DNA of 64,000 nt, from contig FOHD01000010.1 of the NCBI GenBank assembly GCA_900111695.1, positions 20,982 to 84,981 of the forward strand. The letters run 5' to 3'. Under the pieces are notes generated by a model. It searched no databases. It had not been told where the DNA came from and worked only from the letters and a program-made list of their open reading frames with translations. A program made the translations under genes and the position numbers. Position 1 is the stretch's first letter; each line of letters begins with the position of its first letter. The stretch comes from Olsenella sp. KH3B4 (GTDB lineage Bacteria > Actinomycetota > Coriobacteriia > Coriobacteriales > Atopobiaceae). Below, one piece after another: positions 1 through 64,000 of the stretch.

Positions 1-2
1 CG

Positions 3-1130
3 TTTACTGGGCATGTATTTTACCCGCCAATGGGAACCCATTGGCGGGTCGGACAACCCGGCCTCTTGTCCATCCTCAACGAATGGGCCCCATACGAGCT
101 TCGTGATATCGATGACGCAGAGAAACGCGCCGCAGTCTGTGGCATTGGAACCACTGAGGTCAGACCTGGTGTGAAAGCGGTGATGTTGTCGGCCCCACTT
201 GAGAAAGCGCGGACCCTTGCAAAGGAAAGATATGACAAAGGGTCATGGCCGCTTCTGTATTTTACAGGAGGGGGAACAGGTGGAATGCGTCGCAAGCGCT
301 ATCTCGACGAATCCCGGGGCCGTGTCGCGGACAATCTGTGGCTTCACGAGGAAGTTGGCCATACCGACGAGGCGAAGAAACATCTCAAGCAGCTTTTCGA
401 TGGCTCTGCACCCTTCGATACCCCAAAACCGGTTCGTCTCCTCGATCGCATCCTGACCATTGCAAGCGATGAGGATTCTCTTGTCCTCGACTTCTTCTCC
501 GGGTCCGCCACCACCGCGGAGGCCGTCATGCGCAAGAACGCCAAGGATGGCGGTACACGCCGCTTCGTCCTCGTCCAGCTTCCCGAGGAGGTCTCTGGGG
601 GCTGGGGGAACCTCTGCAACGTGGGCGAGGAGCGCATCCGCCGGGCCGGCAAGAAGATTGCCGCCGAGGTCGAGGAGGCAAACCGCCAGCTCAAGCTCGG
701 GGAGGAGCCCAAGCCCGTCCCAGACATCGGCTTCCGCGTGCTGCGCATAGACTCCTCCAACATGGAGGACACCTACCGCACACCCGGCGAGACGGACCAG
801 ATGGACCTGCTCTCGCTTGCGGACAACGTGAAGCTCGATAGGACCCCGGAGGACCTGCTCTTCGAGGTGCTGCCTAAGTTCCGCATCCCGTACTCGGCGA
901 GGATTGAGAAGAGGGAGCTCGGCGGCAGGGAGTGCTTCCTCGTCGACGGCAACCGCCTCGTCGCCTGCTTCGACACGGAGGTAGGGACGGAGACCATCGA
1001 GGAAATGGCAAAGCTGGAGCCCGACTACGCAGTGATGCGCGACGCCTCGATGAGGGACGACGCGACGCAGGCGAACTTCGAGGAGCTGTTCAAGACCTAC
1101 AGCCCTGACACCGTGCGGCGGGTCATATAG
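3..1130 (+). CDS. Type III restriction-modification system methyltransferase (Mod), 5'-truncated by window edge
   Basis: C-terminal part of a DNA adenine methyltransferase of the type III Mod family, which modifies one strand of an asymmetric site and gives specificity to the Res subunit. The frame is open from base 3, and an internal ATG at 30 is probably not the start because the residues before it (FTGHVFYPP) fit the family's conserved stretch. The SAM-binding motif LDFFSGSATTAEA is about 150 residues after that ATG; the catalytic DPPY motif must lie before the window. The remaining about 200 residues would be the target-recognition and C-terminal part. A 73-base gap separates it from the next gene on the same strand. 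Family assignment is confident; target sequence unknown. Confidence 0.9.
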   Translation, partial: FTGHVFYPPMGTHWRVGQPGLLSILNEWAPYELRDIDDAEKRAAVCGIGTTEVRPGVKAVMLSAPLEKARTLAKERYDKGSWPLLYFTGGGTGGMRRKRYLDESRGRVADNLWLHEEVGHTDEAKKHLKQLFDGSAPFDTPKPVRLLDRILTIASDEDSLVLDFFSGSATTAEAVMRKNAKDGGTRRFVLVQLPEEVSGGWGNLCNVGEERIRRAGKKIAAEVEEANRQLKLGEEPKPVPDIGFRVLRIDSSNMEDTYRTPGETDQMDLLSLADNVKLDRTPEDLLFEVLPKFRIPYSARIEKRELGGRECFLVDGNRLVACFDTEVGTETIEEMAKLEPDYAVMRDASMRDDATQANFEELFKTYSPDTVRRVI

Positions 1131-1203
1131 CGTCGGCGTGTGCTTGCGTTGCCGCCTGTTGCGGTTGGCGTCTTCTCTGTCGGATTGTATATGAGGTGGG
1201 GTA

Positions 1204-2733
1204 ATGGCAAGTCTGGATGAACTGCTGTCGGGCGAGTCCCAGACGGTCGAGTACAAGGTCAGGCGATCCTCCAATGCGAAGGGCTATCTCAAGAGCGTGG
1301 TCGCCTTTGCCAACGCGCGTGGCGGCACGCTGGTCTTTGGGGTGGACGACAAGACACGTGAGGTCGTGGGCATACCCGCGGACGAGGTGTTCACTGAAAT
1401 GGACGCTATCGCGAACGCTATCATGGACTCCATCGAGCCACAGATGCTGCCCGAGATTACCCTCCGGACCGTCGACGGAAAAAGTCTCATCCTCGTTGAT
1501 GTGCCTGCCGGAAGGCAGTGCCCGTACTTCATCAAGACAGATGGAATTGAGAACGGGACGTACGTGCGCGTTGGCGCCACCTCTCGGCATGCCGATCTTG
1601 ACTGGGTACGCGAGCTTACGCAGGAGTGCGCCCCGGAAGGATTTGACCGCCTGGTGCGCAGAGGCTTCGCAATCACGGATGAGAGGATCGAGACGCTCTG
1701 CGAGCGCATGTACGAAGTCGCCCGCTCGCACGCCGACACCAATCGGAGCGGAACCCTCCGCAAGCCTACGGTGAGCCAGCTTCTTACCTGGGGCATCCTG
1801 AAGGAGCGCGACGGGGAGGTCTTGCCCACCAATGCCTTCCTTATCCTCGAGGGTGACCGGGAACTTGTGGCACCCCTGCAGTGCGCCCTGTTCAAAGGCA
1901 GCTCCCGTGCGACGTTTCTCGATCGGAGGGACATTGCAGGCGACGTGATGTCGCAGGTGGAGGGCGCCTACCAGTTTGTGCTGGAGAAGATGAACATGGG
2001 AGCGGACCTTGGCAGCGTGGTTCGAAGGGACGTCTTCGAGCTGCCGGAGTGGTCCGTCCGTGAGGCCATCACCAACGCGGTGGTGCACCGCTCGTACGTG
2101 GAGCGCTCGTCGGTGCAGGTCGCCCTCTACGATGATCGCCTCGAGGTGAGCTCTCCGGGAGGCATCGTGAGGGGCTTCTCGCTCGACAGGGCTCTGTCAG
2201 GCCAGTCGCGACCCCGCAACGAGGCGCTGGCGCAGGCATTCCTCTACATGGGGCTCATCGAGGGCTGGGGGAGCGGCATTCCCAGGATTATGCACGAGTT
2301 CGAGGAGAGGGGGCTGCGTGCTCCCGAGTTCCAGGACATCGACGGCATGCTACGTGTGAATATGTGGCGGCCGACGGCTGAGCAGTTCGCCGCCTTCCTC
2401 CATGGATGGGCCGTCACGGATTCGAGCGGTCTGGCGCCGGACAATTATTCGGACAATAAAGACAATAAATCGGACAATAAAGACATTAAAGACAATAAAT
2501 CGGACAATAAGTTGGACGGCAGGCAGGATGTCACCTCGGAGGAGGAAGCCCTACTTGCGCTGATCAGGGAGGACCCTTCCATCACTCAGGCGAGGATGGC
2601 GGAGCTGCTCGGACTGTCGAGAAGCACCGTTGCACTCATGCTCGCACGCCTCCAGCAGGCGGGCTTGGTGAGGCGCGAGGGATCGCGAAAGGCCGGCACC
2701 TGGGTGGTCGTCGTAGATGGTGGTGGACGATGA
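1204..2733 (+). CDS. AlbA_2 (Schlafen-type) / HATPase-domain protein with C-terminal winged helix
   Basis: 509-residue protein with three parts. Residues about 8-130 fit the AlbA_2 nucleic-acid-binding fold (VEYKVR near the start, then FANARGGTLVFGVDD). Residues about 270-390 are the HATPase_c_4 module common in such proteins (REAITNAVVHRSYVERS near 285, then GWGSGIPRIM). After a low-complexity Asp-Asn-Lys linker (about 412-438) comes a winged helix (TQARMAELLGLSRSTVALML). GAGGTGGGG precedes the ATG. The stop overlaps the start of the restriction subunit as ATGA, so expression is probably coupled. Proteins of this type occur inside or next to type III R-M loci; whether they regulate the system or act in defence is not established here. 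Confidence 0.85.
   Translation: MASLDELLSGESQTVEYKVRRSSNAKGYLKSVVAFANARGGTLVFGVDDKTREVVGIPADEVFTEMDAIANAIMDSIEPQMLPEITLRTVDGKSLILVDVPAGRQCPYFIKTDGIENGTYVRVGATSRHADLDWVRELTQECAPEGFDRLVRRGFAITDERIETLCERMYEVARSHADTNRSGTLRKPTVSQLLTWGILKERDGEVLPTNAFLILEGDRELVAPLQCALFKGSSRATFLDRRDIAGDVMSQVEGAYQFVLEKMNMGADLGSVVRRDVFELPEWSVREAITNAVVHRSYVERSSVQVALYDDRLEVSSPGGIVRGFSLDRALSGQSRPRNEALAQAFLYMGLIEGWGSGIPRIMHEFEERGLRAPEFQDIDGMLRVNMWRPTAEQFAAFLHGWAVTDSSGLAPDNYSDNKDNKSDNKDIKDNKSDNKLDGRQDVTSEEEALLALIREDPSITQARMAELLGLSRSTVALMLARLQQAGLVRREGSRKAGTWVVVVDGGGR
2439..2516 (+). repeat. In-frame short tandem repeat encoding a DNK-rich linker
   Basis: AT-rich tract of alternating 9- and 12-base units built on GACAATAAA, inside an otherwise GC-rich gene. 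It encodes a linker of repeated DNK and SDNK between the ATPase part and the winged helix of the AlbA_2 protein. All units are multiples of three, so copy-number change would alter linker length and not reading frame. Confidence 0.85.
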
Positions 2734-5700
2734 GGCTCAAGTTCAAGGTGCAGCAGTACCAGACGGACGCGACGGATGCCGTGTGCGACGTCTTCGAGGG
2801 GCAGCCCAACCAGGGCGCGGCGGCGTACCTGCGAGATATCGGTACGCTTCCCGTTCGCGGGGGCATGGGAGCACTGTTCAATGCCGGCGACCTACAGCAG
2901 GGCATGGAGGAAGGCTATGCCAACGCGCCCGTGAGGCTCACGGAATCCGAGCTCCTCTCCAACATTCGCCGCGTGGAGCGTCGCAACCAGCTTGACGAGT
3001 CCGAGACCACCTGCCGCGACATGGCGGGAATCGCCTGCCACCTAGACGTGGAGATGGAGACGGGCACCGGCAAGACCTACGTCTACACCAAGACGATGCT
3101 GGAGCTCAACCGGCGCTACGGTTGGTGCAAGTTCATTGTGGTCGTGCCCTCCGTCGCCATTCGCGAGGGTGTGAAGAAGTCGCTCGAGTCCACCGAGCAG
3201 CACTTCTTCGAGCAGTATGGCAAGCGTGTCAACGCCTTCATCTATGACTCTGACCGGCTGAACGAGCTGGACTCCTTCGCGCAGTCCTCGGACGTCTCCT
3301 GCATGATCATCAACATGCAGGCCTTCAACACCTCCATGAAGGAGGGCTCGAACAACAAGGCGTCCCGCATCATCTTCGACGAGCGCGACGACTTCGGGAG
3401 CAGGCGCCCCATCGACGTGATAGCCGCAATGCGCCCCATCGTGATCCTGGACGAGCCGCAGAAGATGGGAAAGAGGGGATCTGCCACCCAGAAGGGCATC
3501 GCGCTCTTCAAGCCCCTCTTCGTGCTGGGCTACTCCGCCACGCACCGGGAGAGGCACGACCTCGTCTACTCCCTCGACGCGCTCGACGCCTACAACCAGC
3601 GTCTCGTGAAGCGCATCGAGGTCAAGGGCTTCAAGCTCAAGAACATGCGCGGCACCGACGCTTACCTCTTCCTCCGGCAGATCCTGGTTACCAAGAACAG
3701 GCCGCCCGTGGCGGTTATAGAGTACAAGAGGATGTCGGCTTCAGGCAGGGTAGGCAAGGCCACGGGCCGCTTCGAGGAGGGAGACAGCATCTACGACGTC
3801 TCTGGCTCGACGAGGCTCGAGGCATATCGTGGCTACCAGATCGCCGGCGGCAACGACGGCGTCGTCCCCGGCGTGGACGGCCGCCCCGGACACGTCCGCT
3901 TCCTCAACGGCGTTGAGATCGAGGAGGGCACCGTCTACAACGACTCCGCCCTCGAGGACATGCAGCGCGTGCAGATACGCGAGACCATCCGGAGCCACCT
4001 CGAGAAGGAGCAGGCGCTCTTCCGCCGCGGCATCAAGTGCCTCTCGCTCTTCTTCATCGACGAGGTCGCGAAGTACCGCGACGTGACCGGCAACGGCGCG
4101 GCCGTCGGCTACGGGAAGGTCTTCGAGGAGGAGTACGCCGCCGCCGTTGCGGACAGGCTCGCGCACCCCACGACGGACGACCTCGCGGACCGGAGCTACC
4201 TGGAGTACCTGAGGCGCGACACGGCGCACCAGGTCCACGACGGGTACTTCTCCATCGACAAGAAGGGCCACGCGGTCGAGTCCAAGCGCGAGAAGAAGGC
4301 CGAGGCGGCGGAGGGCATCGGCATCAACGACGACGACGCCCGGCGCGGCTACGACCTCATCCTCAAGGACAAGGAGCGGCTGCTCTCGCTCGACGAGCCC
4401 GTGCGGTTCGTCTTCAGCCACTCGGCCCTGCGCGAGGGCTGGGACAACCCCAACATCTTCCAGATCTGCACGCTCAAGGAGTCGGGGTCGGAGACCTCCA
4501 AGCGCCAGGAGGTCGGCCGCGGAATGCGCCTCTGCGTTGACCAGGACGGCGTGCGCCAGGACGCCCAGCTCCTCGGGCCCGACGAGGTCCAGCGCGTGAA
4601 CGTGCTCACGGTCATCGCGTCGGAGAGCTACGAGACCTTCGTGCGGGACCTGCAGAGCGACATCAGGGGAACGCTGCGCGAGAGGCCGCAGAAGGTCGAG
4701 GTCGACTTCTTCACCGGAAGGACGCTCGAGGTCGAAGGCGAGGAGGTGAGCTTCTCCGCGGCGGAATCCAAGGCCATCTACAAGTACCTCATCAAGAACG
4801 ACTTCCTCGACGACGCCGACCGCCCCTCCGACGACTTCCGGGCCATGGTGGGGGAGGGGAAGTTCCAGGCCAATGCCATGCACGAGCTGCCCGAGGGCCT
4901 CGACGACGAGGCGCACGCCAAGGCAATCGAGGCGCTCCTCCGCGGGGTCTACGACCCGCACGCGCTCGATGGCATGGTGCAGCGCGCCCAGGAGAAGGTC
5001 ACCGAGAACGCGATCGTTCAGGAGAACTTCGGACGGACCGAGTTCAAGGAACTGTGGGACCGCATCAGCCGGAAGCACAGCTACACCGTCTCCTTCGACG
5101 ACGCGGAGCTCGAGCGCAAGGCCGTGGCGAGGATTGACAGGGACCTCGCGGTGAGCCGGCTACAGTACACCATGACCGCTGGCTCCCAGCGGGACGAGGG
5201 GAGACGCGAGGAGCTCGCGAGCGGGAGGTCCTTCGTCGCTCAGAGGAGCGAGACCCACGATGTGGACGAGGCAACCGCTCCGGTTGCGGTCACCTACGAC
5301 CTGGTGGGCGAGGTCGCCGCAGCGGCCCAGGTCACCCGGGCGAGCGCCGCGAGGATTCTCTCCGCCATATCGCCCCAGGTCTTCTCGCTCTACCGGGTGA
5401 ATCCCGAGGAGTTCATCAAGCGTGCCGGAGGGCTCATCCTCTCCGAGAAGGCCGCGATGGTCGTGGAGCACGTGGAGTACCACGAGACGGACCGCATCTA
5501 CGACACAGCCATCTTCACCTCGCGCATGCCGGACGACGCGAGCAAGGCCTACGAGGCGAGCAAGAACGTCCAGCGCTTCGTGTTCCCGGACAGCCAGGGC
5601 GAGCGCAGGTTCGCCGAGGACCTGGACGCAGCCAGCGAGGTCGTGGTCTACGCCAAGCTCCCAAGGGCGTTCCAGATACCCACCCCGGTAGGCAACTACG

Positions 5701-5921
5701 CGCCGGACTGGGCGATAGCCTTCAGGAAGGGCAGCGTGCGCCACGTGTTCTTTGTGGCTGAGACCAAGGGCACCATGGACACGATGGAGATTTCCGGTGT
5801 CGAGAAGGCCAAGATCGCTTGTGCGGAGAGGCTCTTCGACGAGGCGAGCACATCCGACGTGCGCTACCATCAGGTGGCTGACTACGACGACCTACTCCAG
5901 TGGGTCGGGAGGCTGGAGTAG
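2730..5921 (+). CDS. Type III restriction endonuclease subunit Res
   Basis: 1063-residue helicase-nuclease that translocates or slides on DNA and cuts when two unmodified type III sites meet head to head. Walker A is METGTGKTYV (G-T-G-K-T at about 111-116), motif II is VILDEPQKM near 238-245, and the later helicase motifs are REGWDNPNIFQ near 567 and QEVGRGMRL near 590. The C-terminus carries the PD-(D/E)xK nuclease, seen as YAPDWAIAF near 990 followed by AETKG near 1010. Length is normal for Res. The start overlaps the preceding stop (ATGA). It pairs with the Mod fragment at the left edge. Confidence 0.95.
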   Translation: MRLKFKVQQYQTDATDAVCDVFEGQPNQGAAAYLRDIGTLPVRGGMGALFNAGDLQQGMEEGYANAPVRLTESELLSNIRRVERRNQLDESETTCRDMAGIACHLDVEMETGTGKTYVYTKTMLELNRRYGWCKFIVVVPSVAIREGVKKSLESTEQHFFEQYGKRVNAFIYDSDRLNELDSFAQSSDVSCMIINMQAFNTSMKEGSNNKASRIIFDERDDFGSRRPIDVIAAMRPIVILDEPQKMGKRGSATQKGIALFKPLFVLGYSATHRERHDLVYSLDALDAYNQRLVKRIEVKGFKLKNMRGTDAYLFLRQILVTKNRPPVAVIEYKRMSASGRVGKATGRFEEGDSIYDVSGSTRLEAYRGYQIAGGNDGVVPGVDGRPGHVRFLNGVEIEEGTVYNDSALEDMQRVQIRETIRSHLEKEQALFRRGIKCLSLFFIDEVAKYRDVTGNGAAVGYGKVFEEEYAAAVADRLAHPTTDDLADRSYLEYLRRDTAHQVHDGYFSIDKKGHAVESKREKKAEAAEGIGINDDDARRGYDLILKDKERLLSLDEPVRFVFSHSALREGWDNPNIFQICTLKESGSETSKRQEVGRGMRLCVDQDGVRQDAQLLGPDEVQRVNVLTVIASESYETFVRDLQSDIRGTLRERPQKVEVDFFTGRTLEVEGEEVSFSAAESKAIYKYLIKNDFLDDADRPSDDFRAMVGEGKFQANAMHELPEGLDDEAHAKAIEALLRGVYDPHALDGMVQRAQEKVTENAIVQENFGRTEFKELWDRISRKHSYTVSFDDAELERKAVARIDRDLAVSRLQYTMTAGSQRDEGRREELASGRSFVAQRSETHDVDEATAPVAVTYDLVGEVAAAAQVTRASAARILSAISPQVFSLYRVNPEEFIKRAGGLILSEKAAMVVEHVEYHETDRIYDTAIFTSRMPDDASKAYEASKNVQRFVFPDSQGERRFAEDLDAASEVVVYAKLPRAFQIPTPVGNYAPDWAIAFRKGSVRHVFFVAETKGTMDTMEISGVEKAKIACAERLFDEASTSDVRYHQVADYDDLLQWVGRLE

Positions 5922-5923
5922 CC

Positions 5924-7702
5924 ATGGGAAAAGAACTGTTCGATAACATCCCCAGCAAGGTCGAGGACCTCCTCCACGACGTGAAGCTGGGAAAGATCGG
6001 CCTGCCCGACCTACAGAGGCCGTTCGTCTGGCCCGACAGCAAGGTCAGAGACCTCCTCGACTCAATGCTCAAGGGCTACCCCGTCGGCTACATCATGCTC
6101 TGGTCGTCGCCGGAAGAGTACGAGAACGTCAAGCATATTGGCGACAACGAGAAGACTTACAAGGAGCCGGACGACCTTGTCATCGACGGCCAGCAAAGGC
6201 TTACGGCGCTGCTGGCGGCGTTGTACGGGACGCGGGTAAGGGACAAGAACTACAGGGACAGGACAATCAAAATTTCGTTCAACCCGCTCACGAGGGAGTT
6301 CGCGGTCTGGACGCAGGCATACGAGAGGAACACGGAGTGGATTAGCTCCGTGAGCTCGGTGTTCGAAGCCGACCGGAACCACTCCGTGTCCAAGTTCCGC
6401 AAGTCCTTCATCAGGCAGGCCAACGAGGGCCGGAGGAGGAACGACCGGCCCGAACTGACCGACGAGGAGGAGGATCTGGTAGAGGAGAACCTCAACGACC
6501 TTCTCAACCTCGGCATATACACCCTGCCGACACTCAAGATCAACTCGAAGGCAGACGAGGAGGACGTGGCGGAGATCTTCGTGCGCGTGAACTCGGGCGG
6601 GACCAAACTCACGGAGAAGAACTTCATCGAGACCTTGCTCGCGGTGTTCGACAACGAGGTTCACTCGCTCATAGACAGTTTCTGCGCGGAGTCACGCGTC
6701 CCCAAGAACGGGACCGCATACAACCAGATCATAGAGGTCGACCCGTCGCATCTCATCCGGGTTGCGGTCGGAGTCGGATTCAGGCGCGCCCGGCTAAAGT
6801 ACGCCTACATGCTTCTCCGGGGGAAGGATCTCAAGACCGGCATCACCTCGAGCAAGACGCGCGAGGAGAACCTCGAGAAGTTCAAGAGGTCGCTTGACCT
6901 CGCGCTCAACCTCAACAACTGGCATGCGTTCCTCAACCTGTTCGGCAAGGCGGGATACCTCAAGGGGAGCATCGTTGCCTCCACCAACGCGGTGGTCTTC
7001 AGCTACGTCCTCTATCTCATCGGCAAGTACGACTACAAGGTGCCGCCGTTCGAGCTCAACAAGGTCATAACCAAGTGGATCTTCATGTCCACCATCACCG
7101 GCTTCTACACCGGGTCGACCGAGTCCGAGGTCGAGAAGCAGTTCGCCGACCTGAGAGGCGTCACGACGGCGGACGGCTTCGTGGCATATCTCGAGTCTGC
7201 CATCGAGACCAGGTTCACCGACGACTTCTTCACCTACAGCCTTCCGAGCAGCCTCGAGGGTTCGTCTGCCAGCTCGCCGTCGTGGTTCGGCTACGTCGCC
7301 TCGCTCATCGTCCTTGGCACGCCCATGCTGTTCAGCACGTCGCCGCTCGCCCAGTACTTCGCCATAGGGGCGAGCGGGAAGAAGGGCGCCATAGACAAGC
7401 ACCACATCTTCCCGAAGAGCTACCTGACGAAGATCGGCTACGACAACGACCGCGACCGGAACCAGATCGCCAACTTCACGTACCTCGACTACAATACGAA
7501 CATCGAAATCGGCGACCAGGCCCCTTCCGAATACGTCGCTGCCTTCAGGGAGAGGCTCGGCGAGGAGGGGTATGCCAGGACCTGCGATGACAACGCGCTT
7601 CCCCTCGGCTTCGAGAGCCTTGAGTACCCCGTTTTCCTCGCCAAGAGGAGGGTGCTCATGGCGGGCATCGTCAAGAAGGCGTACAAGAGGCTCTGCGAGT
7701 GA
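5924..7702 (+). CDS. DUF262 / DUF1524 (GmrSD-like) protein
   Basis: 592-residue protein with an N-terminal DUF262 ParB-like NTPase domain (LPDLQRPFVW, then DLVIDGQQRLTALLAALYG near 83-102, the DGQQR motif) and a C-terminal DUF1524 HNH-type nuclease (DKHHIFPKSYL near 490, followed by NQIANFTYLD). This is the two-domain layout of GmrSD-type type IV restriction enzymes, which cut modified phage DNA, and of related SspE-like proteins. The ATG at 5924 is preferred over an in-frame GTG at 5900 that lies inside res. It starts two bases after the res stop, so it is probably the last gene of the same operon. Defence role is inferred from family and context. Confidence 0.88.
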   Translation: MGKELFDNIPSKVEDLLHDVKLGKIGLPDLQRPFVWPDSKVRDLLDSMLKGYPVGYIMLWSSPEEYENVKHIGDNEKTYKEPDDLVIDGQQRLTALLAALYGTRVRDKNYRDRTIKISFNPLTREFAVWTQAYERNTEWISSVSSVFEADRNHSVSKFRKSFIRQANEGRRRNDRPELTDEEEDLVEENLNDLLNLGIYTLPTLKINSKADEEDVAEIFVRVNSGGTKLTEKNFIETLLAVFDNEVHSLIDSFCAESRVPKNGTAYNQIIEVDPSHLIRVAVGVGFRRARLKYAYMLLRGKDLKTGITSSKTREENLEKFKRSLDLALNLNNWHAFLNLFGKAGYLKGSIVASTNAVVFSYVLYLIGKYDYKVPPFELNKVITKWIFMSTITGFYTGSTESEVEKQFADLRGVTTADGFVAYLESAIETRFTDDFFTYSLPSSLEGSSASSPSWFGYVASLIVLGTPMLFSTSPLAQYFAIGASGKKGAIDKHHIFPKSYLTKIGYDNDRDRNQIANFTYLDYNTNIEIGDQAPSEYVAAFRERLGEEGYARTCDDNALPLGFESLEYPVFLAKRRVLMAGIVKKAYKRLCE

Positions 7703-7837
7703 GGGCATCTGCCTGCGGGAGTACGGAGATTCCTGTGTTTAAGCAAGCCTGTTTTCGACAGCAAACAAGACGCTATCAAACACAGTTCCCGTGGCCCTTT
7801 CCCAGTGCCCCTGCACATGTGCCACGTGGATGCGTCG

Positions 7838-8722
7838 TTATGCTTTCCGGCTCATGGCTCTTTTTGCGGCTGCAAGCACCAGCGGGTTTGTTACCGGAAT
7901 GTCCTCGATATCCTTTTTGAGCTTCAGCGCCTTCATCTGCGTGTCCGCATAATCGACATTCAGCTCAAGGCCAGACACGAAGCTGGCCCCGGCAGAGTTC
8001 ACGAATACGATAGGCCATGCCATCTCGAGTGATGTGGCCAGACGACCCGCGGCTCCGGCCTCCTTGAGCAGTGCTTGCTCGCCGCCTGCCATCTTTTGGA
8101 ACTCGCTCTTCATACCGGTATCGGTACTTCCAGGCAGCACCGTGTTCACGCGGATGCCCTTCTTGCCAAGCTCAGTTGAGAGGCGCGCTGCATAGTAGCT
8201 GATGCATCTCTTTGCAAAGATGTAGGCGAAGGTCGAAGGAGAAGACTTCTCAAGGTGCGCGATGGCCTCCTGGACCGCATCCCAGGACGAGGAGGATATA
8301 ACCTTCTCCTCCTCTTTCCGGTACTTCATCCAGTTGAGTCCGGCGGTGGACGATACGTACATGATTGCTCCGCCAGCGCTCATGCGTGTCTTCAAGTACT
8401 GCTCGGTAATGTACCAGTTTGCCGTGTAATCGCAGTTGAACGTGGTGGCGTAGTCGGTTTTCAGACCGCTGAGCCCGGCTATTCCGAAGTAGCAGTCGAT
8501 GTGGTCAGGGATCTTGAGGAATGCCTGGTCAATTGCTGCCTGGTCGGACAGGTTGACCATTATGTACTCCTTGATCCCCTCGACAGGGCACTCGCGCATG
8601 TCAAGCGAGTAAACCTCTGCGCCAAGCTCTGCCAGGATCTTAGTGGTCGCAAGTCCCATGCCGCTTGATGCGCCGGTAACAACGCACTTCTTCCCCTCGT
8701 ATCCCAAGAGTTCGTCAATCAT
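7838..8722 (-). CDS. SDR-family oxidoreductase (hydroxysteroid/coniferyl-alcohol dehydrogenase-like)
   Basis: 294-residue short-chain dehydrogenase. The NAD(P)-binding glycine motif is TGASSGMG near residues 15-22, a catalytic Ser lies in YVSSTAG and the catalytic Tyr-Lys pair is YIFAK, followed by IRVNTVLPGSTDT. The longer YxxxK-to-end region and the extra segment before the Tyr resemble 3-alpha-hydroxysteroid and coniferyl-alcohol dehydrogenases more than FabG; the substrate cannot be read from sequence. The ATG at 8722 follows GGAGGAGACGG, which fixes the start. It is divergent from a TetR-type regulator (108-base gap), which may control it. Confidence 0.85.
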   Translation of the reverse strand: MIDELLGYEGKKCVVTGASSGMGLATTKILAELGAEVYSLDMRECPVEGIKEYIMVNLSDQAAIDQAFLKIPDHIDCYFGIAGLSGLKTDYATTFNCDYTANWYITEQYLKTRMSAGGAIMYVSSTAGLNWMKYRKEEEKVISSSSWDAVQEAIAHLEKSSPSTFAYIFAKRCISYYAARLSTELGKKGIRVNTVLPGSTDTGMKSEFQKMAGGEQALLKEAGAAGRLATSLEMAWPIVFVNSAGASFVSGLELNVDYADTQMKALKLKKDIEDIPVTNPLVLAAAKRAMSRKA

Positions 8723-8830
8723 CGCCGTCTCCTCCTTCGATATAGTGTGCTGTGGCTGAGTGTACTGGCACGGCTGTTGGACAAAGCATGCGGAGACGTG
8801 GGCCTGAGACAGGTGGGGAGGATGTGTCTC

Positions 8831-9352
8831 ATGTATTCGAGCGAGATGTCTATCATGCATGCCCTGTTCACCATCATGGACAAGAAGGCTCTGCCAGACG
8901 TCACCATGCGCGAGATTGCGCAGGAAGCAGGCGTCTCGCGCGCAACGCTGTACCGGCACTTCTCCTCGCCCGAAGACATCGTTCGGCGTTGGCTCCGAGA
9001 ACTATGCCGAAAGGTGGTAACCGACCAGGATTCATGGGAACCCAACGGCCGCGAGGCAATTCTGCATGCCTTTACTGTGCTGTATGGGGAGAGAGACACC
9101 CTCAGGTGTCTGGCTCGGCAGGGGCTGGACCATGAGGTGGCCCGTGCCATGTACGACGCGACCCTGTACCAGATCCGACGGCTCGACGTTCTGCATAGCA
9201 ATTATCAAATCTATTACTTTGCGGGCGCCTCGATGGGGTTGCTTTCGTGCTGGACTAGGGGAGGCATGAAGGAAAGCCCTGAGGAAATTACTGACATCTT
9301 CATCGAGCTTCTCCATGGCTACATGGATGTGCACAGCTCCCAGGACCAATAG
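8831..9352 (+). CDS. TetR/AcrR-family transcriptional regulator
   Basis: 173-residue repressor. The helix-turn-helix is near the N-terminus (VTMREIAQEAGVSRATLYRH), followed by the variable ligand-binding helices. Candidate starts are ATG 8822 and ATG 8831; the second is chosen because GGGGAGG lies 9 bases before it while the first would abut it. It is divergent from the SDR gene at 7838-8722 and so is likely its regulator and autoregulated. A TGAGACA/TGTCTCA inverted repeat (8805-8811, 8825-8831) flanks its ribosome-binding site. Confidence 0.85.
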   Translation: MYSSEMSIMHALFTIMDKKALPDVTMREIAQEAGVSRATLYRHFSSPEDIVRRWLRELCRKVVTDQDSWEPNGREAILHAFTVLYGERDTLRCLARQGLDHEVARAMYDATLYQIRRLDVLHSNYQIYYFAGASMGLLSCWTRGGMKESPEEITDIFIELLHGYMDVHSSQDQ

Positions 9353-9374
9353 CTCTCAGAAGGGAGGTCATTGC

Positions 9375-9545
9375 TGTTCGGAACATCCGCAGAGACTCAG
9401 ATGCCATCTGCTTGACCGTCATGCTCGAATTGTCACGCACGAGCGAGAGCAGTCGCTCACGCGTTGCCGCAGCCGCATTCGTTATACCGACATTTATACC
9501 GTCATTTATACCGACATCGTAGCCAGACTCACCGATAGCGGGTTG
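9375..9545 (-). pseudogene. Remnant of an AlbA_2- or Fic-type protein C-terminus
   Basis: Reading leftward, one frame gives YDVGINDGINVGITN, then TRERLLSLVRDNSSMTVKQMA. A short GIN/VGI repeat linker followed by a winged-helix start is what the C-termini of AlbA_2/HATPase and some Fic proteins look like; compare the DNK linker and helix at the end of the gene at 1204-2733. Nothing recognisable precedes it in frame; a different frame just upstream reads LLEAQNAIKVYEDIDLSNPL. It has no start codon with a ribosome-binding site and runs into the 3' end of the TetR gene, so it is best read as decayed sequence. Confidence 0.45.
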
Positions 9546-9615
9546 GACAAGTCGATGTCTTCGTAGACCTTGATGGCGTTCTGCGCCTCGAGCAAGTCCT
9601 TGGGTGGCGTAATCG

Positions 9616-9645
9616 CCAGAGGACGGTTTTCTCGCCGTCCTCTGG
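9616..9645. repeat. Perfect 11-bp inverted repeat (hairpin)
   Basis: CCAGAGGACGG at 9616-9626 pairs perfectly with CCGTCCTCTGG at 9635-9645 around an 8-base loop. It lies in decayed sequence 3' of the small gene at 9722-9997 and could be its transcription terminator, although no long T-run follows on the minus strand. Confidence 0.6.
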
Positions 9646-9721
9646 CCACGTTTGACGCGTCCTCGCAGTCGCGCAGTCTCGTTATCCCCCCGCACGGCGT
9701 GCGGCTCGACTGCCACGCGCT

Positions 9722-9997
9722 CTACAGGCTGTGCTTCTTGAGCTTCTGGTCGAAGATCGCATTCACGATGTCGCTGAGCTGTGAGCGCGCCTCGTCAGGA
9801 AGCGGACCTTCCTGCGCTGCCACGGCATAGAGCTCGGGGTACTCGTGCTCGATCTTCTCGAAGGTCTTGCTCAATGCATGCTTGCGCACGAAGAACGGTA
9901 TGCGCTTCACCTTGGCGTCATCCACCAGCTCCAGGATCTTCCTGTTGGCGGCCTCGCTGCTCGAAGAGCCAATCGGCCCCGTCTCCTTCTCGGCCAT
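9722..9997 (-). CDS. Hypothetical 91-residue protein
   Basis: Short, charged, probably cytosolic protein with no signal peptide or membrane segment. I do not recognise the family. The N-terminal 20 residues are Gly/Ser-rich; the rest looks helical, with VKRIPFFVRKHALSKTF in the middle. The ATG at 9997 is chosen because GGAGAGGAAG lies just before it; the open frame extends further upstream to 10033. A perfect 24-bp palindrome sits 20-43 bases upstream of the start, so transcription is probably controlled by a dimeric regulator. It stands alone between decayed sequence and the hipAB remnant; an antitoxin-like role is possible but only a guess. Confidence 0.55.
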   Translation of the reverse strand: MAEKETGPIGSSSSEAANRKILELVDDAKVKRIPFFVRKHALSKTFEKIEHEYPELYAVAAQEGPLPDEARSQLSDIVNAIFDQKLKKHSL

Positions 9998-10016
9998 GCG
10001 TCTTCCTCTCCTCGGT

Positions 10017-10040
10017 AGATACATTGTGCACAATGTATCT
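10017..10040. promoter_or_regulatory. Perfect 24-bp palindrome, probable operator
   Basis: The half site AGATACATTGTG is followed directly by its exact reverse complement, CACAATGTATCT. It lies just upstream of the small gene at 9722-9997 (minus strand), where a repressor site would be expected. The cognate protein is unknown. Confidence 0.6.
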
Positions 10041-10320
10041 TAGGTATCCTGAATGCTGCCTGCCGCGGCGACATGCGATATGCACAGCATGTCCACGGAG
10101 TCGGGAAGGCTTGGCAGAAGGACTCTCAGAGCTATGCCCTAAGGCGTCTTTTGAGCACAGGCATCACGAGCAGGTGCCCCGATCAGGCACCAGCCACATT
10201 AGAAGCGCTGGTCTCGTAGTTTTGCGATCACGATGCCGGCCAGAGCGAACGCAGAGACGCCGACATGTCCCAAGGTGGACCGTAGGGATTCCCCGCTTGC
10301 GGGGTTCCCATTCGCGCGAC

Positions 10321-10860
10321 TTAGCTGAACGCCTCGTTTAACGCCTGGACGCGCTCATCCACCACACGGCCCATCAGTTCGGCCTCCGCCTCCTTGCAAC
10401 CGTTTCGCCTTGCAAGGCTTCTCCACGAATGTGCCGCGCCTACCACCCTCGCGACCGCAGTCGCGCTCTTCTCGGCTGTGAGGCCACATACTTTTGCCAG
10501 CTCCCGCAGTCCGTCGATCTCGGACCTGCCCGTCTCGCCAAAGACCGACGTGACGCGCTGTTTCCCTGGGTCGGGATTGATGTTGACGTCAAATACGGGG
10601 GAGAGAACCCAGCTTTCTCCTTTTCGAAGGAGGCCCAAGTTCCATGGAGCTCAAATAGGGAATCCTCGTCCGTTGCCGATGCCTGCCGCGTTCCTCAGGG
10701 GGAGCGACGGGTCAATTGCATAGGCCCCCGCCGATGCAAGGTACCCCTGGTCGTAGACGAAGGATGAGCTGATGGACCCCCGACGCAGGCTGAAGTGGCA
10801 GACTCCCACGAGAGTGTCGCCTTTGGGACCCGAAGTAAATACCTGCACCGCGGGGATCAC
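10321..10860 (-). pseudogene. hipA: hipA toxin relic with internal deletion
   Basis: The N-terminal about 69 residues match the HipA N-terminal subdomain (GDTLVGVCHFSLRRG, then AYAIDPSLPL). The reading then hits an in-frame TGA at 10651-10653 and resumes in the same frame with the family's C-terminal region (SWVLSPVFDVNINPDPGKQ). HipA kinases are about 400 residues or more; here about 200 central residues, including the ATP-binding and catalytic core, are missing. The GTG start at 10860 overlaps the stop of the XRE antitoxin gene as GTGA, the normal hipBA arrangement. The toxin is therefore almost certainly inactive. Confidence 0.8.
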
Positions 10861-11162
10861 TGCCTGCTCCTCACACGTTGTGGAAGCGCTTGGTCGGCCC
10901 TTGCGCGCCCCAAGTCCGTCTGATAGGGGTCCGTTGCCTCAACTACGGCGTTGAGGGTCTGCAGCGCCCGACATGCGTTAAGGAACGTCTCGAGGCTAAC
11001 GGAGGGGTCGCCGTTCTCCAGGCGCGAGATGGTCGCACGTGAGACATTGGCCTTGTCGGCAAGCTCCTGCGAGGTCAGGCCGTATAGCCTGCGCCATGTG
11101 GCTATGTTCTCGCCGATGCTCTTGGCCGCTAGTTTCGTTTTGGCTGACATAGGTCGCTTCAT
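10857..11162 (-). CDS. hipB: XRE-family HTH protein, HipB-like antitoxin
   Basis: 101-residue DNA-binding protein with one XRE helix-turn-helix (SQELADKANVSRATISRLE) followed by a short helical tail. It precedes and overlaps the hipA relic, so it is the former antitoxin and operon repressor. The ATG at 11162 is preferred over ATG 11177 because AGGTAG lies 6-7 bases upstream of it. The helix-turn-helix is intact even though the partner toxin is deleted. Clustered TACGTA half-sites just upstream (11185-11224) are the likely autoregulatory operators. Confidence 0.8.
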   Translation of the reverse strand: MKRPMSAKTKLAAKSIGENIATWRRLYGLTSQELADKANVSRATISRLENGDPSVSLETFLNACRALQTLNAVVEATDPYQTDLGRARADQALPQRVRSRQ

Positions 11163-11184
11163 ATTACTACCTGTCATAAATATA

Positions 11185-11224
11185 ATACGTAAAGTACAAT
11201 TACGTATAATATAGTATACGTAAT
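11185..11224. promoter_or_regulatory. Clustered TACGTA inverted repeats, probable HipB operator
   Basis: ATTACGTATA (11199-11208) and TATACGTAAT (11215-11224) form a perfect 10-bp inverted repeat with a 6-base spacer. ATACGTA (11185-11191) and TACGTAT (11201-11207) form a second pair sharing the middle half-site. The block is AT-rich, lies 23-62 bases upstream of the hipB start and overlaps where its promoter should be. Confidence 0.65.
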
Positions 11225-11372
11225 CGATGAATCAATCCAGTTTGCAGGGCCCTGCGGTGACGCGGGACCAAGGATTCGTCTGGATTGCGGTGGCAACGGC
11301 TCGTGCATGACATCAAAAGCGTATACGCAAGGACCGCCACGGAGCCCTCCGCGCGCGACGCTTTCCGGCAAC

Positions 11373-11831
11373 CTAGTACCTGTTGATTCGGCACTCTGCC
11401 TTGATGCGGCGGATGTCTTCCGGAAGTTCCTCGGCGGGCATGTTCTTGGGCGTGTCGCAGGTGCCCGACCTTGCCGCCACGTCGTAATACCAGCACTTGT
11501 AGGTAATGAAGTCGAGCGAGAGCCTGAGGTCCTCCATCTGCCTCAGGATGGCCTCACGCCGCTCGTTCACGATGCGCCGGCGCTCCTCGATGGTGGAGTC
11601 TCCCTTGCGATAGAGGTCTATGTAGCGTTTGATCTCGCGGATGGGCATGCCAGACACCTTGAGCCGCTCTATGAAGCGCGCCCACTCCAGGTCGTCCTCG
11701 GTGAACACGCGGATGCCGCCCTGGCTTCGTGCCATGTCCGGGAACAGACCGTTCTTGTCGTAGTAGCGGATGGTCGACGCCGGCATCCCCAGCACGGCCG
11801 CCGCCTCCCCAATGGTGTAGACCTTCTCCAA
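11373..11831 (-). CDS. MerR-family transcriptional regulator
   Basis: 152-residue regulator with the MerR N-terminal winged helix (YTIGEAAAVLGMPASTIRYYD, then an FTEDDLEWARFIERLK segment), a long dimerisation helix, and a C-terminus of the type found in regulators of small redox operons (ITYKCWYYD followed by two Cys). A TTG start at 11831 is chosen because AGGAGGGG lies 7-10 bases before it. The gene is divergent from the flavin-reductase operon, whose promoter has the 19-base spacer typical of MerR activation, so it probably controls that operon. The signal is unknown; the Cys residues allow thiol or quinone sensing as a guess. Confidence 0.88.
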   Translation of the reverse strand: MEKVYTIGEAAAVLGMPASTIRYYDKNGLFPDMARSQGGIRVFTEDDLEWARFIERLKVSGMPIREIKRYIDLYRKGDSTIEERRRIVNERREAILRQMEDLRLSLDFITYKCWYYDVAARSGTCDTPKNMPAEELPEDIRRIKAECRINRY

Positions 11832-11907
11832 AACGCTTCCCCTCCTGGTGTCGCCCCGCACCCCGTCACGGGATGTGAAGCCGCTTTCATAATTTAGAGA
11901 AAGTATA

Positions 11908-11938
11908 TTGACTTAAACCATGGTCTAAGTCTGAGAAT
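11908..11938 (+). promoter_or_regulatory. MerR-type promoter with 19-bp spacer and dyad operator
   Basis: TTGACT (11908-11913) and GAGAAT (11933-11938) are separated by 19 bases, the over-long spacing that MerR proteins correct by twisting DNA. The dyad CTTAAACCATGGTCTAAG (11912-11929) fills the spacer, as expected for a MerR operator. It faces the flavin-reductase genes and lies upstream of the divergent merR gene. Confidence 0.65.
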
Positions 11939-11986
11939 CGTCCCAGCGACTTGAGGAAGACACAACTCGGACGATGGGAGACAGGA

Positions 11987-12052
11987 ATGAACGACGAGAA
12001 GGACCCCAAGATTGTGCTGGGCGCCTGGGCCTGGGAAAAGAAGATGGACTAG
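11987..12052 (+). pseudogene. 21-residue remnant of an aldo/keto reductase N-terminus
   Basis: A 21-codon frame with an upstream GGGAGACAGG reads MNDEKDPKIVLGAWAWEKK and stops two residues later. PKIxLGAWAWG is the typical opening strand of one aldo/keto reductase group. The rest of such a gene is absent. It is the first frame after the MerR-type promoter, so it may be a deletion relic that now acts as a short leader peptide before the flavin reductase. Confidence 0.45.
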
Positions 12053-12060
12053 GAGAGACA

Positions 12061-12609
12061 ATGGCAAAGAAGAACCTTGGATCGAAGCTCGCGCTGTACC
12101 CCACGCCCGTGACGGTCGTGGGCGCCATGACGGACAAGGGTCCCAACTGGCTTCTCGTCGCGCACATCGGCATCATAGGGCACGACAGGGTGACCATCAG
12201 CTGCGCCAAGCAGCACTACACCAACCAGTGGATCCGCAAGAACGGCACCTGCTCGGTTAACCTGATCGATGAGAAGCTCCTTCGCGCGGCAGACCACGTG
12301 GGCAGCGTGAGCGGCACCAAGGAGGACAAGTCCTGCGCCTTTGCGTGGAGCGCGGCCGAGGACGGCGCGCCGCTCATCGACGAGTCGCCCCTCTCGCTTG
12401 CCTGCTCCGTCGAGGATGTGTACGAGACGGACGGCTTCGAGACCTTTGTGCTCGCGATCGACGGCACGTACGTGGACGAGGCATGCCTGGACGAGAAGGG
12501 AAAGATAGACTACGGCAGGGTGGCGCCGGTCCTCTTCGAGTTCCCCACCTACTCGTACTGGAGTCTTGGCGAGCGCGTCGGGGGATGCCTGCGTCTTGAC
12601 AGGGAGTAG
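12061..12609 (+). CDS. Flavin reductase-like (FMN-binding split-barrel) protein
   Basis: 182-residue protein of the flavin-reductase-like FMN-binding family. It opens with the family pattern LALYPTPVTVVGAMT, followed by NWLLVAHIGIIG and a SCAKQHYTNQWI segment, and ends with a substrate-side loop rich in aromatics (FEFPTYSYWSLGE). Such proteins bind FMN and reduce flavins or small molecules with NAD(P)H. AGGAGAGA precedes the ATG. It lies downstream of the MerR-type promoter and upstream of a flavodoxin remnant and an aldo/keto reductase, so a stress- or electrophile-induced redox operon is likely. Confidence 0.85.
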   Translation: MAKKNLGSKLALYPTPVTVVGAMTDKGPNWLLVAHIGIIGHDRVTISCAKQHYTNQWIRKNGTCSVNLIDEKLLRAADHVGSVSGTKEDKSCAFAWSAAEDGAPLIDESPLSLACSVEDVYETDGFETFVLAIDGTYVDEACLDEKGKIDYGRVAPVLFEFPTYSYWSLGERVGGCLRLDRE

Positions 12610-12687
12610 TCTCGTGCCTGGCGTGAACGGTGGGCTCGGATTCCGCGACATCCGGACGGCGCCAATCCAAATGAGGGAGTATTCACT

Positions 12688-12822
12688 ATGACAAGAACGA
12701 TCGTCACGTTCTTCAGCGCTACCGGCACGACGGAGATGGCGGCGGAGGCCCTTGCAAAGGCAGGTCACGCCGAGCTCTACCGGATTGAGCCCACAGAGCG
12801 CTACACGAGGCTTGGGATATAG
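12688..12822 (+). pseudogene. Flavodoxin relic, 44 residues
   Basis: The frame begins MTRTIVTFFSATGTTEMAAE, the FMN-phosphate-binding loop of flavodoxins (SATGTTE), continues to RIEPTERYTR, then ends with LGI and a stop. Full flavodoxins of this type are about 150-180 residues, so more than 100 central residues are missing. The ending LGI resembles the normal C-terminal end of this family, which suggests an internal deletion and not a simple nonsense mutation. Confidence 0.6.
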
Positions 12823-12849
12823 CTGGCTTTCTGCCGAAAGGAGGCAATC

Positions 12850-13872
12850 GTGGAGTACGCAACTCTTGGCAAGACCGACATCAAGGTATCGCGCGTGTGC
12901 ATCGGCGGCATGAGTTTTGGCAAGGTGTTTCCCGACTTTCACCAGTGGGTCATCGACCAGCCGGCAACGCAAGCCGTCCTCAAACGTGCCCTCGAGCTCG
13001 GCGTAAACTTCATCGACACGGCGAATTGCTACGCGCACGGTACGAGCGAGGAGTTCATAGGTACTTCTCTGAAGAACCTCGGGATGAGGCGCGAGGACGT
13101 TGTGCTGGCGAGCAAGGTGTTCTTCAACGAGGGGAGCCTCGGGCACCTTACCAAGGCCGCGATAGAGCATGAAATCGATGGCACCCTACGGCGCCTTGGC
13201 ACCGACTACCTGGACCTCTACATCATCCACCGCTTCGACTACGACACACCCATCGAGGAGACCATGGAGGCGCTGGACAGTCTCGTGCGCGCAGGCAAGG
13301 TGCGGGCACTGGGCGCGAGCGCGATGTACGGCTACCAGTTCCACAACATGCAGGTCACGGCGCAAGAAAACGGTTGGGCCCCGTTCAGCACCATGCAGTG
13401 CCACTACAACCTGCTGTACCGCGAGGACGAGCGCGAGATGATTCCCGTGTGCCGGCAGTACGGCGTGTCGCTCACCCCGTACAGCCCGCTCGCGAGCGGC
13501 CACCTCACGCGTCCGACGTGGGACTCCGAAAGCAGACGCTCCAGGACCGACTCCACCATGCGCGAGAAGTACGACCACGACCAGGAGCTGGATATGCCGG
13601 TGGTCGCGCGCGTTGCCGAGCTAGCGCAAAGGCGGGGCGTGCCCATGGCCGACATCGCGCTCGCGTGGCATTGGGCTCGTGGGGTTACCGCGCCCATCGT
13701 GGGCTGCTCCAGGCCCGACCGCGTGGACGATGCCGTGAGGGCGCTGGACTTGAGTCTTTCTGATGAAGAGGTGGGCTTCCTCGAGGATCCATACCGCCCC
13801 CACGAGCTCGTTGGCCCCCTCGCGCGTCCGGGGGAGAGACCCCTTGCAGGCACGACCGACCCGACGAAATAG
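12850..13872 (+). CDS. Aldo/keto reductase
   Basis: 340-residue NADPH-dependent aldo/keto reductase, TIM-barrel fold. The catalytic tetrad is visible: Asp and Tyr in NFIDTANCYAHG, Lys in VVLASKVFF, His in DLYIIHRFDYD. The C-terminal cofactor-binding region includes TAPIVGCSRPDRVDDAV. The GTG start follows AAAGGAGG at 6-8 bases. It closes the MerR-associated redox group that begins at 11987. Substrate unknown; members reduce aldehydes, ketones or sugars. Confidence 0.9.
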   Translation: MEYATLGKTDIKVSRVCIGGMSFGKVFPDFHQWVIDQPATQAVLKRALELGVNFIDTANCYAHGTSEEFIGTSLKNLGMRREDVVLASKVFFNEGSLGHLTKAAIEHEIDGTLRRLGTDYLDLYIIHRFDYDTPIEETMEALDSLVRAGKVRALGASAMYGYQFHNMQVTAQENGWAPFSTMQCHYNLLYREDEREMIPVCRQYGVSLTPYSPLASGHLTRPTWDSESRRSRTDSTMREKYDHDQELDMPVVARVAELAQRRGVPMADIALAWHWARGVTAPIVGCSRPDRVDDAVRALDLSLSDEEVGFLEDPYRPHELVGPLARPGERPLAGTTDPTK

Positions 13873-13987
13873 ATGTGCGCGCCCGCCCGATGCCGTCGCA
13901 GTACGTGTAGTTGCCTCAGCCATATCTTTCTTACAGGATGCCTATGAGCTTGGCCACAATCTATCGTAAAGATGCAGGAGGTCAGAA

Positions 13988-14347
13988 ATGCACATTGAGA
14001 TGGACTTTGACGGAACCATCGTCTCGGGAACCCTGAACGATACGGAAACCGCGAAAGCGTTCTTCGAAGCGCTCCCCATCTCCATTCATGTGGGGTCGTC
14101 GGGAATGGATTTCTGTGGCCAGATAGAGCAGAGCTTTCCCTATGACGCGGCACAAGTCGGGTATGGATGGTCGAACGGTGACATCAACTACAACCCCGGC
14201 GGCGGTTGGTTCGCCGTCTTCTTCGATGGCGAAGACGCTTCAGGGTCCTATGGGGACCAGCTGAACATGGGCCGCTTGGACGATGGAGCCATCGAGACCT
14301 TACGCGGGCTGAAGGGATCCTATGACATCACGATCAGGAAGGCATAG
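13988..14347 (+). CDS. Cyclophilin-like fold protein
   Basis: 119-residue protein of the small bacterial cyclophilin_like family. The pattern is an N-terminal strand, then DTETAKAFFEALPISI, then GYGWSNGDINYNPGGGWFAVFF and a C-terminal helix (LRGLKGSYDITI). It lacks a signal peptide, so it is cytosolic. GCAGGAGGTC precedes the ATG. It is followed one base after its stop by a flavoprotein gene, and a lipoprotein with the same fold comes next, suggesting a three-gene unit. Members are often found beside flavodoxin-like genes; biochemical role unknown. Confidence 0.75.
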   Translation: MHIEMDFDGTIVSGTLNDTETAKAFFEALPISIHVGSSGMDFCGQIEQSFPYDAAQVGYGWSNGDINYNPGGGWFAVFFDGEDASGSYGDQLNMGRLDDGAIETLRGLKGSYDITIRKA

Positions 14348-14348
14348 C

Positions 14349-14867
14349 ATGAAGATACTCGTCCTGCAGGGAAGCGCCCGCAAGAATGGGCATACGACCG
14401 CGTTGGCCCAGGCGTTCGCCGAGGGAGCGCGCGAAGCGGGCCATGAAGTGACCGTGTTCGACGTTGCCTCCATGGACATCCATGGGTGCATCGGGTGCGA
14501 GTGGTGCCACACCCAAGGGAACGGCGAATGCATCCAAAAGGATGACATGCAGCAGATCTACCCCCATTACGCCAGCGCTGACATGATCGTGCTGGCAAGC
14601 CCGATCTACTACGGCTCGTTCACGGGGCAGCTGCACTGCGCCATCCATCGGACCTATGCCCTTGAGATCCCGAAGGCATGCAAGAAGATGGCCATGATCC
14701 TGGATTCCGGATCTTCGGGCGTGTATGCCGCGGCCGAGCGCATCTACCATGGGTTCCTGCAAGGCTGGTACGGCGCGGAGGACTGTGGCATCTTCGAATA
14801 TCCTGGCGCAGCCGCGTCCTCTCCCCAGAGCCTGGAAGAGGTTCGCCAGTTCGGCCGGAGCTTGTGA
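14349..14867 (+). CDS. NADPH-dependent FMN reductase / iron-sulfur flavoprotein-like
   Basis: 172-residue flavodoxin-fold protein. The phosphate loop is LQGSARKNGHTTALA near the N-terminus; a compact cysteine cluster GCIGCEWCHTQGNGEC lies near residues 49-64, and IVLASPIYYGSFTGQL is the isoalloxazine-side strand. The cysteine spacing is like that of iron-sulfur flavoproteins, though cluster binding is not certain. The start lies one base after the stop of the upstream cyclophilin-like gene. Probable cytosolic electron-transfer or reductase role. Confidence 0.85.
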   Translation: MKILVLQGSARKNGHTTALAQAFAEGAREAGHEVTVFDVASMDIHGCIGCEWCHTQGNGECIQKDDMQQIYPHYASADMIVLASPIYYGSFTGQLHCAIHRTYALEIPKACKKMAMILDSGSSGVYAAAERIYHGFLQGWYGAEDCGIFEYPGAAASSPQSLEEVRQFGRSL

Positions 14868-14883
14868 GGAGGAAGGGACCCCC

Positions 14884-15441
14884 GTGAAGAGAATCCTGTT
14901 GACAGCTGCCTTAGCGTCCGTGCTCTGCATCTCCTTCCTTGGGGGATGCGCTCAGGAGCAATCCAGCGATAAGAATGGCGTGAATGCATCCAGTGCGAAT
15001 GCGAGCGCACCTCAAGAGATCGATCCTGCGAACCAGGATGCAACGGCATCTTCTACCAACCAAGGGGAGGAGTCCTCTATGAACCCGTCCATTTCAACGG
15101 TCACGCTCTCGGTTGAGGGACACCAGTTCGCCATCGACCTGGATGATAAGGAGACAGCAGCAGCCTTTGCGGCGATGCTCCCGCTGCAGACGGAGATGAG
15201 CGAGCTCAACGGGAACGAGAAGTACGTCTATCTGGACGGCTCGCTCCCGACCAACGCGTCCAACCCCGGTACCATCGAGGCAGGGGATGTGATGCTCTAT
15301 GGGAACAACTGCCTGGTGGTCTTCTACGAATCCCACGCCACCTCTTATGCCTATACGCGCATCGGCAAGATAGCGGATGCGTCGGATTTGGCGGACGTGG
15401 TGGGAAGCGGCTCCATCAGCGCAAGCTTCGCTGCCGCGTAA
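14884..15441 (+). CDS. Lipoprotein with cyclophilin-like domain
   Basis: 185-residue secreted lipoprotein. A basic N-terminus and hydrophobic stretch end in the lipobox LGGC, with Cys near residue 22. A Ser/Asn/Ala-rich linker follows, then a cyclophilin_like domain (VTLSVEGHQFAIDLDDKETA, EKYVYLDGSLP, CLVVFYESH) related to the cytosolic protein at 13988-14347. The GTG start follows GGAGGAAGG. Context with the flavoprotein just upstream suggests an extracytoplasmic partner of the same process. Function unknown. Confidence 0.8.
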   Translation: MKRILLTAALASVLCISFLGGCAQEQSSDKNGVNASSANASAPQEIDPANQDATASSTNQGEESSMNPSISTVTLSVEGHQFAIDLDDKETAAAFAAMLPLQTEMSELNGNEKYVYLDGSLPTNASNPGTIEAGDVMLYGNNCLVVFYESHATSYAYTRIGKIADASDLADVVGSGSISASFAAA

Positions 15442-15470
15442 GCAAATGTAAGGCGAATCCTCAGAGCAAG

Positions 15471-15853
15471 TGCAACGAAAAGCAGCGCGTGGCCATTGCG
15501 TGCGCCGTGGCGTCGGGCAGGCAGGTCGTCGCGTTCGACGAGCCTACAAGTGGGTTGGGCTATGGGCACATGATGCAGTTCGCAGCGCTGCTCAATTGGT
15601 CGCGCGCTGGTGAAAAAAGCCTCGGCTCCTCCTCTGTGACGAGCCCACCGGAGCCCTCGACTACCAGACCTCCAAGGAGATCCTTGCCCTTATCGAGAGG
15701 GTCTGTCACGAGCACGGATGCACCACCGTGATCGTTACCCACAACGCCGCTATTGGAGAGATGGCAACCAGGCGTCTGCGCCTAAGAGAGGGTCAGATCG
15801 TGGAAGACGAGGTCAATCCCTCTCCCATCCCCGCGCGCAACCTCGAGTGGTAG
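15471..15853 (+). pseudogene. Fused remnants of two ABC transporter ATPases
   Basis: The first part (to about 15592) reads KQRVAIACAVASGRQVVAFD then EPTSGL, the signature and Walker B region of an ECF-type ATPase. The second part reads RALVKK, then after a frame change PRLLLCDEPTGALDYQTSKE, VIVTHNAAIGEMATRRLRLR and a stop at 15853, the C-terminus of a MacB/LolD-type ATPase. The frame change falls in a run of six A at about 15612-15617; five A would restore RALVKKPRLLL. No Walker A is present. This is a recombined and broken piece. Confidence 0.7.
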
Positions 15854-15862
15854 GAAGCTGCA

Positions 15863-16301
15863 ATGCACAACCCCCTTCACAGGCGCTTTGGGCGCCAGCT
15901 GCTCCACAACGCGGGCAGGCACCTCGGCATCTTTGCGCTGCTCGTGGCCACGATCTCGGTGGTGTCTGGCTGTCTCATCACCATCTCCTCCGTGCAGGCC
16001 ATTCTGGAAAACATGGACGAGAAGAACTCCGTCGAGGACGCGCTTCGAGACCTCAGAGCCGATAGACGACCATGCGCGTGCGGCCGTCGAGGACGATGGC
16101 GTCACGGTCTATGACAACTGGAGTCGCGAAGCCACGACGATGCTCGGCAACACCGAGGCTACCGTCCGGCTCTACGTGGACAGGACCGAGGTGGACACCC
16201 CCAGCTACTACGAGGGGAGGGCGCCCCAGAGCGACGACGAGGTGGCGCTGGACCGTACCTTTGCCACCCACCTCGCACTGGCCCTCAAGACGCAGGAGTA
16301 G
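15863..16301 (+). pseudogene. Truncated, frameshifted FtsX/MacB-type ABC permease
   Basis: The start (MHNPLHRRFGRQLLHNAGRH, then a transmembrane segment LGIFALLVATISVVSGCLIT) is the N-terminus of a MacB-like permease. Near 16043 one extra C shifts the frame; in the next frame the periplasmic domain continues as FETSEPIDDHARAAVEDDG and VRLYVDRTEVDTPSYYEGRA. It stops at 16301, long before the three C-terminal helices of the family. It lies 9 bases after the MacB-type ATPase remnant, so an ABC export pair has decayed here. Confidence 0.75.
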
Positions 16302-16392
16302 GAGTTCAAACGTAGGTCTCACCCTGCATCCGGGAACGGCATGGCGTTGCAACCTGGTTGCATTCTTTCTATTAAGGTCGTCGTCCCGCCCA

Positions 16393-16980
16393 CTATGATT
16401 TTGTGTGGCCCGTGGGGTCCTTCGTGCCGCCGGCATCGGCCATCCATGCGCGCTTGAGTATCTCGGGCATGCAGAGGTACTGGTACCGTGCCATGCTCTC
16501 GACGCTCAGGCCATTCTTCCCTAGGATCCATTCAATCGTGATGCCAAGGCATCCATAGGAGTACTGGCGAATCACGTACTCTGTCTCTTCGTCCAGCGTC
16601 GCTACACCCTGATACCGGCAGATGGCTTCTCGCTCGCTCTTTACATAGAAATCAAGTAGGTAGGTGTCGAGGCTGTTCTGGGAGCGATCGCTGAGAGCAT
16701 TCCTGAAGAAGGCCCGCTCGCTCCAGAATCCGCGGAGCATGCCCTCGATCATCTCCCTGCTATTCTCGATGGGGCTTCGAGAGCGCTCCTTCTTGAAGAG
16801 CTGCATGAAGATCCATGCGACAAGATCGTATTTGTCCTTGAAGTGATAGTAGAAGGTGGAGCGGTCCGTCCTGCTCGCCGCGCAGAGGTCCTTCACGCGA
16901 ATTGCCTGGATTGGCATCGTCTTGCTCATCTCGATGAGCTTATCGGCAAGCAGCTGCTTTGTTCTATCGGAGGCACCCAT
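16393..16980 (-). CDS. TetR-family transcriptional regulator
   Basis: 195-residue regulator. The helix-turn-helix is IRVKDLCAASRTDRSTFYYH near residues 28-47, followed by the all-helical C-terminal domain of the TetR_C_7/DhaS-like type (KDKYDLVAWIF at its start). It is divergent from the SDR gene at 17118, with a 137-base gap, so it probably controls that gene or its operon. No operator dyad is obvious to me in the gap. The ligand is unknown. Confidence 0.85.
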   Translation of the reverse strand: MGASDRTKQLLADKLIEMSKTMPIQAIRVKDLCAASRTDRSTFYYHFKDKYDLVAWIFMQLFKKERSRSPIENSREMIEGMLRGFWSERAFFRNALSDRSQNSLDTYLLDFYVKSEREAICRYQGVATLDEETEYVIRQYSYGCLGITIEWILGKNGLSVESMARYQYLCMPEILKRAWMADAGGTKDPTGHTKS

Positions 16981-17117
16981 GGCTCCACCTCTTGGACTCT
17001 TCAGACATTACTCAAAATTGTAGTAGAACCCGGCAAAACCGATAAATGTCCAAATTACTGTGCTCCAAGCCGTCACAAACTTGTTGGGGGTATGACTTCG
17101 TCGAAAGGTGTGTAAAG

Positions 17118-17924
17118 ATGGCTGACTTCTCAAGTGTCAAGGGCCGCACGGCCGTAGTTACCGGCGCAACCTCGGGTATTGGCGAATCGACTGCAAAGGT
17201 CTTTGCTGCGCAAGGCATGAAGGTCGTGCTTGCTGGACGTAGAGCCGACAGGGGAGAGGCCATCGCCGAAGAGATACGCCAAAAGGGAGGCGAGGCCCTG
17301 TTCTGCAAGACGGACGTAACTTCCGAAGACGATGTGGCGCATCTCATGCAGACCGCCCTTGATGCATACGGTTCCCTGGATGTTCTCGTCAACAACGCAG
17401 GCGCGAGTTGCCTCATGAAGCCGATTCACGAGTACGACGCTGACGACTTCCGTCGCGTCACCAACATCGACTACGTTGGCGTGTTCCTGTGCATGAAGTA
17501 TGCCGTCTCTGCCATGCTCACCTCGAAGTCGACGAACTGCTCGATCATCAACGTCTCGTCCGCAGAGGGCATCAAGGCGACGGCCAACTTTGCGCCGTAC
17601 AGTGCCGCTAAGCGTGCCGTTATCAGCCTTACCCAGACTGCCGGGATGGACTATGCCCGCCATGGGATCAGGGTAAATTGCATCTGCCCGGGCGCCATTG
17701 ACACGGAGATCTATGCAACCATCTCGCCCGAGCAACGCGAACTGACCCAGTCCATGATTCCCAACGGACGCTTTGGACGTCCGGAAGAGATTGCCAACGT
17801 TGCCCTCTTCCTGGCGAGCGACCTCGCAAGCTATGTCACGGGAGCCGTGATTCCCGTGGACGCCGCCATGTCGTCCGGTAACTTTATCGAGGTTCCCTGG
17901 AAAGAGCCCGACCCCAGGAGCTAG
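17118..17924 (+). CDS. SDR-family oxidoreductase (classical, FabG-like)
   Basis: 268-residue classical short-chain dehydrogenase. Motifs: TGATSGIG near 17-24, NNAGA near 92, catalytic Ser in NVSSAEG, YSAAK catalytic pair, RVNCICPGAIDT, and the C-terminal SYVTGAVIPVDAAMSSGNF. Length is slightly above the usual 250 because of a short C-terminal tail. It is preceded by GAAAGGTG and lies divergent from a TetR gene. Substrate not readable; hydroxysteroid, sugar or small-alcohol oxidation are all possible. Confidence 0.88.
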   Translation: MADFSSVKGRTAVVTGATSGIGESTAKVFAAQGMKVVLAGRRADRGEAIAEEIRQKGGEALFCKTDVTSEDDVAHLMQTALDAYGSLDVLVNNAGASCLMKPIHEYDADDFRRVTNIDYVGVFLCMKYAVSAMLTSKSTNCSIINVSSAEGIKATANFAPYSAAKRAVISLTQTAGMDYARHGIRVNCICPGAIDTEIYATISPEQRELTQSMIPNGRFGRPEEIANVALFLASDLASYVTGAVIPVDAAMSSGNFIEVPWKEPDPRS

Positions 17925-18044
17925 CGCGGCGTTTTTTGGCTGCGGTGAGTTGCCACGGCTTTTGTGGAATATGAGTCGCGAGAGCGTTTAGACTCACGTT
18001 GGATACGCGCGCGTTTACTTGTATTTCTCAGTGTAAGGAGACCT

Positions 18045-18692
18045 ATGACAAAGACCCTGGTGCTCAACGCAAGCCCTCGCAAGGCGTGGAACACGGCAAA
18101 GCTCTTGAAGTCGGCGGCCGAGGGCGCCAGGAGCGCCGGCTCCGAGGCCGAGTACATAGACCTCTACGACCTCAACTTCACCGGTTGCAGGAGCTGCATG
18201 CTCTGCAAGAGGAAGGGTGCCGAGAGGTGCCACTGCTACTGGAAGGACGACCTGTCCCCGATAATCGACAAGGTTTTCCGGTCGGACGTTCTTCTCGTTG
18301 GCACGGCAATCTACCTGGGCAGGCCGACGAGCCGGTACTTCGAGGTGATGGAGCGGCTGCATTTCTGCGCGCTGTCCTACGACGACTACAGCAACTACTT
18401 CACCGGGAAGGTGAACGTGGGACTCTTCGTCAGCATGAACGCGTCGAAGGAGTTCTACGACAGGCTCTACAAGGACGCGTTCGAGGGGTACGCGCGGGAG
18501 CTCCAGATGCTCAACGGCGAGGTCTGCCTGTACCCGTGCTTTGACACGCTGCAGGTGGCGGATTACTCCAAGTACTCCATGGCGGGCTTTGACGCCGAGA
18601 AGAAGCAGCTCTCGCGCGAGAAGAACTTCCCCAAGGACCTGGAGAACGCCTACGCAATCGGGCAGAGGCTGGTGCGCGAGAGCGGCAGGTGA
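18045..18692 (+). CDS. Flavodoxin-fold NAD(P)H-dependent oxidoreductase
   Basis: 215-residue NADPH-dependent FMN reductase family protein. The FMN phosphate loop is LNASPRKAWNTAKLL, and the cysteine-rich segment FTGCRSCMLCKRKGAERCHC is in the position of an iron-sulfur flavoprotein cluster site. VLLVGTAIYLGRPTS is the isoalloxazine-side strand. TAAGGAG precedes the ATG. It follows the SDR gene on the same strand with a 120-base gap, so co-transcription is uncertain. A paralogue is at 14349-14867. Confidence 0.85.
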   Translation: MTKTLVLNASPRKAWNTAKLLKSAAEGARSAGSEAEYIDLYDLNFTGCRSCMLCKRKGAERCHCYWKDDLSPIIDKVFRSDVLLVGTAIYLGRPTSRYFEVMERLHFCALSYDDYSNYFTGKVNVGLFVSMNASKEFYDRLYKDAFEGYARELQMLNGEVCLYPCFDTLQVADYSKYSMAGFDAEKKQLSREKNFPKDLENAYAIGQRLVRESGR

Positions 18693-18783
18693 GCTTGACG
18701 TAGAGACGCTCCCGCGCTTCTCGTCGCGACGCAAGTGGTGAGTTTATGTGCCCTGGTCGATGCCGTGTGGTCTCACTAGAGAT

Positions 18784-18800
18784 GTATCAGTACGTGATAC
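18784..18800. promoter_or_regulatory. GTATCA-N5-TGATAC inverted repeat, probable Rrf2 operator
   Basis: A perfect 6-bp inverted repeat with 5-base spacer, 38 bases before the start of the Rrf2-family gene. Position and dyad structure fit an autoregulatory site for the Rrf2 regulator that heads the operon. Confidence 0.55.
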
Positions 18801-18837
18801 AATCACAACCCGACAGACGCAGGAAGTAGGGGAGCGC

Positions 18838-19299
18838 ATGGACACCAAGTTCTCGACGGCCATTCACATGTTGATTCTTGTCTCCGAGGCGGAGCAGCCC
18901 ATGAACTCGGAGCAGATTGCGACGAGCGTGGGAACAAACGCCAGCTACATCCGCAAGGTAGCCGCGCGTCTCAGCCGTGCCGGAATCATCGAGGGTCAGC
19001 GTGGCAGGAGCGGATTTGCCCTGGTCAAGGCACCTGCGGACATATCCCTTCTCGACGTGTACCGTGCGGTCGAGGAGACGGATGACGTCCACGTGTTCGA
19101 CATTCACCAGAACCCCAGCGACGCGTGCATTGTGGGCAGGAACATCCGCCCCGTGCTCAGCGGGATGTTCCGCCATGCGGAGCAGGTGGTGGAGGACGAG
19201 CTTTCGGGCGCGACGCTTGCGGACTGCATGGCGCGCATGCGCGAACGGATCGAGAAGGACGAGAGAAGCTCTCACCAGCGGGAAGGCGGTAAGCAATGA
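18838..19299 (+). CDS. Rrf2-family transcriptional regulator
   Basis: 153-residue winged-helix regulator. The N-terminus (KFSTAIHMLILVSEAEQPMN) and helix-turn-helix (NASYIRKVAARLSRAGIIEG) are typical of Rrf2 proteins. Only two Cys are present (DACIVG and ADCMAR), so the three-Cys Fe-S site of IscR/NsrR is incomplete; it is closer to the YwnA/HypR-like group, some of which sense electrophiles or disulfide stress. Its stop overlaps the start of the MDR oxidoreductase as ATGA. It probably represses its own operon of redox enzymes. Confidence 0.88.
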   Translation: MDTKFSTAIHMLILVSEAEQPMNSEQIATSVGTNASYIRKVAARLSRAGIIEGQRGRSGFALVKAPADISLLDVYRAVEETDDVHVFDIHQNPSDACIVGRNIRPVLSGMFRHAEQVVEDELSGATLADCMARMRERIEKDERSSHQREGGKQ

Positions 19300-20306
19300 A
19301 GGCAGCGATTCTGGACGGCTACGACAAGAACGGCGCGACTCTCGCGGTGCGCGACATTCCCGTCCCCGAGCCCGCGGCGCACGAGGTTCTCGTGCGCATC
19401 CACACGGCGGCGGTGAACCCGCTGGACAACATGATCGTTCGCGGAGAGGTGCGTCTCATCGTGCCGTACCGCACGCCGCTCGTGATGGGCAACGAGTTCT
19501 CGGGCACCGTCGTCAAGGCGGGCTCTGCGGCAGGAAAGTTCAAAGCCGGCGACCGTGTGTACGGACGCATGCCGCTTGCGAAGATTGGCGCGTTTGCCGA
19601 GTACGCTGCTGTGGACGAGTCGGCCTTGGCCACCGTGCCGGACTACCTCTCGATGGAGGAGGCCGCGTGCGTACCCCTCACGGCGCTCACCGCTATGCAG
19701 GCGCTCGAGCTCATGCAGGCGAAAACGGGCCAGACGCTCTTCATCTCGGGCGGAACGGGCAGCCTCGGCGCCATGGCCATCCCCATTGCCGCGCGCATGG
19801 GGCTTGTGGTGTCGACCAACGGCAGCGCCCGCAACGAGGAGCGCGTCTGCGAGCTTGGTGCCAGCACCTTCATCGACTACAAGGCGCAGCGCTACATCGA
19901 CGTGCTCCACGACGTTGACTGCGTGCTCGACACCCTGGGCGAGCGCGAGTTGCCGGACGAGTTCCGCGTGCTCAAGCGTGGCGGGCACCTCGTGTCGCTG
20001 CGCGGACTGCCCAACGGCCGCTTTGCCAGGCGCGCGGGCCTCTCGCCTGTTAAGCGCGCGCTCTTTGGCATCGCTGGCCGCAAGTTCGACAAGATGGCGA
20101 CGCAGAGGGACCAGACGTACGATTTCATCTTTGTTCACGAGAACGGCGCGCAGCTCGAGCGTGTGAGGGAGCTCTTCCCGGCGGAGCGTCCGCTGCAGGT
20201 CTCCATCGACGGCTCCTACGGCCTCGACCAGGTCAATGACGCGCTCGAGCGCGTGAGGTCCGGTCACTCCCAGGGCAAGACGCTCCTGCACGTCGAGCAG
20301 GACTAG
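19296..20306 (+). CDS. NADP-dependent MDR oxidoreductase (quinone oxidoreductase-like)
   Basis: 336-residue medium-chain dehydrogenase/reductase without the zinc-binding cysteines, as in quinone reductases. The N-terminal catalytic domain has AAVNPLDNMIVRGE and VMGNEFSGTVVKAGS; the Rossmann domain has LFISGGTGSLGAMAIPIAAR and DCVLDTLGE. Members reduce quinones or reactive carbonyls with NADPH. The start overlaps the Rrf2 gene stop by 4 bases, and a nitroreductase follows, so the three probably form an electrophile- or quinone-response operon. Confidence 0.9.
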   Translation: MKAAILDGYDKNGATLAVRDIPVPEPAAHEVLVRIHTAAVNPLDNMIVRGEVRLIVPYRTPLVMGNEFSGTVVKAGSAAGKFKAGDRVYGRMPLAKIGAFAEYAAVDESALATVPDYLSMEEAACVPLTALTAMQALELMQAKTGQTLFISGGTGSLGAMAIPIAARMGLVVSTNGSARNEERVCELGASTFIDYKAQRYIDVLHDVDCVLDTLGERELPDEFRVLKRGGHLVSLRGLPNGRFARRAGLSPVKRALFGIAGRKFDKMATQRDQTYDFIFVHENGAQLERVRELFPAERPLQVSIDGSYGLDQVNDALERVRSGHSQGKTLLHVEQD

Positions 20307-20361
20307 GGTCACTCCGGCAAGACGCAGAACGCAGTAGCGAGAAGAACAGGGGACACAACAC

Positions 20362-21174
20362 ATGGACTCCAGCACCATCAAGGCGCGCAAGAGCGTGCGG
20401 ACCTTCAACGACAGGCCAATCCCGGACGAGCTAATAGCGAAGCTCGAGGACTTCACCAAACACGACACCAATCCCTTTGGCGTGCCCATAACGTTCAAGT
20501 TCCTCGACCGCAAGCGGGACGGGGTCTCCAGCCCCGTGATTGTGGGGGCCAACACGTACGTGGCGGCCAAGTACCACAGGCAGGAGGACGCGGAGCTGGG
20601 CTTTGGCTACTTGTTTGAACGGTTCGTCCTTCTCGCCACGTCGCTGGGGCTGGGGACGGTGTGGCTTGCCGCAACGATCGACCGCAAGGCCTTCGAACGC
20701 GCCCTGGGCGTGGGGGCCGACGAGGTCATGCCTGCAGTGACCCCTCTCGGCTACGCTGCGGACAAGAGGTCCGTGCGCGAGACCCTCATGCGTAAGAACA
20801 TGCGGTCGGACGAGCGGGCCCCGTTCGAGTCACTCTTCTTCAAGGGAGACTTCGACCATCCCCTTGGCGAGGGTGAAGCGGGTGGCCTCTTGGAGCCGCT
20901 TCAGACGGTGCGCTGGTCTCCCTCGGCAACCAACAAGCAGCCGTGGCGCCTTGTTGTCGACGGCGAGAAGGTTCACTTCTACGAGCACAAGACCAAGGGG
21001 TACGCGCGGGAGTCGACCGGCGACATTCAGAAGGTTGATATGGGCATTGCGGCCTGTCACTTCCAGATTGCCGCGCAGGACGCCGGGCTGGCGGGGACGT
21101 TCGCGAAGGCCGATCCGGGGATTAGGGCACCAGAAGCTACCGACTACGTGACCACGTTCGTGATTTCAAGCTAG
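20362..21174 (+). CDS. Nitroreductase-family protein
   Basis: 270-residue FMN-dependent nitroreductase of the TM1586-like, fused-half type. The first half begins IKARKSVRTFNDRPIPDELI and includes LATSLGLGTVWLAATI; the second half has VRWSPSATNKQPWRLVV, the FMN-contacting stretch, and KVDMGIAACHFQIAA. It follows the MDR gene by 55 bases on the same strand, with a weak AAGAACAGGGGA upstream. Such enzymes reduce nitro compounds, quinones or flavins. Likely the last gene of the Rrf2 operon. Confidence 0.88.
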   Translation: MDSSTIKARKSVRTFNDRPIPDELIAKLEDFTKHDTNPFGVPITFKFLDRKRDGVSSPVIVGANTYVAAKYHRQEDAELGFGYLFERFVLLATSLGLGTVWLAATIDRKAFERALGVGADEVMPAVTPLGYAADKRSVRETLMRKNMRSDERAPFESLFFKGDFDHPLGEGEAGGLLEPLQTVRWSPSATNKQPWRLVVDGEKVHFYEHKTKGYARESTGDIQKVDMGIAACHFQIAAQDAGLAGTFAKADPGIRAPEATDYVTTFVISS

Positions 21175-21204
21175 TTCCCGCGTGTCTGGGGCCACGGTGT
21201 AAGG

Positions 21205-21364
21205 GCGTTGCACAATATTTGCGGTTGACGGCCTTTTTCGGGGGTTTAGCTTAGTATCACTCGGCGGGTGCCATTTCGCTACCTGCGGCTCCGCAAAAAG
21301 TTAGAGCTTTCGTACTCGGCGATTCGCCCAAAATGGGCCGTCAACCGCAAATTTTGTGCAGCGC
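21205..21364. repeat. 160-bp element with 29-bp near-perfect terminal inverted repeats (copy 1)
   Basis: The left arm 21205-21233 (starts GCGTTGCACAATATTTGCGG) and right arm 21336-21364 (ends CAAATTTTGTGCAGCGC) match as inverted repeats at 27 of 29 positions. The interior contains CTCGGCGGG (21260-21268) and CGCTACCTGCGG (21277-21288), both shared with the next element. No coding frame is visible. It could be a non-autonomous mobile element or a structured RNA, and also sits where a terminator for the nitroreductase gene would be. Confidence 0.75.
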
Positions 21365-21428
21365 TGCTTCTGGCGGGTGGCAGATGGTGAGGCCGGCTGG
21401 GCGGAGGGGCCCAGGCGGTCCGGCCGCC

Positions 21429-21529
21429 AAAACTGCGGTTTAATTGCACCTCTCGGCGGGGCCCCAAGCCCGCTACCTGCGGTTCTTCTCAGCAGACCCC
21501 GCCTTGAACTGCAATTAAGCCGCAGTTTT
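21429..21529. repeat. 101-bp element with 20-bp terminal inverted repeats (copy 2)
   Basis: AAAACTGCGGTTTAATTGCA (21429-21448) and TGCAATTAAGCCGCAGTTTT (21510-21529) are inverted repeats at 19 of 20 positions. The arms differ from copy 1, but the interior holds the same CTCGGCGGG (21452-21460) and CGCTACCTGCGG (21471-21482) blocks at nearly the same spacing. The pair fills most of the 413-base gap between the nitroreductase and the convergent membrane-protein gene. Confidence 0.75.
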
Positions 21530-21587
21530 CCATTTCGGGGGAGGAGCGAGGGCGAGGGGAGGCGTGGAGAGGGGGCGTCCCCTGGCC

Positions 21588-22091
21588 TCAGAGCACGATC
21601 GCCAGCATGATGCACAGCTGCGAGATGGCGTTCACCGCCTGCTCCCGCCAGTTGGCCTTCGCGTCGCGGCCGTCCAGGTTGCGGGCGAACCAGCCCATGA
21701 GGGACATCCCCGCCAGCCCCGCGACGAGAAACGCCAGCGAGGGCATGGCCGTCGCGTGTGCCAGAACAGAGGCGGGCGACCATTTGGCGCGGTCGACCGC
21801 GAGCGAGGCGAGCGCAAGCGCAAAGCCCACGGGCATGAGGTAGCGCAGCTGCCGGTTGAGGAAGCGCACGTCTCTTCTCGCCAGCGAAAGCACGAGCTTC
21901 CAGCACACCTTGAGCGCGCCGGCAAGCACGACCAGCGCGACCCCAACGCGGAACAGAGCGCTGTCAAACCGCGTCGCCAGGACGCCCGCCCCCACGCAGA
22001 AGAACGCCACGGGCAGGCAGTCCATGAGGGCCATCGAGAGCGTGAAGCCCTCTGGGATGGAATCGCTCCGCACAGCCTCGCGGGGACTCAT
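21588..22091 (-). CDS. Hypothetical multi-pass membrane protein
   Basis: 167-residue hydrophobic protein with about four predicted membrane segments (for example LPVAFFCVGAGVLAT, VGVALVVLAGALKVCW, YLMPVGFALALASLAV, LAFLVAGLAGMSLMGW). I do not recognise the family. The ATG at 22091 overlaps the stop of the DUF1295 gene as ATGA, so it is translated with that gene and may act with it. A start further upstream is unlikely because that frame runs antisense through the DUF1295 gene. Confidence 0.7.
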   Translation of the reverse strand: MSPREAVRSDSIPEGFTLSMALMDCLPVAFFCVGAGVLATRFDSALFRVGVALVVLAGALKVCWKLVLSLARRDVRFLNRQLRYLMPVGFALALASLAVDRAKWSPASVLAHATAMPSLAFLVAGLAGMSLMGWFARNLDGRDAKANWREQAVNAISQLCIMLAIVL

Positions 22092-22879
22092 GCGACCAGC
22101 CACGTGTGCTCCTTCACGGAATAGAGGGGGACGAACGGGATCATGATCGGCGTCGTGGACTTGTACCTCTGGTATTCCGGGTTGTCTCCGTAGTTCTTGT
22201 CCTGCCGAATCTCCAGCCGGCGCGCCCCACCGAACATGACGTAAATGATGCCCAGGTAGCCGAGGAGTGCACAGATCCACTGGACCGCGTTGGCGTACAC
22301 GGAGAGCCCGGAGATAAAGACGCCGGTCCAGAAGACCATCTCGCCAAAGTAGTTGGGGCATCGCACAAGGCGGAAGAGACCGGTGTCCACGAAGCGCTTT
22401 GGGTTAGCCTTCTTCGCTCGGTTCTTTTGCAGGTCGGCCGTGGTCTCGAGGGCAAGTCCCGCCACCGAGACCAGCAGGCCAACCATGCAAAAGACGTCGG
22501 TGCCGCTGGCGTCCGCCAGGCGGAACAGGACGGGCGACGTCTGGAGCACGTAGAGCAGCGAGGCAGACATCCAGATCCCCACCTTGCCCACGAGGGGAAC
22601 GCCTTCGTTGGACTTGACCTCGCCCTGCATTCGCCTGTTGTAGGCGGTCTTCGCCTCTCGGTAGAGAAGGTATCCGGCAAGTCGGCACCCGTAGACAACG
22701 AACAGGGCGCACTGGAGCGCGGGCCCCACGGTGAGGGAGCCGCCGAACATCACCAGGAGGCCAATGCCAATAAGGGCGATGGCCGCTCCATAGCCTATGG
22801 AGATGAACCACACGTACTTGTGGAATCCGCAGGAGCTGGCGACAAGTGCCAGGACGAGAAGGATGAGAAAGACGTTCAT
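22088..22879 (-). CDS. DUF1295-family membrane protein (steroid-5-alpha-reductase/methyltransferase-like)
   Basis: 263-residue integral membrane protein with about seven hydrophobic segments. The C-terminal third carries the family hallmark: DLQKNRAKK, then DTGLFRLVRCPNYFGEMVFW, then a YGDNPEYQRYKSTTP motif, which is also seen in isoprenylcysteine carboxyl methyltransferases and NADPH sterol reductases. The start at 22879 (MNVFLILL) follows GAGGTACC. It overlaps the next membrane gene by four bases. The activity of bacterial members is largely unknown; reductase or methyltransferase chemistry on a lipid is the family-based guess. Confidence 0.8.
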   Translation of the reverse strand: MNVFLILLVLALVASSCGFHKYVWFISIGYGAAIALIGIGLLVMFGGSLTVGPALQCALFVVYGCRLAGYLLYREAKTAYNRRMQGEVKSNEGVPLVGKVGIWMSASLLYVLQTSPVLFRLADASGTDVFCMVGLLVSVAGLALETTADLQKNRAKKANPKRFVDTGLFRLVRCPNYFGEMVFWTGVFISGLSVYANAVQWICALLGYLGIIYVMFGGARRLEIRQDKNYGDNPEYQRYKSTTPIMIPFVPLYSVKEHTWLVA

Positions 22880-23227
22880 GCTGGTACCTCGGGTTTTGGA
22901 CAACGACACTGGAAGGACAGGCAGGTGTCGCCTGTGCGAGAGACGCAAACCTCGGCAGGCGAAAGTGCCCTCACCATTCTAGGGTCATTTTTCTGTCGTG
23001 CGGCATCTCATGCCGCTCCGCTATTCCCGATTGGCTCCCCGGAGGCCATCATTATTAAGCTGTTTCGCTTTGGCCAGAGGGCTTAAACGTCTGTTTGTTT
23101 TCTCTCTTCTCAATGCATAGCCACGTCACAATACTTGTTCTTTTACGTGTTGCGTATTAGGGAGTTTTAACTACTCGGTCTCAAAGCTGAAAAATGCTTG
23201 TAGGGGGATAACAGAAAGAAACCGCAG
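22880..23227. other. Intergenic region, 348 bases
   Basis: Divergent spacer between the DUF1295 gene (minus) and the broken secreted-protein gene (plus). AT content rises toward 23090-23200, as expected for promoters. A GGGGGATAACAG lies shortly before the ATG at 23228. I see no RNA gene and no convincing coding frame here. Confidence 0.5.
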
Positions 23228-23601
23228 ATGAGAAAGAGACTCTGCTATTTCTTGAGCGCGCTACTTGTCTTCAGCACGTGCATGCCGGGGGAACGGTCTG
23301 GACGTTCGCTGATGACGGAGGCACTCCATCCACTGTGGTGGAGAGCTCTGACAATGACAATGACCAGGACAAGGCAGACAATTCCACCACTACAGGTGCC
23401 CAGGACTCCACTTCACCCGACACTTCTGTCTCCAACGGGGAGACTCAGGGTAGCGCTGCTGCCGCCAACACGACCGGCGCTGTTGCGAGCGCTGCCCCAA
23501 GCCTCGCTCCCGCGTCTCTTACAGTACGCGTACATGGAAATCCCGATGCAGACGCCGTGTCTGGCACTGCATCGGGATTTTTTCTTAGAGTAGATGTGTA
23601 G
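23228..23601 (+). pseudogene. Frameshifted, truncated secreted protein
   Basis: An N-terminal signal peptide (MRKRLCYFLSALLVFS) is followed near 23265-23280 by a one-base frame change; the other frame then continues HAGGTVWTFADDGG and a Ser/Asp/Asn/Thr-rich stretch like the linkers of the surface proteins at 56868 and 62157. The frame reads through a strong terminator (23538-23584) into a stop at 23602, so no folded domain remains. Probably the leftover 5' end of a repeat-bearing surface protein. Confidence 0.6.
23538..23584 (+). terminator. Rho-independent terminator
   Basis: AAATCCCGATGCAG (23538-23551) and CTGCATCGGGATTT (23567-23580) form a perfect 14-bp stem followed by a T-run. It ends the broken secreted-protein gene. 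Confidence 0.9.
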
Positions 23602-23638
23602 TGCAGTTGCATACCGCTCACACGTTGTGCTGGTTCTC

Positions 23639-24208
23639 CTAGTACAGCACCTTGCGAATCATGGCGACAAGAGCCTTGCAGTCGCCCCGGCCAAGGACCA
23701 GGAGAGATATTAGTTGCTGCGTCACAAGCTCAGCGAGACCCTCCTTTGTCAAGCCGTCATCGAACGCATCCTCTCGCACTCCGCTGTCTGACTCAAGCGC
23801 GCAGAGCATGCTGCTCTCAAGCCGCCCAATGAAGGCTTGCATCATTTCTTTTCCCTCAGAGCGTTGATCTCGCTCTTTGGTAAGGCCAAGCGCGTGGGCG
23901 GGGAGAAACCCCGGATACCGGGCCATGCCCGCTTGTGCGCTTTGGAAGGCCCTCTCGACGTGTGAGGCGAAGTCCTTCTCGTCGCCCTTGTTCTTCTTTG
24001 CATCAGAGCTGAGAATGTCCGACCAAACGTCTGCCGTGACAGCTAGAACCAGGGCATCTTTCCCCGGGAAGTAGTTGTAAAGGGTTCCGGGAGCCACGCC
24101 GCAGGCAGAGGCAACGGAACGCACATTGACGCCAGCGAGCCCTCGCTCCCTAACGATTGCACGGCATGCCTCCAAAATGGTCTCTCTCGAGGTTGACCTG
24201 GGGTTCAT
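23639..24208 (-). CDS. TetR-family transcriptional regulator
   Basis: 189-residue regulator. The helix-turn-helix is VRSVASACGVAPGTLYNYFP near residues 28-47; the C-terminal region is helical and divergent. TAGGAGTCGG precedes the ATG. It is 9 bases downstream of a membrane-protein gene on the same strand, so the two are likely one operon, and the 21-base dyad at 24973-24993 upstream of that operon is a good candidate operator. Confidence 0.88.
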   Translation of the reverse strand: MNPRSTSRETILEACRAIVRERGLAGVNVRSVASACGVAPGTLYNYFPGKDALVLAVTADVWSDILSSDAKKNKGDEKDFASHVERAFQSAQAGMARYPGFLPAHALGLTKERDQRSEGKEMMQAFIGRLESSMLCALESDSGVREDAFDDGLTKEGLAELVTQQLISLLVLGRGDCKALVAMIRKVLY

Positions 24209-24217
24209 TGCCGACTC

Positions 24218-24922
24218 CTAAAGTACGTTGAGAAGTGAGAGGCCCATCCAGATAATCCACATGTACATCACCGTCTTGGGAAGCATGAGTGCCCCAACTG
24301 CGGGCTTGCGTTTGGCGAGGAAGGTGACGGGAAGGTAGAACCCAAAACTGAGCGCGATGGCGATGCACATGCGCCAGAGGCCGTACCCGCCGGCGTTACC
24401 CGAGATGGCGAATAGAGCTATTACAAGGATTCCGGTGATGGCAAAGGGGATGTTTCTGTAGAGGGACCAACGTAGGTTCTCCTTGTTCGAGAACCAATCG
24501 TTCTGCGGAAAGAAGCAAATCACGATCCTTACGGCAGCGGTGAGGAAGATCAGCGCGGGAACGGCGGGGGAGACCTCGAGTTCCGGGAAGATCTGCCTCC
24601 AGATGAAGTAGAGCAGCACGTAGAACACCGTCATGGTTACCGAGGTTATTGCGGTGCCCATCCCCAGTTTGCGCTGCGTGTCATCCTGGACGCCACAGAG
24701 GTGCATCTGGACTCTGGGAAGAAGGTGGAACGCGTCTCCGCCGCCAAGGCAGAGGGTGAGCGCTCCGTAGAGGACGAAGACTAGCCGACCGTTGGCCTGA
24801 GTGAAGAAGATGATGGCAGCGATAAGGTCGTAGATGAGGTACGCGATGTCAAAGACGCTCTCGCCGATGCGCATTCCGCGGGGCATGGCTTCTTGTTTTG
24901 CAATTGCCTTCGAGTTGCTCAT
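24218..24922 (-). CDS. Hypothetical polytopic membrane protein
   Basis: 234-residue protein with about six to seven hydrophobic segments (for example FDIAYLIYDLIAAIIFFTQA, VFVLYGALTLCLGGGDAFHL, ITSVTMTVFYVLLYFIW, PALIFLTAAVRIVICFF, FAITGILVIALFAIS, MYMWIIWMGLSLL). I do not recognise a family. The ATG at 24922 follows GGAGGGGAC, so it is preferred over the longer frame from 24940. It forms an operon with the TetR gene that follows. Confidence 0.75.
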   Translation of the reverse strand: MSNSKAIAKQEAMPRGMRIGESVFDIAYLIYDLIAAIIFFTQANGRLVFVLYGALTLCLGGGDAFHLLPRVQMHLCGVQDDTQRKLGMGTAITSVTMTVFYVLLYFIWRQIFPELEVSPAVPALIFLTAAVRIVICFFPQNDWFSNKENLRWSLYRNIPFAITGILVIALFAISGNAGGYGLWRMCIAIALSFGFYLPVTFLAKRKPAVGALMLPKTVMYMWIIWMGLSLLNVL

Positions 24923-24972
24923 TGCGGTCCCCTCCAACAATCGGCGGGCTTGCCCACCGGATGTGTGACGTC

Positions 24973-24993
24973 AACGTGAACAGCGTTCATGTT
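24973..24993. promoter_or_regulatory. Probable TetR operator dyad
   Basis: AACGTGAAC-AGC-GTTCATGTT is a dyad with one mismatched pair, containing the TGAAC/GTTCA core common to many TetR operators. It lies about 50 bases upstream of the membrane-protein/TetR operon. Confidence 0.55.
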
Positions 24994-25058
24994 GAGGAGA
25001 GGAGCCGAGACAGTCAAGTAGGAGACTGCAGCCTGCATGTGACCGTCACAGCTTGTTG

Positions 25059-26246
25059 CTACTTGAGCGCGGCGGTCTGCGACAACTCAACTTTGGTTGC
25101 CGCCGCGTCGAGTGCTGAGTCAAGCTCATGTTGGAAGGGGATGCGGTCGAGCGCCGTCTCTACCTCAAGCTGTAGTTGCCCGCCAGGCAAGTTCGCGTTG
25201 GAGCCCCTCACGCGCGTGAGGGGCATGGCGTCGACTGCCTCGACTGCCTGCTGTGCGTCCTTCTCGGCAGCGGGGGAGAGCAAGAGCGTGACCCGCGAGG
25301 TCCATGGCTCTGACGCTGCCCAGAAGCCGTCAAGTGCCTGCGTCATGCCGGGTACGTTGTGGACGCGCAGGACACGGGCACCGCGCGCCACCGCAGCAAG
25401 CGAGATGCCTATGGTCGCGTCGTCGCGAGCGGGGGCGCTTGCGACGCCGCTCACGGTACCCACGAAGCGCTTGCGCGACACCGCGCACATGAGGGGATAG
25501 CCAAGGCTGGCAAGGTCTTGCGTGGCGCGGAGAATGACGATGTTGTCCTCGGCGCTCTTGCCAAAGCCCACGCCGGGATCAAGGCAGATGCGGGATGCGG
25601 CGACGCCGCGCGCCTCGAGGTCGCGCGCGCGATTGAGGAGGTAGTCCTCGAGAAGCGACATCACGTGGCTGGAGTCTGGCAACAGGGGTTTGTCTCCGCC
25701 GGCCTCCCACGCGCGGTTTCCGGCAGAGGCGCCGTTCATGAGTGCAGACAGGTCGTCCTTCTCGGCAGACGCCATGACCGCCGAGCTCTTGGTTGCCGTG
25801 CCGGATACGGGACCTGAGTGCATGACCACGCAGCCGCAGTCCGACGTTGCGGCTACCTTGACCATGCGCGGGTCAGAGAAGCCGGTGACGTCGTTGATGA
25901 TCTGGGCTCCTAGGTCAACGCAGCGCTGCGCGACCTCCGGGTGACGCGTGTCTATTGAGACGAGTGCGCCCTCGCGCACGAGCCAGCGCACAACGGGTTC
26001 CAGGCGCTGGAACTCCTCGTCTGGTTGTACCGGCGTGAAGCCGGGGCGCGTGGACTCGCCGCCCACGTCGATGAGGTCGGCGCCGTCGGCCAGCATCTGG
26101 GACGCCGTGGCAATCGCCGCCTTCGGGGCGTTGTGCGTGCCGCCGTCGGAGAAGGAGTCCGGTGTCACGTTGAGCACGCCCATCACGCGGGGGCGCGAGA
26201 GGTCGAGGGCAACGTTTGAGCAGTTCCAGGTGGGCGCGATAGGCAT
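25059..26246 (-). CDS. folP: Dihydropteroate synthase
   Basis: Joins p-aminobenzoate to 6-hydroxymethyl-dihydropterin diphosphate in folate synthesis. Motifs in the 395-residue protein: VMGVLNVTPDSFSDGG near 20, DLIDVGGESTRPG, IINDVTGF, LDPGVGFGKSAEDN, and a C-terminal ARVLRVHNV. About 35 extra residues lie before the DPGVGFGK motif (EKDDLSALMNGAS region), and about 75 residues follow the normal end, making it longer than the usual 270-300. GGAG lies 6 bases before ATG 26246; ATG 26258 is the alternative start. It stands alone; no other folate gene is adjacent. Confidence 0.92.
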   Translation of the reverse strand: MPIAPTWNCSNVALDLSRPRVMGVLNVTPDSFSDGGTHNAPKAAIATASQMLADGADLIDVGGESTRPGFTPVQPDEEFQRLEPVVRWLVREGALVSIDTRHPEVAQRCVDLGAQIINDVTGFSDPRMVKVAATSDCGCVVMHSGPVSGTATKSSAVMASAEKDDLSALMNGASAGNRAWEAGGDKPLLPDSSHVMSLLEDYLLNRARDLEARGVAASRICLDPGVGFGKSAEDNIVILRATQDLASLGYPLMCAVSRKRFVGTVSGVASAPARDDATIGISLAAVARGARVLRVHNVPGMTQALDGFWAASEPWTSRVTLLLSPAAEKDAQQAVEAVDAMPLTRVRGSNANLPGGQLQLEVETALDRIPFQHELDSALDAAATKVELSQTAALK

Positions 26247-26511
26247 GGCAGTCTCCATGGGTACATGGCCGGACCGCCCCGAGCCTTGCTGTGCGGCGCA
26301 TTTGCGTCGGCCGGGCGCGGTTGGCCCGGCGGGATTCATGATACCCGTGAAGGCCGGTGACGGCCAGCGGCGAGCCGCGGGCGCGCCGACGGGCCTGGCG
26401 ACGGCCTCGGACGATAGGCGACCGGCGACGGGCCGCGAGAAAAGAAAAAAGTTCAACTTGAGGGTTGCATCCCTCGGAGCGATTCGTATAATTACTTCTC
26501 GCGTTGAGAAT

Positions 26512-26586
26512 TCCCCGGTGGCGCAGTGGTAGCGCAGCTGACTGTTAATCAGCGTGTCGCAGGTTCGAACCCTGCCCGGGGAGCCA
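26512..26586 (+). tRNA. tRNA-Asn (anticodon GTT)
   Basis: The acceptor stem TCCCCGG (26512-26518) pairs with CCGGGGA (26576-26582); the anticodon loop is CTGTTAA within stem GCTGA/TCAGC; the T arm is GCAGG-TTCGAAC-CCTGC. CCA is encoded (26584-26586). Confidence 0.96.
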
Positions 26587-26596
26587 GAGATTTCGC

Positions 26597-26629
26597 AGGC
26601 CAGATGGCAATTTGCCGTCTGGCCTGTTT
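26597..26629 (+). terminator. Terminator after tRNA-Asn
   Basis: AGGCCAGATGGC (26597-26608) and GCCGTCTGGCCT (26614-26625) form a long stem with one mismatch and a short loop, followed by GTTTG. Confidence 0.75.
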
Positions 26630-26648
26630 GCTATCTCGCGGGATTATT

Positions 26649-26700
26649 CTCCCCGGCAATGGAATCCCACTCCCCGGCAATGGAATCCCAATGCCGGGGA
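26649..26700. repeat. Two perfect 21-bp tandem repeats plus inverted half
   Basis: A 21-base unit beginning CTCCCCGGCAATGGAATCCC occurs twice in a row (26649-26669, 26670-26690) and is followed by TGCCGGGGA (26692-26700), the reverse complement of the unit's TCCCCGGCA. It lies upstream of the glycan-export ABC operon and could be a regulator site or a hairpin. Confidence 0.8.
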
Positions 26701-26715
26701 ACTAAATCCCGTTTC

Positions 26716-26743
26716 TGTGACAGGGCTGGGCCTGTGCTAGCAT
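26716..26743 (+). promoter_or_regulatory. Candidate promoter for the ABC export operon
   Basis: TGTGAC (26716-26721) and TAGCAT (26738-26743) with a 16-base spacer and a TG upstream of the -10, about 64 bases before the permease start. Moderate match only. Confidence 0.4.
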
Positions 26744-26806
26744 CAGAAAGATATTCGACAAGAACGGGCGCCGCTTGCCCGTACAACTCCTTTGACGGGA
26801 GGAACC

Positions 26807-27691
26807 TTGGCTTCAGACATCGAGCCTGCTGAGAAGGACATGGCCACGGCCCCAGAGGAGGCGCCCGCCCCACAAGCCCCCGCGCATACAACCTCGGCGC
26901 GCGACGCGTGGTATCCCGCTGGCAAGCGTGACCTCTTCATCCTCCGCGAGCTTGTCTCAAAGGACTTCAAGCTCAAGTATCGCCGCAGCGTCCTGGGTGT
27001 CATCTGGAGCGTGCTCAACCCGCTCCTCATGATGATTGTCATGTCCTTTGTCTTCTCGTTCTTCCTCCGCTACGCGGACATCCAGCACTACCCGCTCTAC
27101 CTCATCGTTGCCAACATCACCTGGCAGGTCTTCTCCGACTCCACCAACGCCGGCATGATGTCGATCATCGAGGCCGCACCGCTACTCAAGAAGGTTCGGG
27201 TGAAGAAGTCCGTGTTCCCCATCGAGAAGGTCCTGTTCTCGCTAGTGAACTTCCTCTTCTCGCTTATCGCCGTCTTCATCGTGATGATCTGGGAGGGCGT
27301 GGCGCCAACTCCTCTCATGTTGCTCGCGCCCGTCTGCATCGTGCTGCTCATGCTCTTCTGCGCGGGCCTCTCCCTGCTCCTCTCGGCGCTCGCCGTCTTC
27401 TTCCGTGACCTCGTCCACCTGTGGAGCGTCCTGCTCATGGCGTGGATGTACGCCACCCCGCTCTTCTGGCCCGTCTCCATGATCGAGCAGGTGCCCTTCC
27501 ACGTTGTCCGCATCCTCATGTACGTCAATCCCATGTACAACTACGTAACCTTCATGCGCGACACCGTCATCTACGCGACGATGCCCTCCGTCGAGGTGGT
27601 CGTGAGCTGTGTTGTGTGGGCGCTCGTCTCGCTGGCCCTGGGCTACGCGGTCTTCCGCTCCCACGAGCGCCGCTTCATCCTCTTCATCTAG
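26807..27691 (+). CDS. Polysaccharide/teichoic acid export ABC permease (Wzm/TagG-like)
   Basis: 294-residue ABC-2 type permease. A cytosolic N-terminus rich in Ala/Pro precedes the family opening RDLFILRELVSKDFKLKYRR and SVLGVIWSVLNPLLMMIVMS; six membrane segments follow, with the conserved RDLVHLWSVLLMAWMYATPL region. It moves lipid-linked glycan across the membrane with the ATPase encoded next. The TTG start at 26807 is chosen because GGGAGGAACC lies directly before it. No glycosyltransferase cluster is nearby, so the substrate is unknown. Confidence 0.92.
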   Translation: MASDIEPAEKDMATAPEEAPAPQAPAHTTSARDAWYPAGKRDLFILRELVSKDFKLKYRRSVLGVIWSVLNPLLMMIVMSFVFSFFLRYADIQHYPLYLIVANITWQVFSDSTNAGMMSIIEAAPLLKKVRVKKSVFPIEKVLFSLVNFLFSLIAVFIVMIWEGVAPTPLMLLAPVCIVLLMLFCAGLSLLLSALAVFFRDLVHLWSVLLMAWMYATPLFWPVSMIEQVPFHVVRILMYVNPMYNYVTFMRDTVIYATMPSVEVVVSCVVWALVSLALGYAVFRSHERRFILFI

Positions 27692-27747
27692 TATCTTGGC
27701 CGCTGGCCGCCCTGCGCGGTCGCTTGCGGCCCAAACCGTAAGGTCAG

Positions 27748-28863
27748 GTGGCACACGTGCAGGACACCCTCAATCTGGACAACGGCGGCAGCGTCTTTCT
27801 CGGCCTCTCGTCGACCTCCCTTCGCGTGGGCGACAAGCTCCAGGTTACGCCGCACTTCCGTGGGGTCGAGAAGGAAGACTACCTCTGCAATTACGTCTGG
27901 AACCTCGACGGCAGCTGGGAGAAGGGCGACTTCGACTCCACCATCGAGCACGTTGGTCACACCATCCCTCAGTACAGCTGGGAGTTTGTGCCCGACAGGC
28001 CCGGGCGCTACCGCATTGCTGTCGACATCGAGGACTCGCAGGGGCGCTTCAAGGGCAACGTCGAGCGCTGGATCATCGTTGCAGGTAAGTATGGCTTCCT
28101 GCGCCCGCCCGTTCCGCCAGCGGACGCTCCCACGGCGGTTCTCGCCGACGACGTATCGATGATCTTCAACATAGCGTCCGAGCAGTTCAACTCCCTCAAG
28201 GAGTACTTCATCGCCGCCGCGAAGCACGAGCTCACCTTCAAGGAGTTCCGCGCACTGGACCACATCTCCTTCGAGGTCAAGCGCGGGGAGGCCTTTGGCC
28301 TTGTGGGCACCAATGGGTCCGGCAAGTCGACCATGCTCAAGATCATCGCGGGCGTGCTCGAGCCCTCCGCGGGCAAGGTCGACGTCCACGGAACCATCGC
28401 GCCGCTCATCGAGCTCGGTGCGGGCTTCGACATGGAGCTCACGGCCAAGGAGAACATCTACCTCAACGGCGCGCTCCTGGGCTACCGCAAGGACTTCATC
28501 GACGAGCACTTCCAAGACATCGTCGACTTCGCCGAGCTGGACGGCTTCATGGACATGCCCCTCAAGAACTACTCCTCGGGCATGGTCGCGCGCATCGCCT
28601 TCGCCATCGCCACGGTGACCGAGCCCGACATCCTCATCGTCGACGAGACACTCTCTGTTGGCGACTTCCTCTTCCAGCAGAAGTGCGAGCGTCGCATCAA
28701 GGAGCTCGTTGAGTCCGACAACGTGACCGTTCTTCTCGTGAGCCACGACATCAGCCTTGTTGAGCGCATCTGCGACCGCGTGTGCTGGATCGAGAAAGGC
28801 CACATGCGCATGATTGGCGAGACGGACGAGGTCTGCGAGGCGTACCGCTCCCTCCAGCGATGA
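27748..28863 (+). CDS. Polysaccharide/teichoic acid export ABC ATPase (Wzt/TagH-like) with extra N-terminal beta domain
   Basis: 371-residue ATPase. The C-terminal 240 residues are the ABC domain: Walker A GTNGSGKST near 191-199, signature NYSSGMVARI, Walker B DILIVDETL, H-loop VLLVSHDI. Before it are about 115 residues predicted as a beta-sandwich (FLGLSSTSLRVGDKLQVTPH, CNYVWNLDGSW, DRPGRYRIAVDIEDSQGRF). Some Wzt proteins have a C-terminal glycan-binding beta domain; here the extra domain is N-terminal. The start may be GTG 27748 or GTG 27757, both near AAGGTCAGGTGG. The stop lies within a palindromic terminator. Confidence 0.9.
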   Translation: MAHVQDTLNLDNGGSVFLGLSSTSLRVGDKLQVTPHFRGVEKEDYLCNYVWNLDGSWEKGDFDSTIEHVGHTIPQYSWEFVPDRPGRYRIAVDIEDSQGRFKGNVERWIIVAGKYGFLRPPVPPADAPTAVLADDVSMIFNIASEQFNSLKEYFIAAAKHELTFKEFRALDHISFEVKRGEAFGLVGTNGSGKSTMLKIIAGVLEPSAGKVDVHGTIAPLIELGAGFDMELTAKENIYLNGALLGYRKDFIDEHFQDIVDFAELDGFMDMPLKNYSSGMVARIAFAIATVTEPDILIVDETLSVGDFLFQQKCERRIKELVESDNVTVLLVSHDISLVERICDRVCWIEKGHMRMIGETDEVCEAYRSLQR

Positions 28864-28889
28864 GACAAAGGGAGTTTCCCTTTGTCTCA
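28861..28889 (+). terminator. 29-bp palindromic terminator, repeat family copy 1
   Basis: TGAGACAAAGGGA and its exact reverse complement TCCCTTTGTCTCA around GTT. It begins at the stop codon of the ABC ATPase. Close copies are at 49058-49086 and 55084-55112. Confidence 0.8.
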
Positions 28890-28969
28890 TCTGTGAATCG
28901 CGCGTCCTTCATCAAAGTTGGCATTCGTGCCGCCAGTTCGTGGTAAAGTTTCCTCGACCTTTAAGCGCG

Positions 28970-29091
28970 CACGAGATGCCCGCAAGGCTCAGGGAAGTCC
29001 GCACAGCTACCGTGTGTGGTCCACCCAGACACATGGCCTTCCATCATGGGATGTCTCGTGCCGGCTTACGTCGGTTCGGACATCTTTTTTC
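28970..29091 (+). promoter_or_regulatory. PyrR-controlled transcription attenuator of the pyr operon
   Basis: A terminator (GATGTC 29051-29056 with GACATC 29080-29085, then six T) ends 15 bases before pyrR. Its 5' arm is overlapped by TCTCGTGC (29055-29062), which can pair with GCACGAGA (28970-28977) as an antiterminator. In between, ATGCCCGCAAGGCT (28976-28989) resembles the PyrR-binding loop of Gram-positive pyr leaders. When UMP is high PyrR should stabilise the upstream hairpin, freeing the terminator. The structure is read by eye, not folded by software. Confidence 0.7.
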
Positions 29092-29105
29092 TTGAAGGGA
29101 GTCCC

Positions 29106-29663
29106 ATGGGAGAGCCAAGGCTCAAGGCCGTCATCATGGACGAGCAGGCCATGGAGCGCGCCACAACGCGCATCGCTCACGAGATCATCGAGCACAACGA
29201 GGGCTCGGCGAACATCCAGGTGATTGGCATCATTCGTCGCGGAGAGACCCTTGCCAACCGCCTCGCGAATGAGATCGAGAAGATCGAGGGCACGCGCCCC
29301 CCGGTGGGCTCGCTCGACATCAGCTTCTACCGCGACGACGTCATGCGCCACATCCAGCCCGTTGTCCACGGCACCAACATTCCCTTTGAGATCGACTCCA
29401 AGGACATCGTCCTGGTCGACGACGTCCTCTACACCGGCCGCACCGTGCGCTCGGCGCTCGACGCCCTCATGGACTACGGCCGCCCCAAGTCGGTCCAGCT
29501 TGCCGTGATGGTCGATCGCGGCCACCGCGAGCTGCCCATTCGTGCGGATTACGTTGGAAAGAACGTCCCCTCCTCGCACGAGGAGGACGTGCGCGTGTGC
29601 GCGCGTCCGCTCGACGACCACGACGCCGTCGAGATCTGGGGCATCGAGGGAGGGGAGAGGTAA
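29106..29663 (+). CDS. pyrR: Bifunctional pyr operon regulator / uracil phosphoribosyltransferase
   Basis: 185-residue PyrR. The PRPP-binding motif IVLVDDVLYTGRTVRSALDA is near residues 100-119, preceded by GIIRRGETLANRLA and followed by AVMVDRGHRELPIRADYVGK, all typical. It binds pyr leader RNA in response to UMP/UTP and has weak uracil phosphoribosyltransferase activity. AAGGGAG precedes the ATG. The stop TAA shares a base with the pyrB ATG. A matching attenuator lies just upstream. Confidence 0.96.
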   Translation: MGEPRLKAVIMDEQAMERATTRIAHEIIEHNEGSANIQVIGIIRRGETLANRLANEIEKIEGTRPPVGSLDISFYRDDVMRHIQPVVHGTNIPFEIDSKDIVLVDDVLYTGRTVRSALDALMDYGRPKSVQLAVMVDRGHRELPIRADYVGKNVPSSHEEDVRVCARPLDDHDAVEIWGIEGGER

Positions 29664-30598
29664 TGCTCTCGGTCAAGAACCTCATTGACACCTACAGCCT
29701 CACGGCGGACGACATCACCCAGATCCTGGACACCGCCGCGTCGTTCGAGTCGGTGAACAACCGTGCCATCAAGAAGGTGCCGGCGCTGCGCGGCCGCACC
29801 ATCGTGAACCTGTTCCTGGAGCCCTCCACGCGCACCAAGAGCTCCTTCGAGCTGGCCGAGAAGCGCCTCTCGGCAGACTCGCTCTCCATGGGCGGCAGCA
29901 CCTCCTCGGTGGTCAAGGGAGAGAGCCTCGCCGACACCATCCAGACCATCTCCGCCATGAACGTGGACATGTTCGTGTGCCGCGCCAAGCTCGCAGGCAC
30001 CCCGCAGCGCATCACCGAGAACACCGACGCCGTGGTCATCAACGCCGGCGACGGCAAGCACCAGCACCCCACGCAGGCCATGCTCGACCTCTACACCATT
30101 CGCAAGAACTTTGGGCACCTCGACGGCCTCAGGGTCGCCATCGTGGGCGACCTGGCGCACAGCCGCGTGTGCGGTTCTCTCGCGCCCGCGCTCAAGACCA
30201 TGGGCGCCGAGGTCACGCTCGTCGGCCCCCCAACCTTCCAGGTGGACGACCCGGACTGGTTTGGCTGCCCGCAGACGGCGAGCCTCGACGACGTGATCGA
30301 GGACATGGACGTCGTCTACATGCTGCGCGTCCAGCTCGAGCGCATGGAGGGCGCGGCAATCCCGTCCCGCCGCGAGTACAACCGCCTCTACGGCCTCGAC
30401 ATGACCCGCGTGAACCGCATGAAGCCGGACGCCATCATCTGCCACCCCGGCCCCATGAACCGCGGCATGGAAATCAACGCCGACGTGGCCGACTGCGCCC
30501 GCTCGCGCATCCTTAACCAGGTCAACGCGGGTGTCCTCACGCGCATGGCCGAGATGTACCTGCTTCTGGGAGGAGAGAACAATGGCCTTTCTGCTTAG
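29663..30598 (+). CDS. pyrB: Aspartate carbamoyltransferase catalytic subunit
   Basis: 311-residue enzyme making N-carbamoyl-aspartate, the first committed pyrimidine step. Carbamoyl-phosphate-binding EPSTRTKSSFELAEKRL near 53-69, GDGKHQHPTQAMLDL near 130, and CHPGPMNRG near 260 are all present. No pyrI regulatory subunit follows, as usual for PyrR-regulated operons. The ATG overlaps the pyrR stop by one base, and its 3' end overlaps pyrC by 17 bases. Confidence 0.97.
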   Translation: MLSVKNLIDTYSLTADDITQILDTAASFESVNNRAIKKVPALRGRTIVNLFLEPSTRTKSSFELAEKRLSADSLSMGGSTSSVVKGESLADTIQTISAMNVDMFVCRAKLAGTPQRITENTDAVVINAGDGKHQHPTQAMLDLYTIRKNFGHLDGLRVAIVGDLAHSRVCGSLAPALKTMGAEVTLVGPPTFQVDDPDWFGCPQTASLDDVIEDMDVVYMLRVQLERMEGAAIPSRREYNRLYGLDMTRVNRMKPDAIICHPGPMNRGMEINADVADCARSRILNQVNAGVLTRMAEMYLLLGGENNGLSA

Positions 30599-31874
30599 GG
30601 GCGCTCACGCGGTCGATCCGCAGGTCGACCTCGATAGCGTCTGCGACGTGCTCATCGACGACGGCAAGGTCGCTGCCGTGGGGGAGGGCCTCGAGCCCCC
30701 CGAGGGCTGCGAGGTCATCGACGCCCGCGGCAAGTACCTGGTGCCCGGCCTCGTCGACATGCACGTGCACTTCCGCGACCCCGGCTTCGAGTACAAGGAG
30801 ACCATCGAGACCGGCGCCCGCGCGGCCACGCACGGCGGCTTCACCGACGTGGCGACCATGCCCAACACCGACCCGGTGACCGACACTGGTGCCGAGATTC
30901 GCTATCAGCTCGACCATGCGCGCCAGGCTGGCCTCTGCCACGTTCGCCCCATCGGCGCGCTTACTGCTGGCGAGAAGGGCGAGCAGCTCGCAGAGATCGG
31001 CGACATGGTCATGGAGGGCGCCTGCGCCTTCTCCGATGACGGCCATGGCGTCCAGAGCGCCGGCATGATGCGCACCTGCATGGAGTACGTATCGCAGTTC
31101 GACCGCGTTGTCTCTGCCCACTGCGAGATCGAGACGCTCACCACGCACGGCGTGATCAACGAGGGCAAGGCCTCCACGCGCCTCGGCATGTTCGGCTGGC
31201 CCGCGCTTGGCGAGGAGCTCGAGATCTACCGTGACATCGAGCTGTGCCGCCTTACTGGCTGCCCGCTGCACATCGCCCACATCTCCACGGCCAAAGGCTT
31301 GGACCTCGTGCGCAAGGCAAAGGCCGAGGGACTGCCCGTGACCTGCGAGGTCACCCCGCACCACCTGTTCCTGAACGAGGACGACATCACCCCCGCATAC
31401 GACACCAACCTCAAGATGAACCCGCCCCTGCGCACTCCCGAGGACATGGCGGCGCTCGATGAGGGCATTCTCGATGGCTCGATCGACTGCGTGGTTACCG
31501 ACCACGCGCCGCACGCCCCGCACGAGAAGGACTGCGAGTGGGAGATCGCCTTCTTCGGCACCGTTGGCCTCGAGACCTCGCTGCCGCTCATGCTCACCAA
31601 GCTCGTCAACACGGGCCGCATGAGCTGGAAGCGTCTGGTCGAGGTCATGGCCGTGAACCCCAGGCAGATCCTGCGCCTCGCCCCCGTGCGCATCGAGCGT
31701 GGCTCGGCCGCTGACCTCACGCTCATCGACCCCACGTCCGAGTTCGAGGTTACGCCCGACTACCTCGTGGGCAAGTCCAAGAACTCCGCCTTCATGGGCT
31801 GGCGCCTCACCGGCCAGGCGACCGACGTCTTCGTGGACGGCCGTCGCACGCTGGCCAACGGCGTGGTGGCCTAG
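30582..31874 (+). CDS. pyrC: Dihydroorotase
   Basis: 430-residue class I dihydroorotase, a zinc amidohydrolase that closes carbamoyl-aspartate to dihydroorotate. Metal ligands: DMHVHFRDPGFEYKE near 58-72, HIAHIST near 228-234, and the active-site Asp in DHAPHAPHEK near 305. GGGAGGAGAG precedes the ATG inside the end of pyrB. pyrK starts with the base right after its stop. Confidence 0.97.
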   Translation: MAFLLRGAHAVDPQVDLDSVCDVLIDDGKVAAVGEGLEPPEGCEVIDARGKYLVPGLVDMHVHFRDPGFEYKETIETGARAATHGGFTDVATMPNTDPVTDTGAEIRYQLDHARQAGLCHVRPIGALTAGEKGEQLAEIGDMVMEGACAFSDDGHGVQSAGMMRTCMEYVSQFDRVVSAHCEIETLTTHGVINEGKASTRLGMFGWPALGEELEIYRDIELCRLTGCPLHIAHISTAKGLDLVRKAKAEGLPVTCEVTPHHLFLNEDDITPAYDTNLKMNPPLRTPEDMAALDEGILDGSIDCVVTDHAPHAPHEKDCEWEIAFFGTVGLETSLPLMLTKLVNTGRMSWKRLVEVMAVNPRQILRLAPVRIERGSAADLTLIDPTSEFEVTPDYLVGKSKNSAFMGWRLTGQATDVFVDGRRTLANGVVA

Positions 31875-32693
31875 GTGAGGACGACAAGGGACAGCGCCCG
31901 CGCCCGTCTCCTCGGCTTCCAGGTCGTCTCGAACGACCAGGTTGCCGAGGGGGCGTGGTGCATGGTCTTCAGGAGCGAGGTGGCGGCGCTCCTCGCCCCG
32001 GGCGAGTTTGTCGAGATCTCCGTTCCGTGTGACGCCTCCCAGGTCCTGAGGGTGCCGCTCTCGTTCTCGCGTGCCGATGCCGCGGCTGGCACCGTGCGCA
32101 TCGAGTACTCCGTCGTGGGCGACGGCACGCGTCGCCTCTCGCTCATGCGTCCTGGGGACGCTTCCACGCTGGTGGGGCCCTGCGGCCATGGGTGGAGGCT
32201 CCCTGGCGGAGAAGGACGCTCGCTTCTCGTTGCGGGCGGCATTGGGCTTCCGCCCGTGCTCGCTGCGGCGGAGATGCTGGCGGCGGCGGGGCGCCCATTC
32301 GACGCCGTGGTGGGTGCTCAGCGTGGCTCCAAGCTGGTGGGCGTTGACGTCGATCTCCTTCGCGCGGCGGGTTCGGCAGACCCCGAGTGTTGCGTGGTCG
32401 TGTGCACCGATGACGGCAGCCTGGGGCGTGCCGGCTTCACTACCGACGCCATGGCCGACCTTCTCGCCGAGCGCACCTACGAGACGGTCTTCACCTGCGG
32501 CCCCACCGTCATGATGGCGGGCGTCGCCCGCCTCGCCGAGGGCGCGGGAGTTGGCTGCCAGGCGTCCCTCGAGCGCATGATGGGCTGCGGCTTTGGCGCG
32601 TGCAGCTGCTGCAACGTTGCCATGCGCGACGGAACGAGCCGCTCGTGCTGCATGGACGGGCCCGTCTTCGATGCCGGGGAGGTGGCGTGGTGA
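31875..32693 (+). CDS. pyrK: Dihydroorotate dehydrogenase electron transfer subunit
   Basis: 272-residue FAD/[2Fe-2S] protein that passes electrons from PyrD to NAD+. An N-terminal FAD-binding barrel (LRVPLSFSRAD) and a NAD-binding domain (LLVAGGIGLPPVLAAAEML) are followed by the cysteine cluster at the C-terminus, MMGCGFGACSCCN and then SCCMDGPVF, the four-Cys [2Fe-2S] site. The GTG start follows the pyrC stop directly; the stop overlaps pyrD as GTGA. Its presence defines a class 1B enzyme. Confidence 0.95.
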   Translation: MRTTRDSARARLLGFQVVSNDQVAEGAWCMVFRSEVAALLAPGEFVEISVPCDASQVLRVPLSFSRADAAAGTVRIEYSVVGDGTRRLSLMRPGDASTLVGPCGHGWRLPGGEGRSLLVAGGIGLPPVLAAAEMLAAAGRPFDAVVGAQRGSKLVGVDVDLLRAAGSADPECCVVVCTDDGSLGRAGFTTDAMADLLAERTYETVFTCGPTVMMAGVARLAEGAGVGCQASLERMMGCGFGACSCCNVAMRDGTSRSCCMDGPVFDAGEVAW

Positions 32694-33613
32694 GCAAGGT
32701 GAACATGGCCGTCGACCTCGGCGGCATTCGCATGAAGAATCCCGTGAACACCGCTTCTGGCACCTTTGGGCACGCCTGGCAGTTCGAGGGTTTCTACGAC
32801 GTGGCGCGCCTGGGGGCCGTGACCTGCAAGGGCGTGGCTGCCGAGCCCTGGCCCGGGAACCCTGCGCCCCGCGTGTGCGAGGTCTCCTCGGGGATCCTGA
32901 ACTCCGTGGGCCTCGAGAACCCCGGTGCCCGAGCCTTTGCCGAGCAGTACGGTGCGTACCTCTCCGAGCTGGCGTCTCGCGGCTGCGCGGTCATCGTTCA
33001 GGCTGTGGGGCACTCGGTGGACGAGTGCCGCCGCTCTGTCGAGCTCTTGGACGAGGTGGCGCCGTGGGCCGCGGGCATCGAGGTCAACATCTCGTGCCCC
33101 AACCTTGCGCGCGGCGGCCGCCTGCTTGGGGGCACGCCCGAGGATGCGGCAGAGGTCGTCTCTGCCGTGAGAGCGCTCACGAGAAAGCCCCTCCTCGTGA
33201 AGCTTGCGCCGGCTCGTGTGGGCGAGGTTGCCCGCGCCTGCGAGACCTCTGGCGCCGACGCACTCTCGCTGGTCAACACCGTAAACGCCATGTCCATTGA
33301 CGTCCACACTCGCCGCTCGAGGCTCTCTCGTCCCACCGGCGGCCTCTCCGGCCCGGCAATCCATCCCATCGCCGTGCGCATGGTGTGGGAGGCCGCGCAG
33401 GCGGTGGGCATCCCCATCAACGGCATTGGTGGCGTGGCCTCGGGAGAGGACGCCGCCGAGATGATTCTCGCGGGTGCCACAACGGTCTCGGTTGGCACCG
33501 CGAACCTCTACGATCCCACCGCCGCGTCCCGTGTCCTCGACGAGCTCGAGGCATGGGCAGGCGAGCAGGGCGTGTCCGACATCAACGAGCTGATAGGAGC
33601 CTTCGAATGCTAA
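32690..33613 (+). CDS. pyrD: Dihydroorotate dehydrogenase B, catalytic subunit
   Basis: 307-residue FMN enzyme oxidising dihydroorotate to orotate. Class 1B features: NPVNTASGTFGHA at the N-terminus, the catalytic Cys in IEVNISCPNLARGG near 128-141, SLVNTVNAMSID, and the FMN-phosphate region INGIGGVASGEDAAEMILAG. GGGGAGG lies 7 bases before the GTG start at 32690; ATG 32705 is an alternative. It overlaps pyrK and pyrF at its ends. Confidence 0.96.
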   Translation: MSKVNMAVDLGGIRMKNPVNTASGTFGHAWQFEGFYDVARLGAVTCKGVAAEPWPGNPAPRVCEVSSGILNSVGLENPGARAFAEQYGAYLSELASRGCAVIVQAVGHSVDECRRSVELLDEVAPWAAGIEVNISCPNLARGGRLLGGTPEDAAEVVSAVRALTRKPLLVKLAPARVGEVARACETSGADALSLVNTVNAMSIDVHTRRSRLSRPTGGLSGPAIHPIAVRMVWEAAQAVGIPINGIGGVASGEDAAEMILAGATTVSVGTANLYDPTAASRVLDELEAWAGEQGVSDINELIGAFEC

Positions 33614-34329
33614 GCGAGAACGAGGCGCGCGACGCCGTCATCGTCGCGCTGGACTGCGACCGCGACCGCGCCATCGAGCTTGCCGACACCCTCTCGGGCG
33701 TCGCCTCGTGGGTCAAGGTCGGCATGACGCTCTTCTTCCGCGAGGGACCCTCCATCGTGCGCGCCATGCAGGACCGCGGACTCTCGGTCTTTCTCGACCT
33801 CAAGGTCTTTGACATCCCGTTCCAGGTGAGGGGTGCCGTCGAGTCTGCCTCGCTCTCGGGGGCGGACATCCTCTCCATCCATGCGCTCGGCTCCTCCGCC
33901 ATGGTCGCCGCCGCACGCGAGGGTGCCGAGGCTGCCGCCAAGGAGCGTGGGGGCAAGCGCACCCAGCTCGTCTCGATCTCTGTCCTCACGAGCATGGACC
34001 AGTCCTCGCTCGAGGAGATTGGCATCGAGAAGCCGCTCAAGGAGGAGGTCGCGCGCCTGGCGAGCCTTGCCGTGGGCGCCGGCTCCGACGGCATCGTGTG
34101 CTCTCCGCAGGAGGCAGCCGAGATGCGCGCGCTTCTCGGTCCCGACGCCCTCATCGTGACGCCGGGCGTGCGTCCCGCCGGTGCTGCCGTGGGTGACCAG
34201 CGCCGCGTTGCCACACCAGCGGCTGCCATCGCTGCCGGGGCATCAAAGCTCGTGGTTGGTCGTCCCATCACGCAGGCGGACGATCCTGCCGCCGCCATGC
34301 AGGCCATTGTCGACGAGCTACGTCAGTAG
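33607..34329 (+). CDS. pyrF: Orotidine-5'-phosphate decarboxylase
   Basis: 240-residue enzyme forming UMP from OMP. The substrate and catalytic residues are seen in VALDCDRDRAIELA, WVKVGMTLFF, the D-x-K-x-x-D motif in FLDLKVFDIPFQ near 65, and the phosphate site VTPGVRP and KLVVGRPIT. It overlaps the end of pyrD by 7 bases and is the last gene of the operon. pyrE and carAB are not in this operon within the window. Confidence 0.96.
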   Translation: MLSENEARDAVIVALDCDRDRAIELADTLSGVASWVKVGMTLFFREGPSIVRAMQDRGLSVFLDLKVFDIPFQVRGAVESASLSGADILSIHALGSSAMVAAAREGAEAAAKERGGKRTQLVSISVLTSMDQSSLEEIGIEKPLKEEVARLASLAVGAGSDGIVCSPQEAAEMRALLGPDALIVTPGVRPAGAAVGDQRRVATPAAAIAAGASKLVVGRPITQADDPAAAMQAIVDELRQ

Positions 34330-34332
34330 GCT

Positions 34333-34352
34333 GCATCCGAGCCGCTGGATGC
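34333..34352. other. Hairpin after pyrF
   Basis: GCATCC (34333-34338) and GGATGC (34347-34352) can pair. The following bases are A, not T, on the coding strand, so it is a poor intrinsic terminator. A second GTAGGCTGCAT copy is at about 34408-34418. Confidence 0.35.
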
Positions 34353-34467
34353 AAAAAGCACCGTTTGTGTCGTCTCAGCGGCTCTTTGTGGCGCCCAGAT
34401 TGTGTGTAGGCTGCATTCCTGCTGCTAGTAGTCACAAAGGGCTTGTAAACTGTACGAGGAATTGGCA

Positions 34468-34479
34468 AACTAGCTAGTT
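34468..34479. promoter_or_regulatory. 12-bp palindrome upstream of mihF
   Basis: AACTAGCTAGTT is a perfect palindrome 72 bases before the mihF start, in the probable promoter region. Possible regulator site; nothing else supports it. Confidence 0.35.
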
Positions 34480-34550
34480 GTGTCGCTGGGGCGGCCCGTA
34501 GGTTCCCTCCCAGCCCCTCACAACAGTTTGTCTCGATGTTTGGAGGAACA

Positions 34551-34859
34551 ATGGCTCTACCCCAGCTTACCGATGAGCAGCGCAAGGAAGCCCTCGAGAA
34601 GGCCGCCCAGGCTCGCCATGAGCGCGCCGAGCTTCGCGAGAAGATCAAGAGCGGCAAGGTCACCCTCGAGGAGGTCCTTGACTCCGACGACCCCATTGCC
34701 AACCGCATGAAGGTCTCCGCGCTCATCGAGTCCCTCCCCGGTTACGGCAAGGCCAAGGCCGCCAAGATCATGGACGAGCTTGGCATCTCCGCGACCCGTC
34801 GCGTCAAGGGCCTTGGTGCCCGTCAGCGCGAGCAGCTCATCGAGGCGCTCTCCAAGTAG
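34551..34859 (+). CDS. mihF: Actinobacterial integration host factor (mIHF)
   Basis: 102-residue nucleoid-associated DNA-binding protein. A charged N-terminal helix (LTDEQRKEALEKAAQARHER) is followed by a helix-two-turn-helix segment (SLPGYGKAKAAKIMDELGIS) and the conserved end RRVKGLGARQREQLIEAL. TGGAGG precedes the ATG. The mihF-gmk-rpoZ order is the standard actinobacterial arrangement and is a strong taxonomic signal. Its stop overlaps the gmk start by one base. Confidence 0.94.
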   Translation: MALPQLTDEQRKEALEKAAQARHERAELREKIKSGKVTLEEVLDSDDPIANRMKVSALIESLPGYGKAKAAKIMDELGISATRRVKGLGARQREQLIEALSK

Positions 34860-35452
34860 TGGGACGCTCCGCTAGGCTCTTCGTCGTCTCTGGACCGTCA
34901 GGCGTGGGCAAGGGTACGCTGGTCGCGAAAGTTCGCGGCGACCGTCCCTCGCTTGGCCTGACGGTTTCCGCTACGACAAGGTCTCCCAGGCCCGGGGAGA
35001 CCGATGGCGTCTCGTACTACTTTATGGATGACGCCGAGTTCTCTCGCCGGGTGAGCCAGGGCGAGTTCCTCGAGTGGGCCAACGTGCACGGCCATCGCTA
35101 CGGCACGCTTCTCTCCGAGGTGAGAAGGAATCTCTCTGCGGGGAGGTCCCTCATCCTGGAGATTGACGTCCAGGGTGGTCTCAACGTGCGCCGCATCCAC
35201 CCGGATGCTGTTCTCGTCTTTATCGAGCCGCCCTCGATGGATGAGCTTGAGCACCGCCTTCGCGGTCGTGGTACCGAGGACGAGTCGTCCATCGAGTGCC
35301 GTCTTGAGAACGCGAGACACGAGATTGAGCTTGGCGAGTCCTACGACGTGAGGATTGTGAACGACGACCTCGAGCGCGCCGCACAAGAGCTGGAGCGCAC
35401 CATCGACCTGTACGAGTCAAATGGAGGATCTACCAAAGATGTCAGTGATTAA
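34859..35452 (+). CDS. gmk: Guanylate kinase
   Basis: 197-residue kinase converting GMP to GDP. The P-loop is VVSGPSGVGKGT near 9-20, the GMP-binding region SATTRSPRPGE then GVSYYF near 36-55, and the lid region includes RGRGTEDESSIECRL. The GTG start overlaps the last base of the mihF stop, so translation is coupled. Confidence 0.96.
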   Translation: MGRSARLFVVSGPSGVGKGTLVAKVRGDRPSLGLTVSATTRSPRPGETDGVSYYFMDDAEFSRRVSQGEFLEWANVHGHRYGTLLSEVRRNLSAGRSLILEIDVQGGLNVRRIHPDAVLVFIEPPSMDELEHRLRGRGTEDESSIECRLENARHEIELGESYDVRIVNDDLERAAQELERTIDLYESNGGSTKDVSD

Positions 35453-35723
35453 GCCCGAGATTGACACCCTGCTCGAGAGGACCGAGCACAACCCGTTCCT
35501 GCTCTGCTCCGTTGCGTCCAAGCGCGCCTGCGACATCAATAACATGCTGCGCGGCCAGCACCTCCGCGTGACGGCCATCCAGGACTTCGACGACATCACC
35601 ACCGTCGCGTCCGGCAAGGACTCGGTCTCCATAGCCATGGACGAGATCGCCGACGGCACCCTGGGCTTCGTCCAGGATGACTTCGACGAGGCTATTCGCG
35701 GCGAGAACGCGGGCATTCAGTAG
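35439..35723 (+). CDS. rpoZ: RNA polymerase omega subunit
   Basis: 94-residue omega subunit, which assists assembly of RNA polymerase. NPFLLCSVASKRACDINNML matches the conserved region, and SVSIAMDEIADGTLGF follows. GGAGG within the end of gmk lies 11 bases before ATG 35439; ATG 35421 is an alternative. It overlaps gmk by 14 bases and precedes thiI by 3 bases. Confidence 0.93.
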   Translation: MSVIKPEIDTLLERTEHNPFLLCSVASKRACDINNMLRGQHLRVTAIQDFDDITTVASGKDSVSIAMDEIADGTLGFVQDDFDEAIRGENAGIQ

Positions 35724-35726
35724 GCC

Positions 35727-36977
35727 ATGACCGAGAGACTCTGCCTGGTCCACTACCACGAGATTGGCCTTAAGGGAAAGAATCGCTCGACCTTCGAGAA
35801 CCAACTCGTGACCAACCTTCATCGCGCACTCAAGGCGTTCCCCATCTCCAACATCCAGCGCATCTCCGGCTACATTGTGGTTGAGTCCGAGGATCGCATG
35901 GCTACACCCGAGATGGCGCATGCCATTGCCAAGGTGCCTGGTGTCGCGCGCGTCTCGCTCGCCTACAAGTGTGGGCTCGACGAGGGCGAGTACAACGCTG
36001 CCGCCATCCGCGCGCTCCGCGAGGCTGGGGACTTCTCCACGTTCAAGGTTCATGCGCGTCGCAGCTCGACTACGTATCCCGTGCACAGCATCGATATGAA
36101 CCACATCGTGGGCTCCGCGCTCTGCGAGGCCTTCCCCGACAAGCTCGTGCAGATGCACGATCCCGACGTCACCGTGGTGGTGCACGTGGTTCAGGGGTCG
36201 ACCTTCGTCTACGCGGCATCGATGCCTGGCGTAGGCGGGCTTCCCGTGGGTACCGCCGGCAAGGTGGTGACGCTCCTCTCGAGCGGCTTCGACTCGCCGG
36301 TGGCCACGTGGATGGTGGGGCGCCGCGGCGCAACCTGCATTCCCGTGCACTTCTCGGGTAGGCCCATGACGTCTGACACCAGCGAGTACCTGTGCCGAGA
36401 CATTGTCGACGCGCTTGCTCCGTCTGGCGTGGTGGGTCGCATGTACGTGGTGCCCTTCGGCGAGTTCCAGCGGCAAATCTCGCTGGTAGTGCCGCAGAGT
36501 CTGCGAATCATCATGTATCGCCGCGTCATGTACCAGGTGTCGGAGAGAATCGCACAGCTCGAGGGCGCCAAGGCCATCGTGACCGGCGAGTCGCTGGGCC
36601 AGGTGGCGTCGCAGACGCTTGACAACATCGCGGCGGTGAACCAGGCGGTCACCATTCCTGTGTTGCGGCCGCTCATTGGCTCTGACAAGCAGGAGATCAT
36701 TCGTCTTGCGCAGGAGCTCGGGACCTACGACATCTCGTCGCAGACGGCACCGGACTGCTGCACGCTGTTTATGCCGCGACGCCCCGAGACGCACGCGCGC
36801 ATGCGCGAGGTGCTTGACGCCTGGGAGCTCTTCGACCACGAGGCCATGGTGAACGCGCTGGTGGATGCCGTCGAGTACGAGGACTTCCCGCAGTGCCCGA
36901 GCTACCACGCACCCAAAGGCCCGCTTCGGGCGCACCACTCGTCGCTTGCGCCCAGGGATGACGCGCCTGCGCAGTGA
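35727..36977 (+). CDS. thiI: tRNA 4-thiouridine / sulfurtransferase ThiI
   Basis: 416-residue enzyme with an N-terminal ferredoxin-like and THUMP region (YHEIGLKGKNRSTFENQL at the start) and a C-terminal PP-loop ATPase (LLSSGFDSPVATWMV near 190-204, then GESLGQVASQTLDN). It adenylates tRNA U8 for thiolation. There is no C-terminal rhodanese domain, so another sulfur carrier must act, as in many Gram-positives. A Cys pair in APDCCTLF near 348 may take part. Three bases after rpoZ, probably the same operon. Confidence 0.93.
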   Translation: MTERLCLVHYHEIGLKGKNRSTFENQLVTNLHRALKAFPISNIQRISGYIVVESEDRMATPEMAHAIAKVPGVARVSLAYKCGLDEGEYNAAAIRALREAGDFSTFKVHARRSSTTYPVHSIDMNHIVGSALCEAFPDKLVQMHDPDVTVVVHVVQGSTFVYAASMPGVGGLPVGTAGKVVTLLSSGFDSPVATWMVGRRGATCIPVHFSGRPMTSDTSEYLCRDIVDALAPSGVVGRMYVVPFGEFQRQISLVVPQSLRIIMYRRVMYQVSERIAQLEGAKAIVTGESLGQVASQTLDNIAAVNQAVTIPVLRPLIGSDKQEIIRLAQELGTYDISSQTAPDCCTLFMPRRPETHARMREVLDAWELFDHEAMVNALVDAVEYEDFPQCPSYHAPKGPLRAHHSSLAPRDDAPAQ

Positions 36978-37534
36978 CGTGCGAGTTGTTGGTGCGAGAA
37001 GGGTTCGCGACGGCGCCGGTGCGGGCGCCGTCGCGGGCCGGTTTGGCGCCACAGCTGGGGTTTCTTACGGGGTTGCTGCCAATAGTCACCCTGTGGCGCC
37101 TGCCATCGCGCCGTCACCGCGCCGGTAGCCCCACGCTCGCGGAGTTTATCGCTATTTCTCAAAAACGCTACTTGCCAACTGGGCAAACGCCGGGAGAGTT
37201 TCAGAGAAAGCGATATTCTCTGCAAATGATAGGTTTAGGTTGAAGGGCGGTGAGATTCCGTCTCTGCTTTGATCCCATGTTGATGACACGCGATGACACG
37301 CTAGAACACCCCTCTTCCAGCGCCGAGAAATCCTACCGTTCGTACCTGCCCTAATGCCGTGAACGGTGTAGCGCGAGACCAGTATCTTGGCTTTTCGTAT
37401 ATAGCCTTTCCTGCGATAACAACAAAATCTGTCAGGTTGGTGTCACCAGGCTGTCGGCACCGTGTCGGACTTTCTCAATAGCTCGGCAAATCGCCCTGCC
37501 CATGCCCCCATCATCGATGTAGGGGGTGGTGGGC
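36978..37534. other. 557-base intergenic region with repeats
   Basis: From 36978 to about 37125 it is GC-rich and contains inverted GCGCC-type repeats, including a copy of the 61-bp family (see 37045-37100). CAGAGAA/TTCTCTG at about 37202-37222 is another short hairpin. From 37240 on it is lower in GC and holds the presumed comEA promoter, near TTTTCGTATATAG at about 37395. No credible gene seen. Confidence 0.6.
37045..37100. repeat. Dispersed copy of the 61-bp repeat family with 10-bp inverted ends
   Basis: GGCGCCACAG (37045-37054) and CTGTGGCGCC (37091-37100) are exact inverted repeats. The interior (GGGGTTTCTTACGGGGTTGC and TGCCAATAGTCACCCTGTGG) follows the same pattern as the tandem units at 48206-48450. 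Confidence 0.65.
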
Positions 37535-37538
37535 ATGG
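37500..37538 (+). promoter_or_regulatory. Hairpin covering the comEA start
   Basis: CCATGCCC (37500-37507) is the exact reverse complement of GGGCATGG (37531-37538), which contains the proposed ATG of comEA. The GGGGGTGG ribosome-binding region lies in the loop. In mRNA this could hide the start codon. Confidence 0.4.
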
Positions 37539-38290
37539 CACAGGCATCGACACCAGGAACAAAGAGCGGAAGACGCGCTCGTCGCACGATGCAATCACTG
37601 GCGAGACGAGCTGGTTTCTCTCCTGCCAAGAAGGTGGGAATCGCGGGCGTTGTGCTCGTTGTGCTGATTGTTGTGATTGCCTGTACGCGTGTGGCTTTTG
37701 GGTCTCAGGGTGGCTCGTTCTCCGTCGAGCGCGGCGAGAGCGCTGTTGCCGCGGATTCTGCCCCTTCTGAGATGGCAGCGCAAGATGAGAGGACCGACTC
37801 CGCGAGCGACACCGTTCCCCAGGAGCCTCCCACCGTCGTGATCCATGTTGACGGCATGGTGGCAAACCCGGGAGTCTACCGGCTTGTAGGAGAGTCGCTT
37901 CGCGTACAGGATGCCGTCACGGCAGCGGGCGGGCTAGCGGAGGGCGCGGATACCTCAATGTTGAACCTCGCCGCAACGGTCTCCGATGGCGAGAAGATAC
38001 ATGTCCCAGCCATAGGGGAGGAGAACCCCGCTTCGGGAGGGGCGGCCGCCTCGTCTTCTGGGGAGGTTCCACCAGGTGGGTCGGAAGCGACGCCCAGCGG
38101 CATCGTAAACATCAACACAGCGACAGCTGCCGAGCTCACGGCGCTTCCCGGCGTTGGCGAAGCGACCGCCGCAGAGATCGTTCGTGACCGAGAGGCAAAC
38201 GGGGCGTTTACGAGCGTTGAGGACCTCATGCGCGTCTCGGGTATTGGCGAGAAGAAATTCGCCAAGCTCAAGGAGAAGATCCGTGTCTAG
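37535..38290 (+). CDS. comEA: Competence protein ComEA, DNA-binding receptor
   Basis: 251-residue membrane-anchored protein that binds double-stranded DNA outside the cell and hands it to ComEC. A basic N-terminus is followed by one membrane helix (VGIAGVVLVVLIVVIACT near 37-54), an SLBB domain (VVIHVDGMVANPGVYRL near 101-117), a Gly/Ser linker, and two helix-hairpin-helix motifs (NINTATAAELTALPGVGEAT, VSGIGEKKFAKLKEKI). In-frame GTGs at 37526 and 37529 are alternative starts. Its 3' end reaches into the region just before comEC. Confidence 0.93.
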   Translation: MAQASTPGTKSGRRARRTMQSLARRAGFSPAKKVGIAGVVLVVLIVVIACTRVAFGSQGGSFSVERGESAVAADSAPSEMAAQDERTDSASDTVPQEPPTVVIHVDGMVANPGVYRLVGESLRVQDAVTAAGGLAEGADTSMLNLAATVSDGEKIHVPAIGEENPASGGAAASSSGEVPPGGSEATPSGIVNINTATAAELTALPGVGEATAAEIVRDREANGAFTSVEDLMRVSGIGEKKFAKLKEKIRV

Positions 38291-38315
38291 GGGAGGAGGG
38301 GGGTCTGCAAGCGGT

Positions 38316-40763
38316 GTGCCACGTCTGCATGCGGCGGAGACATGCGATGCCCACATGCCGGCAAAGCCCGCAATCCCCGTGACGCTCTGGGCACTCGTGG
38401 CAGCCATCCTGGTAGAGCGCATAGTCTTGCGCAATGGGACGATACCCTTTGCCAATCTTAGTGTCGTCCCGTGGATTGCGGTGGCACTCTGCTTCGCTTC
38501 GGGCGCTATTGGGGTGGCTTTGGTCAGATGGCAATCCATAAGTATGAGTATCCGTCATGCATCCCTTGCCCTCGCGCTTGTTCTCGTTACGGCGCTTGCC
38601 GGTGCGCTTTTGGCCTGGCTTGCGCTGGGGCGGGTGAGGGCAGCGACAGACGCGCTCTCGACGTCACCGGTCTCGGCGTGGACGCTCGAGGTCGAGGGAG
38701 ACATGACGGAGAGCGAGCGCGGGTGGCGTGGACGCGCTCGCGTACTTGGTGACAATAACGTCGAGGTAGGACGGGTATGGCTCAGTTCCCCGAATCGCCT
38801 CGAATGCGGCTCTTTGGTCACCTGTGTGGGACGGTTCCGGCCAAATGGAGATGACGAGTGGGGCACCACCTCGCGCATGCAGGGGCTTGCTGGCACGGTT
38901 TCAATCGTGCGCGTCTCGTCCGAGAGTCAGGCGAAGGGATTGCTCGGCGTCGTGCTGTGTGCAAGGCGAGCAGTGCTTGCGTCCTTCTCGCCCTACGAGT
39001 CTGACGGTGCTGCCGTGCTTGCCGGCAGCGTCTGCGGTGACCGCGCTCCCATAAACTCCCGCAAGCTGGACTGCGCGTTTGCGACCTGCGGCGTCTCTCA
39101 TCTGGTCGCCGTGTCAGGAGGGCACTTGGCGATTCTCGCCGGTGCGCTTGCAGCGCTTCTCGGCAAGACAAGCATGGGACCAGCCGCGAGGGGCTCTCTC
39201 GCGCTCGGTGTGATTTGCCTTTTCATCGTCTTCTGCGGGGCGCCTGCGTCTGCCGTGCGTGCGGGCATCATGAGTTGCATCTCGTTTGGCGGGTCACTTG
39301 TGGGGAGAAGGTCTCATGCGCTCTCCTCCACATGTGCGGCGGCCCTTGTCATGGCGCTTCTCGACCCCTTTGTCACTGGCCAGCTGGGGTTTCTTCTTTC
39401 GGTTACCTCGGTAGTTGGGATCTGCCTCTTTGGAGGTTACGCGAGCCACGCTCTCGACGTGTTCACGAGCGGGTTGAGGCGCTCTGGCAGATGCTCGACG
39501 ACAGTAACGCACGCCCTTGTGCGCCTGCTCTCAACGGCTTGCGAAGCCCTGGGAGTCTCCCTTGTCGCCCAACTCTTCACGTTGCCACTGACCGTCCCCG
39601 CATTTGGCGAGGTGTCGCTCATCGCGCCGTTAGCGAACCTTATGCTAGCCCCTCTCTTCACAGCCCTTGTCTCTCTGGGGCTGGTCGCAGCTGTGCTTAC
39701 GCCCTTGACCGCACTGCAGGCTCCGGTTCTCACTGTGGCGACGACGGTCTCGCAGGGGTTCTGCGGTGCGCTCTCCGCTCTAGCGAGACTCCCTCTGGCG
39801 TGTCTGCCCATGGAGGTAAATGCTGCCCCCATGCTTGTGGCCCTCGTTGCCACCAGCGTCGCTCTCTACGGATTCTGGCCGGTTCCCCGGCACCGCCATC
39901 TTGTTTGTGGCGTTGCGGCGCTGGCAGGCGCATTGGTTCTCACCTTGCTTGGCCTGCGTCTGCTGCAGCCCGCAAGGGTATGCGTGCTGGATGTGGGGCA
40001 GGGAGATGCCATCCTTGTGGCCGATGGCAGCTCGGCAGTGCTTGTGGACACGGGGCCCGGCGCCGCGGCCTCGCAGGCGCTTGCGCGGCAGGGCATTATC
40101 CACCTGGACGCAATCGTTCTCACGCACCTCCACGATGATCATGCTGGTGGCGTGGACGATCTTGTGGGACGCCTAGGTTGCGACCGAGTCCTTGTGGCCG
40201 AGGGCGTTGCGGGCCAGATTCCCAAGGACCTCTCCGAGAGTATCGGGCGGCTCTCGGGCCATGCGGCAGAGGAGGTCTCCTACGGGGATACCCTCCGTGT
40301 GGGTGCGTTCTCGCTGCGCGTGGTCTCGCCCGACGCCACGGTCGACGGCACCGAGAACGCAGACTCGCTGGTGCTTGCCCTCACCTACGAGCATGGGAGC
40401 AATAAGCTCACCGGCCTCCTTACAGGAGATGCCGAGAAGGACGAGATGAGCGCCTGCCAGGCGAGAGGCGACGTTGGGGACATCGACTTTCTCAAGGTGG
40501 GTCACCACGGCTCCGAGATTTCTCTCACCCCGGTACAGGCAGCGTTTCTCGACCCTGAGGTTTCCGTCGCGAGTGCAGGCGAGGGCAACAGGTACGGCCA
40601 CCCGCGCGAGGAGTGCGTCGAGGCACTTGAAGGGGTAGGCTCGGCCTTTCTCTGCACCAAGGACGTGGGAACCGTTACGGTCTGGCCTGGTGCCAGGGGA
40701 CCTACGGTCTCGACGGAGCGCGCGGTAAGGAGGGACGCGGCAGCTATGGCATCTGGCCTGTGA
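38316..40763 (+). CDS. comEC: Competence channel protein ComEC/Rec2
   Basis: About 815 residues. An N-terminal hydrophobic region and OB-like segment lead to the polytopic Competence domain (HLVAVSGGHLAILAGALAAL, then about eight membrane helices) and a C-terminal metallo-beta-lactamase domain (VLDVGQGDAILV, LTHLHDDHAGGVDDL, KVGHHGSE). It forms the channel for single-stranded DNA uptake, and the C-terminal domain may degrade the non-transported strand. The start is uncertain: GTG 38316 follows GGGGAGGAGGGGGG; GTG 38283 and ATG 38355 are alternatives. It follows comEA directly. Confidence 0.9.
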   Translation: MPRLHAAETCDAHMPAKPAIPVTLWALVAAILVERIVLRNGTIPFANLSVVPWIAVALCFASGAIGVALVRWQSISMSIRHASLALALVLVTALAGALLAWLALGRVRAATDALSTSPVSAWTLEVEGDMTESERGWRGRARVLGDNNVEVGRVWLSSPNRLECGSLVTCVGRFRPNGDDEWGTTSRMQGLAGTVSIVRVSSESQAKGLLGVVLCARRAVLASFSPYESDGAAVLAGSVCGDRAPINSRKLDCAFATCGVSHLVAVSGGHLAILAGALAALLGKTSMGPAARGSLALGVICLFIVFCGAPASAVRAGIMSCISFGGSLVGRRSHALSSTCAAALVMALLDPFVTGQLGFLLSVTSVVGICLFGGYASHALDVFTSGLRRSGRCSTTVTHALVRLLSTACEALGVSLVAQLFTLPLTVPAFGEVSLIAPLANLMLAPLFTALVSLGLVAAVLTPLTALQAPVLTVATTVSQGFCGALSALARLPLACLPMEVNAAPMLVALVATSVALYGFWPVPRHRHLVCGVAALAGALVLTLLGLRLLQPARVCVLDVGQGDAILVADGSSAVLVDTGPGAAASQALARQGIIHLDAIVLTHLHDDHAGGVDDLVGRLGCDRVLVAEGVAGQIPKDLSESIGRLSGHAAEEVSYGDTLRVGAFSLRVVSPDATVDGTENADSLVLALTYEHGSNKLTGLLTGDAEKDEMSACQARGDVGDIDFLKVGHHGSEISLTPVQAAFLDPEVSVASAGEGNRYGHPREECVEALEGVGSAFLCTKDVGTVTVWPGARGPTVSTERAVRRDAAAMASGL

Positions 40764-40814
40764 TGAAGCCTGGTTTGTGGCAAAGTAGGGAGGTCAAGAC
40801 GATGGAGGGAATGC

Positions 40815-41783
40815 ATGGCAAAGACGGCAAAGCTGCTGCCGGCATACTTGGTGGTTGGTGCAGACGAGCTAAAGCGAAAGAGCGCAATCACGCGTCTCAA
40901 GGGCTATCTGGACGAGGGGCTGGCCGCCTTCAACCTCGACGAGATTGCCCCCACGGCAGATACGGATCCCACTGCCGTGGTTTCGTCTCTCAACACGATG
41001 CCTGTGGGCAACTCGCCTCGTATCGTAATCATCGATCCTGCCGACAAGCTCCCCAAGCCAGTCTCGGAGGCGCTTGTTGCATACCTGAAGGATCCCAACC
41101 CCGCTTGTACGCTGCTTCTCTCGGCAACCACGTTGGCAAAGTCGACGCGTCTCTACAAGGCGGTTGCGAAAGTGGGACCCAAGGCGGTCATCGACTGCAC
41201 GCCAGCCACGAGAAGAGACCTCCCGGGCTACGTGCAGAAGCTCGCGCGCTCGCATGGCCTTGACATCGACCAAGACGCCGCTCGGGCGCTCGTGGACCGC
41301 GTGGGAGAGTCGACCACCATGCTCGACACCCAGCTTCGAACGCTCTCTGCGCTCAAGGGCGGGCAGGGCCAGGTGACCCGCGCGGACGTCGAGGGGAACG
41401 TGGCGCGCGTCGCAGAGGTCAAGCCCTGGGAGTTTCTCGACCGCCTGAGCGAGAAGGACGCCCGTCGCTCGCTAGAGCTCTATGCGTTGCTTCGAGGCTC
41501 ATCGCAAGTGGGTCTTCTCACGCTCGTGACCATCCGGATCCGCGAGCTCATCTGCGCGCGCTCGCTTGATGCCAGGGGCGAGGGTGCGGGAGTCGCTCGG
41601 GCGCTGGGCAAGCAGGACTGGCAGGTGAGGAACTACGTGCGTTGGGCTCGTCGCTTTGCGCCGGGAGAGCTCGAGCGTGACCTTGCGGCCTGCGACACCT
41701 GCGAGCGAGCCCTCAAGGGTACGGGAGACGCTGGCTCTGCGTTTCTCTCGCTCATTACGACCATCTGTGGGGCTGGCAGATAG
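40815..41783 (+). CDS. holA: DNA polymerase III delta subunit
   Basis: 322-residue clamp-loader subunit that opens the sliding clamp. It begins LLPAYLVVGADELKRKSAI, the degenerate AAA+ start of HolA, then KLPKPVSEALVAYLKDPNP and LLLSATTLAKSTRLYKAV, and the helical collar (PWEFLDRLSEKDARRSLELY). HolA beside comEC and ahead of rpsT is a common bacterial arrangement. It is 51 bases after comEC. Confidence 0.93.
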   Translation: MAKTAKLLPAYLVVGADELKRKSAITRLKGYLDEGLAAFNLDEIAPTADTDPTAVVSSLNTMPVGNSPRIVIIDPADKLPKPVSEALVAYLKDPNPACTLLLSATTLAKSTRLYKAVAKVGPKAVIDCTPATRRDLPGYVQKLARSHGLDIDQDAARALVDRVGESTTMLDTQLRTLSALKGGQGQVTRADVEGNVARVAEVKPWEFLDRLSEKDARRSLELYALLRGSSQVGLLTLVTIRIRELICARSLDARGEGAGVARALGKQDWQVRNYVRWARRFAPGELERDLAACDTCERALKGTGDAGSAFLSLITTICGAGR

Positions 41784-41816
41784 ACATCTCGTCCGCTGGC
41801 TGCACGCCCGCTCTTC

Positions 41817-41847
41817 TCAAAAAAAGAGCCCGGCTTGTGCCGAGCTC
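41817..41847 (-). terminator. Terminator of rpsT
   Basis: On the minus strand GAGCTCGGC, loop ACAA, GCCGGGCTC, then a run of seven T. It may also slow transcription coming from holA. Confidence 0.85.
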
Positions 41848-41878
41848 CCAAAGTTACGTGCATCTCAGAGAAGCAACG

Positions 41879-42142
41879 CTACTTCATCGAGTTGACGAGC
41901 TTCTGGACGCCAGACTTGCGGTCGGCGGCCTGGTTCTTGTGGATGATGCCCTTGGCGGCAGCCCTATCGAGCTTGCGGCAAGCGGCGTTGGCGGCAGCCT
42001 GGGCGGCATCGGCGTCGCCGGCCTCGACGGCGGCGTGAACCTTCTTGACGTAGGTCTTCAGCTCGGAGCGGACTGCCCTGTTGCGCATACGGGCCTTCTC
42101 GGCGGTGATGATGCGCTTCTTCTGAGACTTGATGTTTGCCAC
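41879..42142 (-). CDS. rpsT: 30S ribosomal protein S20
   Basis: 87-residue S20, which binds 16S rRNA at the 5' domain. MANIKSQKKRIITAEKARMR is the classical start and AAAKGIIHKNQAADRKSGV the conserved C-terminal region. GAAAGGATCC precedes the ATG. It is convergent with holA and ends in a strong terminator. Confidence 0.97.
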   Translation of the reverse strand: MANIKSQKKRIITAEKARMRNRAVRSELKTYVKKVHAAVEAGDADAAQAAANAACRKLDRAAAKGIIHKNQAADRKSGVQKLVNSMK

Positions 42143-42375
42143 GGTGCGGATCCTTTCGAAAATCTTGTTCCTAGAGGCCTCTTAAGAACTAGGTAGGTGG
42201 GAAGTGGGGGTTCCGCACCAGACACGGCGAGGTCAACTCAAAGAGTATAGCAGAGCAAACGCTTATGGAACCCTCTATTTGCGCCGATGTGCTGGCTTTG
42301 ATTGTTCATCGAGGATTATTCACATGTTCTCGCGAGGAGGATGCGAATCTACCTCAGGATTCTAGTCGTTAAGGA

Positions 42376-42501
42376 CTAGTGGAGCTTATTCCTTAGCAGC
42401 CACGCAATTGCCATGATGGCAACAATAATGCAAATAAGCACCGGTGCATATGTCACGAGAATAGTGATGATAAGCTCAGGAAATCCAAGCCCGTATATCA
42501 T
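42376..42501 (-). CDS. 41-residue single-helix membrane protein
   Basis: Small frame reading MIYGLGFPELIITILVTYAP, then a long hydrophobic stretch LICIIVAIMAIAWLL and RNKLH. One or two membrane passes with a basic end. The region is AT-richer than its surroundings and the frame is clean from ATG to TAG, but the ribosome-binding site is weak (GAAGTGAG). It lies 21 bases downstream of the exported protein gene on the same strand. Possible helper, holin-like or toxin-like peptide; function unknown. Confidence 0.5.
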   Translation of the reverse strand: MIYGLGFPELIITILVTYAPVLICIIVAIMAIAWLLRNKLH

Positions 42502-42522
42502 GGCCACTCACTTCGATTGCTC

Positions 42523-43089
42523 TTAGTAAAAATGCCCGGTGAACGAAGCGTAAAACTCACAATAGAAATCTCCGACATAGGTTGAGATGTCAGCTACGTC
42601 GCGCATTTCTGCGTGATAATAGATGGCATTCGTTCTTCCGCCATCAAGTATTGCACGGTTGTAGTTTGAGCTAATAATTCTGCCAGCCGAGATATAGATA
42701 GCAGCCCAGTTAAACGGTGATATTTTCCCTGCTGAAGTTACCCCATAATTTGCGGAAATGATAACTGTGTTCGGTAGACCTGCAATTATCAGGTTCTTTG
42801 AAGTGCTTACGGTACGCTGAGATCCAATGGCTCGAGATGCACCGGGAAATACCCGTTGTGCCTCATCTTCGAGGCCATAATATACAGGTTCGCCTTGAAG
42901 TGCCGCTCGCCTGACGGCCCCTTCCCACCGGCAATGAGCCTCCTCACTTCCTGGAATCAATAATGCATCCGAGGCGCCAGCCTCCTCTGCTCTTGCTACG
43001 TTGGGCGAAATTGTCGCCAGTGCAAATGCACTCGCTGCGATAGTGATCAGCTCTCTCCGCGATACATTAATACTATCGAAATCAAGCAT
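42523..43089 (-). CDS. Exported protein with twin-arginine-type signal, unknown function
   Basis: 188-residue protein. The N-terminus has VSRRELITIAASAFALATIS and then an ARAEE cleavage-type site, matching a Tat signal (S-R-R-x-x). The mature part is rich in Ser, Ala, Tyr and Asn (GLPNTVIISANYGVTSAGK, CEFYASFTGHFY at the end) and has two Cys. I do not recognise a family. Base composition is clearly lower in GC than the flanking housekeeping genes, suggesting transfer. It lies between a small membrane protein and the LuxR-PASTA gene, all on the minus strand. Confidence 0.7.
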   Translation of the reverse strand: MLDFDSINVSRRELITIAASAFALATISPNVARAEEAGASDALLIPGSEEAHCRWEGAVRRAALQGEPVYYGLEDEAQRVFPGASRAIGSQRTVSTSKNLIIAGLPNTVIISANYGVTSAGKISPFNWAAIYISAGRIISSNYNRAILDGGRTNAIYYHAEMRDVADISTYVGDFYCEFYASFTGHFY

Positions 43090-43232
43090 GGGCTCACCCC
43101 TTCGTAGTAATCATTGCTGCTGTGCAACGCGTTGCGGCTACAAAGTAGCGAATTAGGTTGTGGCAAATCTGTCACAAGCGAAAGATGCTACAAAGATTGG
43201 CTCGCAGACGGGGCGTTTGACTGGATGAGCGG

Positions 43233-43964
43233 TTAGGTCGCTACCACTAATACCACGCTTGCCTTCCAGCCGCCCTTCAAGTTGTAGCCGGAAGTGCAGC
43301 CCTCTCCCCAGGAGAAGGCGGAGACGCCCGCCCCAAGTCCCGCCGCGCCTTTCACATTCTTGATTTCGAGGACCTTGCCCGAAGGTAACTCGGATGCCTG
43401 CGCTTCAAATAAGGGACAAAAGCCCGCCTGAGCGACCTCAGAAGCTGCTGCGTCCGCGCGCATGCCAACCACATTTGGGAGGTCGCCATAGTCCGTGGAG
43501 ATAGTGCCGGAGGGAGAGTCTAGGTAGCCTTTATCCTCGAAGGAATGGGCTGGCAAAAGCAATAGAGCAACCAATGATAATGCCAAGCACGCAATAGTTG
43601 CGAGGACAATCCTTCTCGTGGCGCCTGCGTTCGTCTTGCGGCGAGAAATCTCTGCACGTGAGCATTCAGAGGCCGGTGCGTTGTCGGCAGTATCCGTCGC
43701 ATTGGCATTCCGCGTGACCGAGGTAGCCTCCGCCCTCGCCTGAGGAATACTCAAGAACTCTGATCGTGTGGAGACACCAAGTTTCTTGTATCCGCGCTGT
43801 CGGTAGGTGCCAACGGTCGAAGGAGTTACCCCCATGAGCCGTGCAGCCTCCTCAGCAGTCAATCCTTGGGCAACTGTACGTAAAGCTTCTGCCTCACGCT
43901 CGGATAGACCAGCCTCAGACAGCAGCTGCTCGAAGCCAGGAGTGCACTTCTCACTCGCGTCCAA
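43233..43964 (-). CDS. Membrane-anchored LuxR-type HTH regulator with extracytoplasmic PASTA-like domain
   Basis: 243-residue protein. Residues about 18-75 form a LuxR/GerE helix-turn-helix ([40 protein letters not shown]). After a polar linker is one membrane helix ([20 protein letters not shown] near 119-138). The outer part holds a PASTA-like module ([20 protein letters not shown]) and a C-terminal stretch with two Cys. PASTA domains in kinases and penicillin-binding proteins sense cell-wall material. The order gives a ToxR-like one-component sensor. TTG start at 43964 after GAGAGGAGCG. It precedes the exported-protein gene by about 140 bases. Confidence 0.8.
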
Positions 43965-44041
43965 AGTCGCTCCTCTCGCATGCCACGGGATTTAGCTTCC
44001 ATGATAAGCTTCGGCGCAGGCGAAACGTGCTCTGCATGCGC

Positions 44042-44047
44042 TATGAT
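44042..44047 (+). promoter_or_regulatory. -10 element giving a probable leaderless lepA transcript
   Basis: TATGAT ends 7 bases before the ATG at 44055, so transcription would begin at or next to the start codon. No ribosome-binding site precedes that ATG. I see no clear -35. Confidence 0.4.
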
Positions 44048-44054
44048 GTCTCGC

Positions 44055-45866
44055 ATGAAGACGACAGACACCTCACACATCCGCAACTTCTCAATTGTTG
44101 CGCACATAGACCATGGCAAGTCGACCATCTCGGACCGCATCCTGGAGCTCACGCACACGGTGGACGAGCGCGACATGGCCGACCAACTCCTCGACACCAT
44201 GGACATCGAGCGCGAGCGCGGCATCACCATCAAGTCGAACGCCGTGCGCGTGGTCTACGACGCCGACGACGGGGAGTCCTACCAGTTCAACCTCATCGAC
44301 ACCCCGGGGCACGTGGATTTCACGTACGAGGTGTCGCGCTCGCTCGCCGCCTGCGAGGGTGCCGTCCTGGTGGTTGACGCAACCCAGGGCGTGGAGGCCC
44401 AGACCGTCTCCAACGCCACCCTGGCGATGAACGCCAACCTGGACATTGTTCCCGCAATCAACAAGATCGACCTTCCCTCGGCGCATCCCGAGGAGGTCAA
44501 GAAGGAGATCGAGGAGGACCTCGCCATCCCGGCCGACGATGCGGTGCTCGTCTCGGGCAAGACCGGCGAGGGCATCCACGACCTTCTCGAGGCCATCGTC
44601 TATCTTGTCTCGCCGCCCAAGGGAGACGCAAAGGCGCCGCTCAAGGCCCTGATTCTGGATTCATATTTTGACGAGTACCGCGGCGTTGTGGCCACGGTGC
44701 GCGTCTTTGATGGCAGCATCAAGAAGGGCGACCACCTGCGCATGATGGCGCTTGGCGACACCTTCCTCTGCGATGGCGTGGGCTGCAAGCGCCCCCTCGA
44801 GACCCCGCTGGACGAGCTTGGCGTGGGCGAGGTGGGCTATGTGGTGACGGGCCTCAAGGACCCGGCCCTTGTGAAGACGGGTGACACCATCACCTACGAG
44901 GACCGCCCCTGCGCGGAGGCCTGCCCGGGCTACCACGAGGCAAAGCCCATGGTCTTCACGGGGCTTTTCCCCATCGACAACAAGCAGTACGAGAACCTGC
45001 GCGACGCGCTCGAGAAGCTCAAGGTGAACGACCCCTCGCTCATTTGGACTCCCGAGACGAGCGTTGCCCTGGGCTTTGGCTTTCGCGTGGGATTCCTTGG
45101 ACTTCTCCACATGGAGGTCGTGAAGGAACGCCTCGAGCGCGAGTTTGGCCTCGACCTTATCGCCACGTCCCCCTCGGTTGACTACCACGTCTACAAGACT
45201 GACGGCGAGATGGTTGACATTACAAGCCCGCAGGACCTGCCCGACGTCACCCGCATCGATCACATTGAGGAGCCCTACCTCAAGGCCAAGGTCATCGTGC
45301 CCCCAGACTTCATGGGCGCCGTGATGCAGCTCGTGGTCGACCACCGTGGCGAGACGAGCGACATGGTCTATCTCTCGGAGAAGTCCGTGGAGATTCACTT
45401 TGACATCCCGCTGGCCGAGCTTATTCTCGACTTCTTTGACCAGCTCAAGAGCCGTACCAAAGGCTATGCCTCCCTCGACTACGAGATTGGCGACTACCGT
45501 ACGAGCGACCTCGTAAAGCTGGACATTCTCCTTGCGGGCGAGGAGGTGGATGCTCTCTCGTTCATCGTCCCGCGCGACCGGGCCTACGACATGGCGAGAA
45601 GTCTCTGCGACAAGCTCAAGGAGATCATCCCGCGCCAGCAGTTCGAGGTCCCCATCCAGGGGGCTATCGGCAACAAGATCATCGCGCGCTCCACCGTGAA
45701 AGCCGTTCGCAAGGATGTTCTCGCCAAGTGCTACGGCGGTGACATCTCCCGCAAGCGCAAGCTCCTGGAGAAGCAGAAGGAGGGCAAGAAGCGCATGAAG
45801 TCCATCGGCTCCGTCGAGGTGCCGCAGGAGGCCTTCCTTGCCGTCCTCAAGGTGGATGACGAATGA
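44055..45866 (+). CDS. lepA: Elongation factor 4 (LepA)
   Basis: 603-residue translational GTPase that acts on stalled or mispositioned ribosomes. G1 is [10 protein letters not shown] near 13-22, G3 DTPGH, G4 NKID; the C-terminal CTD is complete ([20 protein letters not shown], then [20 protein letters not shown]). The start [12 protein letters not shown] fits the family; upstream in-frame ATGs exist but would add residues not normal in LepA. The stop overlaps the dus start as ATGA. Confidence 0.96.
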
Positions 45867-46936
45867 CGCCTTCGCAGGTTTTGGCCGAGTGGGGACCGGC
45901 GGCCGGTTTGGCTGCGGGACCAGCGGTTCTACCGGCTAAGTCTACACATGGAGATAGACTTGACCTCAAGTCAAGGTTTAGGGTTAACCCCTTTCTCATG
46001 GCCCCCATGGCGGGCGTCTCCGATGCGGCGTATCGCACCATGGCACGTGCGGGCGGCGCTGGGCTTGCATATACCGAGATGGTCTCGTGCGCTGGTCTGC
46101 ACTATGGTGGCGAGAAGACCTGGGAGCTCGTCGAGCCGGCAGAGACGGAACCCGACATCGCCGTCCAGCTGTTTGGCTCCAAGCCCGAGCTTTTCCGTGA
46201 GGCCGCAGCATCTGTATGCGAGCGGCTGGGTGATCGCCTTGCCCTCATTGACATCAACATGGCTTGTCCCGTCCCCAAGGTGACCAAGAAGGGGGAAGGG
46301 TCGGCTCTGCTCGACAGTCCCGAGCTTGCGGCATCACTTGTCCGTTCGTGCATCGAAGGTGTTGACGGACGGGTTCCGGTAACGGTAAAGATTCGTCGCG
46401 GAAGGCGTATGGGCGAGGAGGTTGCTCCCGACTTCGCGCGTGCCATGGAGGCTGCCGGCGCCTCGGCCATCGCCGTGCATGGGCGCTTTGCCAACCAGCT
46501 CTATCACGGCGAGGCAGACTGGGGCTGCGTCGGCAGGGTTGCCAAGGCCGTGGGCGTCCCGGTCATAGGGTCCGGGGACGTCTCGTCTGCCCAGGCTGCG
46601 GTACGCATGCTTGCCGAGACCGGCGCTTCTGCCGTTATGGTTGCGCGAGGAAGCTACGGGAACCCCTGGGTATTTCGGGACGCCATGGCGCTGCGCTTGG
46701 GCGAGCGTCCCGCAATTCATGGCCCGCGCGAGAAGATTGCCGCGTTCCGCTGCCACGTGCGTCTGCTTGCCGCCACGGGTGCAAACCTTAAGCGAGCACG
46801 AAGCCTCGCGGGGTGGTATTTGCGCGGGATGCCTGAGGCGGCCCGTCTCCGCGGCATGGCGGTAACGTGTCTTACCCTCGAGGACTACCTTGCCGTAGCA
46901 GACGAAGCCGAGCGGATGCTTCTCGATGTCCAGTAG
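45863..46936 (+). CDS. tRNA-dihydrouridine synthase, DusB-like
   Basis: 357-residue FMN enzyme reducing uridines in tRNA. The TIM-barrel opening [19 protein letters not shown] follows an unusual N-terminal tail of about 40 residues (rich in Ala/Gly/Pro). The catalytic Cys is in [20 protein letters not shown], and the FMN-phosphate site is [11 protein letters not shown] and [17 protein letters not shown] 45863 overlaps lepA; the extra N-terminal tail could mean the true start is later. It overlaps hemW at its end. Confidence 0.92.
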
Positions 46937-48206
46937 CGCTATGAGCTGCGAAGGTACAGGGTGGCGCGGCCGTCTCATCGCCGAAGGCGCCAATGCTCTG
47001 TACCTGCACGTGCCCTTCTGTGTTCAGAAGTGTGCATACTGCGACTTTGCCTCTTGGGCAACCCCTCGCGGAGACACGCTGCTTGCTCGCTACGCCCAGG
47101 CGCTGGGTAAGCAGGTAGAGGAAGCATCGCGGCTTGGGATGCTCGACCACTGCGAGACGCTCTATGTTGGCGGGGGCACGCCGTCGCTTCTGGGCGAGAA
47201 CCTCGGGGGTCTCCTGCGGGTGGTCGGGTCCTGTGCACCCGAGCTCAGCGAGCTTACCTGCGAGGCAAACCCCGAGTCGCTTTCAGGCACCCTTCTCGAC
47301 GATCTTGTTGAGGCGGGATGCACAAGGCTCTCCATGGGAGTGCAGAGCCTGTGCGACGGCGAGCTTTCCGAGCTTGGTAGGGTCCACGACGCCGCGCGTG
47401 CTCGCGATCGCGTTGTTGCCGCGCTTGCTCACGGGTTGAATGTATCGTGTGACCTGATGTGTGCGATTCCCCTCCAGACTGCCGAAAGCTGGCAGTCCAC
47501 GCTTGAAGGCATCGTTTCGCTTGGGGTTGACCACGTGAGCGTCTATCCCCTCCAAATCGAGGAGGGAACTCCCCTGGGGCTAAAGGTGGGCGACGAGGAA
47601 CCTGCGTGGAACTCGCCGGATGTCCAAGCCGACAGGATGACTCAGGCTCAAGCTGTGCTTGAGGGTAATGGTTTTCGCAGGTACGAGGTGGCAAGCTATG
47701 CTCGTTCGCCACAAAGTGAATGTCGTCACAACAAGGCCTACTGGACAGGGAAGCCGTACCTCGGGCTTGGCACTGGAGCTGCGTCAATGCTTACCCGCGA
47801 GGGTTACTTGAGGCTTATGGAGGTCTGTCCTCAACTTGGACCTTTACCTGAGTGTATGTCTCGAGTGCGTCTCAAGGTTCTTTCCAGTAGGCAGGAGATC
47901 GCCGAGGATCCCCAATTGCCCTCCCTTAAGTTCGAGGAAGAGTTCCTGACAGAGCGTCAGGCTGCTGCAGAGGACCTCATGCTGGGGGCACGGCTTGCGT
48001 CTGGCCTTGACGCGGGTCTCGTGGCCTACGCGCGCGACCTTCTCGGCCAATCTGTTGACGAGACGCTCGCCCGCCTTGTGCGCGAGGGCTACCTCAGTGA
48101 CGCCCTTGCGCCTACCGAGAAAGGCTGGCTCTTGGGCAACGAACTCTATGGGGAGCTTTGGGACTTGGCCGATGGTTGTGAGACGCTTGTGAGGCGAAGC
48201 TCATAG
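46926..48206 (+). CDS. hemW: Heme chaperone HemW (radical SAM, coproporphyrinogen oxidase-like)
   Basis: 426-residue radical SAM protein. The cluster motif is LYLHVPFCVQKCAYCDFAS (CxxxCxxC), then LYVGGGTPSLL and CEANPESL. The HNxxYW motif that marks HemW and not HemN is present as HNKAYW. HemW delivers heme to membrane proteins. Start at ATG 46926, overlapping dus by 11 bases; ATG 46941 is possible. The lepA-dus-hemW genes overlap and are one operon. The stop abuts a tandem-repeat block. Confidence 0.92.
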   Translation: MSSSAMSCEGTGWRGRLIAEGANALYLHVPFCVQKCAYCDFASWATPRGDTLLARYAQALGKQVEEASRLGMLDHCETLYVGGGTPSLLGENLGGLLRVVGSCAPELSELTCEANPESLSGTLLDDLVEAGCTRLSMGVQSLCDGELSELGRVHDAARARDRVVAALAHGLNVSCDLMCAIPLQTAESWQSTLEGIVSLGVDHVSVYPLQIEEGTPLGLKVGDEEPAWNSPDVQADRMTQAQAVLEGNGFRRYEVASYARSPQSECRHNKAYWTGKPYLGLGTGAASMLTREGYLRLMEVCPQLGPLPECMSRVRLKVLSSRQEIAEDPQLPSLKFEEEFLTERQAAAEDLMLGARLASGLDAGLVAYARDLLGQSVDETLARLVREGYLSDALAPTEKGWLLGNELYGELWDLADGCETLVRRSS

Positions 48207-48450
48207 CGAGGGTTTCGTGCGGAGTTTCTGCGGGGAATGCGCCCCGTGGCGCCAAATTGACGCCACTGCGAGGGTTTCGTACGCACTTGCTGCCAAAACA
48301 CACCCTCCGGCGTCAAAACGGCGCCACAGCAGCGACTTCGTACGTTGTTGCTGCGGTAACGCGCCCTCTGGCGCCAGAATGACGCCACAGCGGAGTTCTC
48401 CGCAGCACCTGCCGGAGGCAAACCGCCCCCGGCGCCGCGGTGACCTCACG
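48206..48450. repeat. Four degenerate tandem repeats of 61-62 bp
   Basis: Units at 48206-48267, 48268-48328, 48329-48389 and 48390-48450 share the pattern GCGAGGGTTTCGTACG ... TGCTGC ... CACCCTC-GGCGCC ... GACGCCACA. The unit contains short inverted GGCGCC/GTGGCG pieces. The array begins at the hemW stop. A further dispersed copy is at 37045-37100. No spacers of the CRISPR kind. The rest of the gap to 48567 holds the presumed promoter of the next gene. Confidence 0.85.
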
Positions 48451-48567
48451 CCCGTCTGCACCCGCATCTACGTAAACACTTGATTTGTCGCCCCCGGCAC
48501 GCCATGCTATGGCCAGCTGCGCATTTGCACTCCCCGCACGGGGGAGACCATGTAGAAAGGGAAGAGC

Positions 48568-49056
48568 ATGGCTGGTGAGCGTACTGACGTCATTTCGTGG
48601 GACGAGTTCTTCATGCGCGTCGCCATTGCGGCGAGCCTGAGGAGCAAGGACCCCAGTACGCAGGTGGGCGCCTGCATTGCCGACACCAACCACAGGATTC
48701 TCTCCGTGGGCTACAACGGGACCCCTTCGGCCCTCGCCGATGCCGACTTCCCGTGGGGTACCTCGGTCGACCCTCTCCACGACAAGCACAGCTATGTCAT
48801 TCACGCCGAGGCCAACGCCATTCTCAACTACCGCGGCTCGCTCAAGGACATGGCTGGCGCCACCGTCTACGTAACGCTCTTCCCGTGCCATGAGTGCGCG
48901 AAGACCCTTGTCCAGGCAGGCATCGGCGAGGTTGTCTACCTCGACGACAAGTACGATGGGACCGAGGACAATCTCATCTCGAAGCACGTCCTCGACGAGT
49001 GCGGCGTGACGTATCGCCCCATTGGCATCGACCTTTCCGCCGCCGCTCAGAGGTAG
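48568..49056 (+). CDS. Deoxycytidylate (dCMP) deaminase
   Basis: 162-residue zinc-dependent deaminase making dUMP from dCMP for thymidylate synthesis. Zinc ligands are His and the catalytic Glu in YVIHAEANAIL near 73-83 and two Cys in LFPCHECAKTLV near 105-116. The early motif STQVGACIADTNHRILSVGY is typical. GAAAGGGAAGAGC precedes the ATG. It is monocistronic and ends in a palindromic terminator. Confidence 0.94.
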   Translation: MAGERTDVISWDEFFMRVAIAASLRSKDPSTQVGACIADTNHRILSVGYNGTPSALADADFPWGTSVDPLHDKHSYVIHAEANAILNYRGSLKDMAGATVYVTLFPCHECAKTLVQAGIGEVVYLDDKYDGTEDNLISKHVLDECGVTYRPIGIDLSAAAQR

Positions 49057-49057
49057 A

Positions 49058-49086
49058 TGAGGCAAAGGGACTGTCCCTTTGCCTCA
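49058..49086 (+). terminator. 29-bp palindromic terminator, repeat family copy 2
   Basis: TGAGGCAAAGGGAC-T-GTCCCTTTGCCTCA is a perfect 14-bp stem, starting two bases after the deaminase stop. It keeps pairing despite an A-to-G change relative to the copy at 28861, because the opposite arm changed too. Confidence 0.8.
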
Positions 49087-49202
49087 CGTGGTAAATGCGT
49101 TGGGGCACGGTGCATCCTGTATAGAGTCGTTGCCTTCCGGCTACAATCGTGCGAAGTCGGACCCGTGGAGGGCCCGCCCCAAGCATCGGCAGGAGACTTC
49201 GC

Positions 49203-50318
49203 ATGGCTTCGATGAACGACAAGGATTATTACGCCATTCTCGGCGTCGAGAAGGACGCCTCCACAGAGGGCATTCGCAAGGCCTTCCAGCAGAAGGCTCG
49301 CAAGCTTCACCCCGACGTCAACAAGGCGCCCGATGCAGAGGAGAAGTTCAAGGAGGTCTCGGAGGCCTACGCCGTCCTCTCTGACCCCGAGAAGCGCTCG
49401 CGCTACGACGCCATGCGCTCCGGCTCCCCGTTTGCTGGCGCGACGGGGTCGACCGGCTCCCCGTACGCAGGCGGCTACGGTGGGGGAGACCCCTTCGGTT
49501 GGGGCTTCCCCTTTGGCTCCTACGGGTATTCGCGTCGCGGCTCGACTGGCGGTCGCTCACGTTCGTACAACCCGCGCGTTGGCGCTGACGTCGTCTTTGA
49601 CGTCACGCTCGATGCTTCCACTGCTGAGAAGGGCGGCAAGCGGGGCGTCACCTACCAGCGCTACGCCGCATGCGAGGTGTGCCACGGCAAGGGCTCCGTC
49701 CAGGCGGAGCACTCGGAGACCTGCCCAACCTGCCACGGCACGGGCCGCATCTCCGTTGACCTCACGGGACTCTTTGGCTTTGGCGTCATGGACATGGAGT
49801 GCCCGGAGTGCGAGGGTACCGGTCGCGTGGTCGCGGACCCCTGCGATGCCTGCGGAGGCTCGGGGCGCGTTCTCACAGCCAGCGAGGTTGTGGTGAACAT
49901 CCCCGCCGGATCTCACGATGGTGACCTCATTCGTGTGAAGGGCATGGGCAACGCCGGCACCAACGGCTCCGCTGCCGGCGACTTTGTGTGCAGAGTCGTG
50001 GTGCCCGAGGAGCGGCTCAACCGCTACCAGGCAACCGGCTTCCAGATTCTTGGCTTCGACCTGCCGTTCCTCGTCTTTGGCGCAGTATCCGGGACGCTTT
50101 CCGGACTTCTCGCCTTCATCATCGTCATTGCGGCGGTTGGCATCGCCTTCCTGGTGCGCGGCGGCGGCCTCAAGAGCAATTCGCGCTGGTGGAGAAACGC
50201 TCTGGCCTCTCTGGGCAACGGGGCGACAAGTGGCCTCATCCTCGCGCTTCTCATGGTCTCCATGTTCTCCTGCACGGCGGCGGGCCCCGGCGTGAGGTAC
50301 TACGGCTTCCTGTGGTAG
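49203..50318 (+). CDS. J-domain (DnaJ-like) protein with C-terminal membrane helices
   Basis: 371-residue co-chaperone. J-domain at residues 7-70 ([18 protein letters not shown] in KLHPDVNK), a Gly/Ser/Phe-rich linker, then the cysteine-rich zinc domain with four CxxCxG-type repeats ([32 protein letters not shown]). Only one substrate-binding domain follows ([19 protein letters not shown]); instead of the second domain there are two or three hydrophobic segments ([50 protein letters not shown]). It should recruit DnaK to the membrane. ATG 49203 follows AGGAGA. A standard DnaJ is encoded next. Confidence 0.88.
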
Positions 50319-50393
50319 CCTGCGTAAGCACGCATCGCCCGGCGATTCTCGCGTTCGCCGGGTATGCCTTTGGGTAGAGAAAGACCTTGTACG

Positions 50394-50414
50394 CGCCGCC
50401 AAGGCGGCGTTTTT
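50394..50414 (+). terminator. Rho-independent terminator
   Basis: CGCCGCC-AA-GGCGGCG followed by five T, between the two J-domain genes. The two are therefore probably separate units or differently expressed. Confidence 0.8.
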
Positions 50415-50458
50415 GTCTGCAGGCTTGCCCCGGGGGTCGGGGCGATTTCGGGAGTTTG

Positions 50459-51727
50459 GTGAGAGTGGAATCGAAGAAGGACTACTACGAGGTCCTTGGC
50501 GTGCCTCGTGACGCGGACGCAAAGACGATCAAGCGGGCGTTTCTCAAGAAGGCACGGGTGCTTCACCCCGACGTCTCCGACGACCCCAACGCAGAGGAGA
50601 AGTTCAAGGAGGTCAACCAGGCCTACTCGGTCCTCTCTGACGAGCGCAAGCGTGCGAACTACGATCGCTATGGCGACGAGAACGGCCCTGCCGGATTTGG
50701 CTCCGACTACGTCGACATGTCCGACATCTTCAACGGCTCCGGCTTTGGCATCAACGACATCTTCGACTCGTTCTTTGGCGGTGGCGCCTCCGGCGGTGCG
50801 GGTGCCCGCGCTGCTCGCACGCGTGGGCGGGACATGGGCATCCGTCTCACGGTGACCCTTGCCGAGGCCGCCGCCGGCGTCACCAAGACGCTCGCCTACG
50901 ACCGCCTTGCCCCCTGCGACGACTGCGGCGGCACGGGCGTTGCCGAGGGTGGCCACGAGCGCACCTGCGACCGCTGCCACGGCACCGGTCGCGTCATCGA
51001 GGTCCAGCGCACCATCTTTGGCCAGATGCAGACGCAGACCACGTGCCCCGTGTGCCACGGCTCGGGCAAGGTCGTCGACAAGCCCTGCGAGACCTGCGGG
51101 GGTCAGGGCCGCACCCCCTCGCGGGAGACCGTCGAGGTCAAGGTCCCTGCCGGCGTCCACTCCGGCCAGACCATCCGCGTGGCGGGCAAGGGCGAGGCGG
51201 GCGTCCGCGGAGACGCCTCGGGCGACCTGGTCGTGAGCATCGAGATCGCCCAGGACGAGCGCTTCGAGCGCCAGGGAGACGACCTCTACACCACGGTCCG
51301 CGTGGATGCGCTCCAGGCCATCGTGGGTACCACGGTGACGGTCGACGGCATCATGAAGGGCGAGCGCGTCAAGGTCGAGGTTCCCGCCGGCTGCCAGTAC
51401 GGGCAGCAGATCAGGGTCGAGCGCCGCGGCATGCCGCGCCAGGGCATGATCTCCCGCGGCAGCCTCATCGCCGTAGTCCAGGTTGTGGTTCCAACTGACC
51501 TCGACAAGCGCCAGCTGCTCGACATCGCCGGCATTGTTGCGGAGCGCACCCTTGGCGAGAAGAACGATTCCTCCCCAGCCGAGACGCGCGCCGAGGAGGA
51601 GGGCGACTCTCCCGCGAGGGACGAGGAGGCCGAGCACCTTGCCGGCGAGCGCTGGTCGGCGCCAAAGAATCCCTTCAAGGACAACAGGCGTAAGCCCCGC
51701 TCGCGCGGCAAGGGCGGACGCAGGTGA
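50459..51727 (+). CDS. dnaJ: Chaperone protein DnaJ
   Basis: 422-residue type I J-protein: J-domain (KDYYEVLGVPRDADAKTIKR, HPD in VLHPDVSD), Gly/Phe linker, four zinc repeats (CDDCGGTG, CDRCHGTG, CPVCHGSG, CETCGGQG), both beta-sandwich substrate domains, and an acidic then basic C-terminal tail (about 45 residues) beyond the usual end. It works with DnaK and GrpE in the cytosol. GTG 50459 follows GGGAG; GTG 50465 is possible. The stop overlaps mtaB as GTGA. Confidence 0.95.
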   Translation: MRVESKKDYYEVLGVPRDADAKTIKRAFLKKARVLHPDVSDDPNAEEKFKEVNQAYSVLSDERKRANYDRYGDENGPAGFGSDYVDMSDIFNGSGFGINDIFDSFFGGGASGGAGARAARTRGRDMGIRLTVTLAEAAAGVTKTLAYDRLAPCDDCGGTGVAEGGHERTCDRCHGTGRVIEVQRTIFGQMQTQTTCPVCHGSGKVVDKPCETCGGQGRTPSRETVEVKVPAGVHSGQTIRVAGKGEAGVRGDASGDLVVSIEIAQDERFERQGDDLYTTVRVDALQAIVGTTVTVDGIMKGERVKVEVPAGCQYGQQIRVERRGMPRQGMISRGSLIAVVQVVVPTDLDKRQLLDIAGIVAERTLGEKNDSSPAETRAEEEGDSPARDEEAEHLAGERWSAPKNPFKDNRRKPRSRGKGGRR

Positions 51728-53106
51728 GCGGCGGTTACTCGGAGGAACTGGAGCCGCGTGACGGTGCGGGCGCTTCCGGCGAGCTCCGCTCCCGCGTCCA
51801 ACGACCCTCCGTCGCCTATGTGAACCTTGGCTGCCGCGTCAACCGCGTCGAGACGGACCTCATTGCCGACGAGCTATCGCGCGCCGGCCTCGCGGTCTCT
51901 GCCGAGGACGAGGCCCAGGCGGTGGTCATCAACACCTGCGCCGTGACGGCGGAGGCAGAGGCCAAGGCGAGAAAGGCCGTGCGCCATGCGGCGTCGCTTC
52001 CGCAGGCTCCGCTCGTGGTGGCTACCGGCTGCGTGGCAAACCTCTTCGCAGACGAGCTCTCTGCCCTCGCGCCCAACGTGATGGTTGAGCGGGACAAGTC
52101 GCGCGTTCCTGCAACCGTCCTCGAGGGCCTGGGCAACGGCGCGCTGGCCGTGGGGGACGACGGCGAGCTTCTCGCCTCCGCCGCGCCCGCCTCAACGCCT
52201 ACGCCTACCGGACGCACGAGGCCGGGCATCAAGATCCAGGACGGCTGCGACAACCGCTGCACCTACTGCATCGTGTGGAAGGCGAGAGGGGCGTCGCGTT
52301 CCATCGACGCGGCGCGCGTCCGCGAGCTTGTGCTGCGCTCTTTGGGGCGTGGTGCCAGCGAGGTCGTGCTCACGGGCATCAACCTTGGCGTCTATCGCTC
52401 GCTTTTGCCAGACGGTCGCGAGGTTGGGCTCCCCGGGCTTCTCGCATGGCTCCTTGAGACCACAGACGTTGGCCGCATCAGGCTCTCCTCCATCGAGCCG
52501 CCCGACGTCAACGACGAGCTCCTCTCGACCATGGCCACTTCAAACGGCCGAGTTGCGCCCTTCCTGCACATCTGCCTGCAGTCGGGCTGCGACGCAACGC
52601 TCCGGCGTATGGCGCGTGCCTACGACACGGCGTTCTTCCGCGCCGCAGTCGAGCGTGCCCACGAGCTTCTGCCCCAGGCATCCCTGGGGACCGACCTCAT
52701 CGTAGGCTTTCCTGGCGAGACGGACGAGGAGTTCGAGCAGTCGCTCTCGTTCTGTCGCGAGATGGGCTTCTCGCGTATGCACGTCTTTAGGTACTCGCGG
52801 CGTCCGGGGACGCCGGCTGCGGCTGCGGAAGGCCAGGTGGACCCTCACGTCATGGCCTCGAGGAGCGCACGTGCGCGGGAGCTTGCCCGCGAGCTCCGCG
52901 CACGGGAGGCGGCGCGTCTCGTCGGCATGGACGACCTCGTCTGCGTGCAGGCTCCGCTGCACGGAGTCTCCGGTGGCCTCTTTGACGTCACGCTGGACGC
53001 CGAGGTCCCCGTCGACGCGATCGTTCCCGTGCGCATGACGGGCGTCTCGCCAGATGGCACGACGCTCCTGGGGCATGTGTGCTCGCAGGGGGAGCGCGCC
53101 CTGTGA
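51724..53106 (+). CDS. mtaB: tRNA (N6-threonylcarbamoyladenosine(37)-C2)-methylthiotransferase MtaB
   Basis: 460-residue radical SAM methylthiotransferase. The N-terminal UPF0004 domain has its three cluster Cys in YVNLGCRVNRVE, VINTCAVT and VATGCVA; the radical SAM motif is GCDNRCTYCIV. LGTDLIVGFPGETDEEFEQS and a C-terminal TRAM-like region follow. LGCRVN, not LGCQ(M/K)N as in MiaB, supports MtaB. The GTG start overlaps the dnaJ stop; such coupling of dnaJ and mtaB is common in Gram-positives. Confidence 0.93.
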   Translation: MSGGYSEELEPRDGAGASGELRSRVQRPSVAYVNLGCRVNRVETDLIADELSRAGLAVSAEDEAQAVVINTCAVTAEAEAKARKAVRHAASLPQAPLVVATGCVANLFADELSALAPNVMVERDKSRVPATVLEGLGNGALAVGDDGELLASAAPASTPTPTGRTRPGIKIQDGCDNRCTYCIVWKARGASRSIDAARVRELVLRSLGRGASEVVLTGINLGVYRSLLPDGREVGLPGLLAWLLETTDVGRIRLSSIEPPDVNDELLSTMATSNGRVAPFLHICLQSGCDATLRRMARAYDTAFFRAAVERAHELLPQASLGTDLIVGFPGETDEEFEQSLSFCREMGFSRMHVFRYSRRPGTPAAAAEGQVDPHVMASRSARARELARELRAREAARLVGMDDLVCVQAPLHGVSGGLFDVTLDAEVPVDAIVPVRMTGVSPDGTTLLGHVCSQGERAL

Positions 53107-53218
53107 CGTGCCCCACGTCACCCGTTTGGCTATGATTGGTTTCTGTGGCAGCGCGGCTTCAGGCCGCGCGAGGCTCCCAACTGTAAGTTACGTACGCCTG
53201 CGTCAAGCCCGGAGGAGC

Positions 53219-54217
53219 ATGGAACCCACTCGAGTTCGCCTTACGATTCCCGACACCGTTGACCCCACGGCCCTCATGGGTCCGGCTGACAGTCACCTGC
53301 GCCGCATCGAGGGCGCCTTCGAGGACGCGATGGTCGTCGTCCGCGGCAACCAGGTCCTCATCGTTGGCCCGGCGGAGCAGGTCGAGCAGGCGACCTCGGT
53401 CTTCTCGCAGCTCATCAAGACTGTCGAGGGGGGAGAGATTCCCACCTCCGACGAGGTCGACATCCTCGTCGGCCAGGTGACGCATGGGGCGCGGCGCGGC
53501 CGCGAGGGCGCGGGCAGCGTGATTCTCAGCCATCACGGGCGGCAGGTGCGGCCAAAGACGGTCGGCCAGCGCCGCTACGTGGAGGCCATTCGCTCGAACG
53601 CCATCACCTTTGGCGTGGGGCCGGCGGGCACGGGAAAGACCTACCTTGCCATGGCGATGGCGGTGGCCGCCCTCAAGCGACACGAGGTGAGCCGCATCGT
53701 GCTCACGCGGCCGGTCGTCGAGGCTGGGGAGTCGCTGGGCTTCCTTCCCGGCACGCTCGAGGAGAAGCTCGACCCCTACGTGCGGCCGCTGTATGACGCC
53801 CTGCTCGACATGGCTGACGCCGAGAAGGTCGCCACCTACATGGAGCAGGGGACCATCGAGATTGCCCCGCTCGCCTTCATGCGCGGGCGCACCTTCAGCG
53901 ACGCCTTTGTCATCCTGGACGAGGCCCAGAACACGACGCCCCAGCAGATGAAGATGTTCCTCACTCGCATGGGCTTCTCGTCCAAGTTTGTCGTCACGGG
54001 CGACGCCACGCAGCGCGACCTTGTGGGTCCCGGTGGCCTGGACCAGGCGCGCGAGGTCCTCTCCGACATCGACGGCATTGAGTTCGTGGACCTCGATCGC
54101 AATGACGTCGTGAGAAACGCCCTGGTCGCACGGATCGTTGACGCATACGATCGTGCGGCTGGGAAGGGCGGTGCCAAAGCCCCCGGAAAGGAAGACGGCC
54201 ATGGCAAACGAGTATGA
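53219..54217 (+). CDS. phoH: PhoH-family ATPase (PhoH/YbeZ)
   Basis: 332-residue P-loop ATPase, thought to act on RNA with YbeY. After a KH-like N-terminal domain comes Walker A FGVGPAGTGKTYLAMAMAV near 138-156 and Walker B AFVILDEAQNTTPQQMKMFL near 230-249, with TGDATQRDL as sensor. GGAGGAGC precedes the ATG. Its end overlaps ybeY by 17 bases. It starts 112 bases after mtaB. Confidence 0.94.
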   Translation: MEPTRVRLTIPDTVDPTALMGPADSHLRRIEGAFEDAMVVVRGNQVLIVGPAEQVEQATSVFSQLIKTVEGGEIPTSDEVDILVGQVTHGARRGREGAGSVILSHHGRQVRPKTVGQRRYVEAIRSNAITFGVGPAGTGKTYLAMAMAVAALKRHEVSRIVLTRPVVEAGESLGFLPGTLEEKLDPYVRPLYDALLDMADAEKVATYMEQGTIEIAPLAFMRGRTFSDAFVILDEAQNTTPQQMKMFLTRMGFSSKFVVTGDATQRDLVGPGGLDQAREVLSDIDGIEFVDLDRNDVVRNALVARIVDAYDRAAGKGGAKAPGKEDGHGKRV

Positions 54218-54710
54218 CATCACGGCCGACGAGGGCATGAGCGCTCCCATAGCCGAGGACGAGATTCGTGCCGACCTCGACCGCGTGCTTGCCGAGGAGG
54301 GCGTGACCCGCGACTGCCTGGTGTCCGTCTCGATTGTGGGGGACGAGCGCATCCGCGAGCTCAATGCCGAGTGGCGCGGGCGCGACACGGCGACGGACGT
54401 CATCTCGCTCGAATGCGAGCGGCCGGACGATCCCGACCTCGCGCCGGGGGAGCCCTGCGAGCTGGGCGACATCGTCCTTGCGCCCAACTACATTGCCCGC
54501 CAGGCGGAGCGTTTTGGCACCACGCCCGCCGACGAGTTCCGCCTGCTCCTCGTCCACGGCACCCTGCACCTGCTTGGCTACGACCACCTCGAGGACGATG
54601 AGGCCGAGGTCATGGAGGCCCGCGAGGACGCCCTGCTCGCCCTTCTCCCGCATGACGGCGCGTCGCAGCCCGTCACGCTCACCAGGCACCGCAAGGGGGT
54701 AGACGAGTGA
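54201..54710 (+). CDS. ybeY: Endoribonuclease YbeY
   Basis: 169-residue zinc endoribonuclease involved in 16S rRNA maturation and ribosome quality control. The three-His zinc motif is HGTLHLLGYDHLEDDEA near 116-132, preceded by TATDVISLE and GDIVLAP. AAAGGAAGACGGCC precedes the ATG inside the end of phoH. The stop overlaps dgkA as GTGA. Confidence 0.96.
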   Translation: MANEYDITADEGMSAPIAEDEIRADLDRVLAEEGVTRDCLVSVSIVGDERIRELNAEWRGRDTATDVISLECERPDDPDLAPGEPCELGDIVLAPNYIARQAERFGTTPADEFRLLLVHGTLHLLGYDHLEDDEAEVMEAREDALLALLPHDGASQPVTLTRHRKGVDE

Positions 54711-55081
54711 TTCCCGGGTCGAAGAACGACCACCCGTCGTTTCGCAAGAGCTTCCTCTTCGCCATCCAGGGCTTCAGGACGGCGGTGCGCACCGAGCGAA
54801 ACATCAAGGTGATGATCGGTGGCGGCATTGGCGCCATCATGGCTGGATTCATTGTGGGTCTCGACCCTCTGAGTTGGGCCATCGTACTCGTATGCTGCGG
54901 CGTCGTGATCTCGGCGGAGCTCCTCAACACAGCCGTCGAGACTGTGGTCGACCTTGTCTCGCCGGAGTTCCACCCGCTTGCTGGTCGGGCCAAGGACATT
55001 GCCGCGGCAGCCGTGTGGGTGCTTTCGGTGCTCGTGGCCGTGGTGGGCATCATTGTCTTCGCCAACGCGATCTTTTTCTAG
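54707..55081 (+). CDS. dgkA: Diacylglycerol/undecaprenol kinase
   Basis: 124-residue small membrane kinase with three helices. The family motif is CCGVVISAELLNTAVETVVDL near 64-83 followed by KDIAAAAVWVLSVLVAVVG. Gram-positive members phosphorylate undecaprenol for cell-wall synthesis. GTG start overlapping ybeY. A palindromic terminator begins three bases after the stop. Confidence 0.93.
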   Translation: MIPGSKNDHPSFRKSFLFAIQGFRTAVRTERNIKVMIGGGIGAIMAGFIVGLDPLSWAIVLVCCGVVISAELLNTAVETVVDLVSPEFHPLAGRAKDIAAAAVWVLSVLVAVVGIIVFANAIFF

Positions 55082-55083
55082 AA

Positions 55084-55112
55084 TGAGACAAAGGGACAGT
55101 CCCCATGTCTCA
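55084..55112 (+). terminator. 29-bp palindromic terminator, repeat family copy 3
   Basis: TGAGACAAAGGGAC-A-GTCCCCATGTCTCA, a 14-bp stem with two mismatched pairs, between dgkA and era. Same family as 28861-28889 and 49058-49086. Confidence 0.7.
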
Positions 55113-55126
55113 CCGAGGAGTGGCAC

Positions 55127-56044
55127 GTGGAAAACAACAACGACAACGCAACTTTCAGAAGTGGCTTCGTGGCCCTCGTGGGAAGGCCAAACGTGGGCAA
55201 GTCCACCCTGGTCAACGCCTGCATGGGCGAGAAGGTCGCCATCACGAGCCCCGTGGCGCAGACCACCCGCAAGCGCCTCCGCGCCGTGGTGAACACCCCC
55301 AGTTCCCAGCTCGTGATCATCGACACGCCCGGCCTCCACAAGCCCAAGGACAGCCTTGGCAAGGAGCTCAACCAGGCTGCCCTCGCCGAGCTTGCCGACG
55401 CTGACGTGGTCGCCTTCCTCGTCGACGCGACAAAGCCCGTTGGCACCGGTGACGCCTGGGTTGCGCGTCATGTCGACGGCTCCGAGGCGGACTTCAAGCT
55501 TCTGGTGATAACCAAGGCCGACAAGGCCACACCCGAGCAGGTCTCCTCCCAGCTCGCAGCCGCACGCGAGCTCGCGCACTTCGACGACGAGCTGGTCATC
55601 TCCGCGCGCGAGGGGTTCAACGTCGACTCGTTCGTGAGGCTCGTCTCCGCCCATCTGCCCGAGGGACCCAAGTGGTTCCCTGACGACATGGACACCGACG
55701 CCACGCCCGAGGACCTCGTCGCCGAGTTCGTGCGCGAGAAGCTCTTCCTCAACCTCCGTCAGGAGGTGCCGCACTCCATCGGTGTGATCTGCGACGACAT
55801 CGAGTACGCCAAGGATGGCCACGCGTCCGTCACGGCAACGGTGCTCGTGGAGCGCGAGGGCCAGAAGGGCATCGTCGTTGGCAAGGGCGGTTCGATGATC
55901 AAGCTCGTGGGCACCGAGGCCCGCCGGGACATCGAGCGCCTGCTTGGCTGTAAGGTCTACCTGGACCTCTCCGTGCGCGTGCAGCCCCAGTGGCGTCGCG
56001 ATGCCAACGAGATCCGCCGCCTTGGCTACAGCGCCGAGGACTAG
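55127..56044 (+). CDS. era: GTPase Era
   Basis: 305-residue GTPase that binds 16S rRNA and checks 30S assembly. G1 is LVGRPNVGKST near 16-26, G3 DTPGLHKP, G4 reads TKAD in LVITKADKAT (the usual N is T here, as seen in some actinobacteria). The C-terminal KH domain has GIVVGKGGSMIKLVGTEAR. A GTG start follows GAGGAGTGG. recO follows by 15 bases. Confidence 0.95.
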   Translation: MENNNDNATFRSGFVALVGRPNVGKSTLVNACMGEKVAITSPVAQTTRKRLRAVVNTPSSQLVIIDTPGLHKPKDSLGKELNQAALAELADADVVAFLVDATKPVGTGDAWVARHVDGSEADFKLLVITKADKATPEQVSSQLAAARELAHFDDELVISAREGFNVDSFVRLVSAHLPEGPKWFPDDMDTDATPEDLVAEFVREKLFLNLRQEVPHSIGVICDDIEYAKDGHASVTATVLVEREGQKGIVVGKGGSMIKLVGTEARRDIERLLGCKVYLDLSVRVQPQWRRDANEIRRLGYSAED

Positions 56045-56059
56045 GAGAGCGAGAAGCCC

Positions 56060-56809
56060 ATGGCAGGTCGGCGCACCCGCCGCACGCGTGGCATCGTGCT
56101 CGACCATGTCAAACTTGGCGAGCAGGACCTTATCGTGACGCTGCTCACGGCGGACGGCGCCCAGGCGCGAGCCGTCGCGAAGGGCGCCCGCAAGCCGGGG
56201 GGCCGCCTTGCGGCGCGTGTGGAGCTCTTCTCCGAGACGGACTTCCTCCTGGCTTCTGGGAGGAGCCTCGACATTGTCTCCGAGGCGACCCTCGTCGACC
56301 CTCACGAGGGGCTGCGTGGAGACCTCGAGCGCGTGAGCGCCGCCTCCGCAGCCTGTGAGGTTGCCCGCCTCACGTCCTTTGAGGACGCCGAGGACCCCTT
56401 CGTGTACCCGCTGCTCTCGCGCACGCTGAGGGGCTTCGAGGAGGCTCCTGACCAACCCCGGCTCGACCTATCAGTTGCCGCCTACGTCTTCAAGGCGCTT
56501 GCCCACGAGGGGTGGCGGCCAGAGCTCGACCACTGCATCGCGTGCGGAGACCCGTTGCCCCTGTGGTTCTCGGCGGCTGCAGGCGGCGCCCTCTGCGAGA
56601 GCTGCGCGCGCGAGGTTCCGGGGGCAGAGCCCGTCTCGCCGTCTCAGATTTCCTGGATACGGGCGCTTATTAGGTCAACGTTTGACCAGCTCCTTGCCGC
56701 AGACGTCACGCCCGAGTGCGCCCTGTGGCTCTTGGGGTGCGCACACAGCTGGGCGGCCACCCACCTCGACGCGCGACTTCGTGCGTTTGAGTTCATGCTT
56801 GCGCTGTGA
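56060..56809 (+). CDS. recO: DNA repair protein RecO
   Basis: 249-residue recombination mediator that loads RecA with RecF/RecR. The N-terminal OB fold begins RTRGIVLDHVKLGEQDLIVT and continues AVAKGARKPGGRLAARVEL. A zinc site is formed by CIACGDP and, after 18 residues, CESCAREV. AGGAGAG precedes the ATG. era-recO is a standard neighbour pair. Confidence 0.94.
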   Translation: MAGRRTRRTRGIVLDHVKLGEQDLIVTLLTADGAQARAVAKGARKPGGRLAARVELFSETDFLLASGRSLDIVSEATLVDPHEGLRGDLERVSAASAACEVARLTSFEDAEDPFVYPLLSRTLRGFEEAPDQPRLDLSVAAYVFKALAHEGWRPELDHCIACGDPLPLWFSAAAGGALCESCAREVPGAEPVSPSQISWIRALIRSTFDQLLAADVTPECALWLLGCAHSWAATHLDARLRAFEFMLAL

Positions 56810-56867
56810 CCATGCGCTCGTGCGCTACACTGGGCGTCAGCACACATCTACAGGAAGGTGACCGCGC

Positions 56868-58862
56868 ATGCCGCTCGACCGAAACAAGAGAAAAAACGCC
56901 GCTGCCTTAGCCTGCATGCTCGGCCTCGCCCTTGTCGCCTCGCCGGTCTCCGCGCTGGCCGAGGGCGTTGGCGGGGCTGGCGGCGGGGACACCCCCTCCG
57001 TGGCCGTGGCGGCCTCGGAGGCCGTGCCGTCCGCGTCTGGCCTGGGGCAGGACGGCGCCGAGGGCACGTCGCCCGAATCGTCGAGCCAGGGCGTCGCCCC
57101 ATCCGGGGGCTACGGTGCCCACGACCACCCCTCAGCGAACGTCGAATCGCAGGCACCCGCCATGGCAACGCCTCCCCAACCGAGCGCCGCCGGCAACCCG
57201 GATTCCCCATCCGATGAAGGCGCGACCCCGGAGGCCGCCCAAGAGCGGAGGGATGACAGCGGATCGGCGGCCCCGTCCGCGGGCGCGACGCGGGGCGGGG
57301 GCGAGAAGGAGCCATCGGCCCATGGCACCCCGGACGCCATGGGCGATGCGGCAAGCGGCGCCCCAGACACGCAGGCGGAGGCATCGTCCGGCGCAGCCGC
57401 GTCGGCTGCCCCAGGCGTTCCGACCGCCACAGCCGTCCCAGCCGCGCCGGCTGTCCCGGCGGACGAGCGGCGGGGCCCCGATGCGCCGGCGGTTGGGTCC
57501 GGGGCCAAGGAGGAGCTCGCCCGGGTACGCGTCTGGCGTCTCTATAACCGCTGGACGGGCGAGCATCTCTACACCACGGACGAGAGGGAGTACAACTCCC
57601 TGCCCGCGTACGGTTGGGTTCAGGAGGAGAGCGCGTGGATGTCTCCCGCCACGTCGGAGTCAGTCACGTACCGCCTCTACAACCCCTACAGCGGCGACCA
57701 CCTCTACACCACGGACAGGGGCGAGTACGACGGCCTGGGTGCCACAGGGTGGAAGCAGGAGGGGGTCTGCTGGTACGGGTCGGCCTCCGACGGCACGCGC
57801 GTGTACCGCCTCTTCAACCCCTTTGCCGTGACCGGCACCCACCTCTATACGACGAGCGCGGGGGAGAGACTCGGCACGACGGGTGACGGCTGGCGCTACG
57901 AGGGCATCGCCTGGTATGGCCTGGATCTGGGTCCGCTTGCGCCCGAAGCCCTGCAGTCCGGTTGGGTGAGCTCTGGGAACGAGAGATTCTACGGCAAGGA
58001 GGATGGCGCGTGGGCCACTGGCTGGCAGACGGTCGACGGCGCCCGGCGCCACTTCGACGAGAGGGGACGCGTCTCCCATGGCGTCGATGACGTCGATGGA
58101 ACGCTGTACGACTTCGACTCCAACGGCGTCCCCCAGACGGGATGGCAGAACCTCTCCAGGCATTGGTACTTCTTCGACTCCTCGACGGGCGCGCTGAGGA
58201 AGGACGGCTGGCTGGACTATGCCGGCTCCACCTACTATCTCGACACCGATTCCGGCGCCATGGTCACCGGCTGGCGCAAGGTCGACGGCGTCTGGCGCTG
58301 GTTCGACGGCAGTGGCGCCTGCGACAAGGTCGGCTACCAGGTGAGATGGGGCAGCCTCCGCGTGAGCAACCGCACGGTCGTGCTGCCCTCCTACACGAGG
58401 GGGAGCTGGTGGAGCTACGTCAAGCCCAACCGCATCTCGGCATCCGCAACGAGGTCGCAGATCATCGAGGCCTTCATCGCCTCCGCCTACGACTACTGGG
58501 GTTCGAGGTGGGTTGACAACCACGCCTCGTATCCCGGTGACGAGATCGACTGCTCGGGACTTGTGATGGAGGCCCTCTATTCGTGCGGCATGAGTCTCGA
58601 CGGCATAGGCGGCCGGGACTTCAACCCCTACAGCAAGTACTACTGGAACCATCACTTTGCCAACACGTGGCGGCAGCGTCAGGTGTTCCAGCCCATTGGC
58701 GTCAACGACGTCGAGCGCGGAGACATCATCTACTACAACGGACACGTGGCCATCTACCTTGGCGGTGGCCTGATAATCGAGTCGACGCCCTACTACAACG
58801 TTCGCGTGTCGAGTATGTACAGCTACCGCATCCTCGGGGCGGCCCGTCCGTTCACGAAGTAG
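56868..58862 (+). CDS. Secreted repeat protein with DUF5648, cell-wall-binding repeats and NlpC/P60-type hydrolase domain
   Basis: 664 residues. A signal peptide (ACMLGLALVASPVSALAEG near 14-32) is followed by a 180-residue Ala/Pro/Gly-rich linker, three DUF5648-type repeats (VWRLYNRWTGEHLYTT, YRLYNPYSGDHLYTT, YRLFNPFAVTGTHLYTT), choline-binding-like wall repeats (WQTVDGARRHFDERG, GWQNLSRHWYFFDSS, GWRKVDGVWRWFDGSG) and a C-terminal NlpC/P60-like domain with the catalytic Cys in DEIDCSGLVMEAL and His in NGHVAIYLGGG. It probably cuts peptidoglycan at the cell surface. CAGGAAGG precedes the ATG. A paralogue without the hydrolase is at 62157. Confidence 0.9.
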   Translation: MPLDRNKRKNAAALACMLGLALVASPVSALAEGVGGAGGGDTPSVAVAASEAVPSASGLGQDGAEGTSPESSSQGVAPSGGYGAHDHPSANVESQAPAMATPPQPSAAGNPDSPSDEGATPEAAQERRDDSGSAAPSAGATRGGGEKEPSAHGTPDAMGDAASGAPDTQAEASSGAAASAAPGVPTATAVPAAPAVPADERRGPDAPAVGSGAKEELARVRVWRLYNRWTGEHLYTTDEREYNSLPAYGWVQEESAWMSPATSESVTYRLYNPYSGDHLYTTDRGEYDGLGATGWKQEGVCWYGSASDGTRVYRLFNPFAVTGTHLYTTSAGERLGTTGDGWRYEGIAWYGLDLGPLAPEALQSGWVSSGNERFYGKEDGAWATGWQTVDGARRHFDERGRVSHGVDDVDGTLYDFDSNGVPQTGWQNLSRHWYFFDSSTGALRKDGWLDYAGSTYYLDTDSGAMVTGWRKVDGVWRWFDGSGACDKVGYQVRWGSLRVSNRTVVLPSYTRGSWWSYVKPNRISASATRSQIIEAFIASAYDYWGSRWVDNHASYPGDEIDCSGLVMEALYSCGMSLDGIGGRDFNPYSKYYWNHHFANTWRQRQVFQPIGVNDVERGDIIYYNGHVAIYLGGGLIIESTPYYNVRVSSMYSYRILGAARPFTK

Positions 58863-58872
58863 GCGGGCGCCA

Positions 58873-58924
58873 GAGGCGGCCCCGCGCGAACCCGCGCGAG
58901 CCGCGCGAGCACTGCGGCCGCCTC
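58873..58924 (+). terminator. GC-rich hairpin after the surface hydrolase
   Basis: GAGGCGGCC (58873-58881) and GGCCGCCTC (58916-58924) pair perfectly; the loop contains three CGCGCGA-type repeats. No T-run, so termination strength is uncertain. Confidence 0.5.
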
Positions 58925-59067
58925 CCATGTTGCGTTTCTATGTACGTGCGCGACGTGGCAGGCGGCGTGCTATCATACCTAGGTCATTACCCCGCACCTA
59001 GCGGCCCGCCAACTGCCTGGCGACCGTCCCGGTCCGGGGCGCATCCAAAGAACGAAAGGGGTTCCAC

Positions 59068-59346
59068 ATGGCAGTCACCAAGGAGCGCAAGGCCGAGCTC
59101 ATCAAGCAGTACGGCAAGGACGAGAAGGACTCCGGCTCCGCCGCCGTCCAGGTTGCCCTGCTCACCGAGCGCATCAAGGGCCTCACCGAGCACATGAAGT
59201 CCCACAAGAAGGACTTCCACACCCGGCGCGGCCTGCTCATGCTCGTCGGCAAGCGTCGTCGCCTGCTCTCCTACATCAAGGCCCAGGACATCGAGGAGTA
59301 TCGTTCCCTCATCAAGAGCCTCGGCATCCGCGACAACATCCAGTAA
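59068..59346 (+). CDS. rpsO: 30S ribosomal protein S15
   Basis: 92-residue S15, an early-binding 16S rRNA protein. [20 protein letters not shown] and the conserved [19 protein letters not shown] then [11 protein letters not shown] are clear. GAAAGGGG precedes the ATG. A TG-N-TATCAT extended -10 at about 58968-58976 is a likely promoter. rpsO followed by pnp is the classic pair. Confidence 0.97.
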
Positions 59347-59354
59347 GTGTTCTA

Positions 59355-59378
59355 AGGGGGCGCCTGCGGGCGCCCCTT
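59355..59378 (+). terminator. Hairpin between rpsO and pnp
   Basis: GGGGGCGCC and GGGCGCCCC around a short loop, followed by TTG. In other bacteria a hairpin here is a processing site and partial terminator. Confidence 0.7.
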
Positions 59379-59516
59379 GCTTGTGCGCCCAAGAGAAGCG
59401 AGGGCGCGCCGCGGGCGTGCGATGCGTCGCACACGCTTTTCTCGTCCCTGCGCACGGTGCGGGGGCCCGCAAGACGGCCCGCCTGCAATGGGGCAGGCGG
59501 AGATAAGAGGAAACGT

Positions 59517-61790
59517 ATGACAAAGGTTACACACGAGTTCGACCTCTACGGAAAGCACTACGCTCTCGAGGCGGGCGAGCTCGCAAAGCAGGCCACGGGC
59601 GCCTGCCTGGTGAAGTGCGGGGACTCCACCGTCCTCGTGACCGCCGTGGTCTCGAAGGAGCGCAAGGACTACGACTTCTTCCCCCTGACGGTCGACTTCA
59701 TCGAGAAGATGTACGCCGTGGGCCGCATCCCCGGCGGATACCTCAAGCGCGAGGCAAGGCCCTCCGAGAAGGCCACCCTCACCTCCCGTATGATCGACCG
59801 CCCGCTGCGTCCGTCCTTCCCCGACGGCTTCCGCAACGAGGTGCAGGTCGTCGCCACCCCGCTTGTGGCGGATCAGATCCACTCCGTTGACACCATCTGC
59901 GTGATGGGCGCAAGCGCCGCCCTCACCGTTGGCGGCGTGCCCTTCGAGGGGCCGCTTGCCTGCGTGCGCATCGGCCGCAACCCCGAGACCGGCGAGTTCC
60001 TCGTCAACCCCACCTACGAGGAGCGCGACACCTCCGACCTCGACCTCGAGCTGGCTGGCTCGTCCACGTTCATCTCCATGCTTGAGGCCGGTGCCAAGGA
60101 GATCAGCGAGGAGGACATGCTGGCCGCCATGGCGTTTGGCCAGGAGGCCATTGCCGCCTTCTGCGAGGAGGAGAAGAAGTTCTTCGCCAAGTGGGAGGAG
60201 GCCAACGGCCCCATCGTCAAGAAGGAGTACGTCCTCGACGAGCCCACCCCCGAGGTTCACGACCGCATCTTCGCGCACTTTGACGAGATGAGCGCCGCCC
60301 TCAAGGACGCCGACAAGCTCTCCCGCATGGGCAAGGTCGAGGCCCTCAAGGAGTCCATCAAGGCCGAGTTCACCGAGGACGAGCAGGCTCAGTGGAGCCG
60401 CGCCATTGCCGTCGAGCTCAAGGGCCTCGAGAAGCACGCCATGCGCAAGATGGTCGTTGAGACCGGCGAGCGCGTCGACGGCCGTACCCCCACCGAGATT
60501 CGCCCGATCATGGTCAAGCCCGACTACCTGCCCCTGGTCCACGGCTCTGGCCTCTTCCAGCGTGGCCAGACCCAGGTGCTCTCCATCTGCACCCTGGGCA
60601 TGCTCAACGAGTGGCAGCGCCTCGACACCATCGAGCCCGTCGATGGCAAGCGCTACATCCACCACTACAACTTCCCGCCCTTCTGCACCGGCGAGACTGG
60701 CCGCATGGGCAGCCCCAAGCGCCGCGAGATCGGCCACGGTGCCCTTGCCGAGCGTGCGCTTCTCCCGGTGATTCCCTCCGAGGAGGAGTTCCCCTACACC
60801 ATCCGCGTGGTCTCCGAGGTCATGGAGTCCAACGGCTCCAGCTCGATGGCCTCCACCTGCGGCTCCACGCTCGCGCTCATGGACGCCGGCGTGCCCATCA
60901 AGCGCCCCGTCTCCGGCGTTGCCATGGGCCTCATCCAGGAGGAGGGCAAGACCGTCGTCCTCACCGACATCCAGGGCCTCGAGGACTTCCTCGGTGACAT
61001 GGACTTCAAGGTGACGGGCACCACCAAGGGCATCACCGCCATGCAGATGGACAACAAGGCCACCGGCCTCACGCCCGAGATCCTGCGCAAGGCCCTCATG
61101 CAGGCCCACGAGGGTCGCATGTTCATCCTCGACAAGATGCTCCAGCAGATCCCCGCGCCGCGCGAGCACGCCAAGGACACCGCCCCCCAGATCATCAGCC
61201 TCCAGATCCCCACGGACAAGATCCGCGACGTCATCGGCTCCGGCGGCAAGGTCATCCGTGGCATCCAGGAGGACACCGGCGCCACGGTCGACATCCAGGA
61301 GGACGGCACCGTCTTCATCGCCGGCACCAACGGCGCTGGCGAGGCCGCTGCCGAGCGCATCAAGGCCATCGTGAAGGTTCCCGAGGTAGGGGAGGAGTAC
61401 ACCGGCCGCGTCGTGGGCATCCAGCCATTCGGCGCCTTCGTCGAGCTCCTGCCCGGCAAGGACGGCCTGCTCCACATCTCCCGCGTCGCCAAGGGTCGCG
61501 TCGACAAGGTCGAGGACGTGCTCAACATCGGCGACGAGGTCCGCGTGAAGGTCCTCGAGGTCGACGAGAAGGGCAAGATCTCCCTCGACCGCCTCGACAA
61601 GCCCGAGGCACCTGCAGGCTCCGGCCACAATGGCCACGGCGAGTCCAACGGCGGCGAGCGTCCCGAGCGTTCTGGCGAGCGCCGTACCCGTGCTCGTCGT
61701 CACCCCGGTGACCGCGGCGAGGGAACCGGCCGCGGCAATGGTGGCGAGGGCGGCGAGAAGCGCCAGCCGCGCCGTCACCACGAGGCGTAG
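59517..61790 (+). CDS. pnp: Polyribonucleotide nucleotidyltransferase (PNPase)
   Basis: 757-residue phosphorolytic 3'-5' exonuclease. Two RNase PH cores (first from GKHYALEAGELAKQATGACL; second from GERVDGRTPTEIRPI, with FPPFCTGETGRMGSPKRREI and the active-site stretch MDFKVTGTTKGITAMQMD), a KH domain (DKIRDVIGSGGKVIRGI) and an S1 domain (YTGRVVGIQPFGAFVELLPG). The last about 55 residues are Gly/Arg/Glu-rich, an added disordered RNA-binding-like tail. AAGAGGAAACGT precedes the ATG. Confidence 0.97.
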   Translation: MTKVTHEFDLYGKHYALEAGELAKQATGACLVKCGDSTVLVTAVVSKERKDYDFFPLTVDFIEKMYAVGRIPGGYLKREARPSEKATLTSRMIDRPLRPSFPDGFRNEVQVVATPLVADQIHSVDTICVMGASAALTVGGVPFEGPLACVRIGRNPETGEFLVNPTYEERDTSDLDLELAGSSTFISMLEAGAKEISEEDMLAAMAFGQEAIAAFCEEEKKFFAKWEEANGPIVKKEYVLDEPTPEVHDRIFAHFDEMSAALKDADKLSRMGKVEALKESIKAEFTEDEQAQWSRAIAVELKGLEKHAMRKMVVETGERVDGRTPTEIRPIMVKPDYLPLVHGSGLFQRGQTQVLSICTLGMLNEWQRLDTIEPVDGKRYIHHYNFPPFCTGETGRMGSPKRREIGHGALAERALLPVIPSEEEFPYTIRVVSEVMESNGSSSMASTCGSTLALMDAGVPIKRPVSGVAMGLIQEEGKTVVLTDIQGLEDFLGDMDFKVTGTTKGITAMQMDNKATGLTPEILRKALMQAHEGRMFILDKMLQQIPAPREHAKDTAPQIISLQIPTDKIRDVIGSGGKVIRGIQEDTGATVDIQEDGTVFIAGTNGAGEAAAERIKAIVKVPEVGEEYTGRVVGIQPFGAFVELLPGKDGLLHISRVAKGRVDKVEDVLNIGDEVRVKVLEVDEKGKISLDRLDKPEAPAGSGHNGHGESNGGERPERSGERRTRARRHPGDRGEGTGRGNGGEGGEKRQPRRHHEA

Positions 61791-61816
61791 CCAAGAGCTG
61801 CTACATCGAGTTTTTG

Positions 61817-61854
61817 CGGGCGGCATCCACACCGGGTGTCGCCCGTTCTTTCTT
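61817..61854 (+). terminator. Terminator of pnp
   Basis: CGGGCGGCATCC (61817-61828) pairs with GGGTGTCGCCCG (61834-61845) with two G-U pairs, followed by TTCTTTCTT. Confidence 0.85.
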
Positions 61855-61899
61855 CTCGCTGCATACGCCGAACGACTGGCGTGCTGTGTCCTTGCGTGT

Positions 61900-62120
61900 T
61901 TGGCGTGCCCTGGAAACATGGGGGCGGAGTCGGTGAGTAGAGCCGTTGAGAAGAAATTCGACACATAACGGTGTCCAGGTAACTCATTCCGTCCATTTCC
62001 TTCTCGGCAGAGCTTGGTGAACTCGAAGGAGCCTGGCGCGAAGTAGGCCGCTATGGTCGCTATGACAGAAGCGTCTTTCGGGTTTTTGCTGAAAAACGCC
62101 TTAGTGTGCTCTACCATCAT
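61900..62120 (-). other. Coding-like fragment of unknown origin
   Basis: In the 366-base gap between pnp and the next surface-protein gene, the minus strand reads MVEHTKAFFSKNPKDASVIA, TIAAYFAPGSFEFTKLCREG and on to about 61915 without a stop. Its residue composition is protein-like, unlike the antisense frames over pnp into which it continues. I do not recognise it. No good ribosome-binding site. It may be a relic of a transferred gene. Confidence 0.3.
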
Positions 62121-62156
62121 GCTCAGTTGTCAGTGGGTTTGAGAGGAAGTGGTTGG

Positions 62157-63725
62157 ATGAGCCCAAAGGTTAGGGGAGTGCTTTTCTGTGGCGTTCTATC
62201 CGCGGCTCTCGCGGTTGTACCTCTGTCTGCCGTTGCAGAGGAGATCGAGGCAGCGGGAGCGCGGGCATCGGAGACGGCCGTCTTGGCCCCTCAAGACGGT
62301 TCTTCTGACGCTTCGCAGCTAACTGTCGCAGCAGATGCGACTACACCCGTTGTGAAGACCGGTGAGGATAACCAGTCAGAGGCAAACGTCGCGCAACAGA
62401 GTTCGGTCTCCGACGAGGTTAAGCCAGCAAAGGAAGCCGATAGCTCGACTGGTCTCGTGAATGGGGAATCGGCTCCTGGAACCGAGACGGGAAACGACAA
62501 GAACGAGACTGCGGTAACAGATGTCGATTCGAAGACGACGGCAGACGCCTCCGCAGGGTCATTGGATTCCGCTGCCGAGGATGCCTCTGAAACCCCATCC
62601 GATGAGACTGACCCCGTCGATGAGACCGTTTCGGAAGCCGACGTCCCCGCTCAGAACGTCTACCGTCTCTATAACCCCTATTCTGGCGAGCACCTCTACA
62701 CCGCTGGGCTTGACGAGGCCAAGGGGCTGGTGGGTTATGGCTGGGCTTGGGAGGGCGTGGGCTGGGTCTCTCCAACTTCCACGGGCAACCCCGTCCTCAG
62801 GCTCTACAATCCCTACAACGGCGAGCACCTGTATACGCTCTCGGAGGACGAGGCCTCTGGCCTCGCTTCCTTGGGTTGGCGCCGAGAGGGAACCGCATGG
62901 CTTTCGGGTGGTTCGCTTGGGGTACTGCGGGAGTTCAACCCGTATGCGACGGTTGGAACTCACAACTACACGCTCAGCTCCGCTGAGGACGAATGGCTTG
63001 GGACCATCGGGTGGCGGCGCGAGGGCTCCACGTGGTCATCCCTCAATCGAGCGTCTCTCGAAGTCACGCCCTTCTGGGCAACGGGACCGTCTGGGCGCTG
63101 GTGGGTTCAGCGCAACGGCTCCTTTGCCTCTGGTCGCGTTGTCGAGCCAAACGAGGACGGTAATCCCGGCATCCGCGCCTACGCTACTTCCTCCAATGGA
63201 CACGTCGTTCGTGGTGTTGAAGCAGTCGGCAACCGTACCATAGTGGCTGATGCCAAGACTGGCGCACTGCCCAGCGTAGAGGGTTGGTGGAAGTCCTCCG
63301 CTCCCACGGGTTGCGACCAGTGGTACATGATGGCCAAAGGGTCCGACGGAGTCCCCTACGCAAAGACAGGGAGGTTCGAGGACGGTGGCTCCGCCTACTA
63401 TGGCATTCCAGGCGAGGGGCACATTCTCGTCGGCCGGCTGAGGAGCGGCAATGGCTACCTTCTCACGAATGGCAGCGGACAGCTCTTCGAGTCTCCCGGA
63501 TTCTCCTGGATTCAGGCAGCGGGGGACCCTGGCGTTTCGCTCTACCGCATTGGCGGATACTGCGCGGGTGGTCTTGTCGGGGCGCGTGCAGACGGCATGT
63601 TTTCCGATGGTGACAACCGGTTCTACGCAGATCCGTCTTCCGGGCGAATTCGTACCAGCAGCGTATTCTATGCGAACGGTGTGTTTCGTCAAGAGAATTT
63701 GAGCAAAAAGAGCATCGGATATTGA
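62157..63725 (+). CDS. Secreted DUF5648-repeat surface protein, C-terminus probably altered by IS insertion
   Basis: 522 residues. The signal peptide includes VLFCGVLSAALAVVPLSAVA; a Ser/Thr/Asp/Glu-rich linker runs to about 160. Three DUF5648-type repeats follow (VYRLYNPYSGEHLYTAG, LRLYNPYNGEHLYTLS, LREFNPYATVGTHNYTLS), each ending in a GW-R-EG motif. The rest (about 310-520) resembles glucan/wall-binding repeats (RWWVQRNGSFASGRVVEPN, GYLLTNGSGQLFESPGFSW). No hydrolase domain. The last codons overlap the direct repeats taken as the end of an IS21-type element, so the true C-terminus may be lost. GAGGAAG precedes the ATG. Confidence 0.85.
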   Translation: MSPKVRGVLFCGVLSAALAVVPLSAVAEEIEAAGARASETAVLAPQDGSSDASQLTVAADATTPVVKTGEDNQSEANVAQQSSVSDEVKPAKEADSSTGLVNGESAPGTETGNDKNETAVTDVDSKTTADASAGSLDSAAEDASETPSDETDPVDETVSEADVPAQNVYRLYNPYSGEHLYTAGLDEAKGLVGYGWAWEGVGWVSPTSTGNPVLRLYNPYNGEHLYTLSEDEASGLASLGWRREGTAWLSGGSLGVLREFNPYATVGTHNYTLSSAEDEWLGTIGWRREGSTWSSLNRASLEVTPFWATGPSGRWWVQRNGSFASGRVVEPNEDGNPGIRAYATSSNGHVVRGVEAVGNRTIVADAKTGALPSVEGWWKSSAPTGCDQWYMMAKGSDGVPYAKTGRFEDGGSAYYGIPGEGHILVGRLRSGNGYLLTNGSGQLFESPGFSWIQAAGDPGVSLYRIGGYCAGGLVGARADGMFSDGDNRFYADPSSGRIRTSSVFYANGVFRQENLSKKSIGY

Positions 63726-63743
63726 GCAGCCTGAGCATCGGAG
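63699..63743. repeat. Two 22-bp direct repeats, probable IS21-family terminal repeats
   Basis: TTGAGC-N6-GAGCATCGGA occurs at 63699-63720 and again at 63722-63743. IS21-family ends often carry such multiple short repeats. They lie between the surface-protein gene and istB, on the istB 3' side where an IS21 end is expected. Confidence 0.55.
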
Positions 63744-63764
63744 GCGCGCACGCTTTTTGAGCGG

Positions 63765-64000
63765 CTAGCTCTCCTGCATGAGGGCATGGCGGACGCGGTA
63801 GGACTCGCCGCGGAACTGGATGAGCCTCCCGTGGTGGACGATGCGGTCGATCACGGCGGCGGCCATCTGGTCGTCCCCGAACACCGACCCCCACCTGCTG
63901 AACTCCAGGTTCGTGGTGATTACCACCGACTGCCTCTCGTATGCGTCGGCGAAGACCTGGAAGAGCAGCCTCGCCCCGTCCGCGTCGAGCGGGAGAAACC
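63765..64000 (-). CDS. istB: IstB-like ATP-binding protein, C-terminal part (IS21 family), cut by window edge
   Basis: The minus strand is open from the right edge and reads FLPLDADGARLLFQVFADAY, ERQSVVITTNLEFSRWGSVF, GDDQMAAAVIDRIVHHG and RLIQFRGESYRV before the stop at 63765. This is the C-terminal half of the AAA+ IstB helper: sensor I in ITTNLEF and the arginine-bearing DRIVHH region. IstB assists the IstA transposase in target choice. The P-loop and istA would lie outside the window to the right. Confidence 0.88.
   Translation of the reverse strand, partial: FLPLDADGARLLFQVFADAYERQSVVITTNLEFSRWGSVFGDDQMAAAVIDRIVHHGRLIQFRGESYRVRHALMQES

Follow-up and report, generated by a model that had tools for sequence, protein, structure and literature searches.

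PASTA domains are known mainly from kinases and penicillin-binding proteins, and PASTA kinases share a layout of a cytoplasmic output domain, one membrane helix and an extracytoplasmic PASTA portion. In the ToxR/CadC regulators, the DNA-binding domain is an OmpR-type winged helix. A disulfide has been described in the sensors of CadC and ToxR (PMC3096576, PMC9214523), and a passage on Mycobacterium tuberculosis PknB assigns the putative ligand contacts to the linker that joins two of its PASTA repeats (PMC6428115). Within the Coriobacteriia, the LuxR regulators with 10-12 transmembrane (TM) helices, such as DadR of Eggerthella lenta, are described in part of PMC9734109 as an N-terminal domain of 10-12 helices with a C-terminal helix-turn-helix (HTH). 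More broadly, transmembrane transcription regulators have been defined by a DNA-binding domain together with at least one TM segment and reported as enriched in Coriobacteriia (PMC10269533, as excerpted); the words LuxR, GerE and PASTA are absent from the main text of that paper.

Here, a locus of Olsenella sp. KH3B4 was analysed within a 64,000-nucleotide stretch of DNA (the window, meaning that whole stretch) that encodes a regulator resembling each of these systems in part (Table 1). As in ToxR/CadC, an N-terminal cytoplasmic DNA-binding domain is followed by one helix and a C-terminal extracytoplasmic sensor, here as predicted from sequence and model. The ToxR-like layout proposed in the first-pass annotation therefore agrees in the order of HTH, single TM and ectodomain and differs in DNA-binding family: the window protein has a LuxR/GerE HTH, a PASTA-derived sensor and an Actinomycetota host, and is not a ToxR/CadC member because its DNA-binding domain is GerE-type. 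The cytoplasmic output, one membrane helix and extracytoplasmic PASTA are shared with PknB, PrkC and StkP (passages of PMC4601284 and PMC6428115), whereas the predicted output is DNA binding and a single diverged PASTA replaces the four found in the six kinases checked. Like the DadR-type proteins described in part of PMC9734109, it is a predicted membrane-bound LuxR-type regulator of the same bacterial class set beside candidate target genes, but its N-terminal HTH, one helix and ectodomain place it outside that group. It combines a DNA-binding domain with a TM segment and so is a transmembrane transcription regulator in the sense of the excerpted definition (PMC10269533). Additionally, the ToxR/ToxS and VtrA/VtrC pairs (PMC9214523, in part) are alike in layout, in that a regulator tethered to the membrane has a small membrane-associated partner encoded adjacently; the small protein here is a peptide of ~40 aa, sometimes joined by a Tat-type exported protein. 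In the open-licence literature, supplementary tables aside, no paper on a LuxR-TM-PASTA protein was found among the matches listed. Transmembrane LuxR regulators of Coriobacteriia are already known, and the LuxR-TM-PASTA architecture with its operon appears to be a new form among them.

Table 1. Features of the regulator locus, in window positions
Feature	Position	Strand	Details
Regulator gene	43233..43964	(-)	243 aa; starts at TTG (43962-43964), with GAGGAG resembling a Shine-Dalgarno site at 43970-43975
LuxR/GerE helix-turn-helix	43749..43913	(-)	Residues 18-72; cytoplasmic (predicted); from Pfam, AlphaFold2 and Foldseek
Single membrane helix	43554..43610	(-)	Residues 119-137; from hydropathy, charge and alignment
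PASTA-derived ectodomain	43236..43514	(-)	Residues 151-243; beta hairpin inserted before last strand
Candidate operator TTGTGACAGATTTGCCACAA	43158..43177	(-)	Imperfect inverted repeat, 8/10 arm pairs; between regulator and exported gene
Tat-type exported protein	42523..43089	(-)	188 aa; no family assignment; twin-arginine leader by eye
Small membrane protein	42376..42507	(-)	GTG start gives 43 aa; ATG start at 42501 gives 41 aa (MIYGL...)

The regulator gene stands between a lepA-like gene, which is divergent, and an rpsT gene that runs in the same direction; both names come from reading the translations. Its TTG start is common to all five aligned sequences (the window's and its four closest relatives), among which the purine-rich stretch 5' of the TTG shows small changes. 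A LuxR-type HTH had been claimed for this protein, and the Pfam scan bears it out, with GerE (PF00196) matching residues 20-69 at 40 bits against a curated cut-off of 23.5 (E=3e-10); the AlphaFold2 model gives residues 11-80 a pLDDT of 90-95 by block. GerE was the best match among the 15 Pfam families listed for the regulator, a list in which neither Trans_reg_C (OmpR-type) nor a kinase domain appeared. Foldseek with the whole regulator model reached a best E of 4.7e-3, in rows that include the DNA-binding domains of NarL, DosR and GerE; none of the 505 matches stood at E 0.001 or better, and the best 50 of the 505 were all DNA-binding proteins, with no PASTA chain among them. The NCBIfam PASTA-kinase model matched the regulator only at E 0.0035 (over residues 79-206 and positions 297-413 of the 563 in the model), and a plasmid search found HTH matches only, in three records.

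The regulator contains one hydrophobic segment, of mean hydropathy 2.95, which agrees with the single membrane helix assigned to it previously. Its Cys126 is kept in all 11 aligned family members, and AlphaFold2 models a helix at residues 116-135 at a low pLDDT (41-55 by block). The net charge is +4 in the 15 residues before the helix and -2 after it, so that the N-terminus is predicted to lie inside and the C-terminal part outside; across nine homologues, the cytoplasmic side was more positive in seven and equal in two (L049, L051). When the window gene was compared with L045, L046 and L048, dN/dS was 0.067-0.092 for the HTH, 0.13-0.25 for the ectodomain and 0.61-0.87 for the linker plus TM segment, so that both ends of the regulator are maintained and the linker drifts more freely.

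The PASTA-like nature of the ectodomain, the other element of the first-pass reading, is firm at the level of the family and sub-threshold for the window protein itself. In the full-length window protein, PASTA (PF03793) scored 16.9 bits against a cut-off of 23.2 (E=0.0064, residues 162-201), and the ectodomain alone scored 17.5, still under 23.2; the match covers just the first ~40 residues of the ectodomain. Nine ectodomains were scanned of the 11 members, with L047 and L054 left out for apparent frame shifts near their 3' ends, and all nine matched PASTA (best E 1.7e-5), with nothing else from Pfam at E 1. The homologue L050 lay over the cut-off at 23.5 bits and L049 under it at 21.3. A profile of the ectodomain found matches in 56 of 396 genomes of the class, and all ten proteins scanned from its weaker matches were PASTA proteins; six of them combine a kinase domain with four PASTA repeats, and two have a zinc ribbon. 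The nine matching ectodomains, the score of L050 and the reach of the profile to true PASTA proteins together make the relation firm for the family. Searched against PDB sequences, the same profile gave as its best match a lysozyme entry at E 0.0028, whose aligned stretches are individually insignificant, and PASTA chains (PknB twice, PonA2) only at E 0.18-0.93.

The canonical PASTA fold runs beta-alpha-beta-beta-beta. In the ectodomain model, a strand at residues 160-163 is followed by a helix at 170-179, strands at 182-189 and 197-206, a hairpin (214-219/223-228) and a last strand at 235-242, at pLDDT 58-88 by block and only about 60 for the inserted hairpin. This predicted order would suit a PASTA domain that carries an extra hairpin ahead of its final strand. 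Cys183 and Cys223, the only Cys residues in the window's ectodomain, form a candidate disulfide; both are present in six and both absent in five of the 11 aligned members, position 223 of the frame-shifted L054 being uncertain. Neither of the outcomes set beforehand as telling against the first-pass annotation, a lack of PASTA fold or a protein that is cytosolic and not DNA-binding, came out of these predictions, in which the order of strands and helix is compatible with PASTA.

The search for a LuxR-TM-PASTA architecture that had been proposed as a check yielded 11 members, one of them the window's, spread over 9 of the 140 Atopobiaceae genomes searched, as well as kin with two HTHs and PASTA. 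One group lies between lepA and rpsT (group A: the window, L045-L048) and the other elsewhere in the genome (group B: L049-L054), and in the tree L049 branches between the two. Genomes G117 and G118 each hold one regulator of either group, suggesting that the family was duplicated or moved within the genus. In G116, of the same genus, neither the regulator (at E 1e-8) nor the exported protein (at E 0.01) was found. Among the class-wide matches examined, which are the best-ranked loci and not a census, HTH-TM-PASTA was confined to Atopobiaceae.

Five of the two-HTH kin, all from Atopobiaceae (L096, L100, L106, L056, L059), carry PASTA over the cut-off at 28.7-80.7 bits, with one to three repeats and, by eye, what looks like a membrane segment; read in the same way, L094 belongs with these two-HTH proteins too. 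Two further two-HTH regulators, L057 (3811-4965) and L060 (4161-5138), are without a PASTA match and end in the C-terminal motifs 'VNENGQRFG' and 'INENDQTFGS', respectively; from these motifs, the sensor appears to have been swapped on a common LuxR-TM chassis. By reading of the sequence, the L059 regulator lies just upstream of a gene that we take to be desulfoferrodoxin-like. PASTA proteins with a Tat-like leader and without an HTH were also seen, in L093 (three PASTA stretches by Pfam) and in L091 and L092 (by eye). At L055 (about 3270-4590), a 98-aa HTH ORF is succeeded by a membrane-helix-like segment in another frame, without PASTA, and then by operator-like half-sites and a different exported-looking protein; this locus is either an assembly frame shift or a sensor-less variant.

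Both neighbours named in the first-pass annotation, the exported protein and the small membrane ORF, are present and conserved in relatives. The exported gene adjoins 6 of the 11 regulators (the window's, L045, L047, L048, L051, L052), and at the paralogous loci L051 and L052 both the regulator and the exported protein are only 43-44% identical to those of the window. Its dN/dS was 0.165-0.188 (window vs L045, L048). The NCBIfam Tat model matched three of nine members of the exported family (best E 1.7e-4), the window's not being one of them, and TatC is encoded in all eight genomes of the genus, the window's own included. Beyond Tat signals, no family was found in the Pfam, NCBIfam, PHROGs, PADLOC and PDB sequence searches, and the structure model has a mean pLDDT of 35, its C-terminal half being beta-rich only at that low confidence. 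Two bacteriocin-type assignments were rejected: Bacteriocin_IId matched below its cut-off (E=0.053) and was dismissed as chance, and Lactococcin 972 (PF09683) was over the cut-off in none of 13 genomes, with seven weak matches, none at the exported gene.

In the class, 25 of 396 genomes hold a match to the exported protein at E 0.01 or better. The six strongest homologues beyond the genus (E 1.6e-11 to 4.4e-16) come from two further families within the order, all others being weaker than 1e-4, and no LuxR gene was recognised beside these six when the loci were read by eye. Among ORFs of at least 50 aa, a membrane-type ORF of 52-59 aa lies directly downstream in three of the six. L132-L137 form a Coriobacteriales family of Tat-type exported proteins with the pattern ELWAEAV...TILDGGRT...YAEFY, for which no named family was found. 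The small membrane ORF has counterparts at 10 of the 11 regulator loci, the window's included, and none at L049; its product is by sequence nearly all membrane helix, and its dN/dS was 0.46-0.60 (window vs L045, L048). Since five of the 11 loci lack the exported protein and L049 lacks the small one, neither is obligatory. Separately, repeated palindromic stretches of the ACACATTCGGCAACGATTGTGTG type, intergenic and REP-like, were observed at 4080-4150 of L051 and 3' of the small ORF in L050 and L053.

The gap of 143 nt between the regulator and the exported gene contains the candidate operator. Among five close loci, 74 of its 143 columns are invariant, and the best 16-column stretch is TGACAGATTTGCCACA, the core of TTGTGACAGATTTGCCACAA, with 15 of 16 invariant. 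A conserved inverted repeat, TGTGGCAA/TTGCYACA, lies just 3' of the regulator gene, and in group B, whose loci are divergent, half-sites of this type directly follow the stop codon of the regulator. An unbiased 8-mer test of downstream regions (window, L049, L050, L051, L053, L054 and L055; 150 nt per region, with 260 nt taken at L055) recovered TGTGGCAA/TTGCCACA in five of seven, a result reached by none of 300 dinucleotide shuffles, which ignore common ancestry (L050/L053, L058/L059 and L060/L061 are related pairs); the same test on seven upstream regions, a control that shares this ancestry, found nothing beyond chance. A spaced-pair score was strong at seven of 12 loci (0/200 single-base shuffles), moderate at four (L046, L047, L053, L055; 4-5/200) and no better than chance at L048 (36/200), and is partly circular because its consensus was taken from the same loci. 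The operator pattern used had one match in the window's own genome and none for the reversed-pattern control. A strict three-box pattern gave eight matches in 140 genomes (reversed control 0), only two of them beside family regulators, and is not specific.

Core half-sites were also found upstream of the genes of the two-HTH kin themselves, with at least one in eight of nine and two in four of nine (0/500 shuffles each). Half-sites of the GTGGCAA/TTGCYAC type occur upstream in four of the five PASTA-type kin tested (not L106), suggesting autoregulation. Among the nine two-HTH kin, the core half-sites form pairs with a spacing of 17-18 nt in L056, L058 and L059, and the right half-site stands 22 and 23 nt before TATACT in L058 and L059, respectively, an activator-like position. 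The core half-site is absent upstream of five of the six distant exported homologues, with two isolated ones at L132; the conserved site therefore tracks the regulator. In the window's gap, a promoter scan recognised no promoter, and scanning the locus for terminators and Rfam families yielded nothing of use. The conserved operator-like site and the co-conservation agree with the earlier view of the two neighbours as likely targets or partners.

Combined, these results point to a single-pass transmembrane one-component regulator that probably controls the adjacent short operon through the downstream inverted repeat. Evident at the level of sequence are the architecture, purifying selection, gene co-conservation and a conserved inverted repeat that follows the regulator from locus to locus. 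The N-terminal LuxR/GerE domain would face the cytoplasm and the C-terminal PASTA-derived domain the outside, and the membrane-anchored regulator, probably as a dimer, would bind the inverted repeat just 3' of its own gene, which would be its operator. From there it would control the adjacent promoter, and with it the Tat-exported protein (when present) and the membrane protein of ~40 aa, presumably by activation rather than repression. The regulator may be switched by a signal from outside the cytoplasm that acts on its PASTA domain, and one of the two neighbouring proteins, small membrane or exported, may serve as its partner or feedback ligand.

The nature of the signal admits several readings. 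In the one put forward with the first-pass annotation, the PASTA domain takes muropeptides or lipid II as its ligands and so couples wall status directly to transcription, and the PASTA homology of the ectodomain, the kin with up to three PASTA repeats and the natural ligands of PASTA kinases, given in parts of two papers as DAP-type muropeptides (PMC4601284) and lipid II (PMC6428115), all speak for it. Muropeptide sensing by the ectodomain is a fair hypothesis because of these kinases, and by analogy it is possible but not supported: the single PASTA is diverged, has a hairpin insert and is matched by Pfam over its first ~40 residues only, the inter-repeat linker in which the putative PknB contacts lie (PMC6428115, in part) is absent here, and no wall gene is directly adjacent, the neighbours reading as lepA, rpsT and two unknowns. 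Direct wall sensing is thus considered unlikely, and we judge just as doubtful the wider proposal of a kinase-free route from wall to transcription, in which PASTA would drive LuxR through one helix and control the exported and micro-membrane proteins in a module diversified in Atopobiaceae. A tentative alternative is that the ectodomain ligand is the exported (or small membrane) protein, the operon reporting on export or on its own product. The paralogous regulators L051 and L052 keep their exported partner, the small membrane protein accompanies 10 of the 11 regulators, and ToxR/ToxS and VtrA/VtrC provide a precedent (PMC9214523, in part); yet the exported protein is missing beside five of the 11, its distant homologues have no recognised regulator beside them, and a small protein that is nearly all membrane helix leaves no room for a ToxS-like domain.

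Control of activity by the Cys183-Cys223 disulfide state, as in a sensor of redox or export stress, would be in keeping with a pair that is jointly present or jointly absent across the family and supplies the only Cys in the window's ectodomain. The tree, however, shows one joint Cys loss only, the members without the pair keep the operator-like site and the small protein, and the pair may be purely structural, so that this reading is quite improbable. Very improbable is that the protein is a membrane-tethered relic or a general DNA-binding protein unlinked to its neighbours, the repeat serving another factor. The indirect assignment of the operator, the lack of a regulator match (E 1e-8) or exported match (E 0.01) in G116 of the same genus, and the HTH without PASTA domain at L055 would be compatible with it, but dN/dS values of 0.07-0.09 in the HTH and 0.13-0.25 in the ectodomain, and the recurrence of the repeat beside divergent regulators, argue against it.

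If the proposed transmembrane one-component regulator operates as predicted, the joining of PASTA to a DNA-binding domain would let a single protein report on whatever this subtype of PASTA detects. Given the candidate DNA site and the two genes that are candidate targets, the question of the ligand becomes testable with a simple reporter. The architecture also adds a second type to the membrane LuxR regulators that are abundant in gut Coriobacteriia, and the locus may link an uncharacterised Tat-type exported family of Coriobacteriia to a specific regulator.
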